In this document: one piece after another, positions 1 through 51,522 of the stretch | Numbering within the stretch: the first letter of the stretch is position 1 | How the letters are laid out: each line of letters opens with the position of its first letter | NCBI GenBank assembly: GCA_017645765.1 | Contig: JAGCNV010000066.1 | Location: 1-51,522 of the forward strand | Source: a bacterium | GTDB taxonomy: Bacteria; UBP6; UBA1177 | Direction of reading: 5' to 3' | DNA length: 51,522 bases | The notes under the pieces: generated by a model | What the model was told of the DNA's origin: nothing | Databases searched by the model: none | The model's input: the letters and a program-made list of their open reading frames with translations, nothing else | Position numbers and translations under genes: made by a program

Positions 1-111
1 GAAATGGAACGAATGATCCTTGAATTTATTGAATATTATAACAACAGGCGGATTCAGAAAAAACTGAATTGGATGACACCTGTTGAATTTAGGTCTAAGA
101 GATGTTATTAA
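1..111 (+). CDS. IS3-family transposase OrfB, C-terminal end only
   Basis: The reading frame is open from the left edge to TAA at 109-111 and encodes about 36 residues. The ending, with EYYNNRRIQKKLNWMTPVEF, is the typical C-terminus of the IS3/IS150 integrase-core (rve) transposase: an aromatic YYN.RI segment, then a MTPVE(F/Y)R motif. The protein would carry out DDE-type cut and paste or circle formation of its element. The rest of the gene lies outside the window, so it cannot be said whether the copy is intact. It is followed at once by a candidate right end of the element (116-140). Confidence 0.85.
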   Translation, partial: EMERMILEFIEYYNNRRIQKKLNWMTPVEFRSKRCY

Positions 112-115
112 ACCG

Positions 116-140
116 TGTCCAAAAAAATGGGGTCAGAACA
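116..140 (+). repeat. Candidate right terminal inverted repeat of the IS3-like element
   Basis: Four bases after the transposase stop codon there is a 25-nt segment starting TGTCCAAAAA and ending GGGTCAGAACA. IS3/IS150-type right ends have this form: a TGTCC, A-rich and GGGTCA core that ends in CA. The left end is outside the window, so the repeat cannot be paired here and no target-site duplication can be checked. Confidence 0.5.
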
Positions 141-196
141 CAGAGCGACTGAGAGGGCAGTTTGGGTTGCAGTACGGATCAAAAGCCTAAAATTTG

Positions 197-224
197 TTGA
201 TTTTTCAGCAGTTATAAATAAAAT
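197..224 (+). promoter_or_regulatory. Candidate sigma70-type promoter for the DUF3791 gene
   Basis: TTGATT (197-202), a 16-nt spacer and TAAAAT (219-224) lie 23 bases upstream of the ATG at 248. A GGAG ribosome binding site sits at 237-240. Assignment is by consensus match only. Confidence 0.4.
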
Positions 225-247
225 TTTGCGTTTTTTGGAGCGGTATC

Positions 248-460
248 ATGGATAAAAAAACACTGGAATTCGTTACTTACTGCATCGTTAAACTTTCAGC
301 GATACTGAATCTTTCACAGCATGAAGTCTATGTAAAGCTAAAAAATTCAGGAATATTATATGGTTATATCGTTCCATCTTATGATGTCCTTCACACATTC
401 AGTTCTCACTATCTGATGGAAGATCTGACCGACTACATGAAAGAAAAAGGAGTGCTCTGA
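248..460 (+). CDS. DUF3791 domain protein
   Basis: This 70-aa protein matches the DUF3791 pattern along its whole length: an opening MDKKTLEFVTYCI, a central helix with L..S..EVY.KL, the ILYGYIVPSYDVLHT segment and a closing MKEKGVL. DUF3791 proteins are small, of unknown biochemical role, and often sit beside DUF3990 genes in accessory regions. Here no DUF3990 partner is seen, so it may be an orphan. The ATG has GGAG at 237-240. The gene lies between the transposase tail and a defence-like gene block, which suggests acquisition with mobile DNA. Family assignment is fairly sure; function is unknown. Confidence 0.8.
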   Translation: MDKKTLEFVTYCIVKLSAILNLSQHEVYVKLKNSGILYGYIVPSYDVLHTFSSHYLMEDLTDYMKEKGVL

Positions 461-479
461 AACCACCAACCTTATGATG

Positions 480-507
480 TTGACTCAACCTATAATTTCA
501 TAATAAT
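480..507 (+). promoter_or_regulatory. Weak candidate promoter for the 539-aa gene
   Basis: TTGACT (480-485) and AATAAT (502-507) are separated by 16 nt, 27 bases before the ATG at 535. The -10 box is poor and a TATAAT at 491-496 is too close to the -35 to use it. Low confidence. Confidence 0.25.
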
Positions 508-534
508 TTTAGATGCTTACGAGGAGAGATAGCA

Positions 535-2154
535 ATGGAGAATAAATCTAATGCTTATTATCAAATTGCCAATAGGAAGTTTATCGAAAAAGAATATGGC
601 GAATATGGTAAATCATTATGGGTACAAATCAGTGGACATAAGGATTTAAACGGGGCAGATGCGTTATTTTGGTGCGTTTTGGTTGAAAAAAATAATGTAG
701 ATGTTGTGTTTAGAGATCATAGTTGGGATGTCCCCATTGGAGAGGGAGGCCCAGGTTTTATAGATGATGGAGATAATGTTAAATATCGTAGCAATAAGTT
801 AGGAGATGAATTTGAGCCGTTACTGTATTATCGAGAATTTTATGGCATAAAAAAGCCAGTTAACGAGCTTTCCCAAGAGTTTATTCTGCTGAACAATATC
901 TATTTTGATGAACAGAAAAAAGCATATTGCACAATACTTGAGAACGGCACAACAGAGGAAGTAGTGCGCGTAATAGGAGAAAATACCTTTTTAATTAAAC
1001 TATCATATTTAACACGATATGCGGCTGCAAAGCAGATGGCAGCTGTTTTATTTTATGATATCAGAACGAATTTTGATGTCGATACAAAGGAACTGGGAGT
1101 AAAAAAGTTTTCAGATGAACACAAGGATAAGAATGTGTTTTATCAAGTGTACGGCGGCAATTTGGAAGTCATACCAAAAAATGCATTTAGTGTTTTAACG
1201 GGAAAAAAGATTATTTATCCTGGTCCTGTTGAGACCTGTGGCTATTGGCCATTTGAAAAGGAAAAAGAGTTCGTGGAGTTTCTAATCGGGATTGATGAAA
1301 ACGGCAATGAAAAATCATTCACATGTAATCCTGATAAATTGGCTAATTATTTTGGGAATAATCGAGGCGCACCACTTTATCTGACCCCGGTGTTTTTTAA
1401 AAGAGAAGTACTTCTAAAGTATATTTCAAAACCAGATTTATATAGTATTGATGATGGGTATTTGAGGTGTAATGGACTATGGGGAATTGCAATCGATAAT
1501 GACCATAAAGATTGCATTTCAGTATATTTGGGTGATTTGGGACGAGATTTGCCAGAATCGGAGATGCTATATTGGAAAAGCTTTAATATAGTTTCAGATG
1601 AAGGTGTAAGTGTTACATCATTTAAAAGAGACTTTCTAGGCATCCCTGCTGATTCAGATATGATTGATCATAAGTTTAAGGGACATTACATTGAAACAAA
1701 TGAAGCATGGAATAGAAAATTCGGTTGGCCTTTATTTGTGCCTTTGACTAACGATGATCAACATAATTTTGACACACTAAGGATTCCGTTAACAGAAGAG
1801 AGTCAACCTGAGTTTGACGGATTGATATTATCTCTCGTAAAGGTGCTTATTGATTCTTTGAATGAAAAAAAATTTCAAGAGAATATTGAAAGCGAAAAAG
1901 ATCTTAAAGGGATAGGTAAATTAGAAAAGTGGTTAGAACGTTCTGGGTATAATGATTTCAAAACACATATAAAGTTTCTTCGAAATTTACAAGAGTTGAG
2001 ATCAAAAGGAACTGGTCACAGGAAAGGGAACGGGTATAATAAAATAGCATCTTCTTTTGGTGTGGGTGACAAAAAATTAAAAGAAGTATTTGAAGATATT
2101 CTGTCAAAAGCAGATGCATTTTTAATATATATGAATAATTTAATGGAAAAATAA
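535..2154 (+). CDS. Uncharacterised 539-aa defence-island protein with a possible C-terminal HEPN motif
   Basis: I do not recognise the family over most of the length. No signal peptide or membrane segment is visible, so it should be cytoplasmic. The first ~440 residues look like a large alpha/beta region. The last ~95 residues are helical and contain ELRSKGTGHRKG, with R489 and H495 in the RX4-6H spacing of HEPN ribonuclease domains. A GAGGAGA ribosome binding site at 521-527 supports the ATG at 535. The gene sits between a DUF3791 gene and a nuclease-helicase gene and is AT-rich like them. A HEPN RNase role in abortive infection is possible, but only the short motif supports it. The N-terminal part resembles no sensor I can name. 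Confidence 0.6.
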   Translation: MENKSNAYYQIANRKFIEKEYGEYGKSLWVQISGHKDLNGADALFWCVLVEKNNVDVVFRDHSWDVPIGEGGPGFIDDGDNVKYRSNKLGDEFEPLLYYREFYGIKKPVNELSQEFILLNNIYFDEQKKAYCTILENGTTEEVVRVIGENTFLIKLSYLTRYAAAKQMAAVLFYDIRTNFDVDTKELGVKKFSDEHKDKNVFYQVYGGNLEVIPKNAFSVLTGKKIIYPGPVETCGYWPFEKEKEFVEFLIGIDENGNEKSFTCNPDKLANYFGNNRGAPLYLTPVFFKREVLLKYISKPDLYSIDDGYLRCNGLWGIAIDNDHKDCISVYLGDLGRDLPESEMLYWKSFNIVSDEGVSVTSFKRDFLGIPADSDMIDHKFKGHYIETNEAWNRKFGWPLFVPLTNDDQHNFDTLRIPLTEESQPEFDGLILSLVKVLIDSLNEKKFQENIESEKDLKGIGKLEKWLERSGYNDFKTHIKFLRNLQELRSKGTGHRKGNGYNKIASSFGVGDKKLKEVFEDILSKADAFLIYMNNLMEK

Positions 2155-2266
2155 TAGTAAGAGAATGAAGCTTCCGCATCACCTCCATTTTTGTGTCTAC
2201 TCTTTGAATAGCAAACGGTTTTTCCCAACCAGAAAAATTTTTTCAGAAAAATTCCTCAAAAAACTT

Positions 2267-2295
2267 TTGCCAAAAAAAGCGGTCGAGGGTATGAT
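2267..2295 (+). promoter_or_regulatory. Candidate promoter for the nuclease-DUF2075 gene
   Basis: TTGCCA (2267-2272) and TATGAT (2290-2295) are spaced by 17 nt, and a GAGGA ribosome binding site (2312-2316) precedes the ATG at 2326. The 171-nt gap after the previous gene otherwise holds nothing recognisable. Confidence 0.45.
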
Positions 2296-2325
2296 TCCGA
2301 GCTTTGTTTTTGAGGAATAATTTCA

Positions 2326-4380
2326 ATGATTAATCGTTATTTTTACAAATCATATCTATCAGATTTTTTCAATTCTTCAGTTGAAACTATTTTTGGCCAG
2401 ATGTCGCTTGCTGACGAAATGGACACTATGGCCACTCAAAAATTTGCATGGTATGAAGAAATTGAAACCATGAAACAAGTTCTAACTCCGTGGGAACAAG
2501 AAAATGCGGAAATTCTTTTTGAATATTCGATTCCACGACTTGGCAAAAGAATAGATGTTGTCGTTTTGTTGCAAGAAAGAGTCTTTGTTATCGAATTTAA
2601 GGTTGGTAAAACAGATTTTTTGCATACCGACGTAGATCAAGTTTTGGATTATGCTCTCGACTTGAAAAACTTTCATCAAGGTAGTATTGATCGCTTGATT
2701 GTTCCTATCTTGGTTGCTACAGAAGCTTCAGAATATTCAACCAAATTTCAACTTTCGCACTATAACGACGGCATTTACGAGCCGCTTTTAACAGATGCTA
2801 CACATCTCCAAGAGGTAATAAACTTAGTTTTATCTGATGAAATCGAGCATAAAACATACAGCATCGCATTAGAAGATTGGGCTCGCAGCCGTTATGCGCC
2901 GACTCCGACTATTATTGAAGCAGCAAGATCGCTTTATTTGAATCACAGCGTTGAAGATATTACTCGCCATGAAGCTGAGGGAGAACAACTTGAACGCACT
3001 ACACGTTATGTACAGCAAGTAATCCGCGAAACCAAAGCAAGAGGAGGCAAAAGTATCTGCTTCGTTACCGGTGTTCCTGGAGCAGGAAAGACATTAGTTG
3101 GCCTTAATGTTGCAGTACAACAAGAATCTAATGAAGATTTAGCTGTTTATCTCTCCGGCAACGGTCCGTTAGTCGCCGTTCTTACAGAGGCACTAACCCG
3201 AGACAAACAAGAACAGGAAAAAGCACGTGGAAACAAAATAACTAAGAAAATCGCGGAAAGTGAAGTTAAGCGTTTTATCCAAATCATCCATCGTTACCGC
3301 GACAATATGCTTAACAAAGTTAAATTGGTTGATGGCAAACTGGAAATAGATCCAACAAAAGAATTGAAAGACAAAGCAGCCGGCTATGGTGAAGTAGAAA
3401 ATATTGCCATCTTTGATGAAGCGCAACGCTCTTGGGACAAAGAACATATCGCATCATGGCTTAACAGAAAGAAAGGTTTTGCAAATTTTCCCATGTCAGA
3501 GGGAGAATTTCTTATTTGGTCGCTCGATCAACGCAAAGATTGGGCTGTAATAGTTTGTCTTGTGGGAGGCGGTCAGGAAATCAATACCGGAGAAGCAGGT
3601 ATTGGCGAATGGATTCGAGCTCTAAATGAAGCTTTTCCTGATTGGCAGATTTATATTTCAAGCCAACTCACAGCTCGCGAATACGCTGAAGGTAAGGTTG
3701 AAGAGTTATTACAAAATAATCCTCATGTTATTTATTCGGATGATTTACATCTTGCCGTATCTATGCGGAGTTTCCGCGCTGAAAGTTTATCGAATTTAGT
3801 CCATTATCTGTTAGATGGAGACATTGACAAAGCCCGAGAAATCTATGCTTCCATCGAAGATCGCTATCCAATTGCCCTCACGAGAAATATCGAAACAGCC
3901 AAAGAATGGCTACGCCAAAAAGCTCGTGGAAACGAACGATATGGCATGGTTGTTTCCTCAAAAGCTTATCGTTTAAAACCTTTGGCAATTGATGTACGCT
4001 GTAAACCCGACACCGTTCATTGGTTTTTGGATGATATCAATGATGTTCGTTCTTCGTTGTTTTTGGAAGATGCCGCCAGTGAATTTGATATCCAAGGCCT
4101 TGAATTAGATTGGACATGCTTGGTTTGGGATGGAGACTTGCGGCGAGGCAAAAATTCTTGGGAATATTACGAGTTTAATGGCGGCAACAAATGGAACCGC
4201 ATCAACAAAGAAGAACGCAAAGCATACCAACTGAACGCATATCGTGTTTTGTTGACTCGTGCAAGACAAGGAATGATTATCTGTGTTCCAGAAGGAAATT
4301 CAAAAGATCAAACTCGATTGCCTGAATTTTATGATAACACTTACAAATATTTGAAATTAATCGGATTTAAAGAAATTTAG
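2326..4380 (+). CDS. PD-(D/E)XK nuclease fused to a DUF2075 (Schlafen-like) helicase
   Basis: This 684-aa cytoplasmic protein has two parts. The N-terminal ~180 residues contain a nuclease core: RIDVVV (D77) then VIEFKVGK (E90, K92), the D...ExK arrangement of PD-(D/E)XK enzymes. The rest is a DUF2075 NTPase/helicase, with Walker A GVPGAGKT at about 249-256, Walker B IFDEAQRSW at about 363-371, a QLTAREYAEG helicase segment, and the C-terminal NAYRVLLTRARQGM motif of superfamily 1 helicases. DUF2075 proteins are repeatedly found in bacterial defence islands. This one sits directly upstream of an McrBC-like pair. A role in DNA surveillance or degradation is inferred; the exact system is unknown. 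Confidence 0.8.
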   Translation: MINRYFYKSYLSDFFNSSVETIFGQMSLADEMDTMATQKFAWYEEIETMKQVLTPWEQENAEILFEYSIPRLGKRIDVVVLLQERVFVIEFKVGKTDFLHTDVDQVLDYALDLKNFHQGSIDRLIVPILVATEASEYSTKFQLSHYNDGIYEPLLTDATHLQEVINLVLSDEIEHKTYSIALEDWARSRYAPTPTIIEAARSLYLNHSVEDITRHEAEGEQLERTTRYVQQVIRETKARGGKSICFVTGVPGAGKTLVGLNVAVQQESNEDLAVYLSGNGPLVAVLTEALTRDKQEQEKARGNKITKKIAESEVKRFIQIIHRYRDNMLNKVKLVDGKLEIDPTKELKDKAAGYGEVENIAIFDEAQRSWDKEHIASWLNRKKGFANFPMSEGEFLIWSLDQRKDWAVIVCLVGGGQEINTGEAGIGEWIRALNEAFPDWQIYISSQLTAREYAEGKVEELLQNNPHVIYSDDLHLAVSMRSFRAESLSNLVHYLLDGDIDKAREIYASIEDRYPIALTRNIETAKEWLRQKARGNERYGMVVSSKAYRLKPLAIDVRCKPDTVHWFLDDINDVRSSLFLEDAASEFDIQGLELDWTCLVWDGDLRRGKNSWEYYEFNGGNKWNRINKEERKAYQLNAYRVLLTRARQGMIICVPEGNSKDQTRLPEFYDNTYKYLKLIGFKEI

Positions 4381-4460
4381 TGTTGCTAAAAAAACAAATA
4401 TCTCTATCATTTTTGAGGTTTTATTCGAAAATTGAAATATAAATCTATGGAGTGTTTACT

Positions 4461-6455
4461 ATGCAAAATCAAGCCACAGCCGACCAAGAGAATAACAACA
4501 GAAAAACTATCCAAGAAATTTATGACGATTGTAAAAAAAGACATCTTTCTCATTACAAAAAAATTATTGATTACGCTTTAGAAATTAGAAAAAAAGTTTT
4601 AGATGAAAAATATCTATGGACTGACGAAGAAGAACTTTCCACATTACTCAACAAAGATAACCCTATAGCAACAGCCGCTAACGAACAATGGAAATGGAAA
4701 GAGATTGAACCTTATTGGAAAAAGAATCTTAACATAATTCGAGAGTTAATCAAAAACAAATCATCAATTTCTCCACAAATATATGATATGCTTTATCGGG
4801 AATATAAATTACAAAAAAAAGCAGCGCATTTCAACAGGTTAATATGTACACTTTTTCCTGGTCAGCTTTTATTTATTCCTGCATACACCGAACTATCCAA
4901 AATTAAAATTTCAGGATTGACTGCAAACGACTGGATAACAAGAAATATCTTCTTGTTTAACTATTGCTCTGATAGAATTAAGGATCCTGATGAAAATAAA
5001 TCGTTTTATATTTCTTGTTTTGCTTGGGACCTACTAAGGTATTTAATTAAGAACGAACAGACTGGGCTTTCCGATTCAAGCACTAATTTAAGGCTCAACA
5101 TGTCATATAATCGCATAATCTTTGGAGCTCCAGGAACAGGGAAATCTCACACTATTAAGGAATTGACTGAAGGAAAAACCGTCTTTCGCACAACTTTCCA
5201 CCCAGACAGCGACTATGCCTCTTTTGTAGGATGCTACAAACCCACTACCAAACAGGTTCGGGTATTTTCAACTTACGGAGAAAAAGCAGTAGCGGTTAAA
5301 GGTGCTGACGGTCAGCCTGTGATGGAAGACCGCATTATTTATAAATTTGTACCGCAAGCATTTTTGAAAGCATATATTGAAGCTTGGAAATCTGAAGAAG
5401 AAGTGTATTTGATCATAGAAGAAATTAACCGCGGTAACTGCGCTCAGATTTTCGGAGATTTGTTTCAGCTTTTAGACAGAAAAGACGGCGTTTCTGAGTA
5501 TCCGATAAAACCAGACAATGATATTGCCATGTATATTGCAGAAGAACTGTCAAAAATTGAAAATATTCCCAACCAGGTAAAAAATGGGGAAGAGCTTATT
5601 CTTCCATCTAACTTTTACATTTGGGCAACCATGAACACAAGTGACCAGAGTCTTTTTCCGATTGATAGTGCTTTCAAACGCCGCTGGGATTGGCAATATG
5701 TACCTATCTTAAATGCTAAAGAGAATTGGAAAATAGAGGCAAACGGCAATCTATATGATTGGTGGTCATTTCTTGAAAAAATCAATGAAAAAATTGGCAG
5801 TACAACAAACTCTGAAGATAAAAAACTTGGTTATTTCTTCTGCAAAGCAGATGAGAACGGTATTATAAGCGCTGAAAAATTCGTCAACAAAGTCATTTTC
5901 TACCTTTGGAACGATGTTTTTAAAGACTATGATTTTGACGGCAATATCTTTAACAATGAAGACAGTAGTCATTTCTCATTCAATAAATTGTATAATGTTG
6001 ACGGAAACGGAGAAGTTCGAATTCAAGAAAACAAAGTGGAGCAATTTCTTAACAATTTAAATGTCAACACTTTTGTAGTCACAACTACGGATGACATTAT
6101 TGAATCCAATATTAAAGATGACAATAATCTGATAAAAAGAAATCCCGCAAAATTTTTAAAAGTCAGTTATAATGGAGAAATAATAAAGCACGATTCTTCA
6201 AGAAATACTTATTTGGAAGCAATTAACAAAATTGTTCAAAAAGTCGGTATTAACAAAGTTAAAGAATTAAACACAGAAATAACTCAAAATCCTCCAAACA
6301 ACACTACAAGGAATTATAAGGAAATTGGTAACACCGGTTGGTTTGTAGCTACAAACAATGGAACTGAAAGGTTTAGAGATATATTACAAAAATTAAAGAC
6401 CAACTTGAACCTTGATGATTTAGATATTGAAATTGTAGATGAAAATACTCATTGA
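4461..6455 (+). CDS. McrB-like AAA+ GTPase of a restriction system
   Basis: This 664-aa protein has an N-terminal ~200-residue region with no motif I can place, probably DNA recognition, then an McrB-type AAA+ motor. Visible motifs are Walker A FGAPGTGKS (about 222-230), Walker B LIIEEINRGNCAQIFGDLFQLLD (first half, EEINRG, is the McrB hallmark), and the MNTSDQSLFPIDSAFKRRW segment that matches the McrB MNTADRS GTP-specificity and sensor region. McrB hexamers hydrolyse GTP to drive translocation by an McrC-type nuclease. The next gene starts inside this one (17-nt overlap), as expected for mcrB-mcrC or llaJI R1-R2 pairs. ATG 4461 was preferred over GTG 4452 because GGAG at 4449-4452 is well spaced from it. 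Confidence 0.85.
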   Translation: MQNQATADQENNNRKTIQEIYDDCKKRHLSHYKKIIDYALEIRKKVLDEKYLWTDEEELSTLLNKDNPIATAANEQWKWKEIEPYWKKNLNIIRELIKNKSSISPQIYDMLYREYKLQKKAAHFNRLICTLFPGQLLFIPAYTELSKIKISGLTANDWITRNIFLFNYCSDRIKDPDENKSFYISCFAWDLLRYLIKNEQTGLSDSSTNLRLNMSYNRIIFGAPGTGKSHTIKELTEGKTVFRTTFHPDSDYASFVGCYKPTTKQVRVFSTYGEKAVAVKGADGQPVMEDRIIYKFVPQAFLKAYIEAWKSEEEVYLIIEEINRGNCAQIFGDLFQLLDRKDGVSEYPIKPDNDIAMYIAEELSKIENIPNQVKNGEELILPSNFYIWATMNTSDQSLFPIDSAFKRRWDWQYVPILNAKENWKIEANGNLYDWWSFLEKINEKIGSTTNSEDKKLGYFFCKADENGIISAEKFVNKVIFYLWNDVFKDYDFDGNIFNNEDSSHFSFNKLYNVDGNGEVRIQENKVEQFLNNLNVNTFVVTTTDDIIESNIKDDNNLIKRNPAKFLKVSYNGEIIKHDSSRNTYLEAINKIVQKVGINKVKELNTEITQNPPNNTTRNYKEIGNTGWFVATNNGTERFRDILQKLKTNLNLDDLDIEIVDENTH

Positions 6456-8241
6456 GGAACACCTATACCAAGCTAAAGATATTGAAGAGGTTATAGACGG
6501 CATAACTACCCTCAGAGATATTAACGGCAAAATAGCTGTCAATCATGTAGGTTATTACTATAACTCCAAGTTGAAAGACTGCGTCTTCATCTTGCCAAAA
6601 GTAATTTTGGGAAATGTAAAGGATGAAGAATTAGTGTTCGGTCAATATAAACCGGAAGAAATTATCAGTTTTGAGTCGCAAAAAAAACTGACTCCAACAG
6701 AATACGAATTTATATATGAGCTATCAGTATGGATTTACCATGCAATTTCTCTTTATCATGATACTCATTCCAAAAGCAATATTGTGCTACAACAAAACGT
6801 TCAGCAAATGTCAAAAGGCAAAATGAGGTTGAAACACAATACTTTTCTTGACATTCTGCTTGCTATACAAGAATTCAACCGCGAAAATCAGAATTTCTTT
6901 TTCTTTATTTTAAGAAACATTCATTCCGGCTACAACAAAATCAACTGGAACAGGACTATCAGCACGACAAACACTATTATTCGGGATCAGAACCCGATTT
7001 ATCTGAATCCTGTGAACAAAAAACGGCAGATCAATTTTGATGAGGAACTGCTTGTTATATTTTTTTCCATTTTGAATTACATCAATAAACACTACGGTTT
7101 TCCAGCCACAATCAATGTAAATTTTCCACTAATTACTGATCATAAGTTCGAGCATTACCTAAATGGTTTTGGCAAAAAACGGTTATTGAATATCAAACAC
7201 AAATATTTTACCGATAAACATCTCTATTTATGGGAACTATGCTATGCTTTTTTCGACAAAAGCAAAGAGATAAATATTGATATCAACAAACATGAATATC
7301 TATTAGTCAAGAACTTTAATATCGTTTTTGAGGATATGATAGACACGCTGATAAGTGATAAAAATATTCCAACCGAACTAAAAGAACAAAAAGATGGTAA
7401 AATCGTCGATCATATCTACAAAGACCAATCGATCATTGAAGACAACAATGACATCTACTTCATAGGTGACAGCAAATACTACAAAGAAACAACTCAACCC
7501 AGTGAAAATTCTATTTACAAACAATTCACTTACGCAAAAAATGTCATTCAATATAATATCAATCTGTTCAACAACGAACCCAACAACAACTCAAGCTGCC
7601 GTTATCGTGACCCACTAACAGAAGGCTATAGCATTACACCAAACTTTTTCATTCGTGGAAAAATTGATTTTGACAATCCAAAAAATCAGAAGCAAAAAAT
7701 CGAAAAAGACGAAACGTTTAAACAGCATAACGAACATTTCTTCAACCGCTTATTTGACCGAGACACCTTGTTTTTACAATCCTATGACATCAATTTCATG
7801 TTTGTTATAGCCTCCTATGTACACAATTCCGATGAGATAACTTTGAAAAATTCACTCCGAAAAATGTTTCGCAATAATTTCATAGAATTTATCGAGAACA
7901 AATTTCAATTTTATGTTTTGGAACCCAGAAAAGGTATAATTTTAACAAATGCAGTTGAGCGGCATTTCAAAAAACTTATAGGAAAAATCTATCAACCAAA
8001 CAATTATTCCAATCTACTCATTATGGCACTCGACAAAGATGCAAAATATAAACTGGAAAATCTGAGTCTTGTCTCAAACATAAGACAAGATTTTCATATT
8101 TACGAATATCATTTAGGTGACGATCCCAAGGAAGTTCTAAAAACAAACCCATATAGCAATCCCATGGCTGCCGAACCCAAGGAATCAGAGGAACAAAACA
8201 ACATTTTAGAAGAATTTGAATACCGCTCATCAGACGACTAA
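6439..8241 (+). CDS. LlaJI/McrC-like restriction nuclease subunit
   Basis: This 600-aa protein is translationally coupled to the McrB-like gene. The N-terminus (NGKIAVNHVGYYYN, then CVFILPKVIL) matches the start of LlaJI-type R2/McrC-like subunits. A PD-(D/E)XK nuclease core is visible at about 320-345: IVDHIYKDQ provides the Asp, and IYFIGDSKYYKE provides the D-x-K element. Together with the GTPase it should cut DNA after translocation. LlaJI is a type IIS-like restriction system with two C5 methylases, whereas McrBC is a type IV enzyme that cuts methylated DNA. No methylase is present here, so a methylation-dependent type IV mode is plausible. Function is inferred from the pair, not shown by sequence alone. 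Confidence 0.78.
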   Translation: MKILIEEHLYQAKDIEEVIDGITTLRDINGKIAVNHVGYYYNSKLKDCVFILPKVILGNVKDEELVFGQYKPEEIISFESQKKLTPTEYEFIYELSVWIYHAISLYHDTHSKSNIVLQQNVQQMSKGKMRLKHNTFLDILLAIQEFNRENQNFFFFILRNIHSGYNKINWNRTISTTNTIIRDQNPIYLNPVNKKRQINFDEELLVIFFSILNYINKHYGFPATINVNFPLITDHKFEHYLNGFGKKRLLNIKHKYFTDKHLYLWELCYAFFDKSKEINIDINKHEYLLVKNFNIVFEDMIDTLISDKNIPTELKEQKDGKIVDHIYKDQSIIEDNNDIYFIGDSKYYKETTQPSENSIYKQFTYAKNVIQYNINLFNNEPNNNSSCRYRDPLTEGYSITPNFFIRGKIDFDNPKNQKQKIEKDETFKQHNEHFFNRLFDRDTLFLQSYDINFMFVIASYVHNSDEITLKNSLRKMFRNNFIEFIENKFQFYVLEPRKGIILTNAVERHFKKLIGKIYQPNNYSNLLIMALDKDAKYKLENLSLVSNIRQDFHIYEYHLGDDPKEVLKTNPYSNPMAAEPKESEEQNNILEEFEYRSSDD

Positions 8242-8280
8242 ATCACCGACACCCTCACTCCTACCCAGCGTCACTACTGC

Positions 8281-8772
8281 ATGTCACGTGTGCACAGCAA
8301 AAACACCAAGCCTGAAATCCTCGTCCGCAAATGGCTGTGGGAGCACGGCTACCGCTACCGCCTGAACGTGAAGGATATTCCCGGCAGACCCGACATCGTG
8401 ATGAGGAAATACAAAACCGTGATTTTCGTGAACGGCTGTTTCTGGCACGGTCACGTTGGGTGCGACAAATTCGTGATGCCGAAATCGAATGTCGAGTTCT
8501 GGCAGTCCAAAATCTCCCGCAACCGCGTGCGCGACCTCAAAAACTACAAAACCTTGCAGGAAAGCGGCTGGAATGTGATCGTTGTCTGGGAATGCGAGCT
8601 GAAATCATCCTCTTTCGAAGAGACGATGGCGAAAGTCATCTCCAAAATCGGCAAAAACCCGCAAAAACCTTTTGAATACCAAACCCCTGACAGCGGTTTC
8701 GCCGTCGCCGCGGAACCGGAAGCGGAATACAATGCCACCGAAGCAAACGCATTTAATAAAAATAAAAATTAA
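8281..8772 (+). CDS. vsr: Very short patch repair (Vsr) endonuclease, usual start codon altered
   Basis: This is a 163-aa Vsr-family protein. SRVHSKNTKPE, DIPGRPDIVMRKYKTVIFVNGCFWHGH and WNVIVVWECEL are the family signatures, including the catalytic Asp (GRPDIV) and the FxxGCFWH segment. Vsr nicks T:G mismatches that arise by deamination of 5-methylcytosine, so it normally accompanies a C5 methylase, which is absent here. Vsr homology continues upstream of the first ATG: the in-frame codons from 8242 read ITDTLTPTQRHYC, which matches the family N-terminus, but the expected ATG reads ATC. Either ATC acts as a rare start or translation begins at 8281 without the N-terminal 13 residues. The TAA of the nuclease gene lies immediately before 8242 in the same frame. 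The gene is visibly richer in GC than its neighbours. Confidence 0.88.
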   Translation: MSRVHSKNTKPEILVRKWLWEHGYRYRLNVKDIPGRPDIVMRKYKTVIFVNGCFWHGHVGCDKFVMPKSNVEFWQSKISRNRVRDLKNYKTLQESGWNVIVVWECELKSSSFEETMAKVISKIGKNPQKPFEYQTPDSGFAVAAEPEAEYNATEANAFNKNKN

Positions 8773-8796
8773 ATTAGAAAAATTTTTCATTTTATC

Positions 8797-8824
8797 TTGA
8801 CATTTTTATTTTCATCTCTATACT
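8797..8824 (+). promoter_or_regulatory. Strong promoter of the type III toxin-antitoxin locus
   Basis: A consensus TTGACA (8797-8802), a 16-nt spacer and TATACT (8819-8824) predict a transcript start near 8831. It begins right at a 7-bp hairpin and runs to a terminator before the toxin gene. Promoter-RNA-terminator-toxin is the standard layout of type III systems. Confidence 0.7.
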
Positions 8825-8830
8825 TCTTGC

Positions 8831-8914
8831 TCGAAGGTCTCCATTAACCTTCGGTTTAAATCCGTAAAGAGATGAAGATTAACGAGGGCTGCTTTCGGGC
8901 AGCCTATTTTTTTT
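8831..8914 (+). ncRNA. Predicted type III antitoxin RNA (ToxI/CptI/AntiQ-like), single unit
   Basis: The stretch between the promoter and the terminator has no ORF. It forms a perfect 7-bp hairpin, CGAAGGT (8832-8838) with ACCTTCG (8847-8853), enclosing an 8-nt loop. Loop bases TCTC (8838-8841) can pair with GAGA at 8869-8872, which would give an H-type pseudoknot like those of known ToxI and CptI units. A longer inverted repeat, TTCATCTCT (8811-8819) with AGAGATGAA (8868-8876), overlaps the promoter and would form only in a longer transcript. Known antitoxins have tandem repeats of about 34-48 nt. Here I find only one unit. The RNA would bind and inhibit the toxin encoded next. Confidence 0.6.
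8886..8914 (+). terminator. Rho-independent terminator between antitoxin RNA and toxin
   Basis: GGCTGC (8887-8892) pairs with GCAGCC (8899-8904) around a 6-nt loop, followed by TA and eight T (8907-8914). In type III systems this terminator sets the high RNA-to-toxin ratio, with read-through giving the toxin mRNA. Confidence 0.85.
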
Positions 8915-8924
8915 GAGGAAAACT

Positions 8925-9506
8925 TTGTTCTCTCTGAAAAATAATCTGAAATTCATTTCTATAGATCAGAAATATTTGAAATATCTTCACGATTTCTGCA
9001 AGGAAGTATACTGGCAGCCTGTCGGTTATGAAACAAAACCTTATCTTGGAATTCTTGTTGAAGACAAAGGAAATGAATATGTGATTCCGCTTTCTTCCGC
9101 TAAGGAAAAACACAAATCATGGAAAAATGTCGATATCGACCGTTTTCTAATTTTTGAAAGCTGCGAAAAGTCTGAAAAAGCACTTAACGGCATCTATACG
9201 GAAAATCCCGACGGTTCGCTGAAACACATCATTTCAGTCATAGATCTGAAAAAAATGATTCCTGTAAAATCAGGACTTTACTCCGAAATAAACTTGAATT
9301 TTTCTCCCGATGATTCTGAAGACATGAAAAAATACAAGGTCTTGTTAAACATCGAATACTCTTTCTGCATCAAAATTATCGATTCTGTTGTTCAAAAAGC
9401 CTCGAATTTATACGATAATCAGAAATCAACCGGCAAAATCGCGAAATTCTGCTGCGATTTTAATCTGCTTGAAGAAAAAAGCAGGGAATACGACACTAAA
9501 TCATAA
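8925..9506 (+). CDS. Type III toxin, ToxN/AbiQ/CptN-family endoribonuclease
   Basis: This is about 193 aa. The family pattern is clear: KFISIDQKYLKYLHDF at the N-terminus, the PYLGILVEDKGNEYVIPLSS strand pair, the KEKHKSW motif next to it, and DLKKMIPVKSGLY in the middle. ToxN-type proteins are ribonucleases held in a complex by their RNA antitoxin and act in plasmid addiction or abortive phage infection. The start is probably TTG at 8925: GAGG at 8915-8918 is 6 nt upstream. An in-frame TTG at 8913 lies inside the terminator T-run and has no ribosome binding site. Similarity seems closest to the CptN/AbiQ branch, but sub-family assignment is uncertain. Confidence 0.85.
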   Translation: MFSLKNNLKFISIDQKYLKYLHDFCKEVYWQPVGYETKPYLGILVEDKGNEYVIPLSSAKEKHKSWKNVDIDRFLIFESCEKSEKALNGIYTENPDGSLKHIISVIDLKKMIPVKSGLYSEINLNFSPDDSEDMKKYKVLLNIEYSFCIKIIDSVVQKASNLYDNQKSTGKIAKFCCDFNLLEEKSREYDTKS

Positions 9507-9550
9507 AAACCCGATGCCTCCTACTCATTCTGCCGCTGTAACAGGAAATT

Positions 9551-9578
9551 TTGCAAAATACGCGCGGTTTTATATATT
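9551..9578 (+). promoter_or_regulatory. Candidate promoter of the lolA-like operon
   Basis: TTGCAA (9551-9556), a 16-nt spacer and TATATT (9573-9578) lie 64 nt upstream of the ATG at 9643. AGAGG at 9632-9636 is the ribosome binding site. Confidence 0.45.
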
Positions 9579-9642
9579 CCGACGTTTTTTTCGGGAAATG
9601 ACGTCCTGAATCGTTGAAAACGGATAAATTACAGAGGTCAAC

Positions 9643-10278
9643 ATGAAAAAATTTTCAAAAATACTGGTTTTTTTGGTCGCAATTTTTGCGATCCTTCCCC
9701 TTTTTCCGGCTGAAGAGCTCACTTTCGAGACGATCTGCAAACACCTTGCCGCATACAAGAATACGACGGGTGAATTTACGCAGATAAAGACGAGCACGCT
9801 CAAAAAAAGCCTGAAATCTTCGGGAACTTTCATCCTCACGAGAGACGGGGTCGTCTGGAAAACGCTGAAGCCGGTTCCTTCGAAAGTTGCGATAATCGAT
9901 GCATACATGATCTCGACTGATGCGAAGGGAAAAAAGACAGTAAAAAGCATGCTTAACAGCGACACTTTTCTTAAAGTCAATGACATCGTTTCTTCCCTTT
10001 TCGCGGGAAACGCGGCTGAGATAAACAAGAATTTCAAGGTGAATTTCAAGGCTACAAGTGCTGAAAAATGGGAAGCCCTGCTTGTTCCGAAAGACAAAAC
10101 TATCTCATACGCGATCAGTTCAATGAGCATGAAAGGAACTTTCGTCAAAGGCTCGGTCTCGATATTCATGGCCGAGATATACCTTGCCGACGGCGGCAGC
10201 TTGAGCTACATTTTCGAGCACCAGAAACACCCGGAAAAACTTACGCAAGAGGAATTGGATGAATTCAAAAAAGACTAA
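9643..10278 (+). CDS. LolA-related outer-membrane lipoprotein carrier-like protein
   Basis: This 211-aa protein has a signal peptide (MKKFSKILVF, then a hydrophobic run ending near FPAEE), so it is periplasmic. The mature part shows the LolA pattern: GEFTQIKTSTLKK, SGTFILTRDGVVWKTLKPVPS. LolA carries lipids or lipoproteins in a hydrophobic cavity. The divergent LolA-like proteins found beside MMPL exporters and ketosynthases, as in aryl-polyene clusters, probably ferry an acylated product instead. The next gene starts 20 nt before this one stops, which indicates co-translation. It is probably not the housekeeping LolA, because no LolCDE or LolB is nearby. Confidence 0.75.
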   Translation: MKKFSKILVFLVAIFAILPLFPAEELTFETICKHLAAYKNTTGEFTQIKTSTLKKSLKSSGTFILTRDGVVWKTLKPVPSKVAIIDAYMISTDAKGKKTVKSMLNSDTFLKVNDIVSSLFAGNAAEINKNFKVNFKATSAEKWEALLVPKDKTISYAISSMSMKGTFVKGSVSIFMAEIYLADGGSLSYIFEHQKHPEKLTQEELDEFKKD

Positions 10279-12622
10279 CGGGAAATTCCTCCTCTCATGG
10301 CTCATCTTCCACGTCGGAGTCATAGTTTTATTAGTGATATCCTATATTTATGATAACGGAAAATTCTCTCTTGATTCCGATCTTTTCAACATGATGCCTA
10401 AGCCGTTTGAGGAGGAATCGCTGAAAAAAGCGAACGAAACGCTGATGCAGAGACTCAGCAAAGTTGCCATCGTTCTCGCGGCAGACAAGGATTTTGAAAA
10501 GGCGAAGGCGGGAGCCGAAAGGATATATGAAAAACTGAACGGAAGCCCGTATTTCGTCTCGGTCCTGCTCAATACAGACACGGTCGACATAAAGGAGATA
10601 ACCGATTTTTTCTACAAATACCGCTTTGATCTGCTTGATGACGAGACGGTAAAGGCGATCGAAAACGGCGGAGCAGAAGATTTCGCGCAGGAGGCGATAT
10701 CCAGGATCTACAGCCCTTTCACGATGCTTCCGCTCGACAACATAGACACCGACCCTTTCATGTTTGCTGAGCATAACCTGCAGAAATATTTAGAAGTTTT
10801 AGAACATTCAGGCACCGCTTTAAGACCGAAGGACGGCGTTCTCGCGGCGGAAAAAAACGGCCTCTGGTACGTCATGATAAAAACTGAACTTTCACCTGCT
10901 GGCGCGGCTTTAGCATCACAGGACAACGGAATATCAGAAATTTACGATATATGCGGAAAAATAAAGGCTGAGACTGGCACGCGCTGCGTCGTTTCGGGCG
11001 GCACTTTCCACAGCCACAAAAGCTCGAATTCAGCTTCTGAAGAGATAAAAATAATCTCAATAATTTCAATGATAATCGTCATTCTGATGCTGACTCTCGT
11101 CTTCCGCTCGGCGACTCCGATAATACTCTCGCTTATTTCGATATTCTTTTCGCTTTTTTCAGCTGCGGCACTTACTTTCGCAGTATTCGGCAAAGTACAC
11201 TTAGTCACGCTTGTTTTCGGAACTTCGCTGATAGGTTCGTCAATCGACTACAGCCTTCACTACTTCGTCCACGCTTCAGGGAACACCAATCTGAAATCGG
11301 GCGGAGAGATCAGATCGAAGCTCCTGCCTGGACTTACGATGGCGATAATTTCATCATCTGTCTGCTTTTTAGCCCTCATTTTCGCGCCGTTCAACCTTCT
11401 CAAGCAGATGTCGCTTTTCTCGGTGACAGGACTCGTAAGCTCATTTCTCACGACGACCGCGGTATTCCCGTATGTTCCGCTTCCTGAAAACAGAGTTGTC
11501 AGAGGAGTCGGACTTTTTGAAAAAGGGTTTGCCTTTGCAAAAAAAATCAACGGAAAAGCGGCAATATGCGCAATGGTTGCACTTTCCCTCATCCTGCTTT
11601 TCGCTTTCAGAGAGAATTTCGGGATAGAGAACGACCTCAAAAAACTCTACAAAGAAGAGGGTGAGCTTCTTGAAAACGAAAAAGAGGCTTACTCCGTCAT
11701 ATCTTATGCTCCGGTCAGCTGGTTCATCGTAAGCGGCAGTGACGAAAACGAGGTCCTCAGAAAAGAAGAGAATCTGCGCGAAAGGCTTAAAACCATTGAT
11801 AAAAACGGCGACGGCGTAATGTCAACATCCGTATTCATCCCGTCAGTCGAAAAGCAGAAAAAATCGCGCTCGGCAGTCGAAAAGCTCCTTCCTTTTACCG
11901 AAAAACAGTTTGAAACACTGGAATTTGACGGAAACGAAGCCGAAAACTTCAAAAACACCTTCAGAGAAGCTGAAAAAACAATGCTTTCAGTCACCTCAGA
12001 CGACTTCCCTTCCTCAATAAAAGAAGCTCTTTCATCTTACTGGCTCGGAAAAGTTAAAGACAAATATTATTCAATAGTTATCCCCAACTTTATGGCTAAA
12101 ACCGAAGTTTTCAGGACTTTTACGGAAGGAAACGAAGGTGTCTATTTCGTCCACAAAGTCGAAGACATAAATTCCGACCTTGACAAAGTAACGACGATCG
12201 TCCTCGAATTCTTCTTAGCCGCATATATACTCATGTTCATCGTCCTCAGATCTTTCTACAACACGCGGCAGTCGCTCAAAATAATCTCGATCCCCTTCAT
12301 CGTCATTCTTGCGACATCGGCTGTTTTTGCCGCAACAAACACCAGACCCGAATTTTTCTCAGTCACCGGCATAATTCTGGTTTTCGGGCTCGGTCTCGAC
12401 TACATAATTTACACACAGGAAAACGAAAAGACCAAAAACCCGGCCGAAAAAAGGCTCGAACCTTTCGCCATTTTCCTTTCGTTTTTCACAACAATAGTTT
12501 CATTCGGCGCACTCGCACTCAGTTCCTTTCAGCCCGTTCATTTAATAGGTTTCTCAATATTTACAGGGCTCTGCGCCGCTTACTTAGCCGCACTTTTCTA
12601 CACTTCGGGAGATAAAAAATGA
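10259..12622 (+). CDS. MMPL/RND-superfamily exporter
   Basis: This 787-aa protein has the two-fold MMPL layout. An N-terminal membrane helix is followed by a large periplasmic domain (about 35-255), a bundle of five helices (about 265-440), a second periplasmic domain, and a last five-helix bundle from about 640 that ends at YTSGDKK. The fourth-helix motifs FGTSLIGSSIDYSLHYFVHA and FGLGLDYIIYTQE carry the Asp residues of the proton relay. Such exporters move lipids or polyketide-like acyl products across the inner membrane with proton motive force. It overlaps the lolA-like gene upstream and, by ATGA, the ketosynthase gene downstream, so the three should act on one lipidic product. Confidence 0.85.
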   Translation: MNSKKTNGKFLLSWLIFHVGVIVLLVISYIYDNGKFSLDSDLFNMMPKPFEEESLKKANETLMQRLSKVAIVLAADKDFEKAKAGAERIYEKLNGSPYFVSVLLNTDTVDIKEITDFFYKYRFDLLDDETVKAIENGGAEDFAQEAISRIYSPFTMLPLDNIDTDPFMFAEHNLQKYLEVLEHSGTALRPKDGVLAAEKNGLWYVMIKTELSPAGAALASQDNGISEIYDICGKIKAETGTRCVVSGGTFHSHKSSNSASEEIKIISIISMIIVILMLTLVFRSATPIILSLISIFFSLFSAAALTFAVFGKVHLVTLVFGTSLIGSSIDYSLHYFVHASGNTNLKSGGEIRSKLLPGLTMAIISSSVCFLALIFAPFNLLKQMSLFSVTGLVSSFLTTTAVFPYVPLPENRVVRGVGLFEKGFAFAKKINGKAAICAMVALSLILLFAFRENFGIENDLKKLYKEEGELLENEKEAYSVISYAPVSWFIVSGSDENEVLRKEENLRERLKTIDKNGDGVMSTSVFIPSVEKQKKSRSAVEKLLPFTEKQFETLEFDGNEAENFKNTFREAEKTMLSVTSDDFPSSIKEALSSYWLGKVKDKYYSIVIPNFMAKTEVFRTFTEGNEGVYFVHKVEDINSDLDKVTTIVLEFFLAAYILMFIVLRSFYNTRQSLKIISIPFIVILATSAVFAATNTRPEFFSVTGIILVFGLGLDYIIYTQENEKTKNPAEKRLEPFAIFLSFFTTIVSFGALALSSFQPVHLIGFSIFTGLCAAYLAALFYTSGDKK

Positions 12623-13803
12623 AAATATACTTGTCCAGACCGGCTGTTTTTTCGGCAGCCGGAAAAAACGCCGAAGAACTCTGGAGATCACTGCTGAACG
12701 GAGACCAGAGCGGGATAAAACGTTATGAAACATTCTCCGGAAGCACATTTTTCGTAGCCAGAATCGATGAATCGAAGCTGAACCCCTCATCCGGCAGATT
12801 CGATATGAAAATAATCAGGATCGAAGAAGCTGCACTCAAACAGATCGGAAATATCATCGAAAAAGCAAAGGAAAAATACGGAGAAAAAAGGATCGCGGTC
12901 TGCGTCGGATCGTGTGACAACGGAACTGAACTTTCAATCGCGGGGCACAGGAAATACTTTGAAAACGGCGCATTTCCTAAAGATTATTCGATCGAAATGC
13001 AGGGCGCGGACTATGTTTCGACATTCATCGCCGAAAAATACGGCTTAACCGGCCCTGTCTGCACATTTTCGACGGCGTGCTCCTCAAGTGCAGGAGCAAT
13101 AATAAAAGCTGCTGAACTCATAAGATCGGGATCGTGCGACGCGGCTGTAGCCGGCGGGATCGACATCGCATCCGACACGACTTTAGACGGTTTCGCCTCT
13201 TTGGAAGCGATATCAGGCAGCATCACAAACCCTTTCAGCAAAAACAGATCCGGCATAACTTTAGGCGACGGTGCGGCATTTTTCCTCCTTTCGAAAGAAC
13301 CGCTTGACGAATCAATGCCCAAAATATGCCTTCTCGGTTACGGCGAATCCTGCGACGCGCACCACATGACTTCCCCCGATCCGAGCGGAATTGGAGCAAA
13401 AAAAGCGATAGAAAAAGCACTTTCAAACGCGAAGATAAAGCCGGAAGAAGTCGATTACATCAATCTCCACGGCACCGGAACAAAATTCAACGATTCGATG
13501 GAAGCAAAGGCAGTTGACGCCGTTTTCGGAAATTACAAAGTTAAGTGCTCCACCACAAAACCGGTAACAGGCCACACTTTGGGAGCCGCCGGCGCGCTTG
13601 AGCTCGCGATCTGCTTTGCTGCGGCCACAAACAATGTCCTTCCGCCGCAGATCTGGGACGGAGTTTTTGACGAAGAGATGCCATCATTGAATTTCGTAAA
13701 TAAAAACAATAATTTACATCAAGCAAAAATCTGTCTTTCAAACTCGTTCGCTTTCGGTGGCGCGAATGCGTGCCTTGTTTTAGAGTTGGATAAATTACAT
13801 TAA
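12619..13803 (+). CDS. Beta-ketoacyl-ACP synthase (thiolase fold)
   Basis: This 394-aa KAS I/II-like condensing enzyme is of full family length. The catalytic Cys154 lies in TFSTACSSSAGAI, and His284 (LHGTGTKFND) and His319 (VTGHTLGAAGA) complete the C-H-H triad. Lys in KPVTGH and the SNSFAFGGANACL terminus are also present, so it looks active. It would extend acyl chains on an acyl carrier protein. The ATG overlaps the exporter stop codon (ATGA). No ACP, ketoreductase or dehydratase follows: the operon ends here and a toxin-antitoxin locus begins. It may be a reduced aryl-polyene or specialised lipid locus whose other enzymes are elsewhere. Confidence 0.88.
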   Translation: MKIYLSRPAVFSAAGKNAEELWRSLLNGDQSGIKRYETFSGSTFFVARIDESKLNPSSGRFDMKIIRIEEAALKQIGNIIEKAKEKYGEKRIAVCVGSCDNGTELSIAGHRKYFENGAFPKDYSIEMQGADYVSTFIAEKYGLTGPVCTFSTACSSSAGAIIKAAELIRSGSCDAAVAGGIDIASDTTLDGFASLEAISGSITNPFSKNRSGITLGDGAAFFLLSKEPLDESMPKICLLGYGESCDAHHMTSPDPSGIGAKKAIEKALSNAKIKPEEVDYINLHGTGTKFNDSMEAKAVDAVFGNYKVKCSTTKPVTGHTLGAAGALELAICFAAATNNVLPPQIWDGVFDEEMPSLNFVNKNNNLHQAKICLSNSFAFGGANACLVLELDKLH

Positions 13804-13807
13804 AAGT

Positions 13808-13846
13808 TTGACAAACCTATGCAAAACATGATAAAACGCATAGGTT
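13808..13846 (+). promoter_or_regulatory. Promoter and autoregulatory operator of the AbiE locus
   Basis: A perfect 9-bp inverted repeat, AACCTATGC (13814-13822) and GCATAGGTT (13838-13846), is separated by 15 nt. The left arm starts right after a TTGACA -35 box (13808-13813). A weak -10 (GATAAA, 13830-13835) lies between the arms. AbiEi antitoxins repress their own promoter through inverted repeats, so this is the likely AbiEi binding site. Confidence 0.65.
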
Positions 13847-13868
13847 CATACAAAAACGAGGTAATAAT

Positions 13869-14411
13869 ATGATAAAAACAAGAGCCGAATGTTTAAGAGA
13901 ATATGGCTCGGATTACTTCATCGGTCAGACAGTAAAAGAAGGAAAACTTTTCCGAATAGATAAAGGAATCTACTCAGAAAAAGAATATGTACCGGAACTG
14001 GCATTACTATCTTTCAAGTATCCTAAGACAATCATAACAATGGATTCGGCATTTTATTTGTATGGGTTAACAGATGAGGTACCGGATTTATGCACTCTGG
14101 CAACAAAGAGAGAAGCTGCCCCGATAACGGATCCGCGCGTAAAACAAATATTTATGCCTCAAGAACTGTTGAAAATCGGTGCCGTGACAATTGATTACAA
14201 AGGTTATACGCTTCCTATTTTTGATCGTGAAAGAATGCTTATCGAACTGATGCGATACAAGAGCAAACTGTCGTTTAATTATTACAAAGAAATTGTTGGA
14301 AATTACCGGAGAATTCTCCAGCAATTAAACGCGGAAAAAATACGGGATTATGCAGAAGTCATGCCAAAAAAAGATAAAATAATCAAGACCTTAAGAACCG
14401 AGGTGTATTAA
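13869..14411 (+). CDS. AbiEi-family type IV antitoxin / transcriptional regulator
   Basis: This 180-aa protein opens with a winged-helix-like region (GQTVKEGKLFRIDKGIYSEKEY) that is typical of AbiEi antitoxins, then a C-terminal domain with YPKTIITMDSAFYLYGLTD and LPIFDRERMLIELMRYK. AbiEi neutralises AbiEii without direct complex formation and represses the operon. The pairing with a nucleotidyltransferase toxin (overlap TAATG at 14411) and the inverted repeat in front of the gene support the call. GAGG at 13858-13861 precedes the ATG. Confidence 0.85.
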   Translation: MIKTRAECLREYGSDYFIGQTVKEGKLFRIDKGIYSEKEYVPELALLSFKYPKTIITMDSAFYLYGLTDEVPDLCTLATKREAAPITDPRVKQIFMPQELLKIGAVTIDYKGYTLPIFDRERMLIELMRYKSKLSFNYYKEIVGNYRRILQQLNAEKIRDYAEVMPKKDKIIKTLRTEVY

Positions 14412-15217
14412 TGATAAATCTTGAAAAAGCAGCGTCTCTCTATGTAGATGAAGGATACAGCGAATTACTGGCGGAAGCGAGAGTCTGTCAGGACATTGTA
14501 TTAAAGGCAATTTCAGAAAGCACGATGAATAACAATGTCACTATAAAAGGCGGCATAGTTATGCGAAGTATTACGGGGAATGTAAGGCGCGCTACAAGAG
14601 ACATAGACTTCGATTTTATAAAATATCCGATAGATAAAGAAGCGATCCGGAATTTTATCCGCAGGCTGAACTGCATCGAAGGGATAACCTTTCAAATTTC
14701 AGGAGATATAGAGGAATTATCGCAACAAGAGTACCGGGGCAAACGCATTTGGGTGATAATCAAAGATAACAACGGCAACTCTTTCAAAAGCAAAATGGAT
14801 CTAGGGGTTCACAAGAATCTACAAATCAAGCAGGACGAGTACTGTTTCGATGTATGTCACGATAATGAAGGGGTAACTTTACTGATGAATTCAAAAGAAC
14901 AGATATTTACAGAAAAACTCCGGGCCCTCGTGAAATTCGGAACATTTTCAGGAAGAGTCAAGGATTTGTTTGATCTCTGCTATTTGTCAGATTATGTAGA
15001 GCATACCAGACTACTTCAATGTTTGCACACATTTATTATTGATGACCCTGAAATGTTCGAAAACGACATGAATGATGTAAGACGACGAATAGAAAAAATT
15101 TTTTCCGACAGGGAATTTATGAAATCGGTTGAAAACAGCGGCAAGGACAACCGGCTGGGAATAAAAGCATCAGCCGCATTTGATAAGATACAGGAATGCC
15201 TAAAAAATTTAAATTAA
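14411..15217 (+). CDS. AbiEii-family nucleotidyltransferase toxin (type IV)
   Basis: This 268-aa protein is a nucleotidyltransferase of the DNA polymerase beta fold. It shows the core GG..MR motif (KGGIVMRSITGN) followed by RRATRDIDFDF, which supplies the metal-binding Asp pair. EQIFTEKLRALVKFGTFSGRVKDLFDLCYL is the other AbiEii signature, containing the conserved KxxR and KDLxDL residues. AbiEii toxins halt growth and give phage resistance. The start overlaps the antitoxin stop by one base. All key residues are visible, so the toxin looks intact. Confidence 0.88.
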   Translation: MINLEKAASLYVDEGYSELLAEARVCQDIVLKAISESTMNNNVTIKGGIVMRSITGNVRRATRDIDFDFIKYPIDKEAIRNFIRRLNCIEGITFQISGDIEELSQQEYRGKRIWVIIKDNNGNSFKSKMDLGVHKNLQIKQDEYCFDVCHDNEGVTLLMNSKEQIFTEKLRALVKFGTFSGRVKDLFDLCYLSDYVEHTRLLQCLHTFIIDDPEMFENDMNDVRRRIEKIFSDREFMKSVENSGKDNRLGIKASAAFDKIQECLKNLN

Positions 15218-15231
15218 TATCGAGAGGAATC

Positions 15232-15699
15232 ATGATCAAAATACTTTTTGTCTGTCACGGCAACATCTGCCGAAGTCCGATGGCTGAATTTGTGATGAAA
15301 AAACTCGTCGAAGATGCCGGATTGTCCGATAAATTCGAGATTGAATCGGCTGCGACAAGCACAGAAGAAATAGGAAATCCCGTCTATCCGCCGGCAAAAA
15401 GGAAATTAGCCGAGCACGGAATCGGTTGTGCCGGAAAAACTGCAAGACAGATGAATAAAGGTGATTACGCGAAATTTGACCTTCTAATCGGCATGGACAG
15501 CGCGAACATTCGCAACATGACGCGCATCTGCGGCGGCGATCCCGAAGACAAAATCAAACTTCTTCTCAACTATGCCGGAATTAACCGTGATGTCGCCGAT
15601 CCTTGGTACACAGGCGATTTCGACGCAACTTGGAACGATGTCACAAAAGGGTGCAGAGCGCTGCTGGCAGAGACGTTTCATGAAACGTCTCTACAATAA
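15232..15699 (+). CDS. Low-molecular-weight protein tyrosine phosphatase
   Basis: This 155-aa cytoplasmic enzyme has the P-loop CX5R near the N-terminus (FVCHGNICRSPMAEFV, C8 and R14) and the general-acid DPWYTGDF motif near 124. It would remove phosphate from tyrosine residues of proteins. The start was set at ATG 15232, behind GAGAGGA at 15222-15228; an in-frame upstream ATG at 15196 lies inside the AbiEii gene. It begins 14 nt after AbiEii and may share its transcript. The last nine residues (ETFHETSLQ) and the stop region come from a palindromic repeat at 15669-15692, so the original C-terminus may have been replaced. Confidence 0.9.
   Translation: MIKILFVCHGNICRSPMAEFVMKKLVEDAGLSDKFEIESAATSTEEIGNPVYPPAKRKLAEHGIGCAGKTARQMNKGDYAKFDLLIGMDSANIRNMTRICGGDPEDKIKLLLNYAGINRDVADPWYTGDFDATWNDVTKGCRALLAETFHETSLQ
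15669..15692. repeat. Perfect 24-bp palindrome, copy 1 of the GAGMCG-N10-CGKCTC family
   Basis: AGAGACGTTTCA is followed directly by its reverse complement. The core is GAGACG-N10-CGTCTC, with TA flanking the right side. It lies across the 3' end of the tyrosine phosphatase gene. Related copies are at 35552-35573 and 36949-36970. Confidence 0.85.
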
Positions 15700-15763
15700 G
15701 GTGCAGACGTTTTTTTCAAGAAGTTTTCCCGCTCAAGACTAATTCATAGTCTCATCATATCCC

Positions 15764-15791
15764 TTGCCTTTTCCTGTGTTTTTCCTAAAAT
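15764..15791 (+). promoter_or_regulatory. Candidate promoter of the DUF1566 lipoprotein gene
   Basis: TTGCCT (15764-15769), a 16-nt spacer and TAAAAT (15786-15791) lie 31 nt upstream of the ATG at 15823. Confidence 0.55.
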
Positions 15792-15822
15792 CATACGTTT
15801 TTTGATGTTTCCGGAGAGAAAA

Positions 15823-16383
15823 ATGAAAAAATCCAGTCATATGCTCTGTTTTTTTATGTTTTTCACCCTTTTATCTTCGTGCGAAAGAGCTGACTATACT
15901 TATGAAATTCTAGACACATACTGGGATGCAAAACGTAACACCACCTCTGGGGCAGTAATTGACGGAAATATGTGGTCTGCAGCATCACGAAGCGGCTACC
16001 TGGATTGGCAGGAGGCTGTTTCATACTGTAAAAACCTTAATGAACTCGGCTACTCAGACTGGAAACTTCCTACAGTGGACAAACTCAGGACATTGATCAG
16101 AAACTGTTCCAAAACTGAAACCGGCGGTTCATGCCCCGTCACAGACAACTGTATAAATAACGACGACTGCATATATTCAGAGGAAGAATGCCGTTGCGAC
16201 CTGATATATAACGATCAGGAAGGTTACTATAGCAAATTAGATGATCACTGGCTCTCTTTCTGGTCATCGGACAATGCATGGGATTCAGATCATGCATGGG
16301 TTGTGTATTTCGGAACAGCCGAAGTATCCTATTTCAGCAAAGATGACTTGATGCACGCACGCTGCGTGAGAAAAGCGGATTAA
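15823..16383 (+). CDS. DUF1566 lipoprotein
   Basis: This 186-aa predicted lipoprotein has a hydrophobic signal ending in the lipobox LLSSC. It continues with a DUF1566 (Lcl C-terminal-like) domain: dWQEAVSYCKNLNELGYSDWKLPTVDKLRTLI, a Cys-rich insert (CPVTDNCINNDDC, CRCD) and a closing SSDNAWDSDHAWVVYF ... ARCVRK. DUF1566 is a C-type-lectin-like surface fold of unknown ligand. The ATG at 15823 was chosen because GGAGAG lies just upstream; ATG 15805 is in frame but has no such site. The gene end overlaps the convergent pseudouridine synthase gene by four bases. A related lipoprotein is at 34881-35537. Confidence 0.85.
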   Translation: MKKSSHMLCFFMFFTLLSSCERADYTYEILDTYWDAKRNTTSGAVIDGNMWSAASRSGYLDWQEAVSYCKNLNELGYSDWKLPTVDKLRTLIRNCSKTETGGSCPVTDNCINNDDCIYSEEECRCDLIYNDQEGYYSKLDDHWLSFWSSDNAWDSDHAWVVYFGTAEVSYFSKDDLMHARCVRKAD

Positions 16384-17036
16384 AATCCAAGATTTCCCGG
16401 CATTTCTTCCGAAAAGATGAGTTTTTCCTTCGTGACGGGGTGTTCAAATTCAAGTGAATAAGCCCAAAGCGCGATATTTGAGCCTACTTTCGCGTTTTTG
16501 TTGTATTTGTGGTCATTCACAATAGGAAGTCCGCGGGATGAAAGCTGAACACGGATCTGATGCGCTCTGCCAGTTTCAAGGGTGATTTTTAGAAGCGAAC
16601 GGTTCACTGAAGTTTCAAGAGTTTCATAGAAAAGACGGGCAAATTTAGCCTTCGGATCACCTTTTTTCGAGACAAAGACCTCGTTTGTCGCCTCGTTTTT
16701 GACAAGATAATCTTCTAGGATGCCGCTTTTCTGCTTGGGAATGCCGTCAACGACCGCTAAATAGCATTTTTTCCAGATGTTCTGACGGATCTGATCGCTC
16801 AGGCGCGATGCAGCTTTCGAAGTTTTTGCAAAAACCATGACACCGCCGACCGGCTGATCAAGCCTGTGAACGATTCCGAGAAAGACGTTCCCTGGTTTCA
16901 TATACTTTTTTTTGAGATAATCCTTGAGAATACTCTGAAAATCGTCATTCGATGATTCGGCTTTCTGAACCGGAATTCCCTGCGGTTTGACGACGACAAG
17001 AAGGTGATTGTCTTCAAAAAGGATTTTCGGCTGCAT
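16380..17036 (-). CDS. RluA-family RNA pseudouridine synthase
   Basis: This 218-aa enzyme matches the RluA family: ILFEDNHLLVVVKPQGIPVQ at the N-terminus, the catalytic motif GIVHRLDQPVGGVMVFAKT with the conserved Asp, and TGRAHQIRVQLSSRGLPIVNDHKY. It isomerises uridine in rRNA or tRNA; the target cannot be told. There is no S4 domain, which is common for short family members. The chosen ATG at 17036 lies just after the upstream gene; an in-frame start at 17060 or 17075 would overlap that gene. It is the last gene of the - strand cluster from 23993. Confidence 0.88.
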   Translation of the reverse strand: MQPKILFEDNHLLVVVKPQGIPVQKAESSNDDFQSILKDYLKKKYMKPGNVFLGIVHRLDQPVGGVMVFAKTSKAASRLSDQIRQNIWKKCYLAVVDGIPKQKSGILEDYLVKNEATNEVFVSKKGDPKAKFARLFYETLETSVNRSLLKITLETGRAHQIRVQLSSRGLPIVNDHKYNKNAKVGSNIALWAYSLEFEHPVTKEKLIFSEEMPGNLGF

Positions 17037-17050
17037 AATTGATTTCCGGA

Positions 17051-19198
17051 CTATTTCCATTCGATCGCTTTCCACTCTTCGTCTGTGAAAAGTTTTGAAG
17101 TGTAGTGAACGCCTGAAATCGCGTGGTATGTAGAATCTATGCGGAGTTCTTCGTTGTCAGGTCTCATACTGAGAGCACCTCTGACTTTGTCGGGGCGTTT
17201 CACCCAGTAGGTGTCTTCATCTTTGAACTGAAGTCCCAAAACATATCCCATAATTCCGCGAAGAGCCTTGGAATACTTTTCATAGCGCTCTTTGTCGCCG
17301 ATTTCACGTGCAAGTCTGACTGCCGCAGAAATACCTTCCGAATATACGCCTGTTCCAGCAAACTGCGTGCTGAGAGCACCCTGTCTGCCAGGTTCTGCAT
17401 CACTTTCGAGAGGTTTATACTTTTTGAGCATCCAGTCTTCAAGCTGAAAAACGAAATCAGCATACCTTTTATCCTTCGTCGTGCTCCATGCTTCCTGATA
17501 AGCACGTGCCTGCCACGGAACAAACGGCCCCTGCTGGTTTTCTTTTTTGTTCCAGAACGCCTGATAGAAAGGATATGCCTTTTCGACCGCGTCAAGAGCC
17601 GGTTTGTACCCTGTTTTTTTGTAGTAACGCATGAGCATGAGAAGCGTTTCGCCGGGATAATAGTTCTGGTCTACATCTCTGTATTTGCCATTAAAATCAG
17701 TTAGAAGTTTTCCGTCGGGCTGCTGCAGCGAAATTATCGCGTCAGCCATCTGTTTCATAGTCTCTTCATACCCCGGAACTTCAAGTTCGACCATCGCGCC
17801 GAGCAGAAAAGCGGTCCCGGCAATACTGTGGACTTTGCGCTGATAAGGCCAGTCAAGCCATTTTCCGCCGTGTCCTTCCTTCAAAAATCTTGCAAAAGTG
17901 TCTATCGCCTTTTTGACACTTGCTATCTTCACAGGATCTTTCTGATCTTTCGCGATCTCGGCAAGAACAAAAATCGCGTTGAGATTTCTGAGTCCCCAGT
18001 CCTCAGCCGGTTCCAAGTCTTTCGACGGAAAGAATGTATACATGTATTTTCCGGCTTCTTCGCCTTCAGTGATCTGGTTTTTGAGATACCAGCCCCATGC
18101 GTTGTTGACAGCATCAATAAGATCCTGTCTCGTCACGTCTTCGACATAGACACGGCTTCTCGTGAAGGTCTGTTCCTTAGCCTTTTCCATTTTCTCGCTG
18201 AGAACAAAATTCTGCGTCATAAAAACGGAGATTTTAGCGTTTTTCCACTCATGTTCGGCAAGTCCAGCATCAACTGCAAGCTGGCGGACTACGCCGACAC
18301 CGTCCTCAATCTGATTTCTCACGATATAAACAGGAAGCATTGCAGCGCTTTTACCGTTTTTAGAAAGGGTGAAGCCCATTCCGGCTTTCTTTTTTGAGTT
18401 GAGAAGATGCTCTGACGGATTCTTAAGTTCCATCTGCGAATGAAGTACTGAAAGTTCAACGGATGCAGAAGCTGCATCATCAGGCTTGATTTTTTCAGTA
18501 AGTTCCTTCATCGCGGCAGCAATAGTCGCGGAAGAAGAGATCACCATATCGGTTACAACCGCGTTTCTGAAAACAGAAACAGCAAGACCTGTTTTTTTGT
18601 TTCCCAAATCTGCCGGAACCGCTGCAACGACATCTTCAGCAGTGCATTTTTTGTCGGCATAGCAGCGGATTTTGTCAGCTAAAAGCTGTGCCTCTTCGAG
18701 AGTTATCTTTTCGCTGTTGAAAGCCTCTATCTGTGCGATAAGAGGCACTTTCGAGCGTTCTCTGACAACTGTGAAAGTCGTTCTCCCGTAAAGTTTGCCG
18801 CCGACTCTGACATCCAGACGCCATTTTCCCGCAGCCATCGGCTTCGGTCCCCTGTAGTAAACAAGAGAGCGTTTCCACTCAGGCTTCATTTCCATAACTT
18901 TGGTGTATGCGACCTTTTCTTCAGGATTTATCCAAATATATTCGGCAGTATAGCCTTTTGTTCCGGGATTCCAGTAGGCACGGAGCGCGACCTTTTCTTC
19001 ATCAACAGAAAAAGTGTCCGTGATTTCTTTCAGATCGGAAGAATCCGGATTCGGAATACCGACTATAACTGTTTTAAGATTGCTTTCGGGAACAATCGTA
19101 TCTGAAGCCGAATAATTTGTTTCGTTGTAAAAGACAAGAGTCGCAACAACTGCGGCGACAAGAACAAGTACCACAAAAAGCAATACGTTTTTTTTCAT
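17051..19198 (-). CDS. Membrane-anchored extracytoplasmic protein with AMMECR1-like and alpha/alpha-toroid regions
   Basis: This 715-aa protein starts with one N-terminal membrane segment (VLLFVVLVLVAAVVATLVFY), with the rest outside the cytoplasm. A beta-rich part (about 30-150) contains WRLDVRVGGKLYGRTTFTV. Residues about 195-330 resemble an AMMECR1 domain without its Cys motif: GLAVSVFRNAVV, VELSVLHSQ, MLPVYIVRNQ then AVDAGLAEHEWKNAKISV. From about 350 the sequence is helical with repeated GG/Gly-hairpin segments (KWLDWPYQRKVHSIAGTAFL, YYPGETLLMLMRYYKKTG, VPWQARAYQEAWS), as in alpha/alpha toroids of glycan-active epimerases and hydrolases. No catalytic assignment is possible. A strong AGGAGG site precedes the ATG. 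Confidence 0.6.
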   Translation of the reverse strand: MKKNVLLFVVLVLVAAVVATLVFYNETNYSASDTIVPESNLKTVIVGIPNPDSSDLKEITDTFSVDEEKVALRAYWNPGTKGYTAEYIWINPEEKVAYTKVMEMKPEWKRSLVYYRGPKPMAAGKWRLDVRVGGKLYGRTTFTVVRERSKVPLIAQIEAFNSEKITLEEAQLLADKIRCYADKKCTAEDVVAAVPADLGNKKTGLAVSVFRNAVVTDMVISSSATIAAAMKELTEKIKPDDAASASVELSVLHSQMELKNPSEHLLNSKKKAGMGFTLSKNGKSAAMLPVYIVRNQIEDGVGVVRQLAVDAGLAEHEWKNAKISVFMTQNFVLSEKMEKAKEQTFTRSRVYVEDVTRQDLIDAVNNAWGWYLKNQITEGEEAGKYMYTFFPSKDLEPAEDWGLRNLNAIFVLAEIAKDQKDPVKIASVKKAIDTFARFLKEGHGGKWLDWPYQRKVHSIAGTAFLLGAMVELEVPGYEETMKQMADAIISLQQPDGKLLTDFNGKYRDVDQNYYPGETLLMLMRYYKKTGYKPALDAVEKAYPFYQAFWNKKENQQGPFVPWQARAYQEAWSTTKDKRYADFVFQLEDWMLKKYKPLESDAEPGRQGALSTQFAGTGVYSEGISAAVRLAREIGDKERYEKYSKALRGIMGYVLGLQFKDEDTYWVKRPDKVRGALSMRPDNEELRIDSTYHAISGVHYTSKLFTDEEWKAIEWK

Positions 19199-19257
19199 CT
19201 TGAATGACCTCCTAAAAAAGACCGCCGATGTTACTTAAAAAAAACCGGTTTGGCAAA

Positions 19258-19731
19258 TTATGCAGATGCAACCGCGGCAAGCATCATCTCTATCACAAAA
19301 TCTACAGATGCTCTTCGGACGCTCTCCCTGTCGCCGTCGAAATGAGCCGTTTTCGAGACGGTTTTTCCTTTGAAAAAAAGACCGAAGCAGACTGTTCCGA
19401 CAGGTTTTTCCTTTGTTCCGCCGTTCGGTCCGGCAATTCCGGTTACAGAAAACGCGATGTCGGCTCCGCTTCTTGCAGCAGCACCTTCCGCCATCTCCCG
19501 TGCGCACTCCTCGCTGACAGCTCCGAATTTCTCAAGTGTTTCGAGCGAAACGCCTAAATTCCGGTGTTTTGCATCGTTTGAATAGGTGACGAAACTTTCA
19601 TTGAAAACCGCCGAAATACCATCGACTGAAGTGATTTCAGCCGCGACCATGCCGCCTGTGCAGGATTCTGCGCCGCTTATTTTGATATTTTTCTCTTTGA
19701 GAAGTTCTCCCAATCTCTTTATTTCCGACAT
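19258..19731 (-). CDS. pncC: Nicotinamide-nucleotide amidohydrolase (CinA C-terminal type)
   Basis: This 157-aa protein is the stand-alone CinA C-terminal/PncC domain. GAESCTGGMVAAEITSVDG and SFVTYSNDAKHRNLGV are near the N-terminus, and DIAFSVTGIAGPNGGTKEKPVGTV follows. PncC deamidates nicotinamide mononucleotide to nicotinate mononucleotide in NAD recycling. It starts 9 nt after the kinase gene stops, with an AGGAGG site in the gap, so the two are co-transcribed. A link between the two functions is not evident. Confidence 0.92.
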   Translation of the reverse strand: MSEIKRLGELLKEKNIKISGAESCTGGMVAAEITSVDGISAVFNESFVTYSNDAKHRNLGVSLETLEKFGAVSEECAREMAEGAAARSGADIAFSVTGIAGPNGGTKEKPVGTVCFGLFFKGKTVSKTAHFDGDRESVRRASVDFVIEMMLAAVASA

Positions 19732-19740
19732 TTTTCCTCC

Positions 19741-22700
19741 TTAAAACGGGATAAGTTTGAAACCTTCAAGTCTTTTGCCGGCCTCTTTCTGCGTCTCTTC
19801 AAGAAGTTTTGCAGGATCGAGCTTCCACATTTCGAAAATGACAGGATAGCGTTTGATGACCGCACCATCGCTTACGACAAAATATTCACCGCTGCGCTCA
19901 AATGCAACGCTATAAGCGGTATACTGAAGATCAAACTGCATTATTTTCTGCGAATCGGCTGTGTTCCTGATGTTTACTTCCTTTCCTGCCGAAATGAACA
20001 TCTTTCCGTCTTCCGAAAAGGCAACCGCGTTGACCGCACCAGAATTTTCCTTGAAAGTTTCTACGATTTTCTTCGATTTCATATCCCACTTGTTGATAAC
20101 TCCGTCTTCGTCAGCTGAAACCGCAGTTTTGTTGTCTGGCGAAATAGCAATAGAAAGAACCGATTTTCCGTTTCCCCCTCTGGTTCCGAAGAGAAGTCGC
20201 CCTTCAGGAAGGCTCCAGAAATTTATTTCGCCGTTCCTGCCTCCGCTTGCCGCAAGCGTTCCGTCAGACGAAACAGCAACAGTATTGACAGGATTTTCTT
20301 GATCCATAACCTTGACGACACGCCTTTCAGAGAGGTCGAAAATCTTCACTTTTCTGTCTTTTCCCGAAGAAATCACGCTTTTTCCTCTGTTGAAAAAGCT
20401 TATCGCCGTGATCTGATCGGTATGAAGCGGATAAGAAAAAATCATTTTTCCGGTTAGCGGATTCCAGAATCGCAGAGCTCCGTCTGAATCACCCGAAGCA
20501 AGGAACTGACCATCGGGAGAAAACGCCAGACTGTAGGAAACAGTTCCTTCAATGCCGAAAGAGGAAATCACCGATTCTGTCGGAATATTCCACAATTTTA
20601 TCGTGTTGTCCCAGCTTGAAGAAGCGAAAAACCGGTCATCATTGGAATATGCCAGCGACGGAATATATGTCGTATGACCGCGCAGGCGCTGCATCTCTTT
20701 GGTAAAATCGGTGCGCCACCGCTTTATGAAGCGGTCCTCTCCGACCGAAACGAGCGAATTTCCCATCGGAAGAAAAGCGACCGAATAAACTGATCCGACA
20801 TGATCGCTAAGGTCGTCGATCTGCCTTGTGACGAGATTTATCAGTTTTATCGAACCATCCCGCGTTGCAGCTGCCGCAAGCGTTCCGTCATTTGAGACAT
20901 CAAGCGAGAAAAAGGCGTCCCAGTGCTCGAAAACATTGAGCGGCTTATCAAAAAGAATGCTCCATAGAGCGAATTTTTTATCGTAGCTTGCCGACACGAA
21001 GTGGATTCCGTCATTCAGAAAACGCACCGAAACTGTCGGTTCAGTGTGAAAATCGAAAACTTTTTCGATGCCGCTTCTCCTTACGATGCAGATTTTTCCT
21101 GAACTGTCCGAAACAAGAATCCTTTTTCCGTCGGGAGACCAGTCTATGCTGCGGACAGTGTTTTCGAGCTCGAATCTGCCTGCGGAAGAGAGGGTGAGAT
21201 CGTCGGTTTTTACCACCCAGAGCGTTTTTTCAGTACCGCCGAAAGCGATGAATTTGTTTCCTGGCGAAAACGAAATAGCGTAGATTTCACCTGCCAGAGT
21301 CGGTAGCGACTTTATCTGCGCGCCGTTTGAAGCGTTCCAAAGAATGAGGTTGTTATCGCGGCTTCCGGTTGCGATGAACTTGCCGTCTGAAGAAAAATCT
21401 ACAGCACTCACTTCGTCCTTGTGACCGTTCAGAGTGAACTTTTCGGTTCCATCGGCAGAATAAACCTTGACTTCCTTTCTCTTGCCGGAAACTGCAAAAA
21501 GAGAGGCATCGGGTGAAACCGCGACACTGCGCGCATCAAAATCGACACTTGCAAAATTGCCTTTAAAAGCGTTGTTTCCGTAAACTCTCGAAAGATAGAG
21601 CAAAGACTGTATTTCAAGCATGTGCTCACGGCTTTCTTCAATATTCTCAGTAAGATATGAGTCTGAATAACTCCAGGGACTTTTCGGATTGAAAGGAGAA
21701 TTGTAAAGCGACGCCGCGGCAAAAATCTCTGAATCGGAATACATTCCCTCTTTAAGAAGTTTTTCTGCGTACTCAAGGTATCCGAGCGAAAGATTCAAAT
21801 GGGCGGCTCTTTCATTGCCTACAGAATCGCGGTAAGCCACGAAGACAGCGGCTGAAGCAAAAATCAAGACCGCAAGCAGCACTGCGGCAAGCACCGAAAG
21901 AGACTTGTTCTTGGAAACGAAACGCCTGAACATTTCCCATGAACTGTATTCGTACGCCGCGATTTTGCCGCCTGACATGAAATTTTCGATTTCTTTTGCA
22001 ACTTCAAGTGCCGACTGATAGCGCGCAGACGGGTCTTTTGTAAGCGTCTTTTCAACAACGGCGCAAAGATCGGGAGGGGATGCAGGTTCGTAAACCGTGA
22101 TTTCGACCGGAAGAGCCGATTTGACGTTTTCCAAAGTTTCCTGAACATTCTTTCCGTTAAAAGGGGGCTCTCCTGTCAGAATCTCGTAAAGTACCGCACC
22201 CAGAGAATAGATGTCGCTGCGCTCATCTATCGCAGCAATATCGCCCCTCGCCTGCTCCGGAGACATATAGGCCGGAGTTCCTATCGCCTTTCCTCTGACT
22301 GTCATTCCGATATTTTCGACTTTCAGCAGGTTCAGTTCTTCGCGGAGTTCGCCGGCTGCGGCATCATCCTCACCCTTTACTTTCGCCAGACCCCAGTCGA
22401 GAACGACCGTTTCACCGAATTCCCCGATCATGATGTTTTCCGGCTTTATGTCGCGGTGGATAACTCCGCGGCTGTGCGAATATGCTATGGCGTTGCAGAT
22501 ATCGCGGAAATGAGGCAGAAGCCTGAGTCTTTTTTCAAGGGTTCCGGCATCTTTTATCGCCTGTGAAAGCGTCACGCCGCGGACAAGACGCATCGTGTAG
22601 TAGCGGTTTTCATCGGGTTTGCGCCCGATTTCATAAACCGGAACAATGCCGGGATGTTCAAGCTGACCGGTTACGCAAGCCTCTCTTAAAAACCGCGCCT

Positions 22701-22953
22701 CATCGCTCCGCATCTTGTCCAACGATGGAATCCTGCCGTCATCCACGCTGCTGATGAGTTCTTTCAAAGCGATCTCGCGCCCTATCGTGCGGTCAAAAGC
22801 GACCATGACTTTACCGATCCCGCCGCGCCCGATCTCTTCCTTCACATCGTATTTCCAGCCGGTCGTTTCTTTACGGTCGTAGATAAAATCAGGAGATATG
22901 GCGTCAAGCGAAACCGTTTTCGTCACATCGTTTTTAAGTGAAACACGCTTCAT
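19741..22953 (-). CDS. Ser/Thr protein kinase with transmembrane segment and C-terminal WD40 repeats
   Basis: This 1070-aa protein has a kinase domain at about 35-335: glycine loop IGRGGIGKV, Lys64 (ALKEL), catalytic HRDIKPEN (D169), DWG in place of DFG (VVLDWGLAK, common in bacterial kinases), and GTPAYMSPEQARGD. A single membrane helix lies near 352-374 (LAAVLLAVLIFASAAVFVAY). The rest is a beta-propeller region with about a dozen WD40-like repeats (for example HKDEVSAVDFSSDGKFIATG), presumably extracytoplasmic if the kinase is inside. All catalytic residues are present. Translation is coupled to the lipoprotein gene upstream (ATGA). The propeller probably senses or binds a protein ligand. 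Confidence 0.93.
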   Translation of the reverse strand: MKRVSLKNDVTKTVSLDAISPDFIYDRKETTGWKYDVKEEIGRGGIGKVMVAFDRTIGREIALKELISSVDDGRIPSLDKMRSDEARFLREACVTGQLEHPGIVPVYEIGRKPDENRYYTMRLVRGVTLSQAIKDAGTLEKRLRLLPHFRDICNAIAYSHSRGVIHRDIKPENIMIGEFGETVVLDWGLAKVKGEDDAAAGELREELNLLKVENIGMTVRGKAIGTPAYMSPEQARGDIAAIDERSDIYSLGAVLYEILTGEPPFNGKNVQETLENVKSALPVEITVYEPASPPDLCAVVEKTLTKDPSARYQSALEVAKEIENFMSGGKIAAYEYSSWEMFRRFVSKNKSLSVLAAVLLAVLIFASAAVFVAYRDSVGNERAAHLNLSLGYLEYAEKLLKEGMYSDSEIFAAASLYNSPFNPKSPWSYSDSYLTENIEESREHMLEIQSLLYLSRVYGNNAFKGNFASVDFDARSVAVSPDASLFAVSGKRKEVKVYSADGTEKFTLNGHKDEVSAVDFSSDGKFIATGSRDNNLILWNASNGAQIKSLPTLAGEIYAISFSPGNKFIAFGGTEKTLWVVKTDDLTLSSAGRFELENTVRSIDWSPDGKRILVSDSSGKICIVRRSGIEKVFDFHTEPTVSVRFLNDGIHFVSASYDKKFALWSILFDKPLNVFEHWDAFFSLDVSNDGTLAAAATRDGSIKLINLVTRQIDDLSDHVGSVYSVAFLPMGNSLVSVGEDRFIKRWRTDFTKEMQRLRGHTTYIPSLAYSNDDRFFASSSWDNTIKLWNIPTESVISSFGIEGTVSYSLAFSPDGQFLASGDSDGALRFWNPLTGKMIFSYPLHTDQITAISFFNRGKSVISSGKDRKVKIFDLSERRVVKVMDQENPVNTVAVSSDGTLAASGGRNGEINFWSLPEGRLLFGTRGGNGKSVLSIAISPDNKTAVSADEDGVINKWDMKSKKIVETFKENSGAVNAVAFSEDGKMFISAGKEVNIRNTADSQKIMQFDLQYTAYSVAFERSGEYFVVSDGAVIKRYPVIFEMWKLDPAKLLEETQKEAGKRLEGFKLIPF

Positions 22954-23993
22954 ACAAACATTTCATCCGCATCATCATCAGTATCTGGAATTTCGTCTGA
23001 ATCTTCGTCAGTATCTGAAATTTCATCTGCATCATCATCAGTATCTGGAATTTCGTCTGAATCTTCGTCGGCAACAGGCGTTTCATCCGGTTCCTCGGCA
23101 TCGTCCGGAGCGAATTTTATCCAAAATACAGGACGGATGTGGAATAGATAGTAGTATGCGTTGTTGATGATGTCACCGTGGTGGTTTACAACCCTGATGC
23201 AAGTTATGTATTCGTCACGCAGCATCCATGAGGCGGCACCGTAGCTGGCTCCGTTACACCCGCTGCCGCACGCCTCATCTTTACATTCATAAACTCCGCT
23301 TCCCGATGCAAATTCTGTCGGATAGGCAATCCTGTCACACCCTCCATCGAAATACGCCTTGGCTTCAAATTCACTTAAGATGAAAATTTTATCGGTAGTA
23401 TCGACATCCGACAGCGGTGTTTCCTGGATTTTTGCCTTTTCCGCCGGACCGAAAGCGGCATCGTAGAAGGTCTCGTTCAGCCAAGTCCTGATTTTACTGT
23501 TCTCCCAGTTCGTAACATAGTGTTCCTGCTGCTCGTCATCATAAGAACGCACATCCAACCCCTTTTCGCTGATCAGCAAAGCCTTGTTTCCGGTTACTCT
23601 GAGAACCCTCCAGCGGATATACTCACTGCCGTTGCCTGTTTTGCCGTCCTGCTCGTATTTTCCGAAAACAAAGGGTTCGCCCTCGACAGGAACCGCATCA
23701 GGATCATATTCATCGTCAGGCTGTAAATCGCCGGTGTCACCGTCAGGCTGTGGATCACCCGTGTCGCCGTCAGGCTGTGGATCACCTGTGTCGCCGTCAG
23801 GCTGTGGATCACCTGTGTCGCCGTCGGACTGAGGATCGCCGCTATCCGGTTCTTCCGAATCAGAGTCTGAAGTTTCCGTGCTATCCGAATCGTTTCTGAT
23901 ATTATCACCGTCTGAATCACTCTTCTCCGACTTGCCGCAGCCGACAAACATCATAATAACAAAAAAGCCAATAAAAACAGCAAGTTTTTTCAT
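22950..23993 (-). CDS. DUF6273 lipoprotein with acidic repeat linkers
   Basis: This 347-aa predicted lipoprotein has MKKLAVFIGFF... with lipobox MFVGC. An Asp/Ser-rich linker (about 20-95) includes 9-residue repeats GDPQPDGDT. Then comes a DUF6273 domain (about 110-290): FVFGKYEQDGKTG, IRWRVL, ALLISEKGLD, TNWENSKIRTWLNETFYDAAF and a final IRPVFWIK. It ends in a strongly acidic tail with a duplicated 20-residue unit. DUF6273 is a surface domain related to DUF1566-like folds; its ligand is unknown. The start at 23993 follows GGAGG by five bases. Its stop overlaps the kinase ATG, so lipoprotein and kinase are made together and may form a signalling pair. That is inference. Confidence 0.85.
   Translation of the reverse strand: MKKLAVFIGFFVIMMFVGCGKSEKSDSDGDNIRNDSDSTETSDSDSEEPDSGDPQSDGDTGDPQPDGDTGDPQPDGDTGDPQPDGDTGDLQPDDEYDPDAVPVEGEPFVFGKYEQDGKTGNGSEYIRWRVLRVTGNKALLISEKGLDVRSYDDEQQEHYVTNWENSKIRTWLNETFYDAAFGPAEKAKIQETPLSDVDTTDKIFILSEFEAKAYFDGGCDRIAYPTEFASGSGVYECKDEACGSGCNGASYGAASWMLRDEYITCIRVVNHHGDIINNAYYYLFHIRPVFWIKFAPDDAEEPDETPVADEDSDEIPDTDDDADEISDTDEDSDEIPDTDDDADEMFV
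22961..23069. repeat. 60-bp in-frame tandem duplication in the lipoprotein tail
   Basis: Two nearly identical 60-nt units (22961-23020, and 23021 to about 23069) encode the acidic unit with DEDSDEIPDTDDDADE. Being a multiple of three, it changes tail length without breaking the frame. Confidence 0.85.
23734..23841. repeat. 27-bp in-frame tandem repeats in the lipoprotein linker
   Basis: Four 27-nt units start at 23734, 23761, 23788 and 23815, with a diverged unit before them. Each encodes GDPQPDGDT or a close variant. The near-identity of the middle units at DNA level points to recent slippage or unequal recombination. Confidence 0.88.
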
Positions 23994-24142
23994 CTTGACC
24001 TCCATACCTTAATCATAAAGACCACAAAATTATTACACATTTTTTTAATTTCAACAATTATTTTTCAACTTTAAAACAAAATCAAATATTACAACTTTAT
24101 GCAGACAAAACTCTCATCTTTTCTACCATTTTTCAAAAACCG

Positions 24143-24151
24143 TGCTAAAAT
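24143..24151 (+). promoter_or_regulatory. Extended -10 candidate for the CBM9-like lipoprotein gene
   Basis: TGC followed by TAAAAT (24146-24151) lies 32 nt upstream of the ATG at 24184. No good -35 box is seen. The 190-nt divergent gap from 23994 is very AT-rich and must also hold the promoter of the - strand lipoprotein operon, which I could not place. Confidence 0.35.
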
Positions 24152-24183
24152 TCCGCGCTTTTTTTGTAATGTTGGAGGGGAAA

Positions 24184-25380
24184 ATGAAAAAACTGCTCGC
24201 AGTTCTGGTCGTTTTTCTGGCTTTTGCGGCTTGTTCAAAAACACACGAAGGGATCGTTTCTGAAGAAGAGATGTCAAAAACAGCCGTAAAAACCGGAATA
24301 AAGCTGGATGACGGAAAAATCGAAATGCTTGGCTACTACACCGAACCGCGCAAACCGAGGCACGGAGAACCTTTCAAACTTGTCTCTTTCTGGCGCTTCA
24401 AAGAGCAGATCCCGGATGGCTACCAGCTTTTCTTCCACTTTGAAAGCGAAGACGGCGAAGAGCGTTTCACCGCCGATCACGAATTTCTTGACGGCAAAGT
24501 CAAAGAACTCGCTCTCGGCAAGATCATAAAAGACGTAACGACCATCGACAAACTGCCGCTCACTTTCGACACAGAAACTATGTTCATCCGCGGCGGATTC
24601 TTCAAGGATAAAGACCGTCTTGTGCCGGAAGACAAGTTCAACGACGGCAAAAACAGAGCGGAGATCGGCAGTATAAAAATCACGAAACCGAACATTCTCA
24701 AGAAGCAGATGGAAGTTTATGTCATTGCCGGGAATTCTCGCTCGCAGACGAAAATCGATGGACTTCTTGACGAAAGCTACTGGCTCAATTCGTCAAAAGA
24801 CGACAAATTCTGGCTTTCAGACGGAAGCGAACTCAGCCCGGTCAAAACGACGGTTATGGCGGTCATGGATCACAAATACCTCTACATCGGCTTCATTGCA
24901 AACGACAACGATATCTATGCCGAACTTAAAAACAACGACGATCCGCTTTACGACCACGACGATGTAGTCGAAATATTCATTGATCCTACCGGCACAGCAA
25001 CTCCTTACTATGAAATTCAGGTTTCGGCGGCGGGAGTCAAATTCGACTCGAAATTCAGCGGAGGCAGACGCAAAAACAGAGACGATTCCTGGGATTCCGG
25101 CATTGTTTACGGCGTATCGCTGAACGGAACTCTCAACGAACCGGCTGACAAAGACCACAACTGGACTGCAGAAATCGCGATACCGTGGAAATCGATCGTC
25201 AACGAACCGCCGAAAGACGGTGACAGATGGAAAGTTTTCTTCCACAGAATAAACCGCCATACCAACAGCAAAAAAGCTAAGAAAGGCGATTTCTCATCCT
25301 GGACTCCACCATATTCAGGCGACTTCCACAACATAAAATACATGGGCGACCTTGTTTTTGTTTATGAAGAAATTCTTTAG
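24184..25380 (+). CDS. Lipoprotein with C-terminal CBM9-like domain
   Basis: This 398-aa predicted lipoprotein has a signal ending in the lipobox FAACS. Residues about 35-165 form a beta domain without a clear family (YTEPRKPRHGEPFKLVSFWRF). Residues about 180-395 match the family-9 carbohydrate-binding or DOMON-like fold: KIDGLLDESYWLNSS, TTVMAVMDHKYLYIGFIAND, HDDVVEIFIDPTG, YYEIQVSAAG, WTAEIAIPWKSI, WKVFFHRINR. Such domains bind sugars or haem at the cell surface. The start follows GGAGGGG by a few bases. The next gene starts inside the 3' end of this one, so they are co-expressed. Confidence 0.8.
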   Translation: MKKLLAVLVVFLAFAACSKTHEGIVSEEEMSKTAVKTGIKLDDGKIEMLGYYTEPRKPRHGEPFKLVSFWRFKEQIPDGYQLFFHFESEDGEERFTADHEFLDGKVKELALGKIIKDVTTIDKLPLTFDTETMFIRGGFFKDKDRLVPEDKFNDGKNRAEIGSIKITKPNILKKQMEVYVIAGNSRSQTKIDGLLDESYWLNSSKDDKFWLSDGSELSPVKTTVMAVMDHKYLYIGFIANDNDIYAELKNNDDPLYDHDDVVEIFIDPTGTATPYYEIQVSAAGVKFDSKFSGGRRKNRDDSWDSGIVYGVSLNGTLNEPADKDHNWTAEIAIPWKSIVNEPPKDGDRWKVFFHRINRHTNSKKAKKGDFSSWTPPYSGDFHNIKYMGDLVFVYEEIL

Positions 25381-26161
25381 TATTTTCATTATCTTATCTA
25401 TTATTCCGCAGACTTTTGTCTTCGGAAACACTTTAAAAAACAAGATAATCCGCGAACGCATGGAAAAGGAAAAGGCTGAAGTCGTTTTCGCCATGAAAGT
25501 GAACGATCAGGAACTTGAAGTAGCACAGAAATTAGCATCAGATTCCCTCCTGAAATACAAAAAACTCGTATTTCTTGAAAAATCATCGCGGATAATGAAG
25601 GAAAATTGCCTGAGCTTCGATTCCGAATGTATAAAATTTTATGACATTTCAATAGCTTACCTCACAGACGAACTGAATAAGACCAAACTCGAACTAGAAG
25701 GATACGAAAAAATTCTGAAGGAAAGTATCAAAAGGAAAAAAATCCTCGATGAAAAAATGGTTATGCTCGAAAAAGGTGTCGAAACTGAGATCGCTTCAAT
25801 AAAAGTGAAAACCGTCATTCCCGAACTGAAAAAGTTCTACAAATGCGCTAAAAAAAGCGGATGGAACGGTGCCCGCGGGGTTTTCATAACGCCGGAACAG
25901 GCCTCATCGCTCCCCTTCCCGACCATTATAAAAAGCATAGAACCAATGAAAAAAGATGGATATATGCTGACAGCGGAACACAACGGATACTCACTCAATT
26001 TCGCATACGTCAAATCACTGAACGTAAAAAAAGAAGAGACTGCTGAAGCGAATAGAAAACTTTTTTCCGCAGCGTCAGGGAATCCTGTCATTCCTGGAGA
26101 AGTCCTTCTTTTCATTACGAAAAACGACCAGTTTATAAACCCTGCTTTTGTCTGCAAATAG
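25364..26161 (+). CDS. Periplasmic coiled-coil protein with a degenerate LytM-like (EnvC-type) C-terminal domain
   Basis: This 265-aa protein has an N-terminal signal peptide (KKFFSIFIILSIIPQTFVFG). A long charged helical region (about 20-165) follows and is likely coiled coil. The last ~95 residues follow the strand order of an M23/LytM domain (SIEPMKKDGYMLTAEHNGYSLNFAYVKSLNV ... PVIPGEVLLFITKND.FINP), but lack the HxxxD and HxH metal ligands; GEVLLF stands where HLHFE is expected. EnvC-like proteins with this layout activate cell-wall amidases rather than cut peptidoglycan. It starts 17 nt before the preceding gene ends. The assignment rests on pattern reading and needs a structure comparison. 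Confidence 0.55.
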   Translation: MKKFFSIFIILSIIPQTFVFGNTLKNKIIRERMEKEKAEVVFAMKVNDQELEVAQKLASDSLLKYKKLVFLEKSSRIMKENCLSFDSECIKFYDISIAYLTDELNKTKLELEGYEKILKESIKRKKILDEKMVMLEKGVETEIASIKVKTVIPELKKFYKCAKKSGWNGARGVFITPEQASSLPFPTIIKSIEPMKKDGYMLTAEHNGYSLNFAYVKSLNVKKEETAEANRKLFSAASGNPVIPGEVLLFITKNDQFINPAFVCK

Positions 26162-26170
26162 GAGCAGCAC

Positions 26171-27226
26171 TTGGAAGAATTCAAGACAGATCTTGAAAAA
26201 TGGGGCTTTGACAGCTATTTCAAAGAGCTGGCACTCAAAGAATCCGCAGAAGGTCTGATTCCTGCAAGAGTCATCGGACACAACCGCCATTTTTACGATG
26301 TCGTCTGCGAAAAAGGGTTCTTTTCGGCAAAAACAAGCGGCTCCATCAGATACAATTCGGTGTTAAAATCCGACCTTCCAGCTGTCGGCGACTGGGTCAT
26401 GATCTCGCTGCGGCGCGACAAATCCTACATCTGCTCTATTCTTCCGCGAAAAAACTGCATATCGAGAAGGTGCAGCGGAAACGTCATAGACGAGCAGGTT
26501 TTAAGCGCGAACATCGACATTGTTTTCATAGTCATGTCAATGGATGAAAATTACAACCTGAAACGCCTTCAGAGATACATTTCAGTCGTTGCCTCTTCAA
26601 AGATCAAATCTGTGATTTTATTAACAAAATCAGATTTATGTAATAAAAGTCAAGAGCTTTTTGAAGAAGTGAAAAAAGTTGCTCCCGATAAAGAAATCTT
26701 CGCAATTTCCTCTTTTGACGAATCAACGGAAAAGCTCCTGAAATCATTCGTAAAATCTGGTGTTTCAGCTGTTTTTATCGGCTCGTCGGGAGTCGGCAAA
26801 TCGACTTTGATAAATACTCTTTCAGGATCGAATATACGCGTTACAGGCGAAATAAGCAGCGCCGTCCGCAAAGGGAGACATACAACTTCGGCTCGCGAAC
26901 TCATACTTCTCGCTTCAGGCGGCATGGTTATCGACACTCCAGGAATGAGGGAAATACAGAACTGGCAGGAAGAGGACGCTTCAGGCTTTGAAATCATACG
27001 CGAACTTGCGCAGCAGTGCAGATTTGCCGACTGTCGTCACAAAACAGAGCCGGGATGCGCCGTAAAAGAAGCTGTTGAAAACGGAACTCTGCCGGCTGAA
27101 ACACTTGAAATGTGGCAGAAACAGCTTGAAGAATCGGAAGAACTGAAGCAGAAAAAGGCGGCTTCTCTCAAAATCCTGGAAACGAGAAGATCAAAAAGGC
27201 AGAAAAATAAAAAATCCGGAATCTGA
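26171..27226 (+). CDS. rsgA: Small ribosomal subunit biogenesis GTPase RsgA
   Basis: This is 351 aa. It is a circularly permuted GTPase, with the G4-like LTKSDLC (about 155) before the P-loop GSSGVGKSTLINTL (about 200-213), G3 DTPGMRE (about 256), and the C-terminal zinc motif CRFADCRHKTEPGC. An OB-fold lies at the N-terminus. RsgA checks late 30S subunit maturation. The start appears to be TTG at 26171 with GGAG at 26161-26164; no ATG lies near, since ATG codons appear only well inside the OB-fold. It is 9 nt downstream of the LytM-like gene. Confidence 0.93.
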   Translation: MEEFKTDLEKWGFDSYFKELALKESAEGLIPARVIGHNRHFYDVVCEKGFFSAKTSGSIRYNSVLKSDLPAVGDWVMISLRRDKSYICSILPRKNCISRRCSGNVIDEQVLSANIDIVFIVMSMDENYNLKRLQRYISVVASSKIKSVILLTKSDLCNKSQELFEEVKKVAPDKEIFAISSFDESTEKLLKSFVKSGVSAVFIGSSGVGKSTLINTLSGSNIRVTGEISSAVRKGRHTTSARELILLASGGMVIDTPGMREIQNWQEEDASGFEIIRELAQQCRFADCRHKTEPGCAVKEAVENGTLPAETLEMWQKQLEESEELKQKKAASLKILETRRSKRQKNKKSGI

Positions 27227-27234
27227 TCATTAAT

Positions 27235-27259
27235 CAGCCATATAACCGCGGCTGTTTTT
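27235..27259 (+). terminator. Candidate terminator after rsgA
   Basis: CAGCC (27235-27239) can pair with GGCTG (27250-27254), followed by five T. It sits in the 36-nt gap between convergent rsgA and rsmD. The stem is short and the loop is 10 nt, so confidence is moderate. Confidence 0.45.
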
Positions 27260-27262
27260 AAA

Positions 27263-27814
27263 CTATTCCCAGTTATAGAAAATCGTGAGACAGGTTCCGC
27301 CGAATTTTTTGGTTTTAGAACTCCAGCCCGCCTTTTGCCAAGGCGTTTCAGCGTTTCCTTCGACAACTATGACGCAAACTTCGCCGACTATTCCTGAATC
27401 AATGATTTCATCCAGCAAATCCGGCATCTTATCTCCCAAGATATAAGGCGGATCGAGAAAAATCGTGTTGAATTTCTCGTTGAGTGAGGCGAAACTCAGA
27501 GAAAAAGCGTCACCGTTTATTACGTTCACCTGATTTTTTATGCCGAGTTCTTCTGCGCTTTTCCTTATGTTAGAGGCAGCCTTAGAATTAGCCTCTATCG
27601 AAAAAGATTTGGAAAATCCACGGCTTATCGCTTCAAAAGCAAAGATTCCGCTTCCTGAAAAAATATCAAGAAAATTCCTGTTTTCAAATTCTATCATAGA
27701 AAAAAGAGTGTTGAAAAAAGCACTTCTGACTTTCTCTTCAGTCGGTCTTAGACCAGTGTCCGGAACTTTGATATAACGGCCTCTTAAAACGCCGGAAGAA
27801 ACTCTTAGATTCAT
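27263..27814 (-). CDS. rsmD: 16S rRNA (guanine966-N2)-methyltransferase RsmD
   Basis: This 183-aa SAM-dependent methyltransferase has the family start MNLRVSSGVLRGRYIKVPD and TGLRPTEEKVRSAFFNTL, the SAM-binding FLDIFSGSGIFAFEAISRG (motif I) and catalytic FLDPPYILG (D/N-PPY). It methylates G966 of 16S rRNA. The start was set at 27814 because family homology begins there; an in-frame extension to 27877 would overlap the zinc-ribbon gene. It is the last gene of the efp operon, starting one base after the upstream stop. Confidence 0.93.
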   Translation of the reverse strand: MNLRVSSGVLRGRYIKVPDTGLRPTEEKVRSAFFNTLFSMIEFENRNFLDIFSGSGIFAFEAISRGFSKSFSIEANSKAASNIRKSAEELGIKNQVNVINGDAFSLSFASLNEKFNTIFLDPPYILGDKMPDLLDEIIDSGIVGEVCVIVVEGNAETPWQKAGWSSKTKKFGGTCLTIFYNWE

Positions 27815-27815
27815 A

Positions 27816-28190
27816 TTACTTGAGAACGAAGAAATATGCCGCTGCCGCAACAGCCGCAAAGAGAACAAGCAGAACAATAACTATCGGAAGTTTGCTTTTT
27901 CTGCGGATTTCACGAGTCTTCTTTTCAGAGCGTACAGCAGTATTTTTTGCATAAGAATACGATTTTTCTCCGACATTCATCCCTTCGGTCAGAGTGACAC
28001 GCTGAGTAGGCCCTGCCTCCGCCTTGAAATTCTGAGCTTTGGCGTTTTTATCCTCATTTTCTTCAGCATCAGTCGAAAATTTTGATGCCTCAGCCGAAGA
28101 AGAAACATTCGAGCTGCCGCACATCGGGCAGGCTTTCATCTGTTCGGGAATATCAGCCGTAAATCCGCAGTTGTTGCAAACGAACTTCAT
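27816..28190 (-). CDS. Small zinc-ribbon membrane protein
   Basis: This 124-aa protein has an N-terminal rubredoxin-type zinc ribbon (CNNCGF, then CPMCGSS), a charged linker of about 65 residues and one C-terminal membrane helix (LPIVIVLLVLFAAVAAAAYFFV). The ribbon is most likely cytoplasmic. No function is known; similar ribbon-linker-TM proteins are common next to sensor or TPR proteins in this kind of bacteria. It starts 7 nt after the sensor gene. Confidence 0.8.
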   Translation of the reverse strand: MKFVCNNCGFTADIPEQMKACPMCGSSNVSSSAEASKFSTDAEENEDKNAKAQNFKAEAGPTQRVTLTEGMNVGEKSYSYAKNTAVRSEKKTREIRRKSKLPIVIVLLVLFAAVAAAAYFFVLK

Positions 28191-28197
28191 ATACCAC

Positions 28198-29706
28198 CTA
28201 ATTTACAGGTTTTGCCTTGACAACCGGTTTTCCGTCTTTTTCTTCAATTGAGAACTGGACATCGGAACATTTATATTTAGCCATGATAGAAGCTTTGTTC
28301 GTTCTGACTTTGCCTATAAATGCCGTTTTTTCCTTTTCGCTTACTGATTCGCCGTGTTTGCGTTTTATTCTGCAGTAGTCTTCCCAAAGAGCATCAAACG
28401 GATTGCTGGAATTCTGCGCTGCGGAACCAAGAGATGGTGCAATCTGCGTTTTTTCGTTGTCCTCGTCATCATCATCTTCTTCGACCTGTGCAGGAATAGT
28501 ATGATTTACCGCTTCGGATTTCACTTCATGCTCAGGTTGAGGTTTCGGAGTCTCTTTTTTCGGCATTTCGGTGTGGACTGCAGCAGGTTTCGCAACTTTT
28601 TCAGCCTTTATCTCTTCGACCGATTCGGTACCGAACGGATCAGGAATCGGAGAATCGAAATCATCTGCACTTTTACCTTTTCCGGCTTTTACAAGAGGTG
28701 AAGAAGTGATTCCGCCAACATCTTCATTAGCCTCAAGGTACTGCTGAATAAGCTTGTTCATAGCCGAAACAACTATGTCTGCACCATTTGAATATCTCTT
28801 GAGAACGAGCTTCTCGCCGACTCTCATTCTTGAAATATCTGATGCAAGGTTTTTGAGTATCTTATCGATTTCGTGAGTTACTATGAATGTGAAGAAAAGT
28901 GCGACAAGTATCGCGATAACCGAATAAAGAACGACAGTATAGAGAACTTTGTTATAGCTTTCCCAGCCAGGAATCAGGGAAGTCATAGTAACGATCGTGA
29001 TTTTGTCTCCGCCTGCGAGGTCGTAAGGCATTGTGAATGCGGAAACTCTTGTCCAGCCGTTAAGTTCTTTCTGACCGCCTCTTGTAACAAGCTCAGCCAT
29101 ATCGGCATCAAGATTCGCCTTGCCGTATGATCCTTCAACCGAAGTCCAGCTGTCGCCACCTCTCTCTGCGATCGGAGATGAACCTTTGAAAGCCCTTACA
29201 GGCATCGGAAAAACAGAAAGAAGATCGTCGTCGAACTTTTCAAAAGTTATTGCTGCAAAAAGTTTGTTTCCGTCAGCAAAAACCGGAACAGCACCGATGA
29301 GGTAAAGATCGCTGCCAGTAGAAAACATGCCGTCAGAAGCAACACCGTCTTTCAAAGCCCTCTCAACTGCCGGAATACCTGCATAAGAATTCATAACCTT
29401 GAAGTTGCCGTCAATAACAGCACCGTTTCCGCCGACTATCGCATACTCTTTTTCAGAAGTTATTTTCGAAGTAACTTTTCCTTTTTCGACCTTCAGCTGT
29501 CTGGCTATTTCGAAAGAATTGCCTATCAGCGAATAGTTTCTGCTTTTAAGTTCGGACTCTACCAGTTTGGCAATGTTTTTAGCTCCGTCCTGAACATCGA
29601 TTTTTACTATAAAATCTTTAAAAAGAAGAAAATTGGCTGCGGAAAGAGCCGTGATAACAACTGCCATCAGGAAAAAAACCTTTAATTTCAAACCTAAATT
29701 CGTCAT
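28198..29706 (-). CDS. Membrane sensor-like protein with MXAN_5187-type C-terminal domain
   Basis: This 502-aa protein has two membrane helices, at about 8-28 and 253-277, flanking an extracytoplasmic domain that looks like a single/double CACHE sensor (SEKEYAIVGGNGAVIDGNF, FAAITFEKFDDDLLSVFP). A HAMP-like stretch (THEIDKILKNLASDISRMRVGEKL) and a Pro/acidic linker follow. The last ~70 residues (FDALWEDYCRIKRKHGES ... KGKPVVKAKPV-like ending) match the MXAN_5187 C-terminal domain of Myxococcus. There is no kinase, cyclase or methyl-accepting domain. It likely transmits a signal to a partner, perhaps the TPR protein in the same operon. The partner is inference. Confidence 0.72.
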   Translation of the reverse strand: MTNLGLKLKVFFLMAVVITALSAANFLLFKDFIVKIDVQDGAKNIAKLVESELKSRNYSLIGNSFEIARQLKVEKGKVTSKITSEKEYAIVGGNGAVIDGNFKVMNSYAGIPAVERALKDGVASDGMFSTGSDLYLIGAVPVFADGNKLFAAITFEKFDDDLLSVFPMPVRAFKGSSPIAERGGDSWTSVEGSYGKANLDADMAELVTRGGQKELNGWTRVSAFTMPYDLAGGDKITIVTMTSLIPGWESYNKVLYTVVLYSVIAILVALFFTFIVTHEIDKILKNLASDISRMRVGEKLVLKRYSNGADIVVSAMNKLIQQYLEANEDVGGITSSPLVKAGKGKSADDFDSPIPDPFGTESVEEIKAEKVAKPAAVHTEMPKKETPKPQPEHEVKSEAVNHTIPAQVEEDDDDEDNEKTQIAPSLGSAAQNSSNPFDALWEDYCRIKRKHGESVSEKEKTAFIGKVRTNKASIMAKYKCSDVQFSIEEKDGKPVVKAKPVN

Positions 29707-29722
29707 ATATAGTCTCCTTCAA

Positions 29723-30430
29723 TTAATCCATCGATGTTGAAAAAGAGTTGAGATTTACCACTCTGCCCTTGTCGATTTTGTAAATAAAACTCTGAGCCGC
29801 ATTCTGAACGACCATAAAATCTTCGGTATAAATTGAATTAGTTCCGTAATAAATTTTCAGTGAATAGCTTCCCGGTGCGATATCAGGAATATCCTTGTTG
29901 TTGCTGCCTTCCTTAATTCTCCAGACATATGTGGTTTCAAGAACTTTTACTGAAGAACTGTTCCACGGAAACGATTCATCAGTGATCGTGTAGTCACCGG
30001 ATTCTGTAAACGTATGCTCCGCAGAAGAGTTAGGCTGTATCTCGAGCGAAACAGACTCTCCCCCTTCATGAGCTACAGTTATTTTTCTCGGCAGTTTTTC
30101 TTTGTTTTCAATAATCAGGACACCGTTTTTCGGGAAAAGGATCTTTCTGCGGCTGAACTCCGCACCATAAAGCTCCAATTTTTCTTTTTTTGCTTCGGCA
30201 GACGGTTTATATCCCTCGATAACTACTGAATACTGCTCTTTTTCTTTACCTTTCTGAGCATTCAGCACCGGAAAATTCCAGTAACCGTCACGGATGTCTA
30301 CTCTGTACTGTTCCCCTTTTTCCTCGCCGCGATTGTAGTTTATAGTGAGTCTTATCATCGTTGCCGAAACGGAAAAAGGAATCAAAACAAAGAATGAACA
30401 TATAAAAAACAATGCAAAAAATCTTTTCAC
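29723..30430 (-). CDS. Exported beta-rich protein of unknown function
   Basis: This 235-aa protein has a signal peptide (RFFALFFICSFFVLIPFSVSA). The mature part looks like two beta-sandwich units; the middle one (GVLIIENKEKLPRKITVAHEGGES, EHTFTESGDYTITDESFPW) has a cupredoxin-like outline but no copper ligand set that I can see. The C-terminal unit (PDIAPGSYSLKIYYGTNSIYTEDFMVVQ) resembles carboxypeptidase-regulatory-like domains. It lies one base after the TPR gene and 16 nt before the sensor gene. Confidence 0.65.
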   Translation of the reverse strand: MKRFFALFFICSFFVLIPFSVSATMIRLTINYNRGEEKGEQYRVDIRDGYWNFPVLNAQKGKEKEQYSVVIEGYKPSAEAKKEKLELYGAEFSRRKILFPKNGVLIIENKEKLPRKITVAHEGGESVSLEIQPNSSAEHTFTESGDYTITDESFPWNSSSVKVLETTYVWRIKEGSNNKDIPDIAPGSYSLKIYYGTNSIYTEDFMVVQNAAQSFIYKIDKGRVVNLNSFSTSMD

Positions 30431-30431
30431 C

Positions 30432-32081
30432 TTACTCTCCTTTCTGTTCAGGAATAGCAGCTTTAATCTCTTTCAGGAAACTTGAATTCGGATAAGCTTC
30501 GACAAGCTCTTCAAGAAGCTGGGTGGCACTGACAAAATCTTCGATCGTGATGTAGAATTCAAGCTCGTCAAGCCTTGCCTGCGGCGGCTCGGCAGATTCA
30601 TCAAAAACAGCCTCTTTTTCAGACTCCTGAGGTTTTTCTTCGGCGACTTCACCACCGATTTTTTCTTCTGAAGCAGCTGGTTGTTCTCTGTCGGCTTCTT
30701 CGAGGTTCGGAATACCGCTGAACACGCCGCCTTCGACACCCGATTCAGGATCGGTGAAGTCGTTTTCCTGTTCGGCGAGCTGCTGCTTGCGGGAGGATAT
30801 TCTTACATCGTCACTCCCGAGCATATCTTCGGCATCTCCGAGAAGATCGCGCGCTTCGCCGATTTTTCCTTCCGAAACTTTGAGGTCGATGAGAGTCAGA
30901 AGCAGTTCTCCGGCTTCTTCGACTTTTCCCTGCTCGATATTAGCTTCGATGAGAATGTCGTATGCATCATCTGAACTTTCCCAGCCTTCAGTCGATTTTA
31001 CCTTCTCAATCGCTTTGTCGAACAGCTTGTAGGAAAGGAACGAACGAGCCTCCTTTATAGCCGAACGAAGAGAAACCTTGTGCGGTTTTTCAGCACTTCC
31101 GCCATTCGGATCAATGTCGATAACTAAATCGTCTTTGCCTTCTTCACGGCGCAGATCGCCGGTCGAATCCTTGATTTTGTCAGAAATTATGTCACGCAGT
31201 TTCGCATTCTCATTGAGGATGAAAAGGGCTTCCCTGTCGTTCGGATCAAGCTCAAGTATTCTGCGGTACATCTCGTCGCGTTCGGAGTAATTCTTGTGAT
31301 TCGAGTGAACTACCGCTATCTGTTTGTAAGTTGCGATCAGTTTGTGCGTTTCACCCAGTTTATCGAAAACGAAAGCGAGTTTTTCAAGAAATTCGATCGT
31401 GTCCGGATTGTCGACGACAAGTTTCTGAAGAACGATCAGCGCGTTGGAATAACTTCCCTTTTTGAGATAGAAGTTTACAAGCGTTTTTCCGATCTCTGCA
31501 TCGTTTCCCGTTGCCGTGTAGAGAAGCTTCAGCACTGAAACATACTCATTGACACGGTCAGTGTTTTTAAGCGACTCGGCAAGCGGAACAAGCAGTTTCT
31601 CGGCATCGTGGTTCATCTCTTCCGCAATAAGCATATTTGCAAGTTTCACGGTAAGATTTACGTTACCCGGATAAAGCTCGAGCATTTTGCGGAGAATGTT
31701 TATCGCCGCCATCTTGTTGCCGGCTTTTACATAATAATTGACCGCTGTGTTATAGCGCATCGCTGCATCTTTGACCAAGCCGCTCTGTTTGTCGTAATCG
31801 GCAAGCAGAACATTGATTTTGCCGTGTTCCGGACTCAGGAGAAGCGCCTGTTTCAAAACGGCTTTAGCCTTGTTGAGGAAGCCCTTCTTCTCAAAAATCA
31901 CCGCAACTTTTTCGTAAGTTTCTATAGCTTTCGTCTCTCTTCCGGCTCTGGCATAAAGCTCGGCCAGACGGACATAGGCTCTGTCGTCTTCAGGATTTTT
32001 CCTGATAAGTTCCTCGAATTGCTCTATTTCCGAAACAGCCTTTTTGCCTTTGAGAAAGAATTTGCTGTTGTTATTAGCCAA
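30432..32081 (-). CDS. Tetratricopeptide-repeat protein
   Basis: This 549-aa protein has no signal peptide, so it is cytoplasmic. Residues about 18-300 form at least seven TPR motifs (RAYVRLAELYARAGRETKAIETYEKV and similar). Shorter TPR segments occur around 330-410 and near the C-terminus (ISIEDF..ATQLLEEL), with a long acidic Glu/Ala/Pro linker (about 440-500) between. TPR arrays bind partner proteins. Its place between efp and the sensor gene in a compact operon suggests an adaptor role for the membrane proteins encoded downstream. Confidence 0.85.
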   Translation of the reverse strand: MANNNSKFFLKGKKAVSEIEQFEELIRKNPEDDRAYVRLAELYARAGRETKAIETYEKVAVIFEKKGFLNKAKAVLKQALLLSPEHGKINVLLADYDKQSGLVKDAAMRYNTAVNYYVKAGNKMAAINILRKMLELYPGNVNLTVKLANMLIAEEMNHDAEKLLVPLAESLKNTDRVNEYVSVLKLLYTATGNDAEIGKTLVNFYLKKGSYSNALIVLQKLVVDNPDTIEFLEKLAFVFDKLGETHKLIATYKQIAVVHSNHKNYSERDEMYRRILELDPNDREALFILNENAKLRDIISDKIKDSTGDLRREEGKDDLVIDIDPNGGSAEKPHKVSLRSAIKEARSFLSYKLFDKAIEKVKSTEGWESSDDAYDILIEANIEQGKVEEAGELLLTLIDLKVSEGKIGEARDLLGDAEDMLGSDDVRISSRKQQLAEQENDFTDPESGVEGGVFSGIPNLEEADREQPAASEEKIGGEVAEEKPQESEKEAVFDESAEPPQARLDELEFYITIEDFVSATQLLEELVEAYPNSSFLKEIKAAIPEQKGE

Positions 32082-32101
32082 TGTTGCACCTATTTTTTAA
32101 G

Positions 32102-32665
32102 TTATTTTTTCACTCTTTCGATGTATGTGAACTCTTCAGTGCTTATCTTGATAACGTCACCGTTGGAAATGAAAAGCGGAACCATGACCTGACCGCCGGT
32201 AGAAACTTTCGCGGGTTTGTATGATGTCGTTACGGTATCACCCTTGAAACCGGGTTCGGTATCGGTAACTTCAAGCTCGATGAACTGCGGAAGCTGTACA
32301 GAAATCGGCGAACCATTGTAGAACTGAACAGTAACCTGTGTGTTTTCAGGCATATACGGAATAACGTCTTCGATAACTTTTTCATCGATCGGAAGCTGTT
32401 CAAAGGACTCGTTATCCATAAAAATGTAGTGATCGCCGTCCTGATAAAGGTATTCCATGTTCTTTTCTTCAAGATCCGGGCTGTCGACGCGTTCGCCGGA
32501 AAGGAAAGTATACTCAGCAATCGAACCGTTGAGAACATTTCTGAGTTTGGTCTTGATGACCGCTCTTCTTTTCTGCTGAATGTGCTGCATTTCGACGATC
32601 TGATAAGGAATTCCTTCCATCTCGATCTTTAAGCCTCTTCTGAATTCTGAAGTTTGAATAGACAT
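32102..32665 (-). CDS. efp: Translation elongation factor P with a shortened active loop
   Basis: This 187-aa protein has all three EF-P domains: the N-terminal KOW-like domain (SEFRRGLKIEMEGIPYQIVEMQH), central OB fold (EYLYQDGDHYIFMDNESFEQLP) and C-terminal OB fold with the signature GFKGDTVTTSYKPAKVSTGG..VPLFI. EF-P relieves ribosomes stalled at polyproline. The loop that reaches the tRNA CCA end normally reads KPGKG, with the modified Lys/Arg at its tip. Here it reads HIQQKRRAVIKTK, one to two residues shorter and without PG; K32 aligns with the modified residue. Overall length and the other motifs are normal. Confidence 0.93.
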   Translation of the reverse strand: MSIQTSEFRRGLKIEMEGIPYQIVEMQHIQQKRRAVIKTKLRNVLNGSIAEYTFLSGERVDSPDLEEKNMEYLYQDGDHYIFMDNESFEQLPIDEKVIEDVIPYMPENTQVTVQFYNGSPISVQLPQFIELEVTDTEPGFKGDTVTTSYKPAKVSTGGQVMVPLFISNGDVIKISTEEFTYIERVKK

Positions 32666-32721
32666 AACTTTCTCCTATAAAAATAAAAAAATGATGAACA
32701 CCATCCACAAAAAGCCGCGGA

Positions 32722-32750
32722 ATCCTACTCAGCAAGCACTTTATTGTCAA
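32722..32750 (-). promoter_or_regulatory. Candidate promoter of the efp operon
   Basis: On the - strand TTGACA (32750-32745), a 17-nt spacer and TAGGAT (32727-32722) lie 57 nt upstream of the efp ATG. Confidence 0.5.
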
Positions 32751-32820
32751 GTTTTACAGTATTTTACAAAATCGAACTTTGCCGGAGTTTCGATTTTTAA
32801 AGCTGCACAATAAAAAATTA

Positions 32821-32848
32821 TTGATGTTAACGCGTTTTTTATTACCAT
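32821..32848 (+). promoter_or_regulatory. Weak candidate promoter of the Hsp70 gene
   Basis: TTGATG (32821-32826), a 16-nt spacer and TACCAT (32843-32848) lie 33 nt before the ATG at 32881, which has AGAGG just upstream. No CIRCE-type inverted repeat or heat-shock element is seen. Confidence 0.35.
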
Positions 32849-32880
32849 AGCCCGTTGTTGTTATTTTTAAAGAGGTAAAA

Positions 32881-34779
32881 ATGACAGTTATCGGAATCGA
32901 TCTTGGCACGACCAATTCATGCGTCGCAGTCATTAAAAACGGAAAACCGGAAGTCGTAAAGGACGACGGAGGCAAGGCGACAATACCTTCGATCGTCAGT
33001 TTCGTAAAAAACGATCTCACCGGTGAAATCGGTAAAATAGTCGGTGCTCAGGCACATCAGCAGATGCTGACGAATGCGGAAAACACAGTTTACTGCATCA
33101 AAAGGCTGATCGGACACGATTTCAAAAGCGCATCGATAAGTCACATTCTGCCGACACTCCCCTACAAAGTCATTCCGGGACAGCAGGGAAACGGTCTTGA
33201 AATATACATTCCTGCTCTCGGCAAAAATTTTACGACTGAAGAGATTTCGTCCTACATTCTGACAGAGCTCCGCAGCACCGCTGAAAAATATACCGGCGAA
33301 ACAATCTCGAAAGCGGTCATCACCGTTCCGGCATACTTCAACAACAAGCAGCGTCAGGCGACAAAAGACGCGGCTGCGATTGCGGGAATCGAAGTTATGA
33401 GAATCATCAACGAGCCGACCGCTGCTGCTCTGGCTTACGGTTTTTCGAAATCTTTCTCTGAAGAAAAACTGCTCGCCGTTTTCGATTTCGGCGGCGGAAC
33501 ATTCGATATCACACTTATGGAAGTTTCCAAAGACACTTTCAATGTCGTCGCTACTGCCGGCAATACTTTCCTCGGCGGCGAAGACATCACGAACGCGCTT
33601 CTGGATTACCTTCTTGACGATCTCTCAACAAGATACAACCTGCCCGACATCGACGATCAGCTCGTTATCCAGAGGCTACGCGACTATGCGGAAACCGCAA
33701 AGAAAAATCTCACTATCCAGACAGCTGTAACGATCGAAATCCCCTATCTCAAAGAGGTAAACGGCAATTTTATCCACTATAAAACAGAAGTATCGCGCGA
33801 AAAACTTGAAGAACTCGCTCTGCCCTTCATTCAGAAAGCGATCAACACTTTCGACAAAACCCTGCAGGAAGTTCAGCTTACTCCCGGTGACCTTGCCGGT
33901 ATAATCCTAATCGGAGGTCAAACCAGAATGCCGCTTCTGCAGAGTGAACTTGCCGATTTCTGTCCCAGCGTCCAGATCCTCAAGAACATCAATCCAGACG
34001 AAACTGTAGCTATCGGCGCGGCTCTTCAGGCAAAATTCCTTGAAGAAGAAGCCGGAGGCGAAGACAACGGAATGCTTCTGCTTGATGTTACTCCGCACAA
34101 TCTCGGAATTGCAGTCGGAAAAGATATGTTCTACACTCTGATCCAGAAAAATTCGACAGTTCCGACTTCGGTCGACGATATTTTCGTAACTTCTCACGAC
34201 AATCAGGAAAAGGCAAAGATCCTCCTTCTTCAGGGCGATTCGCTCGTCGCTTCCGAAAACGAGATCCTCGGCGAATTCGAGCTTGACGGTCTCCGTCCGG
34301 CAAAACGCGGCGAAGTCAAGATCAGAGTCACCTACGAAATCGACATCAACGGAATCGTAACCGTTCAGGCAATGGATATGGATACCGGTATTTCGCAGCG
34401 GATCACCGTCGCTTCGACCGGCAACATGACGAAAGAGGAACTTGCGAAAAAAATCGAAGAAAACTCCGACTACTACCTCGATCTTGCCGAAAAAACGATG
34501 GTCGAAGAGATCGTCCAGAGCATAGAAAATTACCTTTTCGAGCTTGAAACGATGAAGCCGAAACTTTACCAGATCTTCGCAAACTCAAAGATCGGCAACG
34601 ACAAAATGGAAAAAATGGAAGCCCTCATTTCGGGAACGAAAGCCTACATCAAAGGCGAAAAACTCGACCTCGAAAAACTTCAGGACATCGAAACGAAGCT
34701 CGACATCCTCAAAAATACCTACAAAAATCTTATCGACCATTCGGACGAAACAGTCGCTCCGGACGGCGGAATTTTCTAA
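32881..34779 (+). CDS. Hsp70/DnaK-family chaperone
   Basis: This 632-aa cytoplasmic chaperone has an ATPase domain with [59 protein letters not shown] and LIGGQTRMP. The substrate-binding domain starts at [15 protein letters not shown]. The C-terminus ends [12 protein letters not shown], without the EEVK/EEVD-like Gly-rich tail of canonical DnaK. It binds exposed hydrophobic peptide segments in an ATP cycle with a J-protein and nucleotide exchange factor. No dnaJ or grpE is nearby and several segments differ from canonical DnaK ([16 protein letters not shown]), so it may be a second, specialised Hsp70. The gene stands alone. Confidence 0.92.
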
Positions 34780-34880
34780 AAGCATTTATATTCTGGGAGC
34801 GCTGGCGACCCGCCTGCCTGTCACCTTGTTTATTTGGAAAATCTCTTAAAAATCAAGCTATTGCTTTGTGAAACCGTGCA

Positions 34881-35537
34881 CTATTCAGCATTTCTGACGC
34901 AGCGTACATAGAGAAAAAAGTCTGTGTAATCCGAGTAATGTATGATTGCCTCACCAAAATCCACATACCATGCAGAATGGCCGTATAGGGACTCACTAGA
35001 TGAAGACCATAACATGCAAGTATCTCCAAATTTGCTGTATTTTCCTCCTCCGCCGGCTGCACTATAACATCCCATATATTCAGAGATCTGACCTTTTTCA
35101 ACGCAGGTCTCACAACTCCAGCAATTTTTGGACAAACAATTGTTTTTTTCTGAAACCTTACATAAGTTTTCATTGCTCCAGATAAGAAGTGTTCTCAATT
35201 CATCTATATCAGGCAGATGCCAACCGCTTAATCCTCCTTCTGAATAATTATCACAATGCTCAACAGCATTTTGCCAAGTCATACTAGCACTTATCAAAAT
35301 CTCGCTACCAGCTCTTTTCGACCAAATGAGTTTAGTTGATGAATCATAACACGGAGTCAGACTTGTCGGAGAGCATTCAGGAAGTTCAGATTGATTTTCA
35401 TACATCGAATCGCTGTCATCAGCAGTTTCAGTATCTTCGGCATCAGAAGCAGTATTGTCATTTTTTGAATCGCCGCCACAAGAAACAATAAAAATCAAAG
35501 CTGCAAAAACTGCAAAATAAGCCAAAATTTTCTTCAT
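34881..35537 (-). CDS. DUF1566 lipoprotein
   Basis: This 218-aa predicted lipoprotein has a signal with lipobox FIVSCGG, a short Asp/Thr/Ser linker (about 22-50) and a DUF1566 domain: MTWQNAVEHCDNYSEGGLSGWHLPDIDELRTLL, a Cys-rich insert (CLSKNCWSCETC), then WSSSSESLYGHSAWYVDFGEAIIHY and a closing YVRCVRN. It has the same layout as the gene at 15823, so the two are paralogues. The surface fold is C-type-lectin-like; the ligand is unknown. It has its own promoter at 35598-35625 and is not part of an operon. Confidence 0.88.
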   Translation of the reverse strand: MKKILAYFAVFAALIFIVSCGGDSKNDNTASDAEDTETADDSDSMYENQSELPECSPTSLTPCYDSSTKLIWSKRAGSEILISASMTWQNAVEHCDNYSEGGLSGWHLPDIDELRTLLIWSNENLCKVSEKNNCLSKNCWSCETCVEKGQISEYMGCYSAAGGGGKYSKFGDTCMLWSSSSESLYGHSAWYVDFGEAIIHYSDYTDFFLYVRCVRNAE

Positions 35538-35551
35538 TTTTCCCTCGATTG

Positions 35552-35573
35552 GAGACGTGCCACGACGCGTCTC
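35552..35573. repeat. Palindromic repeat, copy 2 of the GAGMCG-N10-CGKCTC family
   Basis: GAGACG (35552-35557), ten bases, CGTCTC (35568-35573). The arms match copy 1 while the inner ten bases differ and are only partly self-complementary. It sits in the leader between the promoter and start codon of the - strand DUF1566 gene, 14 nt from the ATG, so a hairpin here could affect translation. Confidence 0.75.
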
Positions 35574-35597
35574 TACGAAAACAACAAAAACCGCAGA

Positions 35598-35625
35598 ATT
35601 ATAGGTATTTTAAACGGATTGGCAA
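35598..35625 (-). promoter_or_regulatory. Promoter of the DUF1566 lipoprotein gene
   Basis: On the - strand TTGCCA (35625-35620), a 16-nt spacer and a perfect TATAAT (35603-35598) lie 60 nt upstream of the ATG at 35537. This overlaps nothing and is followed by the palindrome at 35552-35573. Confidence 0.65.
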
Positions 35626-35632
35626 GAATTAA

Positions 35633-36814
35633 TTATATTTCAATAACCTTCAGATTTTTCAGAGATTCTTCAAGAAGATCAAAAATTTCGGGTTCAAGTT
35701 TCTTTTCTTCGGCAAGGACCCTGTCCAATTTTCCTTTTATTATCGGAGACTTGGGCAAAAAAGCGGTGCAGCTGTCGGGGCAGTTTCTGATAGATATCGG
35801 GAATGCACCGATCTTTTCGGAGATCTTTATCGTGTCAGTCTTGTCGAAAGTGATGAGCGGTCTGATGACCGGCAGAGTTTTGACGGCATCGTTTATGCAG
35901 GTGAGGTTTTCGATCGTCTGGCTCGCGACCTGCGAAAGCGATTCGCCGGTGATCAAAGCCTGATAGCCGTTTTCAGTAGCGATCCTCTCAGCTATTTTAA
36001 ACATCATTCTTCTGAAGAGTATCGTGCGGTATCCTTCAAAACATCTTGCGCGGATGAGAAGCTGGATGTCGATAAGCGGCGCGATGTAAAGTTTTGTCGA
36101 AACGCCCTGGTATTTTTTGAGGTGGCGCGCCAGATCCTCGAGTTTTTTCATGCTCTCTTCGCCGGTATAAGGCGGTGAATAGAAACTTAAGTAGTTGACT
36201 TTTCCGCCGCGGCACATCGTGAGATACGACGCAACAGGACTGTCGATTCCGCCAGAAAGAAGCGAGAGATATTCACCCGCACATCCGACAGGAAGTCCGC
36301 GTGTTCCGGCGATTCTTTTGCTGAAAAGGTAGATTCCTGAGCTGTCTATCTCTATTTCAAGCGCGAAATTATAGTCTTTCATCGAAACCGTAAAAACCTT
36401 GTCCATTATAGAAAGGACCGCGCCTGCAAGTTTTTTCTGAATGTCGATCGAATTGCCGGGATAAGCCTTGTTGGAGCGGGTGCAGATGACTTTGAGAACT
36501 TTCGTGCCATCATTTTCGGCGATTTTCGCGAGTTCGACCGCTTTTTCCACGATTTCGTTCCATTCAGCGTCGAGCGGAAGCCTGAAAGCGGGCGAAAAAC
36601 TTGAAATTCCTGGAATGAGCGAAAGACGGTTCACAACATCGTCAAGCGAATCGGCGCTTTTGAGCTCAACTTCCATCCTCCCGCGGAATTTGCGGGCTGA
36701 GGCGACTCCGGCGACACTTAATCTTATGTTATTAAGCAACAAATCTTCGAACCATGCGCGGTTGCGTTTTTTTAAAGCGATCTCGTCGTAACGTACTAAA
36801 ATGTGCGTAAACAT
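35633..36814 (-). CDS. thiI: tRNA 4-thiouridine sulfurtransferase ThiI
   Basis: This 393-aa protein has an N-terminal ferredoxin-like and THUMP region (about 1-165; RYDEIALKKRNRAWFEDLLLNNI at the start), then a PP-loop adenylation domain with SLLSGGIDSPVASYL (about 184-198). Conserved ITGESLSQVASQTIENL and IRPLITFDKTDTI follow. It makes 4-thiouridine in tRNA and, in some bacteria, supplies sulfur for thiamine. There is no C-terminal rhodanese domain, as in many non-enteric ThiI proteins, so only the tRNA role may apply. The gene has its own promoter. Confidence 0.93.
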   Translation of the reverse strand: MFTHILVRYDEIALKKRNRAWFEDLLLNNIRLSVAGVASARKFRGRMEVELKSADSLDDVVNRLSLIPGISSFSPAFRLPLDAEWNEIVEKAVELAKIAENDGTKVLKVICTRSNKAYPGNSIDIQKKLAGAVLSIMDKVFTVSMKDYNFALEIEIDSSGIYLFSKRIAGTRGLPVGCAGEYLSLLSGGIDSPVASYLTMCRGGKVNYLSFYSPPYTGEESMKKLEDLARHLKKYQGVSTKLYIAPLIDIQLLIRARCFEGYRTILFRRMMFKIAERIATENGYQALITGESLSQVASQTIENLTCINDAVKTLPVIRPLITFDKTDTIKISEKIGAFPISIRNCPDSCTAFLPKSPIIKGKLDRVLAEEKKLEPEIFDLLEESLKNLKVIEI

Positions 36815-36851
36815 CTTTTTTCCTTAAGTTTAATTAACAAAAAAACGGCGG

Positions 36852-36879
36852 ATTATACTCACACCTCCAATTTTTGCAC
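36852..36879 (-). promoter_or_regulatory. Candidate promoter of thiI
   Basis: On the - strand a perfect TATAAT (36857-36852) lies 16 nt after a poor -35 box GTGCAA (36879-36874), 37 nt before the ATG. Confidence 0.5.
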
Positions 36880-36948
36880 TTTTTTCCAAGACGAAAACTT
36901 GCCTTTCAAGCGACGGCAAAACGATGCAGTTGCCCTCTCCGGCACAAT

Positions 36949-36970
36949 GAGCCGTATCAGGTTACGGCTC
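36949..36970. repeat. Palindromic repeat, copy 3 of the GAGMCG-N10-CGKCTC family
   Basis: GAGCCGTA (36949-36956) pairs with TACGGCTC (36963-36970) around a 6-nt loop. The arms carry a compensating A-to-C / T-to-G change relative to copies 1 and 2, and arm spacing is the same ten bases. It lies in the 216-nt gap between the MMPL gene and thiI. The rest of that gap has an imperfect CTCTCCC/GGGAGA-type repeat and the thiI promoter. Confidence 0.75.
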
Positions 36971-37030
36971 TACAGCAGTGATCCGCCTTCTCCCTGAGTG
37001 AGAGCCAAGGAATGAGAGGCAAGAAAGGAA

Positions 37031-39484
37031 TTACGCTTTTTTCTTCCTGAGATCTTCGATCCACTTGATGATGACAGGGAAGAAAACGAGATTTACCAGA
37101 GTAACCATAACTATTCCGATCGAAGCCATGATTCCTATAGACTGCAGGCCTTTATGTTTTGCCAGAGCGACACTGCCGAAGCCTACAAGAGTCGTAAGAG
37201 AAGAATAAAATACCGATCCGCCTGTATTTTTGAGATTTTCGATCATTGAATCTGCCGACGAGCGGTAGCGGTAGTAAATATGTATTGCAGAATCTATGCC
37301 TGTTCCGATGACTGTCGGAATAATTATCATATTGAAAACATTGAACTTTATGCCGAAGCAAACCGCAACAAGGATCATCCATAGAATACCGGCTGCAAGC
37401 GGAAGGAAAACAACAAAAGCGTTGACGAACGAACGGTAAAGCAGAAGAAGTACTATAAATACCGAGCAGAATGCAAAAACGATGGCGAGCGGAACATGGA
37501 TATCTATGACTTTTTCGATTTCTCCAAGGAGCATATACGAGCCCAACAGTTTGTAATCGTTTATGTTTCCGTGAATCGTGCCGAATTCATTCTTTATTCG
37601 CATAACATCTTCGACATTTGACTTGTTGCCGCCGAGAGCGACCATGATAAAGCGGTCGGAAGAGCCGTCTTTGAGTGAAAGTTTGTCGGTTATCCAGTCT
37701 GGAAGTTTTTCGCGCTCCATGACGGAATCAACTTCGAGGAAAGGCTTGAATTCCTTATTGAATTTTTCTATTTCCGCCTCGCTGAAAAGGTTTATTTTAC
37801 GCTCGATCAGCCTTTTTATGCTTTTGATTATTTTGATCTTTTCCTCCTGATCTTCAGGCAGGAATGTGTATATCGAAATCAGATCTTTCAACTCTATCGA
37901 AGTTGATTTCTCCTTTTTCATTTTGGTGAGAACCCTCGTCGCGTCTTCGGTCTCTTCGGCCGAAGCCGTCACGATGAAAGAAGGTAGACCGGTAGATATT
38001 GCGTCTTTTTTCTCTTTTTTCTGAGCCGCAACATAGTGATTCGTTATCGTGTCGGCGTATTTTCCCGGGAAACTCAGATTATCGAAATTATACTCTACCC
38101 TTCCGAATTTGACCGAAACAGCCGCAATAACCGTTATCACGAGGAAAATCACGGTAACAAGTGCCGGCTTTTTGGAGAAGCGGACAAAAACCGAAGCAAG
38201 AAAATCGGTCGTTCTCGCCTTGATTTTCAACTTGCCGAATTTTCCGAAGAAAAAAACGACAGCCGGGAAAAATATCATTATCGCAACAAAAGAGGTCGAA
38301 ACGCCGAGTGCCGCCGCTAAACCGAAGTCTGAAAAACCTTTGAAATCGATCATTATCAGAGAAAAAAATGCAGCGACGGTCGTTATCGCGCCTGAAAAAA
38401 TCGAAGGCATCGTGTTCGGCAGAGAAAGCTTGAGAGCTTCTTCGGTGTCTCCGGTTTTTTCAGCCTGTTCACTGAAACGACCTAGAAGATGGATCGAAAA
38501 GTCGATTCCCAGACCGTAAAGGATTGTGAACGAGAAAGCCGAAATGATGTTGAATCCGCCGACAAAGAACTGCATCGCCGAAATCGCGCTCAGAACTCCG
38601 ACTGAAAGCGGAAAAAATACGATGAAAAGCGCTTTGATAGACCTGAAATAGAAGATAATCGTGAGCGAAAGCAGGATTATGCAGATTGCAAGAGTCGAGA
38701 AAACATCGTTGTAAATCGCGGTCATTTCGCGCAGTTTGTTGCGGAAAAGCCCTCCTGCCTCAACTTCAACGCCAAGTTTTTCGGGCTGAACTTCGGCTAT
38801 CGCCTTTTCAAGCAGATCGACAATTTTCTTGCTGTCTGCGACATTGGTTTCTCCTCCGGCAGGACGCACTTTCATAGCAACGTAAGTTCCCTTCTCAGCT
38901 TCGAAAAACTTGTCCATTTTATATTTCACGCGGTAATCTTCCGCTCTTTTCAGAACTTCATCCATTTTTGAGGTAAGGTCGCTTGATTCATCGGCTTTTT
39001 CGGCATTCTTTTCTGAATTCCCCTCAGATTCCTCCTTATTTTCACCGAAAGAGAGTTCTCTTTTGACAGCTTTCGCAATCTCACCGTTGATTTCGTCCTT
39101 TATCTTCTGAAGTTCTTCGACACTGGCGAAAAGAAGGGCGTTTTTTTCAAGATACTCGACATCGCGGTCGAATTCAATGAACCTGACAAGCGGATTTCCG
39201 TCGATTTTAGCCTTTATCTGACGCAGCGCTTCTATGTTTTTCTCTCTGTCGTCTGACTTTGCGACAACAAGAACCGTAGAATAGCTTCCTACGATATTTT
39301 CCATTTTTTCGAGCTCAATGACAGTCTCGTTCTGACCTTTAAAAAGAGCCCGCAGATCTGTGTCGATTTTAAGATTGTGCTTGAGATAAAAAAGTTCGCA
39401 CGCCATAACCACAACGAGGCATATCACCATAAAATATGTGTGACGCGCCGAAAAACCGATGAATTTCTTATATAAATTTTTCAA
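37031..39484 (-). CDS. MMPL/RND-family exporter (HpnN-like)
   Basis: This 817-aa protein has the MMPL layout: one N-terminal helix (MVICLVVVMACELFYL), a periplasmic domain with a Glu/Ser-rich charged insert (GENKEESEGNSEKNAEKADE), a five-helix bundle with ILYGLGIDFSIHLLGR, a second periplasmic domain, and a last bundle with IIIPTVIGTGIDSAIHIYYRYR. The GxxID Asp residues of both halves are present. It exports lipids or hydrophobic compounds by proton motive force. It differs from the exporter at 10259 and lies 15 nt after def. No substrate can be read from the context, since its neighbours are housekeeping genes. Confidence 0.85.
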   Translation of the reverse strand: MKNLYKKFIGFSARHTYFMVICLVVVMACELFYLKHNLKIDTDLRALFKGQNETVIELEKMENIVGSYSTVLVVAKSDDREKNIEALRQIKAKIDGNPLVRFIEFDRDVEYLEKNALLFASVEELQKIKDEINGEIAKAVKRELSFGENKEESEGNSEKNAEKADESSDLTSKMDEVLKRAEDYRVKYKMDKFFEAEKGTYVAMKVRPAGGETNVADSKKIVDLLEKAIAEVQPEKLGVEVEAGGLFRNKLREMTAIYNDVFSTLAICIILLSLTIIFYFRSIKALFIVFFPLSVGVLSAISAMQFFVGGFNIISAFSFTILYGLGIDFSIHLLGRFSEQAEKTGDTEEALKLSLPNTMPSIFSGAITTVAAFFSLIMIDFKGFSDFGLAAALGVSTSFVAIMIFFPAVVFFFGKFGKLKIKARTTDFLASVFVRFSKKPALVTVIFLVITVIAAVSVKFGRVEYNFDNLSFPGKYADTITNHYVAAQKKEKKDAISTGLPSFIVTASAEETEDATRVLTKMKKEKSTSIELKDLISIYTFLPEDQEEKIKIIKSIKRLIERKINLFSEAEIEKFNKEFKPFLEVDSVMEREKLPDWITDKLSLKDGSSDRFIMVALGGNKSNVEDVMRIKNEFGTIHGNINDYKLLGSYMLLGEIEKVIDIHVPLAIVFAFCSVFIVLLLLYRSFVNAFVVFLPLAAGILWMILVAVCFGIKFNVFNMIIIPTVIGTGIDSAIHIYYRYRSSADSMIENLKNTGGSVFYSSLTTLVGFGSVALAKHKGLQSIGIMASIGIVMVTLVNLVFFPVIIKWIEDLRKKKA

Positions 39485-39499
39485 AAGAACCTCTTGTTT

Positions 39500-40090
39500 T
39501 TACTGCTTTCCGTAAAGTGCAGTTTCAGTTTTCGATCCGTTTTCACGCACTGCACCGAGGAATTTTTTGACTTTTTTGAGAGCGATCCCGCGTTTGAGCG
39601 AACTGATTTTGTCGATAAAAAGAACTCCGTCGAGATGATCGTTTTCATGCTGTATTGCGACAGCCGGAAGCCCGCTCACTTTGATTTCCTGCGGTTTTCC
39701 GTCAACATCAAAATACTTGCAGACTATTGTTTCGGCACGTTCGACATCAGCATTGTATCTCGGAACGCTGAGACAGCCTTCACCGTAGACGATCTTTCCT
39801 TCTTTTTCGGTAATTTCGGGATTTATGAAAGCTATCGGACGAAATTCCGCGCTTTTGGGTTTTTCGCCGTTTTCCTCAGCTTTTACAAAATCCAGGTAAC
39901 CGAAATCTATAACAAAAATCCGAAGCGACACACCAACTTGAGGCCCTGCTATGCCAAGACCGTCGGCAGCACGCATCGTGTCAGCCATATTTTTGGCAAG
40001 TTCTTTGAGTTCTTCATTAAATTCAGTGACCGGCTTTGCCTTTTCGCGCAGAACCTTGTCACCGACAGTCGAAATATGCAGAAGCGCCAT
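39500..40090 (-). CDS. def: Peptide deformylase
   Basis: This 196-aa metalloenzyme has three motifs in order: GIAGPQVG (46-53), EGCLSVP with metal ligand C106, and QHENDHLDG with H148, E149 and H152. It removes the formyl group from nascent proteins. An insert of about a dozen residues (KAEENGEKPKSAE) lies between motifs I and II, as in type I/III variants. The C-terminal extension (GAVRENGSKTETALYGKQ) is unusual but short. It starts 8 nt after the YchF-like gene. Confidence 0.95.
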   Translation of the reverse strand: MALLHISTVGDKVLREKAKPVTEFNEELKELAKNMADTMRAADGLGIAGPQVGVSLRIFVIDFGYLDFVKAEENGEKPKSAEFRPIAFINPEITEKEGKIVYGEGCLSVPRYNADVERAETIVCKYFDVDGKPQEIKVSGLPAVAIQHENDHLDGVLFIDKISSLKRGIALKKVKKFLGAVRENGSKTETALYGKQ

Positions 40091-40098
40091 GATTTCTC

Positions 40099-41121
40099 CT
40101 AAACATTGAATCTGAAATTGATAATATCGCCGTCTTTAACGACATACTCCTTGCCCTCAAGCCTGTAAGCCGCCGCTTTTTTGCACTCAGCCTCGCTTCC
40201 GTACTTGATGAAATCGTCAAAGTGAACGACTTCGGCACGGATAAAGCCGCGCTGAATGTCAGAGTGGATCTTGCCCGCGGCATAAAGAGCCGGAGTACCG
40301 TTTTTGATAGGCCATGCGCGGACTTCGTCGCTTCCGGCAGTGAGGAATGAAATAAGTCCTAGTGCCGAGTATGCGCTTTTTATGAAGCGGACAGATGCAC
40401 TTTCCGAAAGACCGTAATCTTTCAAAAATTCAATCTGTTCTTCCGGAGCAAGTTCCGAAAGCTCGACCTCAAGCGGCGCACTGACGCAGAAACACGAAAT
40501 TTCATCGGCTTCAAGCTGTTTTGCAAGAGTTTCGGGAACAGCCTGCTCCCCTTCCGGCTGATTGACGAGAACGATCATCTTTTTTAGCGAAAGGAAATTG
40601 TAGTTTGCAATGAGCTCCGCTTCCTCGGGCGAAACGGTGTCAACAGCGGGAAATTCGCCGTTTTCAAAAAGATCGCGCAATCTCTGGAGCACTTTAAGTT
40701 CTGGCGGATTTTTCTTTTCCTTCATCTCGCGCTCAAGTCTTTTTTCAATAACTACGAAATCTGTAAGTATCATATCTTCCTTAATTTTTTTGTATTCCGC
40801 AGTCGGATCGGCAGGATCTGAAGTCATAAGTGAATCGAAGTTTCTGAGAGTCAGAATAAGGAGATCCGATTTCTGGATCATATTTTTGACTTTGGCGGGA
40901 AGCGCACTCTCTTTTGACGGCGGAACCGTGTAGTCGCTGAGAACGAACTCGCTGTAAGTCTTCTTTTTCGGATTGTATATTTCGGAGAGTCTGTCGATCC
41001 TCTCATCCGGAACTTTGATCGTTCCGACAGTTTCCTCTTTTTTGCCGCTTTCGATTCCGGTCAAAGCCTGAAAAACAGTGCTTTTCCCTGAAAACGGCAG
41101 ACCGATTAGTGCAGCTTTCAT
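40099..41121 (-). CDS. Divergent YchF/OLA1-family ATPase with TGS domain
   Basis: This 340-aa protein resembles YchF but is divergent. The P-loop is GLPFSGKSTVFQALTG (YchF: GLPNVGKST). A helical coiled-coil region lies at about 130-200. The C-terminal TGS/DUF933 domain is well kept: IHSDIQRGFIRAEVV, YRLEGKEYVVKDGDIINFRFNV. The G4-like site reads VLVNQPE, where YchF has NMSE. A canonical G3 (DIAGLV) is missing; LSDYTVPP stands there. YchF binds ribosomes and hydrolyses ATP. Loss of G3 suggests altered hydrolysis. Start 41121 follows AGAGG; an in-frame ATT/ATG further up (41154) lacks a site. Confidence 0.8.
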   Translation of the reverse strand: MKAALIGLPFSGKSTVFQALTGIESGKKEETVGTIKVPDERIDRLSEIYNPKKKTYSEFVLSDYTVPPSKESALPAKVKNMIQKSDLLILTLRNFDSLMTSDPADPTAEYKKIKEDMILTDFVVIEKRLEREMKEKKNPPELKVLQRLRDLFENGEFPAVDTVSPEEAELIANYNFLSLKKMIVLVNQPEGEQAVPETLAKQLEADEISCFCVSAPLEVELSELAPEEQIEFLKDYGLSESASVRFIKSAYSALGLISFLTAGSDEVRAWPIKNGTPALYAAGKIHSDIQRGFIRAEVVHFDDFIKYGSEAECKKAAAYRLEGKEYVVKDGDIINFRFNV

Positions 41122-41150
41122 CTTTTTTACCTCTGAATTTTGTTGAACAA

Positions 41151-41861
41151 TCACTTGATTTTAAAATCAGGCGTTATCGTCAGGATCCTCGCATCAAGTT
41201 TTTCGGGAACAAAAGTTATTTTGCTTCCTTTTTTAACCGTGATAAGCGGAAGAAAAGCCATATTTTTCACATCCGCAGGATCAACGATATCGTTTTTCAT
41301 TTTGTATGCGTGCTCTATTTTGTAAACTCCGTAAAGCTTTGGAAACATTCCTGTTTTTGCGCGCTGCTGAATCCTTATCGTAAGAACTATCTTTTCGCTT
41401 TTTTCGTCAAAAACGACATTTTCAACGACCGCCTCGACATATTCATCTTTCAACGCAGGAGATTCTGCGCTTTTTTTGACGAACATCTCTGAAGTTTCCG
41501 CCGCTGCCTGACGCTTCACAACTGCTTCAGCGACATCGAGATCTATATTTTTCAGGACTTCGAAAAGGCTGTCTGGAGTCGTTGTCGGGAAAAAGAGATC
41601 TTTGCCCAAAATTTCGATACTGAGATCGGGAATTTTTGAAAGCATCTCTTTTCTGAGCTCGTTCGGCTTGATACCGTCGGCTACTTTTACAAGAACTCCG
41701 CCGTTTTTTGCGACCCAGGACTGAGCGATCATCGGAAGCCATGAACCGTCAACGCTTTTCAGAATAAACGGTTTTGCGCAGATATCGGAGAAAAGCATCA
41801 TAACAAAGAGTAATACTACAATTCCGGGAAGACTATTTCTTTGATTTTTTCGATTTTCCAT
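41151..41861 (-). CDS. Exported protein of unknown function
   Basis: This 236-aa protein has an N-terminal charged stretch (MENRKNQRN), a hydrophobic segment (IVVLLFVMMLFSDICA) and an extracytoplasmic remainder with alternating beta and helical segments (LTIRIQQRAKTGMFPKLYGVYKIEH). I recognise no domain. It starts 29 nt before lgt ends, so the two are translationally linked, and lies 29 nt upstream of the YchF-like gene. Confidence 0.65.
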   Translation of the reverse strand: MENRKNQRNSLPGIVVLLFVMMLFSDICAKPFILKSVDGSWLPMIAQSWVAKNGGVLVKVADGIKPNELRKEMLSKIPDLSIEILGKDLFFPTTTPDSLFEVLKNIDLDVAEAVVKRQAAAETSEMFVKKSAESPALKDEYVEAVVENVVFDEKSEKIVLTIRIQQRAKTGMFPKLYGVYKIEHAYKMKNDIVDPADVKNMAFLPLITVKKGSKITFVPEKLDARILTITPDFKIK

Positions 41862-42726
41862 CTGCGTTCGCCTCTGGTCTAGGCTGCTTTTTATGAAAAT
41901 AATAAAGAAGTGCGAATCCGAAAATAATAAACGGAATACTCAGATACTGTCCCATCGTGAGCCCTTCTTCAAACACCTGATATTCCTTGATAAATTCAAT
42001 ACAGAAACGGAAGGAGAAATAAAGAATCAGGAAAAGTGCAGTATAAAGCCCTGACTTTCTGTGGTCTTTTCTGACACACGAAACAACAAGCATGATTATC
42101 AGGATCACGAAAGCGCCGAAAGCCTCGTAAAGCTGAGAAGGATGGCGGACAGGCCAGTAATCTATCAGACATTCCATTTTGGAAATATCACAGTGACCGG
42201 TAGCAGCGTTTATCGCAAGTTTCATATCGTCAGGATTTCTCAGGAACTTGAATCCCCACGAAACAGTCGTTATTTTGCCGACTATTTCGCTGTTGAAAAA
42301 GTTGCCCAACCGGACGAAAGTAGCACCCATGATCCCCGGGAAAACAACGCCGTCGGCAAGGTCAGTAAATGTAACTTTGTATTTTCTGGAAATGAAAATG
42401 ACGGCAAAAATAAGTCCGACCGTCGCTCCGTGGCTTGCAATACCGCCTTTGTAAACTTTGAGAATTTCAAGCGGATTGCTCAGATAATATGTCGGTTCGT
42501 AGAAAAGACAGTGGACGAGACGCGCACCGATAACGGTTGCAACAACGCCCCAGACCAGAAGATCGTCAGCAATTTTGTCAGGAAAACCGTATTTTCTGTA
42601 AATTCTCCTAGCCAGATAAAAACCGATAAGAATGGCCGTTGCAAACAGTATCCCGTAATATCTGAGCTGCAACGGACCGATATTTACAATCACCGGATCG
42701 ATATTCCAGACGATATAATTGTTCAT
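41833..42726 (-). CDS. lgt: Prolipoprotein diacylglyceryl transferase
   Basis: This 297-aa inner-membrane enzyme has about seven membrane helices. Family motifs are present: LRYYGILFATAILIGFYLA, GARLVHCLFYEPTYY, GGIASHGATVG (with the catalytic His), RLGNFFNSEIVG (Lgt signature) and RHPSQLYEA. It moves diacylglycerol from phosphatidylglycerol to the lipobox cysteine of prolipoproteins, which this window encodes in number. A Lys/Ser-rich tail follows the last helix. It lies in the long - strand operon, 24 nt after a lipoprotein gene. Confidence 0.95.
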   Translation of the reverse strand: MNNYIVWNIDPVIVNIGPLQLRYYGILFATAILIGFYLARRIYRKYGFPDKIADDLLVWGVVATVIGARLVHCLFYEPTYYLSNPLEILKVYKGGIASHGATVGLIFAVIFISRKYKVTFTDLADGVVFPGIMGATFVRLGNFFNSEIVGKITTVSWGFKFLRNPDDMKLAINAATGHCDISKMECLIDYWPVRHPSQLYEAFGAFVILIIMLVVSCVRKDHRKSGLYTALFLILYFSFRFCIEFIKEYQVFEEGLTMGQYLSIPFIIFGFALLYYFHKKQPRPEANADGKSKKSKK

Positions 42727-42750
42727 TAGGGAAAACTCCGGTCAAATCAA

Positions 42751-43884
42751 TTAGTTAAGAGGCTCAACGTTGAAAAGCAGTTTTGCCTTGATGCTTGCTT
42801 CCATAGTTCCTTCAGGTTTCATAGCCTGCGGATAGAAAGTGTAGTAACTTTTTATGCCGAGCTGGAAATCGAGGTGTTTGATCGCATTCTGAAGAGTATC
42901 CTTGCCTTCGTAAGTGTAGATCAGATTCATAACCTGATCCGAAGAATAGGTATTGTCGTCGGTTTCAAATACACCGATAAGATATTTCTTCTTTTCGGAA
43001 CCCGAACCGTCCGTTGCGGAATCATCCTCTATCGTAGCCGAGAAATAATTCTCGGGAACTCCGTTGTCATCAACACCAACGTAAATGCACTGTTTGAGAT
43101 CGTCTCCGTCTTTGCACGGTTCGCCGTCAGCTCTGAAAGGATCGATCTTCTGAGCGTAAAGTTCCGCTTTCATTCTGAACGCATTGTTTCCCGCAACATT
43201 GTTTGGCGGATTTTTGATCGTGAAAGTAAGTTCGTTCAAAGTAGCCGAATAGATTTTGCTGAGGTATTTTTTGTATTTTTTAAGGTCTTCCTGCTCGGCC
43301 ATCTTGATTTTCATCGATTCATTTTCCTGGTGAACAGCAAGATGAATACATGTTTCATCTGCCTTGTCCGCGCATCTGTTGATTTCGTCAATCCTTGCAG
43401 CTTCTGACAACGCACAGAAACCCGAAATATTTGCGATCGTCATATAGGAACTCGTTGCCTCGTCCTTCTCTTCGAAATTGGAATTTTCGAAATCGCATAT
43501 AGAAAAGCTCATTGTTTCGTGCTGAATATCCTCAAGCATCGGAACTCTGTAGTCAATCTCTTTCTGGACAACTTTTCCTGCAATAAGATCAAGAATGTCG
43601 TCTGCCATGAATTTCGGATAGCTGATAATCTCAGCATTCGGAATTTGCAGTTTGTTGAAAAGAGTTTCCGTAACGGTTTTAACTTCGTTGTTGAAAATGT
43701 TTTCGATCCCCTTGAGACCTTCGTTGATATTGATTCTGTAGGTAGAAGGACTCGCATCGTTGTTTTTCTCGTCAAAAGGATAGTCGATCGAAATCGGAAT
43801 AAGCATGAATTCCGAACACGAAGTCAGCAGAACAGCAAAAAGTACTGCCGAGATTAAAGCAGAAATTTTGTTAATGATTTTCAT
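42751..43884 (-). CDS. Lipoprotein of unknown function
   Basis: This 377-aa predicted lipoprotein has a signal with lipobox LLTSCSE. The mature protein has no repeat or membrane segment. Scattered Cys (FSICDF, GFCALS, NRCADKADETC, GEPCKDG, LKQCIY) suggest periplasmic disulfides. The last part (LDFQLGIKSYYTFYPQAMKPEGTMEASIKAKLLFNV) reads as beta strands. I know no family for it. Its ATG lies inside the end of prfB (14-nt overlap), so it is made from the same mRNA. Confidence 0.75.
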   Translation of the reverse strand: MKIINKISALISAVLFAVLLTSCSEFMLIPISIDYPFDEKNNDASPSTYRININEGLKGIENIFNNEVKTVTETLFNKLQIPNAEIISYPKFMADDILDLIAGKVVQKEIDYRVPMLEDIQHETMSFSICDFENSNFEEKDEATSSYMTIANISGFCALSEAARIDEINRCADKADETCIHLAVHQENESMKIKMAEQEDLKKYKKYLSKIYSATLNELTFTIKNPPNNVAGNNAFRMKAELYAQKIDPFRADGEPCKDGDDLKQCIYVGVDDNGVPENYFSATIEDDSATDGSGSEKKKYLIGVFETDDNTYSSDQVMNLIYTYEGKDTLQNAIKHLDFQLGIKSYYTFYPQAMKPEGTMEASIKAKLLFNVEPLN

Positions 43885-44995
43885 TACTCTCCCCTTCTTT
43901 AAGTAAATAATCTTCCATGAATTTGTCTAAAATAGGTTCACCGTCAAGCACCGCGTCGGCGTTTCCGGTCTCAAAATCGGTTCTGTGATCCTTGACCATT
44001 TTGTAGGGATGCAGAACGTAACTTCTTATCTGGCTTCCGAAGTCGATTCCCATTTTCTGTTTTTCGATTTCGGATGATTCTTCCTGTTTTTTCTGAAGCT
44101 CGAACTCGTAAAGGCGCGATTTCAGGATTTTCATAGCAGTAGCCTTGTTTTTATGCTGGCTTCTGTCGTTCTGGCACTGAACTACGATGCCTGTCGGAAT
44201 GTGGGTTATCCTTATCGCCGAGTCGGTCTTGTTGACGTGCTGACCGCCTGCGCCGCCTGAACGGTAAGTGTCGATCTTCAGATCTTTTTCGTCGATTTCT
44301 ATTTCGATCGAATCGTCGATTTCGGGAGTAACAAAAACGCTCGCAAACGAGGTATGACGACGTTTGTTCGCATCGAACGGACTAATCCTGACAAGCCTGT
44401 GAATGCCGATTTCCGCTTTGAGATAACCGTAAGCGTAGTCGCCTTCCGCAATGAAAGTGATGTTTTTTATCGCAGTAGCATCGTCACCGGTGTTTTTATC
44501 GATAACTTCAAGCCCGTAGCCTTTGCGCTCGCACCATCTCGCATACATTCTCGAAAGCATTACAGCCCAGTCCTGAGATTCTCTGCCGCCGGCACCAGCG
44601 TTTATGCTGACGATCGCGTTCATCAGGTCTGTTTTTCCGCCGAGCATTTTCTGGAACTCGATTTTTTCCACAAGCTCGTCAATCGCGCCGAGCATAGCCT
44701 CTGCCTCGCTTTCGATCGAAGGATCCTCTTCTAGAAGTTCTTTCGCCAGAGTCAGCTCTTCAATATCGGATTCGAGTTTCGAATAAAGTTCCAGATTGCT
44801 TTCAAGCACCCGTTTTTCCTTGTTCAGAGTTGCCATTTTTGCAGTATCGGACCATATTTCCGGCAGATCGAGCTGCTTTTTGAGCTCATCGAGACGCTCT
44901 CTTTTTGAATTTATGGCAAGCGATTCAAAGAAAATCTTCGATTTCTGCTCAAGTTCGGCAAGTTTCTGTTCCAGATCCTTAGAAGTCAAAGACAT
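43871..44995 (-). CDS. prfB: Peptide chain release factor 2
   Basis: This 374-aa protein is a class I release factor. The codon-recognition tripeptide is SPF (205-207), which marks RF2 (UGA/UAA) rather than RF1. The catalytic GGQ lies at 250-252 in RSGGAGGQHVNKTDSA, and THIPTGIVVQCQNDRSQHKNKATAM follows. The usual programmed +1 frameshift at an in-frame UGA near codon 25 is absent: the frame runs unbroken through KIFFESLAINSKRERL. ATG 44995 overlaps the upstream stop by one base and follows AAGGTGG; an in-frame GTG lies three codons earlier. Confidence 0.95.
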   Translation of the reverse strand: MSLTSKDLEQKLAELEQKSKIFFESLAINSKRERLDELKKQLDLPEIWSDTAKMATLNKEKRVLESNLELYSKLESDIEELTLAKELLEEDPSIESEAEAMLGAIDELVEKIEFQKMLGGKTDLMNAIVSINAGAGGRESQDWAVMLSRMYARWCERKGYGLEVIDKNTGDDATAIKNITFIAEGDYAYGYLKAEIGIHRLVRISPFDANKRRHTSFASVFVTPEIDDSIEIEIDEKDLKIDTYRSGGAGGQHVNKTDSAIRITHIPTGIVVQCQNDRSQHKNKATAMKILKSRLYEFELQKKQEESSEIEKQKMGIDFGSQIRSYVLHPYKMVKDHRTDFETGNADAVLDGEPILDKFMEDYLLKEGESNENH

Positions 44996-45828
44996 TATTC
45001 CCACCTTAGATTCTCGACATTTATTTTCGCGCCGTATTCAGTCATCATTTTATCGCGGTACCCGTCCCATTTTTCAGTGCCGTACTTCGCAATCAGCTCT
45101 TCGACTATCAGCGGATAAGCCAGATTGAAACTCAAGTGTCTCTTATAGGCGAAACCGGCAATCTCGATTATTGTATAAAAGTTCTCGCTGTCAAGATAAG
45201 GACCGAGTATTTCGCCGGGAAAACTTGCCAGAACGTCGTCTTTCCAGGATTCCCCCATCACATCCTCGCTGAAAAGCCCCCAGTCGCCGTTGTTTCTCGC
45301 CAGAATCTCGTCGGCTGAAAGACTTGCCGAAAGTATTCGGATGTTCGCTCCCGACCTGAGCTGCTGCGCGATATCGTCGGCATTTTTCTTGTTCGTCACT
45401 CTGACTGCGTAAAGGCGGTAGAGTTTGTCCCGAAGGAATTTGTCCTTATTGTCGATGTAATACTGCCGCACCGCCGCGTCGTCTATCGCATAGACTTCGC
45501 GCTTAGTCTTCCTGCTCATGTACTCGACGATGGTTTTTCTCCTGAAATCCTCGATTTTATTCTTGATTTCCGGAATGTCGCCGACGCCTTCGCTCTTTCC
45601 CATTTCGTATAGGAATTTTTCGGAAAGTTCGCGGAAAAGATAGTTTTTCCTCATCTCTTCAGTGTCAGGCATATTGTTCTGCCGCAACCAGAGGTTGTAT
45701 TTCAGCTTGAAATCGGAAACGGAGACTACATCGCCTTTAAAAACATAGACTATAGAATCGTCCTTCAGCTTTCCGCATGACGCTAAAAGCACTAAAACTG
45801 TTGCAAAAACACAAAAAAAGCGGCTCAT
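44995..45828 (-). CDS. SurA/PrsA-like lipoprotein (peptidyl-prolyl isomerase family)
   Basis: This 277-aa predicted lipoprotein has the lipobox LLASCGK. The N-terminal part is a SurA-type chaperone domain (VSVSDFKLKYNLWLRQ, then long helices with KNYLFRELSEKFLYEM and IKNKIEDFRRKTIVEYM). A parvulin-like domain follows (about 125-230; RLYAVRVTNKKNADDIAQQLRSGANI, NGDWGLFSED, GEILGPYLDSENFYTIIEI), with the usual GDLG/WGLF outline. It would help outer-membrane or secreted proteins fold in the periplasm. Whether the isomerase site is active cannot be told. It heads the long operon and has its own promoter. Confidence 0.82.
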   Translation of the reverse strand: MSRFFCVFATVLVLLASCGKLKDDSIVYVFKGDVVSVSDFKLKYNLWLRQNNMPDTEEMRKNYLFRELSEKFLYEMGKSEGVGDIPEIKNKIEDFRRKTIVEYMSRKTKREVYAIDDAAVRQYYIDNKDKFLRDKLYRLYAVRVTNKKNADDIAQQLRSGANIRILSASLSADEILARNNGDWGLFSEDVMGESWKDDVLASFPGEILGPYLDSENFYTIIEIAGFAYKRHLSFNLAYPLIVEELIAKYGTEKWDGYRDKMMTEYGAKINVENLRWE

Positions 45829-45848
45829 TTCACCTCCAAAGACCGGAG

Positions 45849-45876
45849 ATTTTACTCAATTGAGCGCGTATTACAA
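45849..45876 (-). promoter_or_regulatory. Candidate promoter of the surA-like/prfB/lgt/def operon
   Basis: On the - strand TTGTAA (45876-45871), a 16-nt spacer and TAAAAT (45854-45849) lie 20 nt upstream of the ATG at 45828, which follows GGAGG. Confidence 0.5.
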
Positions 45877-45902
45877 TAAAATAAATTAAGGGAAAAAAAT
45901 TC

Positions 45903-45930
45903 TTGCCTTTTGCCTCTTAATTATTATTTT
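45903..45930 (+). promoter_or_regulatory. Candidate promoter of the ybaB-recR(-PFOR) operon
   Basis: TTGCCT (45903-45908), a 16-nt spacer and TATTTT (45925-45930) lie 40 nt upstream of the ATG at 45971, which follows AGAGG. Confidence 0.45.
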
Positions 45931-45970
45931 GTAGAGTTTTTTTGTTATTAACTTCTTTCAAGAGGTAAAG

Positions 45971-46282
45971 ATGAATATTCAGGGGCTTATGCAGCAGGCT
46001 CAGAAAATGCAGAAAAGAATGGCGGCTTTAGAGGCTGAATTCAAAAACGAAGTATTCAATACAGAAGCGGGCGGCGGCGCGGTCAAAGTTACGATGACGG
46101 GCGACATGAAGCTCACGAACATCGAATTTTCGAAGGATCTTCTCAGCGACGATCCCGAAATGCTCACCGACCTTTTCACAGCGGCTGTAAACCAGAGCAT
46201 CGAAACGGTCAGAAAAGAGAAAGAAAACAGGCTTTCGAAGCTTGTCGGCAATAAAATCAACGGTTTCCCGGGACTTTTCTAA
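45971..46282 (+). CDS. ybaB: YbaB/EbfC-family nucleoid-associated protein
   Basis: This 103-aa DNA-binding protein has the family pattern MNIQGLMQQAQKMQKRM, then GGGAVKVTMTGDMKLTNIEFS and a C-terminal helix with AAVNQSIETVRKEK. It binds DNA as a dimer. The order ybaB-recR is conserved in bacteria; the usual upstream dnaX is missing here. recR starts 9 nt later. Confidence 0.94.
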   Translation: MNIQGLMQQAQKMQKRMAALEAEFKNEVFNTEAGGGAVKVTMTGDMKLTNIEFSKDLLSDDPEMLTDLFTAAVNQSIETVRKEKENRLSKLVGNKINGFPGLF

Positions 46283-46291
46283 GCGGTAAAG

Positions 46292-46906
46292 ATGGATTTT
46301 CAGGAGAGGACACTCACTTCGCCGGCGGCCCAGTCGATGAGAAAACTCGTCGAAGAGTTCAAGAAACTGCCGGGAATATCGCTTAAAGCGGCGCAGAAAC
46401 TCTCCTATTCCGTCCTTTGCGAACCTAAGTTCAAGGAAATTCTGAAAAACATAATCGAGATTTCGGAAAATGTGGAAATCTGCGAAAAGTGCGGAACTTT
46501 CAAACCTGCGGGAGAAAATTGCGCCAACTGCGCCGATGATTCCGATATCATCTGCGTCGTAGCGACTTACGGCGACATGTCGGCGATCGAACGCAACGGC
46601 TGTTTCAAAGGCTCTTTCCACATTCTGGGCGGTCTTATCGAGCCGCTCGAGCACATTCTTCCCGAAGATCTGAGGATTGCGGAACTCAAGGAGCGTGTTC
46701 TCGCAAATCCCGGGAAAGAAGTTCTGCTCGCCCTCCCCTTCTCGATCGAAGGCGACGCAACTACGCTCTACATCAAGGATTCGCTTGAAAACTGTGACGT
46801 TAAACTTTCCCGCATAGCGAGAGGGCTTCCGGCCGGTGCGGCACCCGATGTTCTCGACAGGAGAACGGTTCTCGAGGCTTTCAACGGGAAGACTTATATC
46901 AACTAA
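46292..46906 (+). CDS. recR: Recombination protein RecR
   Basis: This 204-aa protein has a helix-hairpin-helix (KLPGISLKAAQKLSYSVL), a zinc finger with C64, C67, C77 and C80, a Toprim domain (IICVVATYGDMSAIERNGCFKGSFHILGG) and the C-terminal LSRIARGLPAGAAPDVLDRRTVLEAFNG. RecR works with RecO/RecF to load RecA at gaps. It follows ybaB in a two-gene operon, and the PFOR gene begins 21 nt downstream. Confidence 0.95.
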   Translation: MDFQERTLTSPAAQSMRKLVEEFKKLPGISLKAAQKLSYSVLCEPKFKEILKNIIEISENVEICEKCGTFKPAGENCANCADDSDIICVVATYGDMSAIERNGCFKGSFHILGGLIEPLEHILPEDLRIAELKERVLANPGKEVLLALPFSIEGDATTLYIKDSLENCDVKLSRIARGLPAGAAPDVLDRRTVLEAFNGKTYIN

Positions 46907-46927
46907 CTTTTCTATACGGAGGATTTT

Positions 46928-49900
46928 ATGGCAAAAAAAACTATGAAATGTGTTGACGGAAACACGGCGGTCGCTTACGCAAGTTTCCCGATGACTGAAG
47001 TTGCGGCGATCTATCCTATCACTCCGAGTTCGCCGATGGCCGAAGTTACCGACGAATGGAGCGCAAACGGCAAAAAGAACATTTTCGGAAACGACCTTAT
47101 CGTAGCTGAACTTCAGTCCGAAGGCGGCGCAAGCGGTGCTGTCCACGGATCCCTCAGCGGCGGTGCTCTCACCACGACTTACACCGCATCCCAGGGTCTT
47201 CTTCTTATGATCCCCAACCTTTACAAAGTAGCCGGCGAGCTTCTTCCTGGCGTTTTCCACGTTACGGCAAGAGCTATCGCAAGCCACGCTCTTTCGATTT
47301 TCGGCGACCACACCGACGTTATGGCATGCCGTCAGACAGGTGTCTGCATGATCTCCAGCACATCGGTCCAGGAAGCTTACGACCTCGCGCTTGCAACACA
47401 CGTTTCGGCGCTTAAGGCAAGACTTCCTTTCATTCACTTCTTCGACGGCTTCAGAACAAGCCACGAAATCTCAAAAATCGAGATACTTGATGACGAAGAT
47501 ATCAAAACGATAGTTCCTTACGACGCTATCGCTGACTTCAAAGAAAGAGCTCTCCGCCCCGAAAGACCGGTTCTCAAAGGTTCGGCTCAGAACCCCGACA
47601 TTTTCTTCCAGGCAAGAGAAGCATGCAACACCTACTACGACCAGGCTCCGATGATCGTTCAGGAAGCTTTTGACGCAGTTTCGAAGCTTACCGGCAGAAG
47701 CTATCACCTTTTCGACTACTACGGCGATCCGGAAGCTGAGAGAGTCATCATCGCTATGGGCAGCGCATGCGACACCATCGAAGAGACGATCGACTACCTG
47801 CTCAAACAGGGCGAGAAAGTCGGCCTTGTCAAAGTTCGTCTTTTCAGACCGTTCAGCGCGGAACACCTTATGAGAGCTATCCCCGCATCGGTCAAAGCTA
47901 TCGCCGTTCTCGACAGAACAAAAGAGCCGGGCAGCGAAGGCGAACCGCTTTTCAAGGACGTTTCGACTGTTCTCTACAACAGAAACGAATCGATCAAAGT
48001 TGTCGGCGGCATCTACGGACTTTCCTCGAAGGAATTCACTCCCGGCATGGTCAAGGCTGTTTTCGACAACCTCAAATCGAGAGAGCCGAAGAACCACTTC
48101 ACAGTCGGTATCGAAGACGATGTAACCTACAGATCGCTCAAATACGGGATCCTCGACACAGTTCCGAAGGGAACCGTTCAGTGCATGCTTTACGGTCTCG
48201 GTTCTGACGGTACAGTCGGCGCTTCCAAGAACGCGATCAAAATCATCGGCGACGAAACCAAGCAGTACGCACAGGGCTACTTCTCTTATGACTCGAAGAA
48301 ATCTGGCGGTCTCACAGTCAGCCACCTGAGATTCGGCCACGAGAAGATCAAATCCCCGTACCTCATCACGACTGCAGACTACATCGCTTGCCACAACCAG
48401 GCATACGTAAATATGTATGACCTCAGCAAAAACCTGAAAGACGGCGGTATCTTCGTTCTCAACACCAACTGGAACGAAAAAGAGACTGAAGAAAACCTTC
48501 CGGCAGCTCTCAAGAAGGACATCGCAAAGAAAAACGGCAGAGTTTTCATAATCGACGCAGTCAAGATCGCTGAAGGTCTCGGCCTCGGAAAGAGAATCAA
48601 CATGATAATGCTCACCGCATTCTTCAAACTTTCCGAAGTTATTCCTTTCGACCAGGCAGTTGCAAGTCTCAAGAACGCAAACCAGAAGTCCTACGGCAAG
48701 AAAGGCCAGAACATCGTCGACATGAACAACGCTGCAGTTGACGCGGCAGGCACCGAGATCAAAGAGATCAAATACGATAAGGAAGCTTGGCTCAACTCCA
48801 AGGAAGTCGCTATCGACATCCACAAAGTTCACGAAGCATACAGCAGCGACCTTGAGCAGTATATGGTCGAAGAGATCATCAACCCGATCGCACGTCAGAA
48901 CGGCGACGACCTTCCTGTCAGCAGATTCGCTAACGACGTTCACGGCGAACTTCCCGGCCCCGACGGCTCCTTCCCGACCGGCACGACGAAATTCGAAAAA
49001 CGCGGCGTAGCTATAAAACTTCCGAAATGGATCCCGGAAAACTGCATCCAGTGCAACAAATGCTCGTTCGTCTGCCCGCACGCTGCTATCAGACCTGTCC
49101 TTCTTACCGAAGAAGAAATGGCTGACGCTCCTGAAACTTTCAAGACCGTAAAAGCTATCGGCAAAGGTCTCGAAGGTCTCAAATTCAGAATGCAGGTTTA
49201 CCCGATGGACTGCCTCGGCTGCGGAAACTGCGCAGACATCTGCATCGCGAAGAACAAAGCTCTCGAGATGGTTCACTTCGGCGAGATCGTTGACGAAGAA
49301 GCTGCAAACAACGACTTCTCGATCACGGTTCCGGTAAAAGACGACCTTCTTCCGAAGAACACCGTAAAAGGCAGCCAGCTCCAGCAGCCGCTCTTCGAGT
49401 TCAGCGGCGCATGCGAAGGCTGCGGCGAAACTCCGTACGTCAAACTCATCACTCAGCTTTTCGGCGACAGAATGATAGTTTCCAACGCAACGGGCTGCTC
49501 CTCGATCTACGGCGGAACCGCTCCGACGATTCCTTACTGCAAGAATAAAAACGGCATGGGTCCGGCATGGGCGAACAGCCTTTTCGAAGACAACGCAGAG
49601 CACGGCTTCGGTATCGCTCTCGCTGTAAAACAGAAAAGAAACACTCTCGAAGCTCTCATGAAGAAAGCTATCGAAAAACCGACCTGCGAATGCGGCGACA
49701 CGCTCTGCGAAGAAGCTAAAAAACTCTTCCAGGAATGGATCGACAACAAAGAAGACGCAGAAAAGACAAAAGAGCTCTATCCGAAGATCATGAACGTTCT
49801 CGCAAACGGCGATCCGTGCTGCGAAACGCTCGACAGAATCTATGACCTCAGCGACTACATCGTCAAGAAGTCGATCTGGATCCTGGGCGGTGACGGATGG

Positions 49901-50518
49901 GCTTACGATATCGGTTACGGCGGTCTTGACCACGTTCTCGCAAGCGGCGAAAACGTCAATATCCTCGTTCTCGACACAGAAGTTTACTCCAACACGGGCG
50001 GCCAGGCTTCAAAGGCATCCCAGTTCGGTCAGACTGCTAAATTCGCGACAAGCGGCAAGAAAGTTAGAAAGAAAGATCTCGGAATGATTTCCATGACTTA
50101 CGGTTACATCTACGTTGCAAGCGTTGCTATGGGCGCAAACCACGACCAGCTTGTAAAGGCTATGACCGAAGCTGAGAAATACAACGGACCGTCACTCATC
50201 ATCGCTTATGCTCCGTGCATCAACCACGGTATTGACATGTCGCACAGCCAGAACGAAGAGAAACTCGCGGTCGAAGCTGGTTACTGGCCACTTTACAGAT
50301 TCAATCCGGAACTCAGAAAGGAAGGAAAGAATCCGTTCCAGCTTGACAGCAAAGAGCCGACACGCGATCCGCAGGAACTCCTTGACAGAGAAGTACGCTT
50401 CAAATCGCTCACCAAACTCTTCCCGAACGAAGCTGCGAAACTTCACGCTATGCTCAAGGCTGACCTCAAAGACCGTTACGAGAGACTCAAAAAACTCAAC
50501 GACAACGATATTCTTTAG
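46928..50518 (+). CDS. nifJ: Pyruvate:ferredoxin (flavodoxin) oxidoreductase, single-chain
   Basis: This 1196-aa protein is of full family length. The N-terminal domain opens CVDGNTAVAYASFPMTEVAAIYPITPSS-like, with the YPITPSSPMAE motif. Two ferredoxin-type 4Fe-4S sites are CIQCNKCSFVCPHAA (about 706) and CLGCGNCADICIAKNKAL (about 761). A third cluster uses CEGCGE (about 827) with the C-terminal Cys. Thiamine diphosphate binds at GGDGWAYDIGYGG (about 986) to YSNTGGQASKAS. It converts pyruvate and CoA to acetyl-CoA, CO2 and reduced ferredoxin, a mark of anaerobic metabolism. Codon use is very biased, with almost no rare codons, which suggests high expression. A GGAGG site precedes the ATG. Confidence 0.97.
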   Translation: MAKKTMKCVDGNTAVAYASFPMTEVAAIYPITPSSPMAEVTDEWSANGKKNIFGNDLIVAELQSEGGASGAVHGSLSGGALTTTYTASQGLLLMIPNLYKVAGELLPGVFHVTARAIASHALSIFGDHTDVMACRQTGVCMISSTSVQEAYDLALATHVSALKARLPFIHFFDGFRTSHEISKIEILDDEDIKTIVPYDAIADFKERALRPERPVLKGSAQNPDIFFQAREACNTYYDQAPMIVQEAFDAVSKLTGRSYHLFDYYGDPEAERVIIAMGSACDTIEETIDYLLKQGEKVGLVKVRLFRPFSAEHLMRAIPASVKAIAVLDRTKEPGSEGEPLFKDVSTVLYNRNESIKVVGGIYGLSSKEFTPGMVKAVFDNLKSREPKNHFTVGIEDDVTYRSLKYGILDTVPKGTVQCMLYGLGSDGTVGASKNAIKIIGDETKQYAQGYFSYDSKKSGGLTVSHLRFGHEKIKSPYLITTADYIACHNQAYVNMYDLSKNLKDGGIFVLNTNWNEKETEENLPAALKKDIAKKNGRVFIIDAVKIAEGLGLGKRINMIMLTAFFKLSEVIPFDQAVASLKNANQKSYGKKGQNIVDMNNAAVDAAGTEIKEIKYDKEAWLNSKEVAIDIHKVHEAYSSDLEQYMVEEIINPIARQNGDDLPVSRFANDVHGELPGPDGSFPTGTTKFEKRGVAIKLPKWIPENCIQCNKCSFVCPHAAIRPVLLTEEEMADAPETFKTVKAIGKGLEGLKFRMQVYPMDCLGCGNCADICIAKNKALEMVHFGEIVDEEAANNDFSITVPVKDDLLPKNTVKGSQLQQPLFEFSGACEGCGETPYVKLITQLFGDRMIVSNATGCSSIYGGTAPTIPYCKNKNGMGPAWANSLFEDNAEHGFGIALAVKQKRNTLEALMKKAIEKPTCECGDTLCEEAKKLFQEWIDNKEDAEKTKELYPKIMNVLANGDPCCETLDRIYDLSDYIVKKSIWILGGDGWAYDIGYGGLDHVLASGENVNILVLDTEVYSNTGGQASKASQFGQTAKFATSGKKVRKKDLGMISMTYGYIYVASVAMGANHDQLVKAMTEAEKYNGPSLIIAYAPCINHGIDMSHSQNEEKLAVEAGYWPLYRFNPELRKEGKNPFQLDSKEPTRDPQELLDREVRFKSLTKLFPNEAAKLHAMLKADLKDRYERLKKLNDNDIL

Positions 50519-50547
50519 TCGTTAGACCTCACCTTTATTGGTTTAAG

Positions 50548-50573
50548 CGGGGGCTCAGGCCCCCGTTTTTTTT
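50548..50573 (+). terminator. Strong terminator after PFOR
   Basis: CGGGGGC (50548-50554) pairs with GCCCCCG (50559-50565) around a 4-nt loop, followed by eight T. It lies 30 nt after the PFOR stop codon. Confidence 0.93.
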
Positions 50574-50621
50574 ATTTCTCCTTCTAAGTTAGAATCAAGT
50601 TGCCAGTGGCAAGTTGATCCG

Positions 50622-50674
50622 GTGGCGCAAAGCGACGAAGGCGTGTGTCATCGGTTGCTGAGCCTGTCGAAGCA
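50622..50674. repeat. Short dispersed repeats B and A, copy 1
   Basis: Repeat B (50622-50647) has GTGGCGCAAAGCGACGA and continues GGCGTGTG. Repeat A (50651-50674) contains GCTGAGCCTGTCGAAGC. The two second copies lie at 51369-51394 (B, two mismatches) and 51299-51322 (A, identical over 24 nt). A CTAAGTTAG word also precedes both B copies. Repeat A is a widely dispersed intergenic element in many bacterial genomes. Confidence 0.85.
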
Positions 50675-50706
50675 AGCTTTGTAGTTGTAAGTTCGGTTAA
50701 AAGAAA

Positions 50707-50991
50707 TTAGTTTTCCTTGTCTTTGAAGCGGACTTCTCCGCCGTGGAAATCTTTCCAGAAATTTACGAATTCAAAATAATAAATCTGCATAGCAGAAAAA
50801 ATACGGGACAAATCTTTTTCGGAAACACGACCTTTATTGTGAGCCAACTGGAATGAACCGCTGGAAAGCACCCAGATTTTCGTGTCGTTTTCCGTTGGAT
50901 TTCCTTGTGTTATGTGAAAATGAATCGGCTCGTTTTTCTCATTTGACCAGAAATAGATCTTGAATCCTGCTGCACGAAGAAACTCAGGCAT
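50707..50991 (-). CDS. DUF4160 protein
   Basis: This 94-aa protein matches DUF4160: MPEFLRAAGFKIYFWSNEKNEPIHFHI (compare the family RxxGxxxxFxSxExxExPHVHV pattern), an acidic strand and a C-terminal helix. DUF4160 proteins usually pair with a DUF2442 protein and are suspected toxin-antitoxin parts, without proof. Here the upstream partner is a 76-aa protein that overlaps it by one base (TAATG) and does not read as a clear DUF2442. The pair lies between copies of two dispersed repeats. Confidence 0.8.
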   Translation of the reverse strand: MPEFLRAAGFKIYFWSNEKNEPIHFHITQGNPTENDTKIWVLSSGSFQLAHNKGRVSEKDLSRIFSAMQIYYFEFVNFWKDFHGGEVRFKDKEN

Positions 50992-51221
50992 TATGCACTC
51001 TCCAAAGAATCAAGAGAACGGAATGTCGTTATTGCAGGATAAATTTTTTTGAGATATTCCTTAAAAAAAGCATCTCTTTCGGAATCAAAGTTGGAGTGAA
51101 TCACCGTTCCGTCATTTCTCAGCAACACAGCCCTTGCAGTGCTGCATTCCTCAAAACAGACATCGTTTTCTGTATAAGTAATCAATATTCCGTCTTTTTC
51201 ACAAAATTCTTTTCGCATCAT
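50991..51221 (-). CDS. Small protein paired with DUF4160, possible antitoxin-like partner
   Basis: This 76-aa acidic-basic protein (RKEFCEKDGILITYTENDVCFEE ... FFKEYLKKIYPAITTFRSLDS) is not a family I recognise. The ATG at 51221 follows a GGAGGAG site; a second ATG at 51218 is possible. Extending further upstream would read through repeat A and the promoter, so longer forms are rejected. Stop and start overlap with the DUF4160 gene shows coupling. Position suggests the regulatory partner, which is inference. Confidence 0.6.
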   Translation of the reverse strand: MMRKEFCEKDGILITYTENDVCFEECSTARAVLLRNDGTVIHSNFDSERDAFFKEYLKKIYPAITTFRSLDSLESA

Positions 51222-51255
51222 GCTAAAAATCTCCTCCGTCTCAAAAAACCTGCGG

Positions 51256-51283
51256 ATTATAGCACAAAAACGCTTGAAAACAA
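51256..51283 (-). promoter_or_regulatory. Promoter of the DUF4160 gene pair
   Basis: On the - strand TTGTTT (51283-51278), a 16-nt spacer ending in an extended TGTGC, and TATAAT (51261-51256) lie 35 nt upstream of the ATG. Confidence 0.6.
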
Positions 51284-51298
51284 GTGGCAAAACCGATC

Positions 51299-51322
51299 TC
51301 GGTTGCTGAGCCTGTCGAAGCA
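51299..51322. repeat. Dispersed repeat A, copy 2
   Basis: The 24 bases here are identical to 50651-50674 and in the same orientation. The copy lies upstream of the promoter of the DUF4160 pair. Confidence 0.9.
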
Positions 51323-51348
51323 CCGTTCACCTTTGAATTGATTCTATT

Positions 51349-51394
51349 CTCCCGCTAAGTTAGCGGGAGTGGCGCGAAGCGACGAGGGCGTGTG
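51349..51394. repeat. 10-bp hairpin followed by dispersed repeat B, copy 2
   Basis: CTCCCGCTAA (51349-51358) pairs with TTAGCGGGAG (51360-51369) around one base, followed at once by repeat B (51369-51394). Copy 1 of B (50622) has a CTAAGTTAG word 30 nt upstream but without the full hairpin. Confidence 0.85.
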
Positions 51395-51409
51395 CTGTTT
51401 TAAAATTTC

Positions 51410-51437
51410 TTGCCTTTCTCTCACCTTTCCTTATTAT
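51410..51437 (+). promoter_or_regulatory. Candidate promoter of the gene leaving the window
   Basis: TTGCCT (51410-51415), a 16-nt spacer and TATTAT (51432-51437), followed by GAGAGGA at 51457-51463. It points toward a + strand gene that begins near 51463-51470. Confidence 0.5.
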
Positions 51438-51469
51438 ATGTCGCGTTTGATTTTTTGAGAGGATGAGCC

Positions 51470-51522
51470 TTGTTAATAGAAAATACAAATTTTGTGAATC
51501 AAGAATCAAGAATCAAGAATCA
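51470..51522 (+). CDS. Possible start of a gene that leaves the window
   Basis: TTG at 51470 has GAGAGGA six bases upstream and opens a frame reading LLIENTNFVNQ. ATG at 51463 overlaps the ribosome binding site and opens another frame. Both are open to the window edge and both run into the 7-bp repeat. Too little is visible to identify a product. Confidence 0.25.
   Translation, partial: MLIENTNFVNQESRIKN
51496..51522. repeat. Heptanucleotide tandem repeat GAATCAA, at least 3.9 units
   Basis: Three full GAATCAA units start at 51496, 51503 and 51510, and a fourth is cut by the window edge. The unit is not a multiple of three. Confidence 0.9.

Follow-up and report, generated by a model that had tools for sequence, protein, structure and literature searches.

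The window, the 51,522-nucleotide stretch of contig JAGCNV010000066.1 (GenBank assembly GCA_017645765.1) analyzed here, encodes an elongation factor P (EF-P) whose tip loop is a clade-fixed variant of this known factor: it has lost Pro-Gly and one residue and carries three consecutive basic residues. The clade is an order within UBP6, a candidate phylum reported from methanogenic bioreactors (PMC7382037). In the E. coli literature, Pro-Gly at the EF-P tip is held to be indispensable for lysine-type function (PMC6544042). A whole uncultured order whose only EF-P lost it along with one residue, and has since kept the new sequence unchanged, offers a natural experiment on the role of the tip; the loop bears on whether charge can replace modification. 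In our judgment it is close to an even call that this is a functional, single-copy EF-P whose loop was remodeled in a single event at the order's base, with an unmodified tri-basic tip contacting the CCA end of the P-site tRNA.

The altered tip loop

The gene and the parts of it that concern the loop are as follows.

32102–32665, minus strand: efp, elongation factor P, 187 amino acids, complete three-domain architecture (open reading frame and profile matches)
32558–32584, minus strand: H28–V36 (HIQQKRRAV), the stretch that is invariant in the order's alignment, with the shortened beta3–beta4 loop
32564–32578, minus strand: QQKRR (residues 30–34) in place of the canonical KPGKGx, one residue fewer (sequence and alignment)
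32570–32572, minus strand: Lys32, the counterpart of E. coli Lys34, which EpmA modifies (alignment)

By family models the window protein is a genuine EF-P with a putative function in polyproline relief. It scores 234 bits against TIGR00038 efp (cut-off, 185.8), and its KOW-like domain and two OB domains (PF08207, PF01132, and PF09285) all exceed the curated Pfam cut-offs. No second EF-P was found in the window's own genome, which gave a single match only.

The loop reads QHIQQKRRAVIKT (tip region: ...VEMQHIQQKRRAVIKTKLRN...), for which the canonical counterpart is QHVKPGKGxAFVRT. Replacement of KPGKGx by QQKRR removes one residue, the proline, and both glycines and adds two arginines, which bears out the description of a non-standard QQKRRA loop without PG in the first-pass annotation. 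The loop had also been called one to two residues shorter; it is indeed shorter, but by exactly one residue relative to canonical homologs and not by two. Lys32 was correctly placed opposite the residue that is modified in other bacteria: it pairs with the canonical tip lysine, with one gap, in an alignment against six standard-loop EF-Ps, and it pairs in the same way with the E. coli chain of 6enj and with 1yby.

The statement that all other EF-P features are normal is roughly right. The GDT motif and the C-terminal YxER are retained, and when 17 sequences from the order were compared with six canonical ones, eight of the 13 columns with order-fixed differences fell within residues 29–38. The others lie elsewhere, at residues 49, 55 (R/K to L), 71, 99, and 105, and the window EF-P also differs in the residues that follow GDT and in the DTRTG stretch close to its C terminus. 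AlphaFold2 gave a domain I pLDDT of about 29–36 for the full protein (17 clade sequences) and a mean of 57.6 for domain I alone (13 sequences), with helix at positions that are strands in solved EF-Ps. Both domain I models were of low confidence and were set aside as a shallow-alignment artifact, so they lend no structural backing to the proposed tip geometry.

Fixation, origin, and reach of the loop

The phylum set comprised 28 genomes, 25 from the same order (families f1, f2, and f3) and three from the sister family f4. An EF-P match was obtained in 27, and none was found in one same-order genome that is 65% complete. Alignment of EF-P across the lineage, a check proposed in the first-pass annotation, placed HIQQKRRAV in 24 of 24 same-order EF-Ps, which come from all three families and are 67–100% identical overall to the window protein. 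The canonical KPGKG loop (HVKPGKGxAFVRT) was present in three of three EF-Ps from f4. Because every EF-P of the order is altered and every one of the sister family is canonical, a single origin of the loop from the KPGKG type, at the base of the UBP6 order, is most likely. All other invariant runs in the order's EF-P alignment are shorter than H28–V36, whose codons vary synonymously among 23 loci, with four Arg codons in use at R33 and five at R34. Nine residues that are invariant while their codons vary suggest purifying selection rather than decay, and a single origin followed by purifying selection would be the simplest account, drawn from the alignment rather than from a tree. That the loop is an artifact of sequencing or assembly, or belongs to a degenerate second copy, is a negligible prospect, refuted by its recurrence in 24 independent genomes and by the single EF-P match; no support for it was found. 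Neither of the two pitfalls raised in the first-pass annotation, an error in the loop or a second canonical efp, materialized.

A degenerate DNA pattern for H[IV]QQKRRA[VIM], specific to these flanking residues, was scanned against the genomes of 84,980 species and matched 33 stretches. Twenty-three of these encode EF-P, all within this clade (67–100% identical to the window protein), and the other 10 have no EF-P similarity. Viral contigs contained no match to the motif, and two scans for EF-P relatives there also found none. The literature searched does not mention a shortened EF-P loop or a UBP6 EF-P; the variant may nonetheless be published. Another EF-P without PG was seen in a genome from an unrelated phylum (G041, L027, 1501–2058); its loop, KKARRSA, is of standard length, and there is an in-frame TAA upstream.

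Known EF-P types and modification enzymes

The window EF-P shares with the lysine-type EF-Ps of E. coli and B. subtilis (KPGKG) its three domains, the GDT motif, and a tip lysine aligned with K34. It differs in lacking Pro at −2 and Gly at both −1 and +1, in being one residue shorter, in the two arginines that follow the lysine, and in coming from genomes without EpmA or EpmB above cut-off. One hallmark of the lysine type, a lysine at the loop tip, is therefore present, whereas the other, a loop of seven residues with Pro at −2 and Gly at −1, is absent. By E. coli rules such a loop should fail, because changes to P32, G33, and G35 cripple the factor: no activity is left in P32S/G or G33A/S, and G35N retains 3.8% (PMC6544042). 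The same study reports only 20% activity for K34R, which has an arginine tip, and 50% for over-produced unmodified EF-P.

Arginine-type EF-Ps, which are rhamnosylated by EarP, likewise have no Pro at −2, but the window tip is Lys rather than Arg, Gly at −1 is absent, and none of the 28 genomes has EarP; neither attribute of that class, an arginine tip and EarP, is therefore found. EfpL (YeiP) resembles the window EF-P in having a basic tip that may work unmodified, and E. coli EfpL, with an arginine tip, does so (PMC11611912). Its loop has two extra residues, with a Pro retained three positions ahead of the tip Arg; the window loop is shorter and gains charge. The window EF-P has neither the loop of more than seven residues nor the arginine tip of the EfpL/YeiP class, and it falls far below the cut-offs (TIGR02178, 121.6 bits versus 264.05; NF003392, 134.4 versus 216). 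This precedent demonstrates that a basic tip can function without modification once loop geometry changes, there with a longer loop. Actinobacterial EF-P, reported to be active without modification, is described as having a stiffened rather than a shortened loop (as cited in PMC11611912).

The first-pass annotation had suggested searches for EpmA and EarP, and neither was found above cut-off in any of the 28 phylum genomes; a Bordetella genome was positive for EarP as a control. Two of the best sub-threshold EpmA matches were checked, and both were LysS (lysyl-tRNA synthetase). EpmB was also absent above cut-off from all 28, so neither enzyme of the EpmA/EpmB beta-lysylated class, in which both are encoded, was detected. 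The EpmB model matched a protein at 235–267 bits in 17 genomes, and the one checked belongs to the KamA family. Deoxyhypusine synthase was found in none of the 28 genomes, and 7 of 14 controls were positive. The 5-aminopentanolylation set (YmfI, YnbB, GsaB, and others) is described as complete only in Firmicutes and some proteobacteria (PMC5885033). The canonical sister family also has no EpmA, EpmB (above cut-off), EarP, or deoxyhypusine synthase, so the absence of these enzymes does not explain the loop change. The original suggestion of an unmodified form or an unknown modification is plausible and partly supported: the absence of these enzymes fits either option, but that absence, shared by a family with the canonical loop, does not track the loop change.

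The genes around efp were examined as follows.

30432–32081, minus strand: TPR-repeat protein directly downstream of efp and in the same direction, with a weak SgmX-like match; adjoins efp in 23 of the 23 order loci examined
28198–32665, minus strand: gene run of efp, the TPR protein, a predicted secreted protein, and a membrane protein with an MXAN_5187 C-terminal domain
32881–34779, plus strand: Hsp70 protein divergent from efp, scoring below the DnaK, HscA, and other cut-offs (570.6 against 648)

In loci that are long enough, the TPR gene is usually followed by the predicted secreted protein and the MXAN_5187 C-terminal-domain membrane protein. No TPR match was found in the three f4 loci, whose 1.5-kb flanks are too short for a full comparison of gene order. 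Among the 23 order loci, the Hsp70 gene beside efp was matched only in the window's genus.

It is possible, but in our view unlikely, that Lys32 (or Arg33 or Arg34) is modified by an enzyme family not yet known for EF-P, with loss of PG reflecting different enzyme docking. EarP-type loops also have no Pro, loop composition is reported to track the modifying enzyme (PMC6544042), and the 17 genomes noted above encode KamA-like lysine aminomutases, which could supply beta-lysine. These genes are patchy in the phylum, however, and their distribution is independent of the loop: they are missing from six near-complete same-loop genomes (G003, G005, G009, G012, G013, and G019) and present in the canonical sister family, and beta-lysine supply through KamA was rejected as a correlate of the loop. 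In addition, the search for EpmA, EarP, and deoxyhypusine synthase detected no known modifier, and none of the efp neighbors looks like a modifying enzyme. In G021, a KamA-family aminomutase gene (420 amino acids; L071, 393–2652) adjoins one for an ATP-grasp protein resembling D-Ala-D-Ala ligase; both score below equivalog cut-offs.

Proline translation and the function of the loop

Somewhat more tentatively than the functional reading given at the outset, we propose an alternative form of EF-P activation in which a compact, Pro/Gly-free, tri-basic QQKRR tip with a single KPGKG-derived origin at the base of the order would stabilize the CCA end by encoded charge, with no modification. In the functional reading itself, UBP6-order EF-P would most likely still bind in the E site next to a P-site tRNA stalled on proline. 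Lys32, Arg33, and Arg34 would jointly make backbone contacts with the CCA end, and the compact tip would steady it through its charge, with Lys32 not lengthened post-translationally. For the UBP6-order EF-P we infer E-site binding, tip geometry, lack of modification, and polyproline rescue. The idea of a working EF-P is supported by fixation of the loop, codon variation, retention of GDT and YxER, the absence of EpmA, EarP, and deoxyhypusine synthase, the precedents of EfpL and of over-produced unmodified E. coli EF-P, and two observations on proline translation, a PPP motif in ValS and the D stem of tRNA-Pro. Of the 28 genomes, 23 have the ValS PPP motif (in the remaining five, the fetched loci contain no such stretch), and because it is retained, PPP must still be translated. 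In the tRNA-Pro(UGG) genes read, the 4-bp D stem is intact (GCGC/GCGC in the window's family).

The D-loop of tRNA-Pro measures 9 nt in E. coli and likewise in tRNA-Pro(UGG) of family f3, and 10 nt both in the window's family and in the canonical sister family. Its length does not follow the loop change, and co-evolution of tRNA-Pro with the loop was rejected.

Proline motifs were counted in open reading frames of at least 150 amino acids, called by a simple longest-ORF rule, in about 1.2 Mb of G006 (806 open reading frames; L109–L128 and L199–L238), 0.4 Mb of G021, 0.33 Mb of the three f4 genomes, and 0.2 Mb of each of two unrelated genomes. Three 8-kb loci (15 open reading frames; PP, 13 versus 14.6 expected) and the window alone (39 open reading frames; PP, 13 versus about 18) were excluded from the comparison as too small. 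In G006, from the window's genus, PP occurs 285 times against approximately 475–480 expected (0.59–0.60), the lowest ratio among the homodipeptides, and PPP 5 times against about 19–20. Strong-stall contexts are more depleted there than in any other genome counted ([PDAG]PP, 24 versus 67.7 expected; PP[PDGNW], 38 versus 63.7).

This depletion, as a weakened EF-P might leave, and the E. coli mutant data (PMC6544042) are points against a working EF-P. Both would fit a loop that works poorly at the peptidyl-transferase center, in a factor that is either weakened or turned to another task, such as acting on other stall motifs or retaining the P-site tRNA. Polyproline would then be handled by ABCF ATPases or by other factors; ABCF linker matches occur in 26 of 28 genomes. 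We regard such attenuation as doubtful. ABCF genes are equally frequent in the canonical sister family, and the loop is the most conserved stretch of the protein, unlike a part that is being discarded. G021, a family f3 genome with the same loop, shows no PPP depletion (15 versus about 14–15 expected; PP, 217 versus approximately 258–262), and PP is also low in the standard-loop f4 genomes (58 versus approximately 74–75, a ratio of 0.77; PPP, 2 versus 2.4–2.6). Because one same-loop family is depleted and another is not, the diprolyl depletion is not attributed to the loop. The two unrelated genomes have PP ratios of 1.01 and 1.24, and [PDAG]PP is also low in the unrelated G037 (8 versus 17.6 expected).
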